From Actinomycetota bacterium (GTDB lineage: Bacteria > Actinomycetota > Actinomycetes > Actinomycetales > Kineosporiaceae): DNA of 32,267 nt. Position numbers and translations under genes: made by a program. The notes under the pieces were generated by a model. It made no database searches. It was not told where the DNA came from and saw only the letters and a list, made by a program, of their open reading frames with translations. Within the stretch, counting starts at the first letter, position 1, and every line of letters starts with the position of its first letter. Below, piece after piece: positions 1 to 32,267 of this stretch. Where the stretch lies: the NCBI GenBank assembly GCA_030837505.1, contig JAUPKJ010000018.1, positions 1 through 32,267 on the forward strand, written 5' to 3'.

Positions 1-157
1 CCGGCGGCGGGTACTGCCCGGGAGGGGGGTAGGCCCCCGGAGCCCCCGGCTGGGGGTACTGCCCGGGCGAGCCCTGCTGGGGGTACTCCCCCGGAGGGGG
101 GTACTGGCCCTGCTGGGGGTACTGGCCCTGCTGGGGCGTGAACCCTTCACCGAACAT
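1..157 (-). CDS. Partial gene, Pro/Gln/Gly/Tyr-rich N-terminus (runs off the left edge)
   Basis: An ATG at 155-157 on the minus strand opens a frame that stays open to the window edge (52 codons). It overlaps the last 11 bases of murT, so translation may be coupled to it. The visible residues are almost only Pro, Gln, Gly and Tyr in repeats such as PQQGQY and PPPGEY, written in DNA with a period near 18 bases. Such disordered heads are common on actinobacterial membrane proteins of the DUF4190 or RDD type, but the folded part lies outside the window and no function can be given. It does not look like the start of GatD, the usual MurT partner. Confidence 0.6.
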   Translation of the reverse strand, partial: MFGEGFTPQQGQYPQQGQYPPPGEYPQQGSPGQYPQPGAPGAYPPPGQYPPP

Positions 158-1382
158 AGCGACGCATCTCCCGGAACGCGGTGTAGTTGGCGGCGACGAC
201 CATGGGCCCGGGCGGGAGCTTGCCCGCGAGGCGGAGCAGGTCGTCGTCGACCACCGGTAGGGCGCCCGCGTACCGCAGACGGACGGCGAGGTCGTCCCGG
301 CGGTCACCGATGGCTCCGATGGTCTGGCCCGCGAGCAGCTCGAAGGGCACGTCCCACAGCCAGGAGGTGTCGGCACCGTCGGCAACCCTCGCGTTGATGC
401 CCACGGCCAGCGCACTGCCGTTCTCGATCATCGCGAGGGCCGCGGCCCAACCGGCCGGGTTCTTGGCAAGGAACAGGCGGGCGTCGCGCATACCCAGGTC
501 GAGGGTGGAGTAACGGCCGTCCACGGTGTCGACCTCGCTCAGCCGCTGCGCGGCGAGTTCCGGCGGGACACCCATTGCTGCGGCCGTTGCGATCGCGAAG
601 ACAGCGTTGCCCCGGTTGACGTCACCGGGCAGGTTCAGGGTGAAGGGGATCTGACGGCCGTCGATCAGGCGCACGCCCGTGGGGGTCACGGTGTAGTCGG
701 CCACGGGCATCGCCAAGCCGCAGGCAGAACTCCAGCGGCCGTCGGACCACCAGTCGAGCAGCTGTCCGCAGCGGGGGCAGACGGTGGCGTCCTCCGTCCA
801 GCGCAGGCCGGGGTCCACCCAGACGGGCTCGCCTTCGAGGGCCGCAGCGACCACGTGGGGATCGGCGGCGTTGGCGATCACTTTGACGGGATGCCGGGAG
901 AACGCCGTACCCCAGATCTGGGAGGTGCGGCTCACCTCGTGGGTGCGGTCCAGTTGGTCCCGGGTGAGGTTGAGGGCCAGGACGACCAGGGGTCTCGTCG
1001 CCAGCATGACCGCGGGGACGTGGAGTTCGTCGACCTCGAGGACGGCCATGGGACTGGCGTTCTCATCGAGGGCCGTGAGGATCCCCGGAGCCATGTTGGC
1101 CCCGGTGGAATTGGTCGCGACGTCCCCGCCGAGGGCCGCACACACCAGACGGGTCGTGGTCGACTTCCCGTTGGTCCCGGTGATGACGATGGTCTGGCGC
1201 CCGGCGGAGAGGGTCGCGAGGGCATCGGGCGCAACCTTGAGCGCCACACGGCCTCGCACAACGGTCCCGGAACCCTTCCCGAGCCGGCGGGAAACCTCCC
1301 CGGCCAGACGGCCGGCATTGAGGGCTGCGGAGAGCCGGAGCCGTTTGAGCCCCGAAGAATCCGGCTGCGTCGGCGATTGCAT
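147..1382 (-). CDS. murT: MurT-like lipid II isoglutaminyl synthase, ligase subunit
   Basis: The 411-residue product has Mur ligase layout. An ATP-binding loop GTNGKST lies at residues 69-75, a LEVDE acidic motif at 115-119, a zinc-ribbon-like insert near 202-221 and a C-terminal DUF1727-type domain. In known systems MurT works with the glutamine amidotransferase GatD to amidate the alpha-carboxyl of D-Glu in lipid II at the cytoplasmic membrane face. The length is normal. Oddity: the ribbon, normally four cysteines, shows C202 and C205 but only C221 of the second pair, with Ser at 218. No gatD is visible next door; the overlapping downstream frame starts with a low-complexity sequence instead. 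There is no Shine-Dalgarno, but TAGTCT sits 6 bases before the ATG, which suggests a leaderless message. Confidence 0.85.
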   Translation of the reverse strand: MQSPTQPDSSGLKRLRLSAALNAGRLAGEVSRRLGKGSGTVVRGRVALKVAPDALATLSAGRQTIVITGTNGKSTTTRLVCAALGGDVATNSTGANMAPGILTALDENASPMAVLEVDELHVPAVMLATRPLVVLALNLTRDQLDRTHEVSRTSQIWGTAFSRHPVKVIANAADPHVVAAALEGEPVWVDPGLRWTEDATVCPRCGQLLDWWSDGRWSSACGLAMPVADYTVTPTGVRLIDGRQIPFTLNLPGDVNRGNAVFAIATAAAMGVPPELAAQRLSEVDTVDGRYSTLDLGMRDARLFLAKNPAGWAAALAMIENGSALAVGINARVADGADTSWLWDVPFELLAGQTIGAIGDRRDDLAVRLRYAGALPVVDDDLLRLAGKLPPGPMVVAANYTAFREMRRYVR

Positions 1383-1388
1383 TGGGTC

Positions 1389-1394
1389 AGACTA
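1389..1394 (-). promoter_or_regulatory. Predicted -10 element of a leaderless murT promoter
   Basis: TAGTCT (minus strand) fits TANNNT and is followed by exactly 6 bases before the murT ATG, so transcription would begin at or next to the start codon. No Shine-Dalgarno is present. I see no clear -35 box. Confidence 0.4.
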
Positions 1395-1458
1395 ACGGTG
1401 CTCCCGGCCGGGATCGCCACGGCCCAGGGGCATCCATCCCCGCGTGCCCCAAAACGAC

Positions 1459-1485
1459 GGAACCGCTCCGGTTCGGAGCGGTTCC
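1459..1485 (-). terminator. Rho-independent terminator of the cold-shock gene
   Basis: An inverted repeat with 11-bp perfect arms (GGAACCGCTCC / GGAGCGGTTCC), extendable to 12 bp, lies 22 bases past the csp stop. On the minus strand it is followed by GTCGTTTT, a short U-run. It separates csp from murT. Confidence 0.75.
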
Positions 1486-1507
1486 GAAGATCATGAAATT
1501 CAAGACA

Positions 1508-1711
1508 TCAGAGCAGGCGCACTGACTCCGCCTGGGGCCCCTTCTGACCCTGCCCGACCTCGAACTCCACTCGCTGGCCCTCGTCCAGCGACTTGTAGCC
1601 GTCCGCCTGGATGGACGACCAGTGGACGAAGACGTCAGCTCCGCCACCATCGACGGTGATGAAACCGAAGCCCTTCTCGGAGTTGAACCACTTGACGGAT
1701 CCCTGAGCCAT
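1508..1711 (-). CDS. cspA: Cold-shock protein (CspA family)
   Basis: The 67-residue protein is a single cold-shock OB fold that binds single-stranded RNA/DNA, acting as an RNA chaperone. RNP1 reads KGFGFI (residues 13-18) and RNP2 reads VFVHWS (27-32), with Trp where Phe or Tyr is more usual. The length is typical for the family. An AGGAG lies 5-9 bases upstream of the ATG. The 237 bases between this start and the previous gene contain no other gene and probably include a long leader, as is common for cold-shock genes, but I cannot place the promoter. It ends at a clear hairpin terminator and so looks monocistronic. The exact paralogue name is uncertain. Confidence 0.93.
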
Positions 1712-1948
1712 TCCTGCTCCTGTTGCTGTGTTCCGTGGGGCGGCTCGTGCACTGCACCCGAGCCGGGTCTCACGCTCGTCGTACCGCCCCCTGGGGGGAT
1801 GGGTCCGCGATGGTCCAATGTGCGGGCCTCTTGCGTACTGCAGGAGAGGACTTGCTCATCGAACTGTTCGACCGCGCACAACTCTACCGGCTGAGACGCC
1901 GTAAGAGCAGTCCCCGGAACCGTTCGGACTCGAATCCGCAGCAGTCCG

Positions 1949-2569
1949 TCAACCGGCAGAACCTGCCAATGCGGCGAAGTCCTCACCGACAACGACCGCT
2001 ATGCCGCTTACCGCATGGATGGACGATTTCTTGACCGTGCCGACTCCTAGGTCGTCTGCCACTTGTTGCGCTGTTGCACTCTGTGACGAAGCACCGTAGT
2101 AGATCGTGGTGGGAAGACCGGGGGTACCCGATTCGTAAGAGACCGAGGCGTCCCATTCTGCGGCGACGAGCTTGGCCTTGGCCTTGCCCGCGAGACCATT
2201 GATTTCCGTGGCGTTCGTGACCGTCACCGGAATCGTCCGGTCGACCTGGGCCGCCGCTGATGAACTCGGTGAGGCGGAGGAACTGCCCGAGGCCGACGGC
2301 TTGCCCGAGGCGGACGGCTTGCCCGAGGCCGCCCCGGACGGTGTGCCCGAAACGGAGTTCTCTGCGGCCGACGGACCGGACGACGACGACGAGTTGCCGC
2401 TCAGAAGAGTCCAGGCCACAGCGACCACACCGATGACGACAAGGGTGATGGCCATCACCGGCAATGCCGCGATCAAGGGATTGCCCCGTGCCCGATGGGC
2501 CCCCCTGCGGCTGGCTTCCAGGGGGACGACGAAACGATCGTCATATCCGGGTGGCTTCACAGTGCTCAC
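1949..2569 (-). CDS. LytR_C-domain membrane protein
   Basis: A 206-residue protein starting at GTG, with GGAGGT five bases upstream. It has a basic cytoplasmic head, one membrane span (about residues 31-57), a Ser/Pro/Lys linker (58-108) and a C-terminal LytR_C-like domain (about 112-204) outside the cell. LytR_C domains occur in or beside cell-wall-modifying proteins; the exact job is unknown. The linker contains GKPSAS repeats from an 18-bp tandem repeat at 2283-2333. It overlaps the end of the DUF3263 gene by 29 bases, so the two are one transcription unit. This DUF3263 + LytR_C pairing is common in actinobacteria. Confidence 0.82.
   Translation of the reverse strand: MSTVKPPGYDDRFVVPLEASRRGAHRARGNPLIAALPVMAITLVVIGVVAVAWTLLSGNSSSSSGPSAAENSVSGTPSGAASGKPSASGKPSASGSSSASPSSSAAAQVDRTIPVTVTNATEINGLAGKAKAKLVAAEWDASVSYESGTPGLPTTIYYGASSQSATAQQVADDLGVGTVKKSSIHAVSGIAVVVGEDFAALAGSAG
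2283..2333. repeat. 18-bp tandem repeat in the LytR_C protein linker
   Basis: Nearly three copies of an 18-bp unit (TTGCCCGAGGCSGACGGC on the plus strand) at 2283-2300, 2301-2318 and 2319-2333. They encode the Ser/Pro/Lys-rich extracellular linker, so copy changes would alter linker length without shifting frame. Confidence 0.75.
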
Positions 2570-2876
2570 CGGTTACCTCCGACCATCCGGCCTGCGTTCC
2601 CTGCCTGACCCGACGCACGCGCCGCAGCCTTGTGATCAGCATCGGATCGTGACTCAGGGCCTCGGGCGAGTCGATCAAGCAGTTGAGGATCTGGTAATAG
2701 CGTGTCGCGGAGATCCCGAAGGTCTCCCCCACGGCGTGTTCCTTCGCCCCGGCGTACTTCCACCACCGGCGCTCGAAGGCGAGGATCCGCAGTTCCAGCG
2801 CGCCGAGAGTGCCGGTGGTCCCCCGAGGACCGGTCCGGCCGACCGGTTCCTGCATCGCGGAAGTCTCGCTGTGCAT
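2541..2876 (-). CDS. DUF3263 family protein
   Basis: A 111-residue protein with the characteristic core containing [13 protein letters not shown] and [11 protein letters not shown], followed by SPEALSHDP and an Arg-rich stretch. The family is actinobacterial and resembles a small helix-turn-helix protein, so DNA binding is plausible but unproven. The start is ATG at 2874-2876; a second ATG at 2853-2855 would shorten it by seven residues. The first gene of a two-gene unit, it overlaps the LytR_C gene by 29 bases. A promoter-like pair (TGGAAC, 17 bp, TACAGT) lies just upstream. Confidence 0.82.
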
Positions 2877-2904
2877 GAAGGCCCCCAGTGGCTACGGACA
2901 AGAC

Positions 2905-2933
2905 ACTGTACGGGCGGAGCACGTGCTGTTCCA
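2905..2933 (-). promoter_or_regulatory. Predicted promoter of the DUF3263/LytR_C unit
   Basis: On the minus strand, TGGAAC (2928-2933), a 17-bp spacer and TACAGT (2905-2910). TACAGT recurs as a -10 element before several genes in this window. The leader to the ATG would be about 22 bases. Confidence 0.45.
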
Positions 2934-3263
2934 TCCTCTTGTCCCCGCAGTTCCGGACGGATCCGCGCCCGGGGCGGATCGGGAGGTCCCCCGGAGCACG
3001 GCAGGACGGGAGACCGGGGGCGGCGCCGCCCAGGAAAGGTCCGGGACACGACGCCGGAAACCCCTGGTTCGCCCGGTCGGGGATCTCGGGCAGATGCGAT
3101 CGTCTGGTCGCAGCTGTGCCCTGCCAACGGTCCACGGCCGGAGTCTACGGGGTGACCCGCGCAGGCGGCCCGGGGCCGGGCTCACGGTAACCAGGGAAAT
3201 GCGAGAAGTGACCGCTCGTGTCCGATCGATCGCGCGGGCCCTCTGGGCGTCCCACCCCTCGGC
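2934..3263. other. Intergenic stretch without a convincing gene
   Basis: This 330-bp region lies between the divergent DUF3263 and ung genes. Open frames exist on both strands but lack ribosome sites and family resemblance and are typical GC-rich noise. I see no repeat or RNA gene in it. Confidence 0.5.
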
Positions 3264-3269
3264 TACATT
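3264..3269 (+). promoter_or_regulatory. Predicted -10 element of a leaderless ung promoter
   Basis: TACATT is followed by 7 bases and then the GTG start of ung. There is no Shine-Dalgarno, so the message is probably leaderless and this supports the chosen start. The -35 region is weak. Confidence 0.5.
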
Positions 3270-3276
3270 CCCTGCC

Positions 3277-3957
3277 GTGCCACCTCAGACATTGGACACG
3301 TTGATGGATCCCGGTTGGGCTCGCGCCCTGGAACCGGTCGGCGAACGGATCGGAAGGATGGGCGATTTCCTGCGGGCCGAGATCGCCTCGGGCCGGGGAT
3401 ACCTGCCCGCCGGGCAGAACGTCCTGAGAGCCTTCACCCGACCGCTCGCGGACGTGAAGGTCCTGATCGTCGGACAGGACCCCTACCCGACCCCGGGACA
3501 CGCCGTCGGGCTCTCCTTCTCCGTGGCCCCCGACGTCCGGCGACTACCGGGAAGCCTGCAGAACATCTTCCGGGAGTTGGTCAGCGACACCGGCGTGGCT
3601 CCCCCCTCGAACGGGGATCTGACGGCCTGGGCCGACCGCGGGGTGCTCCTGCTCAACAGGGTACTGACGGTGGCACCGGGTGCCATCGGCTCACACCGGG
3701 GGAAGGGCTGGGAGGCCGTCACGGAGTGCGCCATCTCGGCGCTGGCGGCCCGCGGGACGCCCTTCGTGTCGATCCTGTGGGGCAGGGACGCCCGGACCCT
3801 GCGCCCCCTGCTGGGGAACGTCCCGCGCATCGAGAGCGCTCATCCCAGCCCGATGTCCGCGAGCAGGGGATTCTTCGGTTCCCGCCCCTTCACCAGGGCC
3901 AATGAACACTTGGTGCGAGCCGGGGCAGAACCCGTCGACTGGTCGTTGCCGACCTGA
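3277..3957 (+). CDS. ung: Uracil-DNA glycosylase, family 1
   Basis: The 226-residue enzyme removes uracil from DNA to start base-excision repair. The water-activating motif GQDPYP is present (about residues 67-72), followed by the family segment [11 protein letters not shown] and the DNA-loop motif HPSPMSA near the C-terminus. The frame is open far upstream, but similarity to actinobacterial Ung begins near the [11 protein letters not shown] segment, so I chose GTG 3277, which lies 7 bases after TACATT; ATG 3304 is the alternative. It is a monocistronic housekeeping gene. Its final codons and stop lie in a 20-bp imperfect tandem duplication. Confidence 0.93.
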
Positions 3958-3978
3958 GCTGGTCGTTGCCGGTCTGAG
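3939..3978 (+). repeat. 20-bp tandem duplication across the ung stop codon
   Basis: Two adjacent 20-bp copies (3939-3958 and 3959-3978) differ at only two positions. Both contain TGA in the same relative place, so the gene tail and its stop have been copied directly downstream. Confidence 0.8.
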
Positions 3979-4067
3979 CACGGTTGTGGCCGGTCTCCCC
4001 ACCCGACGGCTCGAGCTACCGACTCTCGAACTGTCGACGCCGGAGGGGAGCCGGGCTCGGCAGCTGT

Positions 4068-4535
4068 TCAGAGGCTGCGGTAGGAGGCCCGGGGACGGCG
4101 GCCCGGCTGCCGTCCCCGATGGAACTCCTCCCACATGGTGTGGCGATATTCCAGACAAGCAGTCTCGTACGCCCTTTCATCCAGGGGCCACCGGGTCCGG
4201 GACACCGGGATCCCCGCCAGGAGCCGAAACAGGGCCTCGGTGCGTCCGGCGTTGCCCGGAGGGCGACCTGCCGCACCGGGGCGGGCGTGCGCCACCAGGC
4301 TCCGACCCGCCGGGGTCACCCAGAGGCGCTGCCCCTCGGCCTGGATCAGTCCGGTGCCCTGGAGCCGGCCCACGCCGTGCTCGAGTTGTTCGCGGGACGG
4401 GATCAGCCTGTGCACGGTGTCGATCGCAGCGATCAGATCGGTCAGGGAGGCCGGCGCGGCGCGGGTGCCCGTGACCCTCACGGCCGCGAGCACCCAGGCG
4501 TCCGACAACACCCACCCGTCGCCGTCCGAACTCAT
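4068..4535 (-). CDS. Small winged-helix-like protein of unknown function
   Basis: A 155-residue soluble protein. Its N-terminal part (WVLSDAWVLAAV ... TDLIAAID ... REQLEHGVGRLQGTGLI ... LWVTPAGRSLV) has the rhythm of a winged helix-turn-helix: a helix pair, a recognition-like helix near residues 50-65 and a wing ending in VTPAGRS. The rest is Arg-rich and ends in a conserved-looking RHTMWEEFHRGR tail. It may be a DNA-binding regulator, but I recognise no named family. The start is ATG 4533-4535; a TTG three codons upstream is possible. It lies 82 bases downstream of fbiC on the same strand and may be co-transcribed. Confidence 0.6.
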   Translation of the reverse strand: MSSDGDGWVLSDAWVLAAVRVTGTRAAPASLTDLIAAIDTVHRLIPSREQLEHGVGRLQGTGLIQAEGQRLWVTPAGRSLVAHARPGAAGRPPGNAGRTEALFRLLAGIPVSRTRWPLDERAYETACLEYRHTMWEEFHRGRQPGRRPRASYRSL

Positions 4536-4617
4536 GGTGGGCAATTCCCGAACGGGCAGCTCCCGATCGGCCGGTTCCCGATCGATGCGCCCGGAACAGA
4601 AGGTGTCGGGAACGGGA

Positions 4618-7275
4618 TCATCGAACGGTAGGGGAAGAAGCGCATCGATGAGCGGGAACGCCGTACAGGGTGGTCCGTTGCCGAGGAGTCCGGCCCAGGC
4701 CCGACACGATGGACTGCAGTTCCGTCTCGGTGCGGGCGGAGCCGTGCCGGGCCCCCGCCGTCCACGAGATCGTCTCCTCCATGAGGGTGCCTCCCAGGTC
4801 GTTGGCCCCGCCGCGGAGCATCGCCCGGGTTCCTTCCGTTCCCAGCTTCACCCAGGACGTCTGCACATTGGGAATCAGCCCGTGCAACAGGACCCGCGCC
4901 AGGGCGTGAACAAGGACATTCTCGCGCATCGTGGGCCCGGGACGACACAGACCCGCCAGATATATCGGCGTATTGTGGTGCACGAAGGGCAGCGGCACGA
5001 ACTCCGTGAAGGCCGCGGCGCGGCGCTCCAGGCTCTCGCGCTGGATGGTGGCCAGCAGGCGCAGGTGAGCGACCCAGTGCCGGGGCTCGTCCACGTGGCC
5101 GTACATCATGGTCGAGCTGGTGGGCAGTCCGGCGGCATGGGCGGCCGAGATCACCTCGACCCAGGTCGATGTCGGCAGTTTGCCCTTGGTGAGGACCCAG
5201 CGGACGTCGTCGTCCAGGATCTCCGCGGCCGTGCCGGGGATCGAGTCCACCCCGGCGGCCTTGACCTCCTGCAACCACTCCGACAACGACAGACCGGTCC
5301 GGGCCGCGCCGTTGATCACTTCCATGGGGCTGAAGGCATGCAGGTGGATCCCGGGAGCTGCGGCCCTGACCGTCCGGGCGAGGTCGAAGTACCCGTGGGC
5401 GGGCAGGTGGGGGTCGATCCCGCCCTGCATGCAGATCTCCGTCGCCCCCACCCGCTGCGCCTCCCGAACGCGATCGGCGACCTCGTCCAAGGACAGCCGG
5501 AGGGCATCGGGGTCGCGATGGCGCTGGGCGAAGGCGCAGAAACGGCACCCCGTGTAACAGACGTTGGTGAAGTTGATGTTCCGGTTGAGCACGTAGGTCA
5601 CGTCGTCCCCGCAGGTCTGCTGACGCAGACCGTCGGCCAGCTCGACGAGTGCTGCCAGGGCCGAGCCGCTCGCGGACGCCAGGGCGAGCGCTTGTTCCTC
5701 GGTGAGATCGGCGCTGCCGCGTTCTGCCCGTCGCAGGGCCTCGGCCGTCCCCGGATCGATCCTCCCGGGCGCCGTGACGTCACGGCGCGGCGATCCGGGC
5801 TCACCGCCCGACGACAGGGCTTCCTGCGCGCTCTGCACGGAGGACTCCGGCCCGCCCTGTTGCACGGGTGTGCCGTACACCCGTTCCCGCAGGACTTGCC
5901 AGTTGCCGTGGACCTCGTCGAAGTCCCGAAGGGTTCGTTCGGACTGTTCGGGTCTTTCGGGCTGTTCGGGTCGTTCTGGTCGTTCTGGTCGGCCGGGGAC
6001 GAGGGGCCGCAGGCCCCAGTGTCGGTCCGGTTCCCGCCAGGGCAGGCCGACGGGCACGGCGTCCGGCCTGGCCAGACCCGTCACGGGGTCGGCGAGGGCT
6101 CGCACGTGCCCGGCGACCCGTGGGTCCAGCCAGGGTTCACAGGCCCGGACGTACTCCGGGTGCACGGCGAGTCGCTCGACGAGTTCGAACCCCGCTTCCC
6201 CACTGATCCTGGCCAGTTCCTCCACCCGGGGCCAGGGGCGTTCGGGATTGACGTGGTCGTCGCTCACGGGGGAGATCCCTCCCCAGTCGTCCACGCCCGC
6301 GGCCAGGAACCCCGGCAGTTGCGCAGGATCGGACAGGTTCGGGGGAACCTGGATCCGGACGGACGTTCCCAGGACCAATCGGGCGACGGCGATGGTCGCC
6401 AGGTACTCAGCCGGGTCCGGGCCCTGTGCCGAACACAGGGCGGTGCCGGGTTTGGCCAGGAAGTTCTGCACGATGACTTCCTGAACGTGCCCGAACTGTC
6501 GTTCCAGACCACGGATCGCGAACAGCGAATCGGCCCTCTCGGCGAGGGTCTCACCGATCCCGACGAGGATTCCCGTGGTGAGCGGGACCGCATGCCGCCC
6601 GGCGTCCTGGAGCACCCGCAGCCTCACCGCAGGTTCTTTGTCCACAGAACCGTGGTGGGCAGCTCCGGGGGTCGTCCACAGGCGTTCGGACGTGGTCTCC
6701 AGCATCATTCCCAGAGAGGGGGCAACGGGTTTCAGACGGCCGATCTCCTCCCAGGACATCACCCCGGGGTTGATGTGGGGCAAAAGCCCTGTTTCCTGAA
6801 GAATCCTCCTGGCCAGCTCCTGCACGTAGTCGAGAGTGCCGGTGTGCCCCGCCTCCTCCAGCCAGAGGCGGGCCTGCGGCCAGCGGCTCTCCGGGCGGTC
6901 CCCGAGAGTCATCAGCACTTCCTTGCACCCGGCCCGCGCAGCCCTTTCGACGAGGTCCAGCACGTCGCCCGTCGACAGGAAAGGTGCCTGACCCGAGCGG
7001 CTCAGAGCCGTCGGCGTCGAGGTGAAGGTGCAGTAACGGCAGTGGTTCCGGCACAGGCGGGTCACGGGGACGAACACGTTGCGCGAGTAGGTGACGGTTC
7101 CCGGCCGCCCCGCCTCGGTCAACCCGACGTCCCGGACCGAACCGGCGATCCGGACCAACCGCTCCAGGTCCTTCCCACGGGCGTGCAGGAGGACCTCGGC
7201 CTCGGCCGGGTTCAGGGTCACGGCGTCGTCCGCCCGGCGCAGCGCCCGCCGCAGGGAGGACTCAGAGGGCATCAT
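4618..7275 (-). CDS. fbiC: FbiC, 7,8-didemethyl-8-hydroxy-5-deazariboflavin (Fo) synthase
   Basis: An 885-residue fusion of the two radical-SAM enzymes CofG (N-terminal half) and CofH (C-terminal half), which make Fo, the chromophore of coenzyme F420, from a pyrimidine intermediate and tyrosine. Each half has a CxxxCxxC cluster motif: CRNHCRYC at 75-82 and CYTGCRFC at about 569-576. The fused form is the actinobacterial one. The start is ATGATG at 7270-7275, where similarity begins; the frame opens further upstream without support and no strong ribosome site is seen. The linker between halves (about residues 429-446) carries six RPE-like triplets from a 9-bp tandem repeat. It is divergent from the CoA-transferase gene. 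Confidence 0.95.
5938..5991. repeat. Six 9-bp tandem repeats in the fbiC inter-domain linker
   Basis: Six consecutive 9-bp units of the form TTC(G/T)GGNCK, read on the minus strand as [18 protein letters not shown]. They fall between the CofG and CofH halves, where a flexible linker tolerates length change. Confidence 0.85.
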
Positions 7276-7504
7276 GCGGGCAATCCCACCACGCCGGCGT
7301 CCGTCGTAGGCGCCGGGCACAGGATCCCGTTCGCTACGGCCCCGACCGGGCCGGGTGTCCCCGGGCGTCCCCACCAGCCGTTGTCCGAAAAGACCACGTA
7401 TCAGGGCCCCGGGAATGTGACGATGACCACTACAGGACGGCGACAGGCCCGGCACCGGGACGTTCATCCCGGCCTCCGGCCGGGGGGACTGGCACGGTGG
7501 AGTC

Positions 7505-8731
7505 GTGAGGACCGTCGACATCGCCGAGTTCCAGTCCATCCTGGGCTCGCTGCCCCCTGACCCCCGAATCATCGCGTCGGGTAATTTCGCGACCCCGAAG
7601 ACTCTGCTGGCCGTTCTCGATGAGGCCCTGCCCCTCTTCACCCTGAACATGTTGAATGCCCAGCCCGGCATCCCGAACCGCGAGGGCATCACCCTGGAGA
7701 CCTCGTTCGTCGGCCCGGGGATGCGTAAGAACCCGCGCCTGAGGTACGTGCCTTCCCGCCTGTCGCTGGTGCCCCGGCTGTTCAAAACGACGTTGCCACC
7801 GGACGCCGTCATCATCCACACCTCCGCCCCCCACGAGGGCGCCGTCTCCCTGGGGGTGGAGACCAATGTGATGCCGGCTGCGATCGAGGCCGCCAAGGCC
7901 CGCGGCGGCGTCGTCATCGCCCAGATGAACCCGAAGATGCCGTACACCCTGGGCGATGCGGAGATCAAACTCGACGACATCGACTATGGGGTCGAGGTCG
8001 AGGAAGAACTGGCCACCCACCAGCCCCTCGTCATCGACGAGATCTCCGGCACGATCGGTGAGCTGGTCTCCGAGCGCGTCGTGGACGGGGCCACGATGCA
8101 GTTGGGCATCGGCGCCGTTCCCGACGCCGTGCTGCACGGCCTGCTCAAGCGGCGCGGCCTGCGGGTGTGGAGCGAGATGTTCAGCGACGGCGTGCTGGAA
8201 CTGGACGCCGCCGGTTCCCTGGACAAGGACTCCCGGCTCACCGCGTCCTTCATCTTCGGGACCCGCACCCTGTACGACTGGGTCCACCTCAACCCTCGCG
8301 TCCTGATGCTCCGGACGGAGACCACCAACGCCCCGGCGAACATCGCAGCGAATCCCAACATGGTCTCGGTGAACACCGCGATCCAGGTCGACCTGTTCGG
8401 CCAGGCCAACGCCTCGCGGATCAAGAGCCGGATCTACTCGGGCTTCGGGGGGCAGACCGACTTCATCGTCGGTGCCCTGCACTCCCCCGGCGGTCAGGCG
8501 ATCATGGCCCTGCGCTCGTGGCACCCCAAGGCGAACACCTCGACGATCGTTCCGATGATCGAGGAACCGATGACCTCGTTCCAGCACACCGCGGTCGTCA
8601 CCGAGAACGGTCTGGCCGAGGTCTACGGCCACGACGAGCGCACCCAGGCCAAGAACATCATCGAGAAGGCCGCCAACCCCAAGGTCCGTGAGGAGCTGAG
8701 GGAGGAAGCCCGTTCCATGGGTCTGGCCTGA
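7505..8731 (+). CDS. Acetyl-CoA hydrolase / CoA-transferase family protein
   Basis: A 408-residue cytoplasmic enzyme of the acetyl-CoA hydrolase/4-hydroxybutyrate CoA-transferase family, which moves CoA between carboxylic acids through a glutamyl-CoA intermediate. The family landmarks are GIGAVPDAV (201-209), the likely catalytic Glu224 in SEMFSDG, and GFGGQTDF (about 313-320) near the CoA site. Length is slightly short of the usual 430 or so but both halves are present. The start is GTG with GGTGGAG just upstream. The physiological acyl partner (acetate, succinate, butyrate or other) cannot be read from sequence, and no pathway genes adjoin. It is monocistronic, with a strong hairpin downstream. 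Confidence 0.88.
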
Positions 8732-8741
8732 CCACCTGCGA

Positions 8742-8770
8742 CCGGTGGCCGTTCCTCGAACGGCCACCGG
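8742..8770. terminator. Bidirectional hairpin between convergent genes
   Basis: A perfect 13-bp stem (CCGGTGGCCGTTC / GAACGGCCACCGG) with a 3-base loop sits between the CoA-transferase gene (plus) and the histidine kinase gene (minus). No U-run follows, as is common in high-GC genomes. Confidence 0.7.
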
Positions 8771-8782
8771 CTCCGGCCGTTC

Positions 8783-10537
8783 TCAGAAGTCCTCTTCCTC
8801 CTCGTTCTCGAGGTCCAACGGGATCGTGATCGTGAACTGGGCGCCGTGGCCCGGGCAGGAAACCACGTCCAGGGTCCCGCGGTGCTGCTGGACGATCGTG
8901 GCGTAGGCCAGGCTCAGCCCTTGCCCCGTCCCCTTGCCGACTTCCTTGGTCGTGAAGAAGGGGTCGAAGATCCGGCGTTGGGTGTCCTCGCTCATCCCCG
9001 GGCCGTCATCGATGACCTCGATCCGGACCCTGTCCTCCTGACGGCGTGTGGCGATCCGAATGTTCCCCACGACGGCCGTGCTGCCGGCCTCCCGTTTCTC
9101 CTCGATCGCCTGCGCCGCGTTGACGATCAAGTTCAGGATGACCTGTTTGAACTCGTTCGCATGGCACGGGATGATCCCGGTCTGCGGATCGAGATCCAAT
9201 TCGAGCCGGGCAACGTACTTCCACTCGTTCCGGCTGATGTCGACCGTCGTCTGGATGGCCTGGTTGATGTCTGTTTCGACCAGGCCCTGCCCGGGATGCG
9301 AAAAATCCTTCATCGCCCGCACAATGTGCGTGACCCGTTCGAGTCCCTCCATGGTCTGGGTCAGCGCCTGGGGCACCTCCGTGACGATGAAGTCGAGGTC
9401 GATCTGCGCCAGATCCTCCCGAACCCGCTGGACCTCGGCGTTCACAGGAGAGTCGGGATCGGCCCGGAGCAGTTCCGCCATCTCCTCGCCCAGCAGCGTC
9501 GCCGTCCGCCGGAGCGTTCCGGTGACCTCGTCGAAGATTTCCGCCAGGAACCGGGTGTTGTCCGTCACGTACTGCATCGGGGTATTGATCTCGTGGGCCA
9601 CTCCCGCAGCGAGCTGCCCGATCGACTCCAGACGATTCGCCTGGGCCAGTTTCCTTTCCAGGTACCTGACCCGGGTGACATCCGCACCGACCCCGATGAC
9701 ACCGGTCCGGAGAGATCCCGGATCGCTCCGCTCGTCCAGATGGGGCAGGACGCTGAGCAACAGGGTGCGCTGCTCGCCGTCCGGACAGATGAGATCGACC
9801 CTCAGCCCCTCGGTGCGCTCGCCCGTCGCCACGACCCTCGGCTCGACCTCGGTGAGAATCTGCTGCAGGACGTCGTCCACGCCCAGTTCGGCCTCTGTCC
9901 GGCCGAGCACCTGCTCCTGGCCCTTGGTGCCGCGCATGGTCAGGAAAGCGCTGTTCACCCCCTTGTAACGCAGGTCCGGCCCTTTCCAGTAGACCAGGTG
10001 CGGGATGGAAGAGAGGACCTCGGCCAGAAGGGTCTTCTCCTCGGCGAGGGCCGCGGCCAGGGTCTGCGCCTCATGGGTGATCCGACGCAGTTCCTCCTGG
10101 GTCCGCATGCCCTGGGTTATATCGACGAACGTGGCCACGGCCCTGGCACTGGGATGGTGACGCACGGGCTGGATCCGCAACACGAACCAGTCCGAACGGC
10201 CGGTCCAGAGCATCTGGTACTTCAGCGAACGGTTCTCCGTGCCTTCTTCGATCACTTCCAGCAGCATCCCTGCCAGGGTGGGTCCCAGGGGCTCTGGCAG
10301 GGCGCTGAAGGCGTCCAGGAGATTGGCGCCGGCGCCCGAGGCCGCGCCGTCGAGTTGAAGCGCGACGGCGTGTTCGCCCCAACCGCGGCTGACGTCCAGG
10401 ATCGCGCCGTCCTGCGCGACGATGCACAGCCATCCGTCCAAGGAGTCCACGACGCTGCGCAGCAGCCGTTCCCGCTCGTGGACGTTGTTCTCCGCCACGG
10501 AATCCCTGGGGGTGGCCGTGCCTGTGATGTCGTGCAC
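8783..10537 (-). CDS. PAS-domain sensor histidine kinase, soluble, orphan
   Basis: A sensor kinase of about 584 residues without membrane spans. It has two PAS-like domains (about residues 20-150 and 170-300), then the kinase core: H-box VAHEINTP with phospho-acceptor His315, an inserted helical segment, N-box NLIVNAAQAI, G1 DDGPGM, F-box FDPFFTTK and G2 GKGTGQGLSL. The class resembles NtrB/PAS kinases that autophosphorylate and pass phosphate to a response regulator. No response regulator is nearby. The frame opens at 10675, but that start would lie 16 bases from the divergent ybjN-like start; I chose GTG 10537 (GGAAGGAG upstream), with GTG 10498 (AGGGA, 6-base spacing) equally possible. The C-terminus is an acidic ENEEEEDF tail. 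Confidence 0.88.
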   Translation of the reverse strand: MHDITGTATPRDSVAENNVHERERLLRSVVDSLDGWLCIVAQDGAILDVSRGWGEHAVALQLDGAASGAGANLLDAFSALPEPLGPTLAGMLLEVIEEGTENRSLKYQMLWTGRSDWFVLRIQPVRHHPSARAVATFVDITQGMRTQEELRRITHEAQTLAAALAEEKTLLAEVLSSIPHLVYWKGPDLRYKGVNSAFLTMRGTKGQEQVLGRTEAELGVDDVLQQILTEVEPRVVATGERTEGLRVDLICPDGEQRTLLLSVLPHLDERSDPGSLRTGVIGVGADVTRVRYLERKLAQANRLESIGQLAAGVAHEINTPMQYVTDNTRFLAEIFDEVTGTLRRTATLLGEEMAELLRADPDSPVNAEVQRVREDLAQIDLDFIVTEVPQALTQTMEGLERVTHIVRAMKDFSHPGQGLVETDINQAIQTTVDISRNEWKYVARLELDLDPQTGIIPCHANEFKQVILNLIVNAAQAIEEKREAGSTAVVGNIRIATRRQEDRVRIEVIDDGPGMSEDTQRRIFDPFFTTKEVGKGTGQGLSLAYATIVQQHRGTLDVVSCPGHGAQFTITIPLDLENEEEEDF

Positions 10538-10679
10538 TGTGGCCGCGCTCCTTCCCCGGCTCCCGTTCGCTGGCGGAGCGTGTCGGATGTTCTCGAATCG
10601 GCAGCCCCCTGCCAGAGGTTGAGAGCGAGGCGGCGGGGCTCCCGGCGCCGGTGCCGGTTCGGGTGTCCTCCGCACCCTC

Positions 10680-10685
10680 TACAGT
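10680..10685 (+). promoter_or_regulatory. Predicted -10 element of a leaderless promoter
   Basis: TACAGT is followed by 6 bases and then the GTG of the first YbjN-like gene, with no Shine-Dalgarno between. This is the same geometry as before ung. Confidence 0.5.
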
Positions 10686-10691
10686 GAAGTA

Positions 10692-11186
10692 GTGGGTATC
10701 TTCTCGGGGAGCGACGGTGACGTCGGGGATGAACTCCCGTCCCCCGGACAGACCGAGGTCACGCCGCTGAGCCGGGACCGCATCACCCATTGGCTGGAGT
10801 CCAACGACTACGCGCACTTCGTTGACCACGAGGGGGACGTCGGTGGGCTCTGGAGGGGTCGGCTGTTCCATTTCCTGCTGCTGGGGAGGCAGACGGAGAT
10901 TCTTCAGATCCGGGGGCAGTGGAACCGGGAGGCAGCGATCGAGCGCCTCGGCGAGGTCCTGGAGATCTGCAACACCTGGAACCGGGAACGGATCTGGCCC
11001 AAGACCTACGCCCGGGTCCGGGACGACGGCATGGTCTGCGTCATCGCCGAGGAATCGACGGACCTCGAGCCCGGGGTCACCGACGGGCAACTGTCCCAAT
11101 TGCTGCATTGCGGGCTCACGACGGGCAGCATGTTCTTCGACTCCCTGGACGAACGTTTTCCCGATCCGGTGGCCGCAGCCCCCTGA
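10692..11186 (+). CDS. YbjN-domain protein (copy 1)
   Basis: A 164-residue soluble acidic protein of the YbjN superfamily, whose fold resembles type III secretion chaperones. It begins MGIF, has a disordered head to about residue 26, then the YbjN core with the motif NTWNRERIWPKTYARV (about 95-110) and a GVTDGQLSQLL helix near the end. It is a paralogue of the next gene: the two share the MG(I/L)F start, the DRI...L(E/N)S opening, the WNRxRIWPK motif and DGQ helices. Biochemical function is unknown; YbjN proteins are reported to affect motility and stress responses in enterobacteria, and actinobacterial members are uncharacterised as far as I know. The start is GTG 10692, likely leaderless. 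Confidence 0.8.
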   Translation: MGIFSGSDGDVGDELPSPGQTEVTPLSRDRITHWLESNDYAHFVDHEGDVGGLWRGRLFHFLLLGRQTEILQIRGQWNREAAIERLGEVLEICNTWNRERIWPKTYARVRDDGMVCVIAEESTDLEPGVTDGQLSQLLHCGLTTGSMFFDSLDERFPDPVAAAP

Positions 11187-11280
11187 TCGGCCCGGCACCG
11201 CGCAGACCGGGACCGCCCGCGTCCGAACCGTGGGCACACACGGGAGAGGCCCCTCCACTCCCCGGGATCCCGCACGGCCG

Positions 11281-11307
11281 GTTCGGACCGTTCGGACCTT
11301 TCGGAAT
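11281..11307. repeat. 9-bp tandem repeats in the promoter region of YbjN copy 2
   Basis: GTTCGGACC (11281-11289), GTTCGGACC (11290-11298) and TTTCGGAAT (11299-11307). They lie just before the TACATT element and cover the expected -35 position. Confidence 0.7.
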
Positions 11308-11314
11308 TCAACGG

Positions 11315-11320
11315 TACATT
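11315..11320 (+). promoter_or_regulatory. Predicted -10 element of YbjN copy 2
   Basis: TACATT, the same hexamer as before ung. The expected start of transcription leaves a leader of about 22 bases containing AAAGGA ahead of the GTG at 11350. Confidence 0.45.
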
Positions 11321-11349
11321 GCACATCGATCGCCCAGAAAGGATTGCCC

Positions 11350-11805
11350 GTGGGGCTGTTCAATCATTCCGAGCCGATGCAACCGGAGCCCGTGGTGCCG
11401 CTGGACCGGGAACGTATCAAGGACTATCTCAACTCCCAGGAATACAACTTCCGCACCGACGACGACGGCGACGTCTTCGGACTGTTCGACGGGCACCCCT
11501 TCTGGTTCTTCCTCATGGGGGAGCAGGAGGAGATCCTCCAGGTGCGCGGGCGTTGGCGCCCCTCCGTGGACGAGGGGCGCGCGGTCGAGGTGGCACAGAT
11601 CGTCAACGACTGGAACCGGGACCGCATCTGGCCGAAGGCCTACACCCGCACCGAGGACGGCGAGATCTTCGTCTACAGCGAGGTCTCGGTCGATTTCGAG
11701 CACGGCGCCACCGACGGCCAGGTCGCTCAGGCCCTGGCCTGCGGTCTGGCCACCGGAGTGCAATTCTTCGAACACCTCACCGAACGGTTGGCCTCGAACG
11801 TCTGA
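11350..11805 (+). CDS. YbjN-domain protein (copy 2)
   Basis: A 151-residue paralogue of the preceding gene with the same core: DRERIKDYLNSQEYNF, GLFDGHPFWFFLMGEQEEILQ in two strands, the signature NDWNRDRIWPKAYTR (about residues 84-98) and an ATDGQVAQAL helix. The start is GTG with AAAGGA 7-12 bases upstream, where the N-terminus aligns with copy 1. The 163-bp gap carries its own promoter-like element, so the pair need not be co-transcribed. The two copies have diverged clearly, which suggests an old duplication and perhaps a heterodimer. A hairpin follows the stop. Function is unknown. Confidence 0.8.
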   Translation: MGLFNHSEPMQPEPVVPLDRERIKDYLNSQEYNFRTDDDGDVFGLFDGHPFWFFLMGEQEEILQVRGRWRPSVDEGRAVEVAQIVNDWNRDRIWPKAYTRTEDGEIFVYSEVSVDFEHGATDGQVAQALACGLATGVQFFEHLTERLASNV

Positions 11806-11809
11806 GAGC

Positions 11810-11832
11810 TACCGGTCTGGACCCGACCGGTA
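11810..11832 (+). terminator. Hairpin after YbjN copy 2
   Basis: TACCGGTC / GACCGGTA with a 7-base loop starts 5 bases past the stop codon. The stem is 8 bp without a U-run, so this is a moderate terminator candidate. Confidence 0.5.
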
Positions 11833-11939
11833 ACAGGGAGCTTCGATCAGCCGGCAGCGGTCCGGGGCGAGGGCTCGCACGGCAACGGGAGGGCAGCGTC
11901 CCGGGCAGCTTCGCCGACCGGATCGGGGACCGCCCCGGG

Positions 11940-12485
11940 TCAGCAGCGCGCCCCGTCCTCGACCTGGGCGACCTTCCACGCCCCGTCCCGGCGTACGACC
12001 GAGACGGTCCTCCACTGTGCCCGCGTGCCGGGAACCGCGGTGTCCGGACGGACGGAACCGCCGGTGTGCACGGTCCCGCTCTCCAGGGCCTGCGCACCCT
12101 GGGGGTCCAGGCACTCCACGTACGTGGCGCTGTCGCCGACGACCGTGATGGTGCGGGGGGTGTGGCGGGCCTGTCCCCGAACGGTGTGCCGCTGGGCGGC
12201 GGAACGACGCAGCAACCGACCGACCTGCCCGGCCCACTCGGACGTGGCCACGGAGGACAGCTGCGCGCCGTCCACCGTCTCCCCGCCCGCCGCCCGCTGC
12301 AGCAACTGGTGGTACTCACCCACGCTCTGCGCGACGGCGGCCTGTTCCTGGCTCAGCCGGGCGACGGGCGTCCTGCCCACTTCCGGCAGCATCACCGGAG
12401 GAGGACCCGACCCGGCGGAGCCGCACCCGCACAACAGGGCCGTGCCCGCAAGGAGGAGGACCGCCGCCACCCGAGTCTCGTGCAT
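11940..12485 (-). CDS. Predicted lipoprotein of unknown function
   Basis: A 181-residue protein with a type II signal peptide: a basic N-terminus, a hydrophobic run at 6-18 and the lipobox LCGC with the lipidated Cys at 21. The mature part has a helical region (about 45-90) followed by a strand-rich region (TITVVGDSATYVECLD ... WRTVSVVRRDGAWKVAQVEDG). This resembles NTF2-like or Mce-associated folds, in which a final strand pair reads W-x-V-x-x-V. I do not recognise a named family. The start is ATG with GGAGGG 8 bases upstream. It lies 133 bases downstream of cbiX on the same strand; shared control by the cobalamin switch is possible but unproven. Confidence 0.75.
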   Translation of the reverse strand: MHETRVAAVLLLAGTALLCGCGSAGSGPPPVMLPEVGRTPVARLSQEQAAVAQSVGEYHQLLQRAAGGETVDGAQLSSVATSEWAGQVGRLLRRSAAQRHTVRGQARHTPRTITVVGDSATYVECLDPQGAQALESGTVHTGGSVRPDTAVPGTRAQWRTVSVVRRDGAWKVAQVEDGARC

Positions 12486-12618
12486 CCGCACAGCCCTCCG
12501 TTCCCAACACTGCGGGAGTCCGGATGTCCGTGGACAACGGTCATCCGTCCTGTTCGACCGCAAACCGTACCGCGATCGGACAAAGAACTGCTCTCCTTCG
12601 CCCTGGGCGGCCAACCGA

Positions 12619-13479
12619 TCAGAGCAGGCCGGGTGTTCCCCAGGAGGCGGGCTCGGTCTGCAAGGGCAGCGGCGGGGCCGTGAGGGCAGACGGGTCCGTG
12701 AGGGCGCGAGCCTGGCGGTAACGGTGCAGGACGAGGTCAGCCAACTGGTCGCTTTCCCCGAGCAGGCCCGCAACGCGCAGGTCCAGCTCAGGGTTCTCGG
12801 CAGCGAACTGGGCCGTCTCCGCAGCGATCTGTTCGGACAGCAGTCCTTCGAACAGCAGGTAGGGAAGTACCACGATCCTGCGGGCACCAACCCGGCGCAG
12901 GCGTTCCAGGGACTGGGGCAGGGACGGCGCGGTGACCGCGACGAACGAGAGTTCCACGCAGTCCAGACCGCTGCCCTCCCACAGCAGCCGCGTCACCGCA
13001 GCCACGTCGGCGTTGGCCTGCGGATCGGTGGTGCCCCTCCCGACCAGGACAACGCTGGTCCCGGGCCGCCCGGCCCCTTCGAGGGCCGTGTCGATCCGTT
13101 CCCGCAGCAGTTCCCGCAGGATCGGATGAGGGCCGAGGGCCGAGGCGAGACCGAAGGTCAGACCCGGATGGCGGTCCTGTTCGACAGCCAGAAGCGCCGG
13201 GATGTCCGAACGGAGATGGCCGGCTGTCCCGAGCAGGAGCGGCACGGCGATGATCCGCCGGGGAGGGCGCGGGCCACCGACGGAAGCCGACGCCTCGTCC
13301 AGAAGGCGGGCCACGCCGTCGGACACCGTCGGCCGTGCCAGTTCGATCAGTCCCCCCTCGATCCGGGACACCTGACCGGCCGCCCGCAGCCGGATCCGGT
13401 CGACGAGTTCCAAGAACTCCTCGACGCCCCGGGGGCGTCGCGTTCCATGACCTATGACGAGCAGGGAGGGGTTGTTCAC
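12619..13479 (-). CDS. cbiX: Sirohydrochlorin chelatase, CbiX family (two-domain)
   Basis: A 286-residue protein with two CbiX-type halves. The first half carries the metal-site residues His11 (VIGHGTR) and His88 (LGTAGHLRSDIP); the second repeats the fold with GRGTTDPQANAD (147-158) and LPYLLFEGLL (205-214), Arg replacing His as I would expect in long actinobacterial members. The family inserts Co2+ or Fe2+ into sirohydrochlorin for cobalamin or siroheme. The cobalamin riboswitch upstream favours the cobalt role. The start is GTG 13479 with GAGGAG 6 bases upstream; this start overlaps the stop of a 24-codon leader ORF (GTGA). A GTG/ATG-type start at 13500 is possible but less supported. No other cob gene is in view. 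Confidence 0.9.
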   Translation of the reverse strand: MNNPSLLVIGHGTRRPRGVEEFLELVDRIRLRAAGQVSRIEGGLIELARPTVSDGVARLLDEASASVGGPRPPRRIIAVPLLLGTAGHLRSDIPALLAVEQDRHPGLTFGLASALGPHPILRELLRERIDTALEGAGRPGTSVVLVGRGTTDPQANADVAAVTRLLWEGSGLDCVELSFVAVTAPSLPQSLERLRRVGARRIVVLPYLLFEGLLSEQIAAETAQFAAENPELDLRVAGLLGESDQLADLVLHRYRQARALTDPSALTAPPLPLQTEPASWGTPGLL

Positions 13480-13550
13480 AGGATCTCCTCGGGTGTCCAC
13501 GCCCTGGGGGGGTTCGGCCGACGGCGGAAGTGTCCTGGCTCCCGGGTCAT
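13476..13550 (-). CDS. 24-residue leader ORF between cobalamin riboswitch and cbiX
   Basis: ATG at 13548-13550 is preceded by GGGAGGAG at near-ideal spacing. The frame encodes MTREPGHFRRRPNPPRAWTP and four more residues, ending in TGA at 13476-13478, which overlaps the cbiX GTG (13477-13479). The strong ribosome site lies directly after the riboswitch, so ligand binding could control this ORF and, by coupling, cbiX. The peptide is Arg/Pro-rich and has no known relative that I can name. It may act only through its translation. Confidence 0.5.
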   Translation of the reverse strand: MTREPGHFRRRPNPPRAWTPEEIL

Positions 13551-13620
13551 GGCTCCTCCCGGCCTTCCGGTCCCTCAGAGGGTCCGTGGCCGACCGGAGT
13601 GCGCCGCCGGCCGGGTGAGG

Positions 13621-13715
13621 GCCGGCACGGCGACTCCTGTGGGGATCGCTTCACCGGTGACAGTGGCGGGACCGCGCCGGATTCGCACCGGCTTCCTTCC
13701 CCTTGCCGTCCCGGC
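13621..13715 (-). promoter_or_regulatory. Cobalamin riboswitch (aptamer)
   Basis: On the minus strand the consensus core is clear: AAGCCGGTGCGAATCCGGCG (within 13677-13698), then GGTCCCGCCACTGTCACC with the B12-box GCCACTGT at 13660-13667, and CAGGAGTCGCCGTGCC near the 3' end. The outer stem pairs 13705-13715 with 13621-13631 (GCCGG/CCGGC and ACGGC/GCCGT). Rising adenosylcobalamin is expected to shut off the downstream genes. The expression platform (13480-13620) has GC hairpins without a U-run, so control is probably at translation. Confidence 0.93.
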
Positions 13716-13891
13716 GAGAAAACCACAGCGTTTCGAACGCGGTCAATTCGTCGGCACGTCCCCGGGGTCCGACGGGCCGACGCGATCGAGATTCGCCCCC
13801 CTGGGACGGACGTCTGGGGACGTCGTCGGGCAGGGGGATTCTCGATCGCGGTTGGGGGGGTGAGGGTGGGGCAGGGCGACCGGGCGGCAGC
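13716..13891. other. Intergenic region between the riboswitch and the AAA+ gene
   Basis: It holds the divergent promoters. On the minus strand TTGACC (13741-13746) could be a -35 box for the riboswitch transcript, but the -10 is poor. A 13-bp palindrome GCGTTTCGAACGC lies at 13728-13740, just upstream of the aptamer. I see no gene. Confidence 0.4.
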
Positions 13892-13897
13892 TACAGT
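13892..13897 (+). promoter_or_regulatory. Predicted -10 element upstream of the AAA+ gene
   Basis: TACAGT, the hexamer that recurs in this window, leaves a leader of about 90 bases before the TTG start. There is no good -35 box. Confidence 0.35.
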
Positions 13898-13992
13898 AAA
13901 GGGACACCTCGTTCCCCCTGTTCAGGGTCCCGGGTTCCCGCGTCGGGATCTTCGGTGCGACCGGACGAGGTCCTGACCCGAGGGATTGAACC

Positions 13993-15687
13993 TTGACCGA
14001 GGAGTTCCGGACCACGGTGGAACGCCTGTTCAAGGCGCGCTACCCACTGCTGTACGTCGAGTCCTTCGAGGAACAGCGAGTCATCGCAGAGGTCCGAACG
14101 GTGGCCCTGGACGCCACCCGGATGCGCACGCCCCGGGGCGTGGCGATCTGGTCGACCACCCAGGGGCTGATCATGCCGGACGGGACCCGGTCCCGGGACA
14201 CGGCCGATCCGACCAAAGCCCTCGAAGCCGCACTGTCCGTGACCGAACCCACCGTCTTCGTCTTCCTCGACCTGCACCCCTTCCTGGGGTACGACGGCCG
14301 GTCCCCGGACCCGCGGGTCGTCCGGCTCCTGCGGGACGCCGCCGCCGCCTTCAAGAGCGGCCCGGTACCCAAAATCCTGATCCTGCTCTCGCCGGTCCGC
14401 GCCGTCCCGGCCGACCTGGAGAAAGAGATCACCCTGGTCGACTTCCCCTTCCCCGAGCCGTGCGAGATCGCATCTCTCCTGGATTCCCTCATCACGGCGA
14501 ACGCCGGCACCGGACGGATCCACGTGAGGCTCGACGCCGAGGAACGTCAGCGCATGGTCGCGGCCACGAGCGGGCTGACCCTCGGTGAGGCGGAGAACGC
14601 CTTCGCCCGCGCGATGGCGGACGGTTCCCTGACCGGCCAGGACATCGACAGGGTCCTGGAGGAGAAACGGCAGATCATCCGCAAGTCCGGCATGTTGGAT
14701 TTCATCCCCTGCCAGGTGAGCAGGGACGACGTCGGCGGCTTGGAGAACCTCAAGAGCTGGCTGAGCCGCCGGGAGGGCACCTGGCTGCCCCACGCAGCCG
14801 AGTACGGCCTGCCCTTCCCCCGCGGGGTCCTGGTCACGGGCGTTCCCGGCTGCGGAAAATCCCTCACGGCCCGGGCCACGGCCTCCGCCTGGGGGCTTCC
14901 CCTCCTCCGCCTGGACATGGGCAGGGTCTTCGCCGGAATCGTGGGTTCGAGTGAGCAGAACATGCGCTCGGCCATCCGGACGGCGGAGGCCATCTCCCCG
15001 TGCGTCCTGTGGATCGACGAGATCGAGAAGGGCTTCGGCGGGGCCGAGAGTTCCATCAGCGACTCGGGCACGTCCTCCCGCGTGTTCGGAACCTTCCTGA
15101 CCTGGATGCAGGAGAAAACCCGTCCGGTCTTCGTGATCGCCACGGCGAACAACCTCAACAGTCTTCCGGGCGAGTTCCTCCGGAAGGGACGTTTCGATGA
15201 GATCTTCTTCGTCGATCTGCCCACCAAGAGCGAGCGTCGGGCCATCTGGCATCTGCACCTGGCCAGACGGCTGCAGTACCCGGCGGCAGCCCGGGAGATC
15301 GTCGTGAACGACGATCTGATCCGGCGGCTGGCCGACGCCACCGATGGGTACTCGGGGGCCGAGATCGAACAAATCGTCGCAGCGGCCCTCGTCGACGCGT
15401 TCTCGGAGCGTCGCGGTCTGCGGGACCAGGATCTCTTCCGGTCCGCTCGCAACATGGTGCCCCTCAGCCTCGTCCAGGCCGACCGGATCAAGGCCGTCCG
15501 GGAATGGGCCGGGCTGCGAGCCGTGGCAGCCACCGCGACCGAGGACCTGGACGGCGCGGAGTTCCTCATGGATCCCACGGGCGGATTCGGAGTTCCCAAC
15601 CCCGGGGCCCGAGGCAGGGACGGCTTCGGCTCCGACGACGATCCCCCCTCGGGCAGTTCCCGAGGCGGCAGGATCGTGGACTACTGA
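13993..15687 (+). CDS. Ycf46-like AAA+ ATPase
   Basis: A 564-residue ATPase. An N-terminal domain (1-240) resembles the non-catalytic head of the Ycf46 family. The AAA+ core follows with Walker A GVPGCGKS (283-290), Walker B VLWIDE (338-343), the family-typical SGTSSRVFGTFLTWMQEKT (358-376), sensor-1 Asn in ATANN (383-387), an RKGRFD arginine-finger segment (397-402) and a lid domain to about 480. The tail is Gly/Asp/Ser-rich and disordered. Ycf46 is best known from cyanobacteria and plastids, where it is linked to CO2 and photosynthesis regulation; its role in a non-phototroph is unknown. The start is TTG 13993 with AGGGA 7 bases upstream. It lies 291 bp upstream of the helR-like gene on the same strand. 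Confidence 0.85.
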   Translation: MTEEFRTTVERLFKARYPLLYVESFEEQRVIAEVRTVALDATRMRTPRGVAIWSTTQGLIMPDGTRSRDTADPTKALEAALSVTEPTVFVFLDLHPFLGYDGRSPDPRVVRLLRDAAAAFKSGPVPKILILLSPVRAVPADLEKEITLVDFPFPEPCEIASLLDSLITANAGTGRIHVRLDAEERQRMVAATSGLTLGEAENAFARAMADGSLTGQDIDRVLEEKRQIIRKSGMLDFIPCQVSRDDVGGLENLKSWLSRREGTWLPHAAEYGLPFPRGVLVTGVPGCGKSLTARATASAWGLPLLRLDMGRVFAGIVGSSEQNMRSAIRTAEAISPCVLWIDEIEKGFGGAESSISDSGTSSRVFGTFLTWMQEKTRPVFVIATANNLNSLPGEFLRKGRFDEIFFVDLPTKSERRAIWHLHLARRLQYPAAAREIVVNDDLIRRLADATDGYSGAEIEQIVAAALVDAFSERRGLRDQDLFRSARNMVPLSLVQADRIKAVREWAGLRAVAATATEDLDGAEFLMDPTGGFGVPNPGARGRDGFGSDDDPPSGSSRGGRIVDY

Positions 15688-15761
15688 CGGCCCCTCTTCC
15701 CTCCCCTGGATCGACAGGACTCGAGGTCCACTTCGGGACAGGGGACGTTCGAAACGGGTGT

Positions 15762-15767
15762 TAGAGT
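15762..15767 (+). promoter_or_regulatory. Possible -10 element upstream of the HelR-like gene
   Basis: TAGAGT within TTAGAGTCTTTC fits TANNNT and would give a leader of about 200 bases. The rifamycin-associated palindrome known upstream of some helR genes is not recognisable in 15688-15978. The -35 region is unconvincing. Confidence 0.25.
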
Positions 15768-15784
15768 CTTTCTTCCGGCCCTTC

Positions 15785-15982
15785 ATGCCCAGTGCACTTT
15801 TGGATGAATCCAGCCCGCCTGCGGAGGCCTGGACCGGATCCCTGCCGTCATCCGATCGGGTGTCCCGTCAGAATCCGACCGAGACGACCGTCCGGGTCTG
15901 CGCTCCCTGCCCGGTACGGACGTCCCGTTCCGTTCTGCGGCGCCCGTCTGCTGCAAGGAAGGTAGAGGCGCGTCGTCCATGA
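15785..15982 (+). CDS. Possible 65-residue leader ORF upstream of the HelR-like gene
   Basis: ATG 15785 opens a 65-codon frame whose TGA overlaps the ATG of the next gene (ATGA), which would couple translation. The product is basic and Ser/Pro/Arg-rich with one CAPC motif (residues 41-44). Third-position GC is not as strongly biased as in true genes here, and there is no clear ribosome site, so it may be noise in a long leader. Confidence 0.25.
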   Translation: MPSALLDESSPPAEAWTGSLPSSDRVSRQNPTETTVRVCAPCPVRTSRSVLRRPSAARKVEARRP

Positions 15983-18213
15983 CAGCGTCAACTCAACGTT
16001 CCGAGAACCGCCCGCAGACCGATCCGATTCCCCCCGCCGACATCGACCCGGAGATCCGCGCCGAACAGGAGTTCCTGGCCCGGGCCCGGACGGCGCTCGC
16101 ACAGATGCACCGGGAGGCCACCGAGGTGGCCCCGGCGCTGCAGAGCTCCGAGGACTCCGACGAGATCTACCACAACACCGTCTATCGGATGACCCTTGCC
16201 CGCAGGGTCAAAGCTCTGGTGGACCTGCCTGATGTCCCCTTGTTCTTCGGACGTCTGAACTATGAGCCCGGCACTGTGTTCGAGGCCCGACAGACCGGGG
16301 TGGACCTGTCCGGGGTGGACCTGCCCCGGGCAGACCGCTCCGGTCAGAACGCGCCTCCCGAGACCATCGATCATCTGTACATCGGACGGCGGCACGTGCA
16401 CGACGAGGCCGGGGACCCCCTGGTCATCGACTGGCGCGCCGAGGTCGCGACGGCCTTCTACCGTGCGTCGCGCGTCGATCCACAGCAGATCCGCTCACGT
16501 CGGCGCTACGGGTTCTCCGACTCCGCCGATCTGACCGCCTACGAGGAGGAGATCCTCACGGGCGGTCCCGTCGTGCCCGGGGACGGCCTCGTTTCGGACA
16601 GCGGAGTTTCGGACAGCGGTGTTTCGGACGGACTTGTGGCGAACGGACTGCTCACCGCAGAGATCGAGAGACCTCGCAGCGGGCCGATGCGCGACATCGT
16701 CGCGACCATCCAGCCCGAGCAGGACGACCTGGTCCGCGCGCCCCTGGCTCCCTCGCTGTGCGTCCAGGGCGCTCCGGGGACCGGCAAGACGGCCGTGGGA
16801 CTGCACCGCCTCGCCTATCTGCTGTACAACGAGCCCGAACGGCTGGGGGCCGGGGTCGTCGTCCTCGGGCCGAACCGGTCCTTCCTGACCTACATCCGCA
16901 GGGTCCTGCCGGCCCTGGGCGAGGTGAACATCACCCAGACGACGACAGAGGGTCTGATCGGCCGCTCCTCCCGGGGACCGGAGACCGACGACCGCGTGGC
17001 CCGGCTCAAGGGTGAAGCCCGTCTGGCGAAGGTCCTGCACAGGGCGCTGTGGGCTCCCGTGGGACAGCAGTTCGACGGCCTGCTGTACGCCCAGGGGGCG
17101 TACCGATACCGCCTCGGGGCCGACGAGGTCGAACGGGCTCTCACGTCGTTGCGGAGCGGTCGCCGGTACGACGCCGGTCGAACGGCCCTGTCCCAGAGGC
17201 TGGCCCACCTCGTTCTGGTGCAGATGGAACAGCGCGGCATCGTCACCTGCGACCGGACCCAGAACGCCGTGGCCCGTTCACGCCCCGTCAAACAGCTGAT
17301 CGATCGTTTGTGGCCGAAACAAAATTCCGAACAGGTCCTGTTCCGGCTGCTGTCCGACGCCGAGTTCCTCGCCGAGATCGCCCAGGGGATCCTGACCGAC
17401 GAGGAACAGGCACTGCTGTTGTGGGACAAGCCGTTCCGATCGTGGCGATCGGCGAAATGGTCGACCGCGGACGTGGCCCTGCTGGACGAACTGGACGACC
17501 TGTTCGAACACGGTCGTTCCCTGTCCCACATCGTCATCGACGAGGCCCAGGACCTCAGCGCCATGCAGTGCCGGGCCGTGGGGCGCAGATGCGCGTCCGG
17601 GACGGTGACGGTCCTGGGCGACATCGCCCAGGGCACGACCCCGTGGGCGATGAACGACTGGTCGAGCCTGCTGGAGCATCTGGGCCACCCGCAGGCCCGC
17701 TTGGCGGTCCTGGAGCGCGGGTACCGCGTCCCCGGCCAGATCATCGACTTCGCGGCCAGGCTCCTGCCCGGGATCGCTCCCGGGTTGCAACCCCCTCAGT
17801 CGGTCCGTCGGGTTCCCGGCTCCCTGAGAGTGCTCCGGACCGGGCCGGAGGACCTGCCGCGCCGGGTCGTCGGGCTCTGTCGCGAACTGCTCGACTCCCC
17901 CGGTTCGGTCGGCGTGATCGCCGCCGACGCCGAGCTGCAGGACCACTACAGCGTTCTGAACGGCGCGGGCCTGCAGTGCACTCTGCTGGGCGAGTCGGAG
18001 GACAGCCTGGAAAGCAGCCGACTGGTCTGCGTCCCCGCCGGTCTGGCCAAGGGACTGGAGTTCGACACCGTTGTCGTCGTCGAGCCCGCCAGGATCGTCG
18101 CCGCGGAGTTCCACGGCACCCGTCGCCTCTACGTCGCCCTGACCCGTGCCGTCAGCACCCTGCACGTTCTGCACTGCGAGGACCTGCCCGAAGCGCTGTG
18201 CCGAGAGGGCTGA
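15979..18213 (+). CDS. helR: HelR/HelD-like RNA polymerase recycling motor ATPase
   Basis: A 744-residue superfamily-1 helicase-like ATPase. The N-terminal helical region (20-85) and PLFFGRL (87-93) precede LYIGRRHVHD (133-142) and IDWRAEV (150-156), which are typical of actinobacterial HelR. Walker A GAPGTGKT lies at 264-271, DEAQD near 520, and YVALTRA near the end. These proteins bind RNA polymerase, prise open its channels and remove stalled complexes or nucleic acid; some confer rifamycin tolerance. The start is ATG; the ribosome site is weak. Two 15-bp tandem repeats encode GVDLS/GVDLP (107-116) and VSDSG repeats (205-217) in loops. A 20-bp terminator hairpin follows. HelR versus generic HelD is judged by resemblance only. 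Confidence 0.88.
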   Translation: MTASTQRSENRPQTDPIPPADIDPEIRAEQEFLARARTALAQMHREATEVAPALQSSEDSDEIYHNTVYRMTLARRVKALVDLPDVPLFFGRLNYEPGTVFEARQTGVDLSGVDLPRADRSGQNAPPETIDHLYIGRRHVHDEAGDPLVIDWRAEVATAFYRASRVDPQQIRSRRRYGFSDSADLTAYEEEILTGGPVVPGDGLVSDSGVSDSGVSDGLVANGLLTAEIERPRSGPMRDIVATIQPEQDDLVRAPLAPSLCVQGAPGTGKTAVGLHRLAYLLYNEPERLGAGVVVLGPNRSFLTYIRRVLPALGEVNITQTTTEGLIGRSSRGPETDDRVARLKGEARLAKVLHRALWAPVGQQFDGLLYAQGAYRYRLGADEVERALTSLRSGRRYDAGRTALSQRLAHLVLVQMEQRGIVTCDRTQNAVARSRPVKQLIDRLWPKQNSEQVLFRLLSDAEFLAEIAQGILTDEEQALLLWDKPFRSWRSAKWSTADVALLDELDDLFEHGRSLSHIVIDEAQDLSAMQCRAVGRRCASGTVTVLGDIAQGTTPWAMNDWSSLLEHLGHPQARLAVLERGYRVPGQIIDFAARLLPGIAPGLQPPQSVRRVPGSLRVLRTGPEDLPRRVVGLCRELLDSPGSVGVIAADAELQDHYSVLNGAGLQCTLLGESEDSLESSRLVCVPAGLAKGLEFDTVVVVEPARIVAAEFHGTRRLYVALTRAVSTLHVLHCEDLPEALCREG
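16297..16326. repeat. 15-bp tandem repeat in the HelR-like gene (first)
   Basis: Two copies of GGGGTGGACCTGTCC / GGGGTGGACCTGCCC, giving GVDLS and GVDLP in the protein. They lie in an N-terminal loop before the ATPase core. Confidence 0.75.
16591..16630. repeat. 15-bp tandem repeat in the HelR-like gene (second)
   Basis: Units GTTTCGGACAGCGGA, GTTTCGGACAGCGGT and a partial GTTTCGGACG encode VSDSG, VSDSG, VSDG in a loop before Walker A. The core TTCGGAC matches other repeats in this window. Confidence 0.8.
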
Positions 18214-18256
18214 GAACAGGGCGCCGGACGCTCGGGGAGCGTCCGGCGCCCTGTTC
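18214..18256. terminator. Strong bidirectional terminator hairpin
   Basis: A perfect 20-bp stem with a GGG loop lies directly after the HelR-like stop. The stop codon of the convergent NifX-like gene overlaps the outer end of the stem. There is no U-run. Confidence 0.8.
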
Positions 18257-18602
18257 AGGCGGCCTGTTCCAGGAACCGTTCTAGGACCTGCCGTACGGTT
18301 CCGGCCTGCTCGGAGTGCACCTCGATCCCCGCGGCGGACAAGGCGTCGGAGGCCTTCGGGCCGCAGCGCCCCGTGAGCAGGACCGTCGCCCCCGTCGAGA
18401 CGAGCAGTTGTACCGAACGGACCCCCGCGCCACTGGGAGCTTCGCGGGAGGTGTTCGTCACGGTCCGGACCTGGGACGGGTCCAGGACGCCGCCCTGGAC
18501 CTCGACCACCACCAAGAAGGGACAGCGCCCGAACGCGGCCTGGACGGGGGCGTCGAGACCCTCGGCGTCCGCGGACACGGCAATCTTCACGGGGACGCTC
18601 AC
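18255..18602 (-). CDS. NifX/NifB-like (dinitrogenase cofactor family) protein 2
   Basis: A 115-residue single-domain protein of the NifX/MTH1175-like family, whose members carry or bind iron-molybdenum-type cofactors or related clusters. It starts KIAVSADAEGLDAPVQAAFGRC, where the FGRCPF segment matches the family FGRxxxF motif (Cys27), and continues to a LLTGRCGPKASDAL helix (Cys80), matching the family 'GxxGxxA' turn. Last gene of a three-gene operon, it starts at GTG overlapping the previous stop (GTGA). No nif structural genes are present, so a nitrogenase role is unlikely and the cargo is unknown. It is paralogous to the preceding gene. Confidence 0.82.
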   Translation of the reverse strand: MSVPVKIAVSADAEGLDAPVQAAFGRCPFLVVVEVQGGVLDPSQVRTVTNTSREAPSGAGVRSVQLLVSTGATVLLTGRCGPKASDALSAAGIEVHSEQAGTVRQVLERFLEQAA

Positions 18603-18937
18603 TTCTCGCAGAAGTTCGGGCTCGTCGACAGGTTCCCGGCGAGGTAGGCGTCCACGGCCGACGCCGGGTCGCCGGGCTCTGCCCCGACCACGACCTCGAT
18701 GCCCTGCTGGACGAGCATGTCCCGTGCCCGACCGCCCAGTCCCCCCGCGATGACAACGGTGACCCCCTGCTCCCCGAGCCAGGTGGGGAACACCCCGGGC
18801 TCGTGCCGGGGCGCGGGATGGTCGTTCCGCGAGGTGATGGCCCGCTGGGTGTCATCCACCTCGAACAGGGCGAAGTGGGTGCAGTGCCCGAAGTGCTGGC
18901 ACAGGGAACCGTCCGCAACCGGAAGGGCGATCCTCAT
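18599..18937 (-). CDS. NifX/NifB-like (dinitrogenase cofactor family) protein 1
   Basis: A 112-residue member of the same family as its neighbour. Residues 11-22 (SLCQHFGHCTHF) form the family metal/cofactor loop, with Cys13, His15, His18 and Cys19 as possible ligands. GGLGGRARDML (about 68-78) is the typical glycine turn and helix, and a final Cys110 lies in NFCEK. The start is ATG 18937 with GAGGAG 5 bases upstream; this start overlaps the stop of the fused ATPase gene (ATGA), and its own stop overlaps the next start. The operon context suggests it receives a cluster or metal cofactor from the ATPase. Confidence 0.85.
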   Translation of the reverse strand: MRIALPVADGSLCQHFGHCTHFALFEVDDTQRAITSRNDHPAPRHEPGVFPTWLGEQGVTVVIAGGLGGRARDMLVQQGIEVVVGAEPGDPASAVDAYLAGNLSTSPNFCEK

Positions 18938-20967
18938 GGTTTCTCCTCGTTCTCGATCCACCGGAGCACCTGTGTCCACAGGTCCCGGATGTCTTGGGCG
19001 GCGTGGCTGTCAGGCGCGTGTTCGACCACGCAGGTCCGGTCCAGGTGCGCCCGACGGACCGCCTCGTCGTACCGGACGGTCCCCAGGACGGGCAGACCAC
19101 GCCGGGTCACCTCGGCCAACAGCTCCTCTGCCATCCGAGGCGACAGATCCACCTTGTTGAGACACACGGCGGTCCTCACCCCCAGCCGGGCAGTCAGATC
19201 GGCGATCCTGCGCAGGTCGTGCAGACCGCTGCGGGTGGGCTCCGTGACCAGCAGCACGCGGTCGGCCCCCGTGGCAGCAGAGGTCGCCGGGCACCCGATC
19301 CCGGGAGGACCATCACCGATCAGCAGATCGGATCCCCGGACACGGCCGAGGTCCGCGGCCTGTCCGCGAACGAGTGACACGAGCTTGCCACTGTTGTGCC
19401 GTCCCGGGCGCAACCTGGCATGGACCATCGGACCGATGCCCGTTTCCGACAGACCCCATTCCCCACAGGGATCGTCGAACAGACAGGCTGCCCCGCTCGG
19501 ACACAGGTCCACGCACACCCCGCAGCCCTCGCACGCGATCGTGTCCACAGTCACAGGACCACCGGGTTCGCAGGACTCCCGCAGGGCATCGAAACGACAA
19601 GCGTCCAGACAAGCCCCGCAGCCCTCGCACAGAGCCGGATCGATCGACGCCGACTGCCCTCCGACGAACAGCCACCGTCCCCCGGGCCGCCCCGGCAGCA
19701 ACAGATGCAGGTTCGAGGCGTCCACATCGGCGTCCGCGAGCACGATCCGCGCCCTCGCCCCGCCCTGCCCGGCTTCCCCGTCGCCTCGCCCGCCGGGCGG
19801 AAGGACACGGTCGGCCCCGCCGGTGAGCGTTCGTGGACAGCGCACCGGATCGGCCAGGTGCGCGAGATACGCCAGGGAGGCGGTGACGGTGGTCTTCCCC
19901 GTCCCGCCCTTGCCGCTGAGCACGATGAGTTCCGGTGCCCGATCGTGCCCCGATCCGACATCGAGCCCCGGTCCGACGGCCCGCGCGGCAGCGACCAGGG
20001 CTGAGGGCCTCAGATCCGGCTCGGACCACGGGACGGGGACCGTGCCGGGTCCCCGCCCCTCCCTCAGGACGGGTCGGGAGGACGCCCCGGCGCCGGCGAT
20101 CTCCGCCAGACGCGAGGCCACCTGCAGGAGAGCGGGGGCAAGGGAAGGCTCTGTCTCCACAAGCAGCTCGCCGACCGCGCAGGCCCGCGCGATCCGCCGG
20201 CTGTGGGGAATCTCCAACAACAGTTCGATCCCGGCGCGCTCGCAGTGCGAGCGGACGTCGTCGTCCCCGGCCCCTGCTCGGTTGAGCACCGCGGCGTGGG
20301 GCAGGCCGATCTCGCGGACCACTTCCACGGCCAGATCAAGATCGTGCAGACCGCACGGCGTGGGCTCGACGACCAGCAGAACGACGTCGGCCCCGGAGAG
20401 AGTCGCGGTGAAGGGGCAGGCCGTGCCGGGAGGACCGTCGAGGATCGCCCAACCGTTCCCGGGCAACCGCCCGAGAACGGCTTTGATCACCTCGGGGCTC
20501 TCCTCCTGACCGACCTCCGTCCGGCCCTCGACGGTCCTCAGCGCCCCGGAAGAACCCACCAGGACCGTTCCGATCAGCTGTTCGATCTCGTGGAGGGCGG
20601 TCTGGGGACAATGCCGCACACAGGCCCCGCAGCCGTGACACAGATCGGGCAGGACCGTGGCACCGCCCGGAACCGGCAGAATCGCAGCGAAACGGCAGAT
20701 CGGAACGCAGTCGCCACAACCGATGCACTTCTCGCGGTCGATCCTGGCCCTGGGGACGAGGACCTCGTGCTCCGTCTCGATCCGGGGTCCGAGGAACAGG
20801 TGTCCGTTGGGGGCCTCGACGTCGCAGTCCGCGAAGGTGACCGGGGCGCCGGAGCCCTCGGCGAGCACACGGGCAAGGCTCGTGGCCACGGTGGTCTTCC
20901 CCGTGCCACCCTTGCCGCTGATCACGGCCACGCGGACGGGGGTACCCGGTCGGTCGGTGGGGACCAT
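18934..20967 (-). CDS. Fused double MinD-superfamily ATPase with two inserted ferredoxin domains
   Basis: A 677-residue soluble protein made of two homologous halves, each a MinD/Mrp-type ATPase with an inserted bacterial ferredoxin domain (COG1149-like). Half 1: deviant Walker A SGKGGTGKTT (17-26), cysteines 81/84/87/91 and 110/113/116/120, and DGPPGTACP (178-186). Half 2: SGKGGTGKTT (351-360), cysteines 447/450/453/457 and 479/482/485/489, and DGPPGIGCP (552-560). Four [4Fe-4S] sites are predicted. Related ATPases act in Fe-S or metal cofactor assembly; in anaerobes two such genes usually stand side by side rather than fused. The join is a Pro/Gly-rich linker (about 295-345). The start is ATG 20967 with GGGAAG upstream. 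It heads an operon with two NifX-like genes and is divergent from padR. Confidence 0.9.
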   Translation of the reverse strand: MVPTDRPGTPVRVAVISGKGGTGKTTVATSLARVLAEGSGAPVTFADCDVEAPNGHLFLGPRIETEHEVLVPRARIDREKCIGCGDCVPICRFAAILPVPGGATVLPDLCHGCGACVRHCPQTALHEIEQLIGTVLVGSSGALRTVEGRTEVGQEESPEVIKAVLGRLPGNGWAILDGPPGTACPFTATLSGADVVLLVVEPTPCGLHDLDLAVEVVREIGLPHAAVLNRAGAGDDDVRSHCERAGIELLLEIPHSRRIARACAVGELLVETEPSLAPALLQVASRLAEIAGAGASSRPVLREGRGPGTVPVPWSEPDLRPSALVAAARAVGPGLDVGSGHDRAPELIVLSGKGGTGKTTVTASLAYLAHLADPVRCPRTLTGGADRVLPPGGRGDGEAGQGGARARIVLADADVDASNLHLLLPGRPGGRWLFVGGQSASIDPALCEGCGACLDACRFDALRESCEPGGPVTVDTIACEGCGVCVDLCPSGAACLFDDPCGEWGLSETGIGPMVHARLRPGRHNSGKLVSLVRGQAADLGRVRGSDLLIGDGPPGIGCPATSAATGADRVLLVTEPTRSGLHDLRRIADLTARLGVRTAVCLNKVDLSPRMAEELLAEVTRRGLPVLGTVRYDEAVRRAHLDRTCVVEHAPDSHAAQDIRDLWTQVLRWIENEEKP

Positions 20968-21042
20968 ATTTCTTCCCGCTCCTGCCAGAATCGGTTCGGT
21001 GGCCGGCGGACGCCGGTGAAGTGGAGTGTCCAGCAACAGCTT

Positions 21043-21056
21043 AACGATATATCGTT
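21043..21056. promoter_or_regulatory. 14-bp palindrome, candidate PadR operator
   Basis: AACGATATATCGTT is a perfect palindrome in the 118-bp gap between the divergent PadR and ATPase genes, in an otherwise GC-rich region. TATAT-centred palindromes are common as PadR-family operators, and this one could also serve as the -10 of either promoter, so binding would silence both sides. The link to this PadR is inferred from position. Confidence 0.65.
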
Positions 21057-21085
21057 GACATGTCGCTGACTGGGAGGCGGGTTCT

Positions 21086-21763
21086 GTGACCGACACGAGC
21101 GGAACGGGACACCCTCGCCGCCCCCACGGACCCGGGGGTGCTCCCGAGCCACCCGCCGGCGAGCCACTCGACCAGGGTGTTTTCGCTCCGGGTCGGCACG
21201 GTCCGGTTCGATACGGTCCGGGGGCCCATGGCCACGGGTTGCGGCGCGGACGACGTATGGGCCGAGGCCGGGTCCGGGCCGCCCTGTTGGCCCTGCTCTG
21301 CGAACGACCGATGCACGGCTACGAGATGATCTCCGAGTTGGCAGAACGCACTGCGGGCACCTGGCGCCCCAGTCCAGGATCGATTTACCCGACGTTGCAG
21401 ATACTGCAGGACGAGGGGCTGGTGGAAGGGCGCGTCGAGGCCGGTCGGCGACTGTTCACCCTCACGGACGACGGCAGGCGGGCCGCGCCGTCCCCGGACG
21501 GTCCACGACCGTGGGAACAGGGGAACTGCGGCCGGTGCCCCCGCCCGGACCCCTGCGACACGGAGCTGAGGGACGCCGCGGCCCAGCTCCTCCTGGCCGT
21601 CGATCAGCTCCTCGACGCCGGTACCTCCGAGCAGAAGGTCCGCGCGCTCCCCCACCTCACGGCCGCCCGGCAGGCGATCTATCTCGCCCTCGCCGACGCC
21701 GTTCCTCCCGACACCGATCTGTCCGACACCGGCCCGCCTCCCGGTACCGCCTCGCCCGGGTGA
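21086..21763 (+). CDS. PadR-family transcriptional regulator with a Cys motif
   Basis: A 225-residue regulator. A disordered Gly/Pro/His/Arg-rich head (1-62) precedes the PadR winged helix (63-130), recognisable by LLALLCERPMHGYEM, SPGSIYPTLQILQDEGLVE and RRLFTLTDDGRR. A linker containing Cys148, Cys151 and Cys157 (C-x2-C-x5-C) follows, then a helical dimerisation region (161-203) and an acidic tail. The three cysteines and the His-rich head could bind a metal or Fe-S cluster, which would fit control of the divergent Fe-S ATPase operon; this is inference. The start is GTG with GGGAGG upstream. The palindrome at 21043-21056 is its likely operator. Confidence 0.88.
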   Translation: MTDTSGTGHPRRPHGPGGAPEPPAGEPLDQGVFAPGRHGPVRYGPGAHGHGLRRGRRMGRGRVRAALLALLCERPMHGYEMISELAERTAGTWRPSPGSIYPTLQILQDEGLVEGRVEAGRRLFTLTDDGRRAAPSPDGPRPWEQGNCGRCPRPDPCDTELRDAAAQLLLAVDQLLDAGTSEQKVRALPHLTAARQAIYLALADAVPPDTDLSDTGPPPGTASPG

Positions 21764-21785
21764 CCCCGAGTCGGATCCGCTGCGC

Positions 21786-22925
21786 TCACTCGTCCTCGGG
21801 GAACGAGTCGGAAGGCAGGCCGAGAGTCCCCAGGGCGAGCGCCTGCAGGTCGATCGGGCCTGTGGGGTCGCCGGGAACACGCTCGGAGTCCGGGATCAGA
21901 GGTTCCACGGAAGCTTTGGCGTGAAGGCGTTCGACATGTTCGCGCAGAACGGCGGCGATATCGGGGGCCAGCGGGTGGATGAGGGACAGCTCGAAGGAGT
22001 CCTCCGCGGCATCCTCGAGGTTCGCCGTCGACAGCCAGGTCCCGTCCCCGTCCAGCACGGCGAGTTTCAGGTGCATCCTCCCGATCGCCCCCGTCCGGTC
22101 TCCCGGGTAGTAACGCACGTCCACCCCGGCCTGCCGCAGCAGGGGAACGGCGTCCCAGGGCTGGTTGCTCTGATCGCCGTCGACGACTCCGACGACGCGC
22201 ACTCCCCTGTCCACAGCCTGCGACAGGGCGTTCAGGGTTTTGCTGTCGGTGGTGATCCGGCAGAAGGCGAAACAGAGTTCACGCCGGCAGCTGTGGACGG
22301 CTTCGACGAACGTCTGTCTGGCCAGGGAACCGGGCCCGAGGTCGAGGATCGCGTTCGGACCATTGTCGGTCCTGATCTCGATCCGCCGGGCCGGGATGCT
22401 GGTCTCTCCCAGGAACAGCGGGTGGACCGCCTCCTCGACCGCGGCGGCAACCGTCGGGTCCTCGATCACCGCACACCAGTTGTAGTTCCGGTCCAGGGAA
22501 CCCGGTGTCAGGTAGGCCGAGGTGACCAGGACTTTCTCGAGCCCGTCCCGGCCGGTGAGGACGATGTTGGCGTGCCGGGGGCCGACGAAGGAGTTCAGAC
22601 GGACGTCGACGCTCGAACGGAGCAGGGCTCCCAGGCAGCGGCGGGCATCGGCGTGCACCCCGGCGCCGCGGGACCACAGTCCGGATTCGGGCACGGGGGC
22701 TGGTTCTCGGACGTAGCTGGACTCCATCAGGGCACGTGCGTCGGCACCGGCCCGGCAGCAGGCGGCGATCCTGCGGACGATCTCCGGATCGGTCACTTTC
22801 CGGGTCACGACGGTCAGGTGCCGGATCTGGTCGAGCTGGTCGTACAGAACCTGACGCAATTGGTCGGGGGCGGCCCGCACCTGCGGTGAGAGACAAACCT
22901 CCGTTGTTCCGTGTACGACGGGCAT
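21786..22925 (-). CDS. Phospholipase D-like domain protein
   Basis: A 379-residue protein of the phospholipase D superfamily without signal peptide or membrane span. The C-terminal half has a complete HKD motif (His285-x-Lys287-x4-Asp292) followed by GTWLSTAN (295-302). In the first half the equivalent site is degenerate: His118-Ala-Asn120 with no Asp. The N-terminal 110 residues look like a helical regulatory domain (DQLRQVLYDQLDQIRHLTVV...), which resembles the TrmB-like sensor helices seen before PLD domains. One active site per chain fits a homodimeric enzyme or a ligand-binding role. The start is ATG 22925 with GGGGGA upstream; ATG 22967, overlapping a 34-residue ORF, is possible. Confidence 0.75.
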   Translation of the reverse strand: MPVVHGTTEVCLSPQVRAAPDQLRQVLYDQLDQIRHLTVVTRKVTDPEIVRRIAACCRAGADARALMESSYVREPAPVPESGLWSRGAGVHADARRCLGALLRSSVDVRLNSFVGPRHANIVLTGRDGLEKVLVTSAYLTPGSLDRNYNWCAVIEDPTVAAAVEEAVHPLFLGETSIPARRIEIRTDNGPNAILDLGPGSLARQTFVEAVHSCRRELCFAFCRITTDSKTLNALSQAVDRGVRVVGVVDGDQSNQPWDAVPLLRQAGVDVRYYPGDRTGAIGRMHLKLAVLDGDGTWLSTANLEDAAEDSFELSLIHPLAPDIAAVLREHVERLHAKASVEPLIPDSERVPGDPTGPIDLQALALGTLGLPSDSFPEDE

Positions 22926-22963
22926 CCGCCGTCCCCCTTCCGCCCCGTTCTCGGGTCCGGGTG

Positions 22964-23068
22964 TCATCGGCTGTCCGCAAAACCCTCGACGGTCCACAGC
23001 ACCCTTGGGTCACAACACCCGGTCACAACACCCCGGGTCACGAGCATATTGCTATCAATCAGTTTCAT
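22964..23068 (-). CDS. Possible 34-residue ORF upstream of the PLD-like gene
   Basis: ATG 23066-23068 opens MKLIDSNMLVTRGVVTGCCD and 14 more residues. Its TGA overlaps an upstream candidate ATG of the PLD-like gene (ATGA). The middle is encoded by the 13-bp tandem repeats, and no ribosome site is seen. It may be a leader peptide, or chance. Confidence 0.25.
   Translation of the reverse strand: MKLIDSNMLVTRGVVTGCCDPRVLWTVEGFADSR
23008..23041. repeat. 13-bp direct repeats upstream of the PLD-like gene
   Basis: GGTCACAACACCC occurs twice in perfect tandem (23008-23020, 23021-23033), with a third partial GGGTCAC at 23035-23041. An AT-rich island of about 45 bp follows (23041-23085), unusual for this genome and a likely promoter region. 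The repeats could be regulator sites. Confidence 0.7.
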
Positions 23069-23240
23069 ACAGTAGTCACACTCTGAGCGTCCCCACAACG
23101 TTCGACATTCCGTGGGGCGCGTCCGGTGCCCGGTCGCCGAGCCTCCGGTCGGTGGCGGTCGGCTCGCCCTGGTCGACGGCCGTCGACAAGCCGTTCCCTG
23201 CCGGAGGAGAGCTCGCGGGGGGGTCGCCGTCATCGGTCGG

Positions 23241-24005
23241 TCACCCAGGACAGGCACGTGCGGGGTCGCCAGGGCAAGGAGTCCGGGAGCGCCCCGTGCC
23301 CCGTGTCCCGGAGGAAGCCGCCGGGACGGGAACCGTCAGGGCAGCCAGGATCCGCGGGGCCGCCGCCAGGGCGACCGCGCCGGGTTCGACGACGTCGGGT
23401 TCGAGGTACGACTGGTTCAACCCGCCCTCGTGCAGTGCGAACAGCCAGCGCACAACCTGTTCGAGATCGACCTCGCTGTCGAGGCCCAGTTGGGAGAACG
23501 AGTCCCTCAACAGATCGGCCAGCCCGCTGCGGACCTTCGCGCGCTCGGCCACCAGGGCCGCGGCGACCGTGGGGTTGCGGACCGCGTACAGGATGAACTC
23601 GCTGTTGACCAGGAACCAGCGTCGATCCTGCGGGATGGCCCGCAGCACGGCCGCAGCCACCTCCTCCACCGACAGCCTTCGGGCCGCGGGGTCCTTCGCC
23701 GACTCGACGTGCAGGCTTACGACCTCGTCCAGCACGGCCATCAACTGCACCGATTGGTGATCGTAGAGAGCCAGGAGCAGATCGTCCTTGTTGGAGAAAT
23801 TTGAGTAGAACGCGCCGCGGGTGAATCCGGCCCGTTCGCAGATCTCCTCCACGGACGCCGCTCCGACGCCACGCTCCGCGAACACCTCCAGGGCAGCTGC
23901 CAGCACCCTCCTCTGGGTCTGTCTGCGTTTTCGAGACAGAGCCGGCCGGGATCGTGTCGCGGCCATGTCAGTCGCGGAAGCTGGCGAGGGGACCGGCTGA
24001 ACCAT
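23241..24005 (-). CDS. TetR-family transcriptional regulator
   Basis: A 254-residue regulator. The TetR DNA-binding domain covers about residues 27-75, with the helix-turn-helix SVEEICERAGFTRGAFYSNF (51-70) and KDDLLLAL after it; the C-terminal ligand domain is helical and diverse. The start ATG 24005 lies 6 bases after TACGGT (minus strand) without a Shine-Dalgarno, suggesting a leaderless message; Met14 is an alternative. The tail is Gly/Pro/Arg-rich and disordered. It is divergent from a six-span membrane protein across repeats with GATAC/GTATC arms, which it probably represses, the usual TetR layout for a membrane export or stress gene. Confidence 0.92.
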   Translation of the reverse strand: MVQPVPSPASATDMAATRSRPALSRKRRQTQRRVLAAALEVFAERGVGAASVEEICERAGFTRGAFYSNFSNKDDLLLALYDHQSVQLMAVLDEVVSLHVESAKDPAARRLSVEEVAAAVLRAIPQDRRWFLVNSEFILYAVRNPTVAAALVAERAKVRSGLADLLRDSFSQLGLDSEVDLEQVVRWLFALHEGGLNQSYLEPDVVEPGAVALAAAPRILAALTVPVPAASSGTRGTGRSRTPCPGDPARACPG

Positions 24006-24011
24006 GGCCCG

Positions 24012-24017
24012 ACCGTA
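24012..24017 (-). promoter_or_regulatory. Predicted -10 element of a leaderless tetR promoter
   Basis: TACGGT on the minus strand, 6 bases before the ATG at 24005. The expected -35 position falls within the operator-like repeats, so the regulator could repress itself. Confidence 0.4.
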
Positions 24018-24027
24018 CCACCCGTGC

Positions 24028-24066
24028 GATACAGAGCCGTATCAGATACAGTTCCGTATTGGATAC
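24028..24066. promoter_or_regulatory. Phased TetR operator repeats (17-bp period)
   Basis: GATAC begins at 24028, 24045 and 24062, exactly 17 bases apart. The first two start inverted repeats: GATAC-6-GTATC (24028-24043) and GATAC-6-GTATT (24045-24060). The GTATT of the second with the third GATAC forms a further inverted pair. Position between the divergent genes makes them likely TetR sites. Confidence 0.7.
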
Positions 24067-24090
24067 GAACATGCATTCAAGGGAGCGCCC

Positions 24091-25149
24091 GTGAACACGC
24101 CATCAAGATGTCGCTCTTTTGCGGCGTCTGTCCCGTCGACGCACTGGCGGATCGGTTCCGCACTGGTCGCCGTCGTGCTGCTGCAGTTGCTCTTCGCACT
24201 GTCCTACTTGGCCGTGTTCCACGACCCCACGCCGCAGTCCCTACCCGTCGCGGTGACGGCCCCCACTCCGCAGATCGCCCGGCAAACCGCGGAAGAGCTG
24301 CGATCGGCCTCCCACAACGTGATCGACGCCCACGTGGTCGACACTCCGACCGAGGCCAAGGCAGAGGTGGAGGACCGCGCCAGCGTGGCCGCTTACACCG
24401 TGGGGCCCACCGGCGACCAGCTGCTCGTCGCCTCCGCCGCGGGCCCCTCCCAGAGCCAGACCCTCACCGGCCGGTTCCAGCAACTGGACGCGCAACAGGG
24501 GCGCAAACTCCAGGTGAACGACATCGCCCCGCTACCGCAATCCGACAGCCGCGGGCTGGTGCCCTTCTACGTGACCCTCGTACTGATCTTCGGCGGCTAC
24601 CTCGGCACGGTCCTGTTCGGCCTGCTCACCACGACCAGGGCACCCGACCCCCGGGCCGCAGCCGTCCGGCTCGTCGGGCTGGCAGGGTTTGCCGCCCTGA
24701 GTTCCACGGTCGTCGTCCTGGGCAGCCACGCGGCCTTCGACGTCCTCGGAGGGCATCTCCTGCAGGCCATCGCCGCGGGAACCCTCATCTGTTTCGCAAC
24801 CGCCGCGACCGCCCTGGCGCTGCAATCCCTGCTCGGCATCCTCGGAACCGGTCTTGTGATCATGCTGTTCGTCATCTTCGGCAACCCCGCCAGCGGCGGA
24901 GCGGTCAGCTACGGCTTCCTGCCCACGCCGTACCGCGACCTCGGCCCCCTCACGGTCAACGGCGCAGGGGTCGATCTCCTGCGCAACCTCGCCTACTTCG
25001 ACGACCACGACCTCACCCGGCCCCTGGCCGTCCTGGTCACCTGGTCACTGATCGCCACCGCCGGTGCGATCGCCCTGAGCAGCCACCGCTGCGCCCGCCT
25101 GAACACCATCCACCACAAGATCGCTCCTGCGTTCGGAACAGGAATGTGA
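24091..25149 (+). CDS. Six-span membrane protein, YhgE/DUF3533 (ABC-2-like) type
   Basis: A 352-residue integral membrane protein. One span near the N-terminus (about residues 22-42) is followed by a soluble extracytoplasmic domain of about 130 residues, then five spans in the C-terminal half (LVPFYVTLVLIFGGYLGTVLF, a second near LVGLAGFAALSS, LLQAIAAGTLICF, LLGILGTGLVIMLFVIF and LAVLVTWSLIATAGAIAL). This 1+5 layout with a large loop is that of ABC-2-like permeases of the YhgE/Pip or DUF3533 group, thought to act in export or envelope stress. The start is GTG with GGGAG 5 bases upstream. It is under the divergent TetR; no ATPase subunit is adjacent. Confidence 0.8.
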   Translation: MNTPSRCRSFAASVPSTHWRIGSALVAVVLLQLLFALSYLAVFHDPTPQSLPVAVTAPTPQIARQTAEELRSASHNVIDAHVVDTPTEAKAEVEDRASVAAYTVGPTGDQLLVASAAGPSQSQTLTGRFQQLDAQQGRKLQVNDIAPLPQSDSRGLVPFYVTLVLIFGGYLGTVLFGLLTTTRAPDPRAAAVRLVGLAGFAALSSTVVVLGSHAAFDVLGGHLLQAIAAGTLICFATAATALALQSLLGILGTGLVIMLFVIFGNPASGGAVSYGFLPTPYRDLGPLTVNGAGVDLLRNLAYFDDHDLTRPLAVLVTWSLIATAGAIALSSHRCARLNTIHHKIAPAFGTGM

Positions 25150-25271
25150 CCAGGGCCTGTTCCCCCACCCGACCACAGGGCAGAACGCCGGTTCCGGCCG
25201 AGTTCCCCAGGGCCGCGCGAGGCGCCGACCGCAAGCCCGCGCAGCGCCGAGGGAAAGGGACAAGACAACCG

Positions 25272-26399
25272 TTAGGGTCTGTTTCGGAATTCCTGCCCGG
25301 CGCGAATCCTCACCCGCGCGGACAGCACCTCACCGGAGGAGGTCTTCCCCGTGGCCGCGTACAGCCACAGGACCCCGGCGCCGTCCCTCGCCACCACATC
25401 GGCCCGCCGGTCACCCGTGAGATCCGCCAGAACCGGAGTCAGGCCCTTCCACCCGGCACCGATCCGAACACGCCCGGCCACCACCTCGTCCGGAACCCTC
25501 TTCCCCGTGGCCGTGTACAACCACAAGACCCCCGTACGATCCCGCGCCACCAGATCCGCCCGACGGTCCCCGGTCACATCCCCGACCAACGGCATCAAGT
25601 CCTTCCACCCGACACCGATCCGCACCCGCTCGAACAACACCGGCCGCCCGGCCACATCCCGCGCCGCCGGGTACAACCACAGAGTCCCCTGCCCGTCCCG
25701 GGCCACCAGATCCGCCCCGCCGTCCCCCGTCACATCCCCGACCGCGACGACGTGTGTGCCCGGCCCGGGCGACACCTGGTCCCGGACATGCCGGTACCGG
25801 AGAGCGACATAATTGCCCGACGGCCACCCCGACCAGCGGGAATCCTCGAAAGAAGCCCCCTTGACAAGCTGGATCGGAGTCCGCCCGAAACTGTAGAACG
25901 AAAAGTGGACCTTGTCCGTCTCCCAGCCGGCGAACAGGATCACGTGGCCGTCGACCCGGTCGTTCAACAAATCCCCCGCCCGCAACTTCGACCGAGAGAT
26001 CTTGGTCGAAACGTCGGGAAGGGAACTCGTGTTCAGCCCACCGGACCTTCCCGGTTCGAGATGCCAGGCCATCGAAACGAAACCCGAACAGTCCCTCCGG
26101 TACCGCTGATCCCCCTCCACGTCGGGCAGCAATGCGCTCGCGGCCCGGGAGTTGCTGTAGGTGAGGGAACTTCTGCGGTCGTACCAATCCTTGGCACGGA
26201 CCATGATCTCATCCCGGGTGATCGCTTTCCCGGACGTGGAAGCACTGGCCGATGAACCGTCCGTGGCCGAGCCGAGGACGGCCCCCGGCACGGCCAGGCC
26301 CACGCTCGCCACGAGCACGCCCCAACCGCGCGGGGAACGCAGGCGGGCCCACCGTCCGCCGGCCGGCGTGCACCGGTCACCTGGATCGCCCCGCCTCAC
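25272..26399 (-). CDS. Secreted NlpC/P60-like protein with VCBS/FG-GAP repeats
   Basis: About 375 residues: a secretion signal (hydrophobic run near 26-45 after an Arg-rich head), an NlpC/P60-like region and three C-terminal VCBS/FG-GAP repeats. Cys104 in RRDCSGFVSMAWH and His152 in DGHVILFAGW fit the cysteine peptidase dyad, so it may cut peptidoglycan peptides or act as an amidase. The repeats, each with D-(V/L)-T-G-D-x-x-A-D-(L/V)-VARD and ending LWLY, form beta-propeller-like blades that bind calcium or ligands. The start is uncertain: the frame opens back to 26549, but GTG 26399, with GGAAGG 8 bases upstream, gives a sensible signal peptide. The 261 bp upstream of that start shows nothing else I can identify. 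Confidence 0.82.
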   Translation of the reverse strand: MRRGDPGDRCTPAGGRWARLRSPRGWGVLVASVGLAVPGAVLGSATDGSSASASTSGKAITRDEIMVRAKDWYDRRSSLTYSNSRAASALLPDVEGDQRYRRDCSGFVSMAWHLEPGRSGGLNTSSLPDVSTKISRSKLRAGDLLNDRVDGHVILFAGWETDKVHFSFYSFGRTPIQLVKGASFEDSRWSGWPSGNYVALRYRHVRDQVSPGPGTHVVAVGDVTGDGGADLVARDGQGTLWLYPAARDVAGRPVLFERVRIGVGWKDLMPLVGDVTGDRRADLVARDRTGVLWLYTATGKRVPDEVVAGRVRIGAGWKGLTPVLADLTGDRRADVVARDGAGVLWLYAATGKTSSGEVLSARVRIRAGQEFRNRP

Positions 26400-26660
26400 C
26401 CTTCTCGCCTTCCCTCTCGCCGCCCCCTCAACAGCCACCCGTCGAACACGACCGTTCCCAACGGTCTGCTGTCCTCGGGCGCCCCGGGGCACTCCGGTTC
26501 GGACCACGGTCACTGCGCCGAACACGACGTTCGCACAGCCCCGGGACACCCGACGTCAAGCGGACGTGTACGCACCCTCAAACTGTCTCGAAGCCCCGAG
26601 CTTTCCCGACCGGTCAGGGCGACGTGTGCTCCGCCAGGAGATCGCTGAGACCGCCCTGTC

Positions 26661-27386
26661 TCAGGGGCACTGCGAAGCCACCGGCTGGTCGGTTCCGGTG
26701 AACACGTAGGAGTCTGGGACGTAGCCCGTTCCTACCTTGTTCCACAGGGTGCTGACCGTGCCGTAGGGACTCTGCACGGGGTCTCCCTGGACGGTGCAGG
26801 AGATCTCGACCAGATTTCCCGTCGTGACGTTCCCGACGATCCGGTTGGGCCAGTGGGTGCCACTCATCAGCGGCATGGGGACCCCCGGGGCCGGTCCGAG
26901 GACGTACCCGTGCCCGGGGACAGCGGGGGCCGCCGGGATCGGGGAGGGCACCGGGACACCGGTCAGGTGCACACAGTCCGCAGGGTTGGAGTCCCCGTCC
27001 ATGATCCCGACATGGCTGACCCCGTCCATGGCCTGGATGTCCACCCTGTTGCGCTCCACCCGGGACGAGAACCACCCGTTGAGACACAGGACCACCGCCC
27101 CCCGACCGTCCAGGTCGTACACGTCCTTCACCTTCTTCCCCCGCACCGTGTGGACGAGGGAGACCCGGGTCTTGTCCTCCGAAAGACTCTTGTCCACCTC
27201 GACGCCGGCGGAAACGGTCCCGATCAGCGTCGGCATCGAGGCGCTCGCGGCGACGGAGAACTTCCCCGTGCTGTCCAGGGAGAAGACGACCGGCAGCATG
27301 AGGGGTCTGTAGGAACAGCTACCGGTGCAGGCCGAGGTCAACGACGCGGCCAGGAGCAGAACCATGTGACGGAATCGAAAGACCAT
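26661..27386 (-). CDS. Predicted lipoprotein with C-terminal SH3-like domain
   Basis: A 241-residue exported protein. The signal (MVFRFRHMVLLLAASLTSAC) ends in a borderline lipobox TSAC with Cys20, so it is a lipoprotein or, less likely, simply secreted. A central strand-rich domain (about 30-130) is unknown. A Pro-rich linker (about 140-165) leads to a C-terminal region (175-241; NLVEISCTVQGDPVQSPYGTVSTLWNKV...SDSYVFTG) that matches bacterial SH3-like domains common on actinobacterial secreted proteins. The start is ATG with GGGGG upstream. It lies in a cluster of envelope proteins on this strand. Function is unknown. Confidence 0.75.
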   Translation of the reverse strand: MVFRFRHMVLLLAASLTSACTGSCSYRPLMLPVVFSLDSTGKFSVAASASMPTLIGTVSAGVEVDKSLSEDKTRVSLVHTVRGKKVKDVYDLDGRGAVVLCLNGWFSSRVERNRVDIQAMDGVSHVGIMDGDSNPADCVHLTGVPVPSPIPAAPAVPGHGYVLGPAPGVPMPLMSGTHWPNRIVGNVTTGNLVEISCTVQGDPVQSPYGTVSTLWNKVGTGYVPDSYVFTGTDQPVASQCP

Positions 27387-27857
27387 CGTGAACCCCCGTG
27401 ATACCGGGCACCATGAAGGACGTTCGCGGTATCGGTCACCTTCTCGGCAACATCCTTCTCGAACCGCTCTTGCGCAATTCAGTGTCCCATCTCTCACCCG
27501 TAGGTGTCGGGTGTTTTCACAATAAAATCCCTCCAACACGATCCCGTTGGCTTTTCGCTCTCCTGTCCGAGACATCCGTCGCCCGCCGGCCTGCCATCAT
27601 GGCGTCGGCCACCGGGGTCGCGGGCTCGGAACGACCGGCAGGAGGGAGCTTCGGCTCGCGACGGCCCGTTCGGCAGACGTTCCCCCCTGACCAGTCCCTG
27701 ACGAAAATCCGGTCCACGGACTTCCGCCTTCGTGTTGTCCCTGAAGGAACGGGTGACCGATGACGTTGGGAGTCTTCGTTCCGATCGGACGCCGGTGCCG
27801 GGGAGAGGTCCCGGTCGCGACCGTACGCGTGTCGTGGCTCCTGCGAGGAGCGTCGAA
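27387..27857 (-). other. Intergenic region with possible leader elements
   Basis: These 471 bases hold no convincing large gene. On the minus strand GGAGGG sits 8 bases before a GTG that opens an 8-codon ORF (27494-27520, VKTPDTYG). AT-rich ATTTTATTGTG (27518-27528) contains TATTGT, a possible -10. An inverted repeat GATACCG (27400-27406) / CGGTATC (27427-27433) lies just before the ribosome site of the lipoprotein gene and could affect its translation. Confidence 0.35.
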
Positions 27858-29354
27858 TCAGGTACAGAGGTTGCCGCTGGTGCTGTCCGCGCAGGGAACG
27901 TGACCGTTGATGAGCAGGATCTTCTTGGCCGTCTCCTCGGAGAGGAAATCCAGGAACGACCTGGTCAGGGGGCTTTCTTTGGAACGTCCGGAGGTGTAAA
28001 AGTACTCCACGGCCCAGAAGGTGTAGTCCCCCTGCAGGACCCGCTGGATGTCCGGCTCGCTGCCGTCGATCTTCACGGTGGAGACCTCCTTGGTCTTCAG
28101 CACCGCGTGTTTCTCTGCGTAGGCGATGGCCCCTGGGATCCTGCGGACGGTGTCGAGCACCTCCTGGGTGCTGGAACGTTCGCATCGGAGTACGGGAGCA
28201 TCCTGGCTGAACTCGGTGCGGGTCTTGCAGTCGCCGGAGGAGACCACTGCGGGTTCCGCTGCCTTGAGGACCTGTCGTTGGAAGGCCGTTCGGGTCCCCG
28301 AATCGGCGTTCCGTCCGACCAGAGTGATCGATTGGTCGTCCCCGCCGAGCTGTTTCCAATTCGTGTAATCCCCCCGGTAGATCCCGCGGATCTGACCGGC
28401 GGTGAGGGACTGGACGTTGGCCGCGGGGTTCACGACGACGCTGAACAGCATGACCGCGATCGGATGGGCAGCCAGAGGCCCGGGAGATTCCGCTTTTCCG
28501 TCGGACATGCTGATGCTGTTCCCGGACACCGAGGATTCCTGGCGTTGCAGCCTGCGGATGCCTTCGACACTGCCATTGTTCGAGATCGTGACGGTGGCCT
28601 GTTCGCACCGGTTCCGGTAGGCGGAGGCGATGTCCTGGATCGCGTCCCCGAAAGCGGTCGACCCGGAGATCTCGATGCTTCCCGACTCGCATCTGGCCGG
28701 CGAGGTCGTTTTTTTGTCCGTCAACAGGGAACCGGTCAGAAGCCCGAGGGACAAGACACCGACGAGGCCGACGACCACGGTGGTCCTCCTGGGCCGTCCG
28801 CTGTGCTGGGGGCCTTTGACGATCTTCCCTCCTCTGAGGAATCCCTTCGCCCTCACCCCGGTGGCCTCGCCGGAGAGTATGACCAGGAGCTTGAAGTAGT
28901 TCCCCTTGTTCAACGAGATGCGGGGGACGACGATCTCGTTGCCGGACACGAGGACCCCGGCGTGGTCCGCGTGCCCCCCGCTGTCGACGAAGCGCTGGGC
29001 GATGTCCTCCGGTTCCGGATCGGATTCGGGGATGTCCACCCGGACCACCTGCCGGTCCCCGAACGAGAACCGGAGCCGGGACTCGAAATCCAGGGCCTCG
29101 ACGTGCTGGCTGCCGGTGTTCTCCACCCGGAGCAGGACGAGACTCGGGTCCTGGATCTCCTGCCCCCGGTCCTCCAGCCGGACCCGGACCAGGTCGCCGA
29201 CGTGCTGTGGGCTGAGGCTGACCGGGCTGTCCAGCTGAACCCGGTACGACAGGCGTTTGCGGCTCAACCACAGCCAGTCGAAGGCTGCGACCATGGTCGA
29301 GACGAGGATCCCCAGAGACGCGAGGACGTTCTGCGGGTCGGACAGAGAAGACAT
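27858..29354 (-). CDS. Membrane-anchored PstS-like substrate-binding protein with a cytoplasmic domain
   Basis: A 498-residue protein with two predicted spans (10-30 and 191-211). Between them is a 160-residue strand-rich domain (SRKRLSYRVQL ... LKLLVILSGEATGVRAK) that should be cytoplasmic if the C-terminus is outside. The C-terminal domain (225-498) is a periplasmic binding protein of PstS type: ISGSTAFGDAI (229-239), LTAGQIRGIYRGDYTNWKQLGG and GRNADSGTRTAFQRQV match the phosphate-binding fold. No pst permease genes adjoin, so it may be a ligand sensor rather than a transporter part. The start is ATG 29354 with AGGGG upstream; the frame opens earlier without support. Confidence 0.8.
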   Translation of the reverse strand: MSSLSDPQNVLASLGILVSTMVAAFDWLWLSRKRLSYRVQLDSPVSLSPQHVGDLVRVRLEDRGQEIQDPSLVLLRVENTGSQHVEALDFESRLRFSFGDRQVVRVDIPESDPEPEDIAQRFVDSGGHADHAGVLVSGNEIVVPRISLNKGNYFKLLVILSGEATGVRAKGFLRGGKIVKGPQHSGRPRRTTVVVGLVGVLSLGLLTGSLLTDKKTTSPARCESGSIEISGSTAFGDAIQDIASAYRNRCEQATVTISNNGSVEGIRRLQRQESSVSGNSISMSDGKAESPGPLAAHPIAVMLFSVVVNPAANVQSLTAGQIRGIYRGDYTNWKQLGGDDQSITLVGRNADSGTRTAFQRQVLKAAEPAVVSSGDCKTRTEFSQDAPVLRCERSSTQEVLDTVRRIPGAIAYAEKHAVLKTKEVSTVKIDGSEPDIQRVLQGDYTFWAVEYFYTSGRSKESPLTRSFLDFLSEETAKKILLINGHVPCADSTSGNLCT

Positions 29355-29500
29355 ACGTGCCCCTGTGACTGTTTCGTTGGTGCGGATCCGTAATTCTTCA
29401 TCATGTCGAAGTGCGACAAAGTCTGTTTCGTCGCGAAGAATCAAAGTCTTCATGACGCAGACATCTGGACGACCACGGGAATTCATGGACAGCAGGAAAT

Positions 29501-29607
29501 GGCACCGGTCCCTCGACCGGGGCGAGGGACCGGGTGCCTTCCGGGGCGGTGTTCCCACCCCGCTGCGCAGGGGGGACACCTCCGCTTCCCCACGGCGCGG
29601 GCCGTGG
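29501..29607 (+). promoter_or_regulatory. Hairpin-rich leader before the acetyltransferase gene
   Basis: Three successive stems: 29501-29538 (15 bp in two blocks with a single G bulge, arms GGTCCCTCG/CGAGGGACC), about 29548-29580 (GGTGT-TCCC with GGGGACACC) and 29590-29607 (CCACGGC/GCCGTGG). They precede the ribosome site by about 45 bases and may form a regulatory RNA or terminators. They match no riboswitch class that I know. Confidence 0.4.
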
Positions 29608-29662
29608 TGCCGAGCCCCGCGAACCGGCATCATGAACGATCCGTTGTCAGGGAGGGAGATCC

Positions 29663-30451
29663 ATGGAGGTCGTCGACCTGTCGCAGGATCGGGAACCCCT
29701 GTTCGCCGTCTGTCTGGAGGACTGGTCCGACGACGCCCGGCAGGCCGGTCCGAAACGCTCCCAATGGGTGAGCAGATGCCGTGCCGAACGCGGTCTGCGC
29801 GCGAAGGTGGCCCTCGACGACGATGGGAACGAGGGCGGCATGATCCAGTACAGCCCGATCGAACACACCACCGTCCTGGGCACCGGCCTGTACTTCATCC
29901 ACTGCATCCACGTGCATGGGCACAGCCAGGGACGCGGTGACTTCCGCGGGCACGGCATGGGGACGGCCCTGCTGGAAGCGGCGGAGCAGGACGCACGGAA
30001 CCTCGGGGCCGAGGGAATGGCAGCCTGGGGGCTGCGGCTGCCGTTCTGGATGCGGGCCGCCTGGTTCCGCAAACACGGATACCGCACCGCCGACAGGCAA
30101 GGTCTGTCCGCGCTCGTGTGGAAACCCTTCACGCAGGACGCCGCTGCCCCGCGTTGGCCGCGCGTGCGCCGGCACCTGCCCGACCCCGTGCCGGGGAAGG
30201 TGAACATCGTGTCCTTCACCAGCGGCTGGTGCATGGCGCTGAACCTCACGCACGAGCGTGCCCACCACGTGGCGGCCGAGTTCGGCGACGCCGTCGCCTT
30301 CCGCGAGATCGACACCTCCTCACCGGAGGCGTTCGCGCAATGGGGTGTCCAGGACGCCCTCTTCATCGACGGCAAAGAGTTCCGGTCGGGTCCGCCCCCG
30401 AGCCTGGCCTCCCTTCACCGCGCGGTCGCCCAACGAGCCGCCCGCCTGTGA
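29663..30451 (+). CDS. GNAT acetyltransferase with C-terminal thioredoxin-like (YoaP-type) domain
   Basis: A 262-residue two-domain protein. The N-terminal GNAT fold (about 1-155) has the acetyl-CoA loop in GDFRGHGMGTALLEAAEQDAR (about 92-112) and the typical FRKHGY motif (about 136-141). The C-terminal part (about 175-262) begins VNIVSFTSGWC and continues REIDTSS...GVQDALFIDGKEF, which resembles the thioredoxin-like tail of YoaP-type acetyltransferases; it has one Cys, so disulfide exchange is doubtful. The substrate is unknown. The start is ATG with GGGAGGGAG upstream. The leader of about 160 bases is rich in hairpins. Confidence 0.8.
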   Translation: MEVVDLSQDREPLFAVCLEDWSDDARQAGPKRSQWVSRCRAERGLRAKVALDDDGNEGGMIQYSPIEHTTVLGTGLYFIHCIHVHGHSQGRGDFRGHGMGTALLEAAEQDARNLGAEGMAAWGLRLPFWMRAAWFRKHGYRTADRQGLSALVWKPFTQDAAAPRWPRVRRHLPDPVPGKVNIVSFTSGWCMALNLTHERAHHVAAEFGDAVAFREIDTSSPEAFAQWGVQDALFIDGKEFRSGPPPSLASLHRAVAQRAARL

Positions 30452-30516
30452 GAGACCTGCCGGGCAAACACCTTCGGGTCCGTCCCCACAGCTGACGTTC
30501 CGTACTACCGGCGTTC

Positions 30517-31569
30517 CTAAAAGGTGATGCCCACACCCCCGGAAGCCATCTGAGGGTCGGAGCTGAGGAAGCGACCGGTGTTCAGGAAGGAGTAGGGCCC
30601 GGCCGCGCGGGTCTCGAAAGTGGGAACGAGGGCTCCGAACGGACCGCAGTTGCGCACCAGGACGTACTCGCCGTCGCGGGTGGACAGGGCGTAACGGGCG
30701 TCGAGGCGTGCCGACCCGCTGCCCATGAGCTGGTAGTCCGCGCCCCCGGGGACCACAGAGCCCTGCACACGGCCCGACGTCGTCCCGCCCGTGATGGGAA
30801 TGACGTTGCGCGTACCCCGCTTGGTCGCGCCCACGGACAGGGACGCCCCCAGGGAGACCGACTCGGAGAAGACGCTGGCCCCGCGCGTCCCGGTGCCCGT
30901 GGCGCATTCCCAGTTCTGGTTCGGAACACCGGCCGGATCGTTGAGCCTAACGGTGTTCGCGGAAGAAGAGACCCCGGAGACGTCGTAGACAGCAATCTCG
31001 ATGGTCCGGGCGACCAGGTTCACGGTCCGGGTGCCCACGAAACTGCCGCTGCCCAGCCAGGCGTACGAGCCGGACGTCGCCACCTCGAAGTCGGGAACGA
31101 TCCGCACCGTCTCCTCACCGGCCGGAGCCACCCCGCAGGTGCGCAGGTACACGAGGGTCCCGTCGTCCAGGCGCAGCATGTCGAGCTCCTCGAGTTCCAC
31201 CGACCCGCCGGTCAGCGTCATCTCGAGGTCCAGGCCACCGGTCAGGACGGTTCCCCGCACGCGCCCACCCCGGACCGTGCCGCCGGTGACGTCCAGGACA
31301 CGGCGCTGCCCGTACTGGGTGACCCCCACGTCATGCACTGTCCCCACGGTGAGGGACAGGCGCAGGACCGGCTCGGCTCCCGGAGGGGGCTGTGGAAGAC
31401 CCTGCGGCTTTCCACAGGTCCAGGAGGGGTCCGGCACGATCGTGGACTCGGACACCGGGGCTGCCGACGCCGGTCCCGCCCCCGGCACGGCCAGCAGGGC
31501 CGCGGTGGCGAGCAGGGCAGCGAGCGCGCTCGCCGTTCCCGTTCGGCGGGTGCTCCGTCTGTTTCGCAT
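30517..31569 (-). CDS. Secreted protein with tandem DUF3237-like domains
   Basis: A 350-residue secreted protein. The signal peptide (about 1-36, cleavage after PASA) is followed by two similar domains of about 150 residues. Both have the DUF3237 hallmark of a Gly-rich strand pair: VLDVTGGTVRGGRVRGTVLTGG in the first and VIPITGGTTSGRVQGSVVPGG in the second, then LDARYALSTRDGEYVLVRNCG. DUF3237 proteins are usually single, soluble and of unknown role, so the duplicated exported form is unusual. The start is ATG with GAGAGGA upstream. It precedes no other gene on the strand closely and is divergent from nothing in view. Confidence 0.85.
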   Translation of the reverse strand: MRNRRSTRRTGTASALAALLATAALLAVPGAGPASAAPVSESTIVPDPSWTCGKPQGLPQPPPGAEPVLRLSLTVGTVHDVGVTQYGQRRVLDVTGGTVRGGRVRGTVLTGGLDLEMTLTGGSVELEELDMLRLDDGTLVYLRTCGVAPAGEETVRIVPDFEVATSGSYAWLGSGSFVGTRTVNLVARTIEIAVYDVSGVSSSANTVRLNDPAGVPNQNWECATGTGTRGASVFSESVSLGASLSVGATKRGTRNVIPITGGTTSGRVQGSVVPGGADYQLMGSGSARLDARYALSTRDGEYVLVRNCGPFGALVPTFETRAAGPYSFLNTGRFLSSDPQMASGGVGITF

Positions 31570-31695
31570 GGTTCTGGTCCTCTCTCGCGGTGCTCGGTCG
31601 GGGGACGACGTTCGGACGGAAGGTGCTCCGGTCGAACAGGAGAGGGAGCCGCAGGGGAAGGGATCCGGTCCGTGGAGGGCCGCCCGTGGGCTCCG

Positions 31696-31971
31696 TCAGG
31701 TGACCGTGCCGGTAACGGATGTTCCCGACCTGATGACGTGGTAGGTGACCCGGACCCCGTTCCAAAGGTTGAAGGTGAGCGTCACCGGGACCCGGTCCTC
31801 GACCGTCGTCCTGGCGTCGCTCTGCACCCCCGACAGGGGGGAACGGACGGACCGGGAGGGGAAGGATCCGTCGGACGTGTGTGCGGGTACCGCCGTCGCG
31901 ATGCCGGCGGCCGCCACGAGGCTCCCCGACACGATCAGGGCGAGCGTCCTGAGAGGTCTGTGCCGGCGCAT
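31696..31971 (-). CDS. Small secreted protein of unknown function
   Basis: A 91-residue protein with an N-terminal export signal (MRRHRPLR then a hydrophobic run at 9-30). The mature part ends with strands VPVTLTFNLWNGVRVTYHVI and a short Thr-rich tail. No family is recognised. The start is ATG with GGAGGG upstream. It lies 126 bases before the DUF3237 gene on the same strand and the two may be co-transcribed from the strong promoter at 32153-32181. Confidence 0.7.
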   Translation of the reverse strand: MRRHRPLRTLALIVSGSLVAAAGIATAVPAHTSDGSFPSRSVRSPLSGVQSDARTTVEDRVPVTLTFNLWNGVRVTYHVIRSGTSVTGTVT

Positions 31972-32152
31972 GGTCCCTCCCCTGTTCTCCCTGTGAGGGG
32001 GCACGCTCGTGTTCCAAAGAGGAAGACGGAACGGGATCCGGGGATCCAGGACGCTGACGACCCGTCGAGGACGCGCGGTCCCGGACCCGCTCGTTCACGG
32101 TGGAGGTCTCCGATCGAGCTGCTCCCACCGGACACCGGAATGAATGTCACCA

Positions 32153-32181
32153 AGTATCCCGATCAGACACAAAACAGTCAA
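32153..32181 (-). promoter_or_regulatory. Strong sigma-70-type promoter
   Basis: On the minus strand TTGACT (32176-32181), a 17-bp spacer and GATACT (32153-32158), set in an AT-richer patch. It points to the small secreted protein gene with a leader of about 175 bases. The downstream stretch to 31972 contains no other gene. Confidence 0.75.
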
Positions 32182-32267
32182 ACGTCACGTAACAAACCCA
32201 GCCCGTCCACGACGGGACGGATACCCGGGCAGCCCCGCAAGGCTGCGCTCCGTCCGTACCGCACAGG
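32182..32267. other. Window edge with a short hairpin
   Basis: CCCGTC / GACGGG with a 3-base loop (32202-32216). A further small stem (GCAGCC/GGCTGC) lies about 20 bases on. They may belong to a terminator of a gene outside the window. I see no coding region. Confidence 0.3.

Follow-up and report, generated by a model that had tools for sequence, protein, structure and literature searches.

A candidate ORP-type iron-sulfur module with two ferredoxin-containing ATPases in one chain in an actinobacterium

In a 32,267-nucleotide stretch of DNA from an actinobacterium of the family Kineosporiaceae (assembly GCA_030837505.1, contig JAUPKJ010000018.1; the whole stretch is called the window here), one reading frame encodes two ATPases, followed by genes for two small NifX-family proteins. 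This gene set is known from anaerobes, and its fused form and actinobacterial host are unusual. What might such a unit do, and how did its two ATPases come to be a single protein?

The fused ATPase and its gene unit

The fused ATPase, NifX1 and NifX2 are encoded by a three-gene unit on the minus strand at 18255-20967. The start of the ATPase is an ATG at 20967 with AGGAG 11 nt upstream, and a longer in-frame alternative begins at a GTG at 21096. The features of the locus, in window coordinates, are as follows.

18934-20967, minus: fused ATPase (Orp3-Orp4-type fusion), 677 aa; two MinD/NifH-fold ATPases, each with an inserted 2x[4Fe-4S] ferredoxin domain
20080-20967, minus: N-terminal ATPase half, residues ~1-296; P-loop 18-25, DCDVE 47-51, eight ferredoxin Cys 81-120, switch II DGPPGTAC 177-184
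19948-20067, minus: linker, residues 301-340; predicted disordered (pLDDT < 50), position-3 GC coding-like
18937-19947, minus: C-terminal ATPase half, residues 341-677; P-loop 352-359, disordered insert 375-403, eight ferredoxin Cys 447-489, switch II DGPPGIGC 552-559
18599-18937, minus: NifX1, 112 aa, Nitro_FeMo-Co/Di-Nase protein with a CxHFGHC motif; PF02579 E 2e-20, resembles the MrpORP C-terminal domain
18255-18602, minus: NifX2, 115 aa, ORP-like Nitro_FeMo-Co protein; PF02579 E 9e-17
21086-21763, plus: PadR-family regulator; PF03551 E 9e-20
21031-21068: inverted repeat between the divergent genes, candidate PadR operator; perfect core AACGATATATCGTT at 21043-21056
18214-18256: perfect 20-bp hairpin, probable shared terminator between the convergent HelR-like gene and NifX2

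An earlier note on this DNA had described a 677-residue protein with two MinD-type ATPases, inserted ferredoxins and 16 cysteines, two NifX-like carriers joined by ATGA and GTGA overlaps, and a PadR gene diverging across a palindrome, and each of these was found as described. Pfam places CbiA and Fer4 domains in both halves of the ATPase, with two GKGGTGKT P-loops (residues 18 and 352), two DGPPGxxC Walker B/switch II motifs (177 and 552) and ferredoxin cysteines at 81/84/87/91, 110/113/116/120, 447/450/453/457 and 479/482/485/489. The P-loop, DxD, Walker B and eight ferredoxin cysteines are intact in each half, and the N and C halves are 34% identical. Both are ferredoxin-inserted MinD-type ATPases of the COG1149 type, i.e., with a KGGxGKT deviant Walker A and a dicluster ferredoxin set into a MinD fold; a paper search turned up no literature on COG1149. 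Here, a single chain holds two paralogous ferredoxin-containing ATPases that most relatives make as separate proteins.

The earlier note had named a sequencing error that joined two frames as a possible source of this protein, and an artefact of that kind, or a contaminant contig, could be suspected in a draft genome of 434 contigs (4.5 Mb, 3.3% contamination) when the split form is usual elsewhere. Joined frames are unlikely because the frame is coding throughout, the 40-aa disordered linker included: position-3 GC is 0.80-0.87 across residues 271-360, stops close one of the two other frames, and what joins the halves is a stretch of ~40 additional residues, not a 1-nt change. Contamination was rejected on two grounds. 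The HelR-like neighbour of the module shares 53-55% identity with proteins from the same family and order, and the tetranucleotide profile of the module contig agrees with those of other contigs, including the ones that carry nif and anf (r 0.66-0.83, compared with 0.22-0.42 for foreign loci). We therefore consider an artefact highly improbable.

An AlphaFold2 model of the whole chain (mean pLDDT 85.7, pTM 0.85) comprises two well-folded halves and a disordered linker. Its input was alignment A4, with five fused sequences plus C-only rows; alignments A1 and A5, holding all separate N and C sequences, were left out, as both halves were stacked on one half in them. This model, together with the co-purification of Desulfovibrio vulgaris Orp3 with its partners described below, makes the intramolecular pair of ATP sites envisaged in the earlier note plausible. 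When superposed on known structures, the C half matched MinD, ApbC and NifH with Z scores of 22-25, the best being MinD (Z 25). That match, and a role for ORP proteins in cell division proposed as a hypothesis (PMC4672049), would fit a positioning system: MinD-like ATPases, sensing redox state through their ferredoxin domains, would set the place of a cargo or of the division site. Such a role appears very unlikely, since the conserved Fe-S ligands and the NifX-family partners indicate metalloclusters and the division role is just a hypothesis in that publication.

The hairpin beyond NifX2 has a predicted RNA fold of -48.9 kcal/mol (z -7.8). The HelR/HelD-like RNA polymerase recycling ATPase that converges on it (15979-18213) scores below the NCBIfam cut-offs. 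At the other end, the inverted repeat spans 38 bp with 19-nt arms that are 79% complementary. Its core occurs once in the 4.5-Mb assembly; perfect palindromes of at least 14 bp are not rare in the window, with 7 observed versus ~4.4 per mononucleotide shuffle, and a scan for sigma-70-like promoters found nothing. From the position of these elements, we infer that PadR controls the unit, probably as a repressor bound at the palindrome. Of 51 loci of at least 6 kb, 18 have a PadR gene close to the module, and PadR is a recurring neighbour in Anaerolineae, with only 20-29% identity between those PadRs and the one in the window. The window PadR carries a C-terminal CxxC...C stretch, NCGRCPRPDPC, which is not found in the Anaerolineae PadRs near the module and is possibly a metal or redox sensor.

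Relatives and the origin of the fusion

A scan of 84,980 genomes with six peptide patterns yielded 80 loci, and ~60 of these encode the two halves together or a large part of one half. Metagenome-assembled anaerobes account for nearly all module loci (Anaerolineae, Lentisphaerota, Acidobacteriota, Thermodesulfobacteriota, Clostridia and others). The same four domains are found, as separate genes and at ~35-45% identity, in anaerobes of many phyla, and two adjacent ATPase genes are the normal form, with a 4-nt overlap in 38 of 61 pairs; the earlier note was thus right to expect separate neighbouring ATPases with NifX-like partners in anaerobes. The adjacent-pair loci of Anaerolineae and other anaerobes (L034-L085) share with the window all four domains, their close linkage, the conserved cysteines and often a nearby PadR. 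They differ in having two ATPase genes instead of one and in gene order, which in relatives is usually NifX2-ATPaseN-ATPaseC-NifX1, compared to fused-NifX1-NifX2 here.

As to other fused homologues, for which the earlier note had proposed a search, the fusion is not unique. A single fused ATPase frame is also present in four Lentisphaerota/Victivallales loci (L030-L033), where it encodes 603-607 aa and lies between NifX2 and NifX1. L030 and L031 run in the order ORP-like protein, fused ATPase, Di-Nase protein and then Mrp/NBP35, an arrangement unlike that of the window and with an Mrp/NBP35 gene following NifX1. Within the host's class, by contrast, only 1 of 395 sampled genomes has the module, and it is the host's own. 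Across the phylum, 49 of 396 genomes have it, and all carriers but the host lie outside the class. AU tests on trees of a fusion shared with Lentisphaerota gave p values of 0.76 and 0.61 for the single halves and 0.056 for both together. Whether a single common event produced these fusions is not settled: the single halves do not reject it, and the two halves together nearly do. An origin of the module from a plasmid was rejected, as just three distant matches to plasmid records were obtained, all from anaerobes.

Fused forms exist elsewhere; interest in this one is raised by its host and by the conserved switch II cysteines. A natural single-chain form argues for the two ATPases being an obligate pair, and it offers a simple protein for biochemistry.

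Likeness to the ORP complex and a proposed mechanism

The Orange Protein (ORP) complex of D. vulgaris comprises Orp3, Orp4, Orp5, Orp8 and Orp9/MrpORP; Orp3 and Orp4 have two [4Fe-4S] motifs each, Orp3 is systematically purified together with Orp4 and Orp8, and MrpORP passes its cluster to Orp3, Orp4 and Orp8 (PMC6345978). As judged by this published description, the window unit is alike in having a pair of related ATPases, each with two [4Fe-4S] motifs, and an ORP-type Di-Nase protein (Orp8; here NifX2) with a second Di-Nase domain of the MrpORP type (here NifX1). The ATPases are separate in D. vulgaris and fused here; the second Di-Nase domain is joined to an Mrp domain there, whereas NifX1 stands alone with no Mrp found; and control is by sigma54 there, compared to a presumed PadR and an actinobacterial host here.

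The two small proteins also point toward ORP. Both contain the Nitro_FeMo-Co domain (PF02579) of NifX/NafY, so the earlier note's reading of them as NifX-like holds at the level of the family. Their closest likenesses lie elsewhere: NifX1, the small protein that best matches its relatives (50-52% identity to Lentisphaerota homologues), matches the Di-Nase part of NF041136 (MrpORP) with E 3e-34, and the best solved match of NifX2 is the Orange Protein 2wfb (E 1e-16). With the NifX of a nif operon from another actinobacterial family, the NifX1 profile scored 24 bits and the NifX2 profile gave no match. In sequence, NifX1 and NifX2 thus resemble ORP and the Di-Nase domain of MrpORP more closely than they do NifX. 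Neither linkage to nif genes nor kinship with the nif-operon NifX was found, with nif, anf and the module on contigs C68, C62 and C358, respectively.

Because NifX2 matches 2wfb and the unit has features of the D. vulgaris complex (PMC6345978), we take it to be an ORP-type module in which Orp3 and Orp4 are fused. We keep it apart from the ORP complex proper, since a counterpart of MrpORP was not found in the window and the likeness to Orp3 and Orp4 is drawn from descriptions. A further mark of that complex is a Mo-Cu-S cluster on the ORP-type protein. Several observations count against the favored reading: NifX1 ends in CEK, while most relatives end in CDH or similar; the presumed regulator is PadR, unlike the sigma54 of D. 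vulgaris; and the window lacks an Mrp/NBP35 gene, as the assembly lacks a full-length Mrp/ApbC, when 17 of 17 relatives have exactly one. The missing Mrp is either a real loss or a gap in the assembly, and a gap may explain it.

The ATPase itself was compared with Mrp/NBP35/ApbC and NifH, with which it has in common a deviant Walker A P-loop fold and Fe-S chemistry. It differs from them in its inserted ferredoxins, in having one cysteine at the NifH Cys132 position and in lacking the CxxC that in Mrp/NBP35 bridges a [4Fe-4S] cluster C-terminal to Walker B, its CxxC motifs being confined to the ferredoxin inserts. Among ~74 aligned sequences, all 16 ferredoxin cysteines are kept in at least 96%, and so are two additional switch II cysteines, Cys184 (96%) and Cys559 (100%). 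Both lie at +7 from the Walker B Asp, a spacing equal to that of NifH Cys132. In the N half, hhalign aligns Cys184 with NifH Cys132; for the C-half switch II, neither HMMER nor hhalign gave an alignment with NifH. NifH-type reductases use two interface cysteines per subunit (Cys97 and Cys132) for a bridging [4Fe-4S]. That both halves keep a cysteine at the Cys132 position suggests a site for a cluster or metal between them. In the ORP module, widespread among anaerobes, these residues would point to a cluster site beyond the published descriptions consulted.

The same residues could instead mark a NifH-like reductase, in which ATP hydrolysis controls the flow of low-potential electrons from the ferredoxin clusters to a cluster on a NifX-family protein, or to another enzyme, and the clusters stay put. 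NifH and BchL are among the best fold matches (Z 22-24), the additional conserved cysteine sits at the NifH Cys132 place, and four [4Fe-4S] sites would fit electron supply. We nevertheless regard this as unlikely: the window has no NifDK-like catalytic partner, NifH Cys97 has no established counterpart, and the partners are NifX-family proteins, which are known cluster carriers.

Instead, we favor, at a probability of roughly 0.6, an ORP-type variant that works as an ATP-driven device for assembling, holding or passing Fe-S, perhaps Mo/Cu-S, clusters; the combination of an Fe-S ATPase with NifX-family proteins supports the earlier note's assignment of a cofactor or metallocluster assembly or transfer unit. 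In this device, the two halves would form an intramolecular ATP sandwich, and the four [4Fe-4S] clusters of the ferredoxin domains would supply electrons or iron-sulfur. Cys184 and Cys559 may together hold a cluster or metal where the halves meet, at a site that would open and close with the ATP cycle, so that a cluster is handed to or from NifX1 and NifX2.

The nitrogenase genes of the host

The absence of nif genes reported in the earlier note is true of the window and not of the genome. Contig C68 carries a Mo-nitrogenase operon with nifH, D, K, E, N and B and the start of a nifV-like gene (L146, G000:C68, 1-10764), with nifN and nifK scoring below the NCBIfam cut-offs, nifK by 0.1 bit. Contig C62 carries anfH, anfD, anfG and anfK of an Fe-only nitrogenase (L154, G000:C62, 304-4802), and anfD (1040 bits), anfG and anfK exceed their cut-offs. 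Among the 395 genomes of the class, anfD is found in the host only, and nifH is found in the host and in 25 genomes, all of one other family. For nif, the passages of a 2021 survey that deal with Actinobacteria name only Frankia, Propionibacterium and unclassified ones (PMC8399215). Predicted to fix nitrogen, and carrying genes for Mo- and for Fe-only nitrogenase as well as a metallocluster module of anaerobe type, this host makes a good system for asking what the module is for.

One answer would be a nitrogenase accessory, with NifX1 and NifX2 replacing a missing NifX and helping to deliver FeMo-co or FeFe-co precursors to the two nitrogenases. Besides the presence of nifHDKENB and anfHDGK in the same genome, it is favored by the lack of NifX in the host nif operon (PF02579 matches in the genome are those of the window's two proteins and NifB's own domain), while a nif cluster from another actinobacterial family has a NifX-like ORF (L163:7884-8315). 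Distribution speaks against the module as a general accessory, and that candidate was rejected: 48 of 50 module-bearing records show no nifH, and the module is absent from all 25 other genomes of the class that have nifH. With its profiles matching NifX weakly or not at all and its location on neither the nif nor the anf contig, an accessory role in this host is, in our estimate, distinctly unlikely. A combined reading, which we put forward as a long shot, is that an ORP-type module was recruited for cofactor delivery in this dinitrogen-fixing host: its double ATPase, one chain with a NifH-like cluster between the halves at Cys184/Cys559, would load two ORP-like carriers, and these would take the place of NifX and possibly of the missing Mrp.

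Several other genes around these loci were observed. Beside the nif operon on C68, a single ORF joins ModA and ModB of molybdate transport, and the anf operon adjoins a pair that resembles the anti-phage IteA/IteS and scores below cut-offs (L154 6157-9696). In the window, 21786-22997 encodes a phospholipase-D-like protein weakly similar to DISARM DrmC (51 bits versus a cut-off of 133), and a 1120-aa ORF at 4618-7980 has two Radical_SAM stretches and a CofH C-terminal region, as in FbiC of F420 synthesis, for which it is presumably long.
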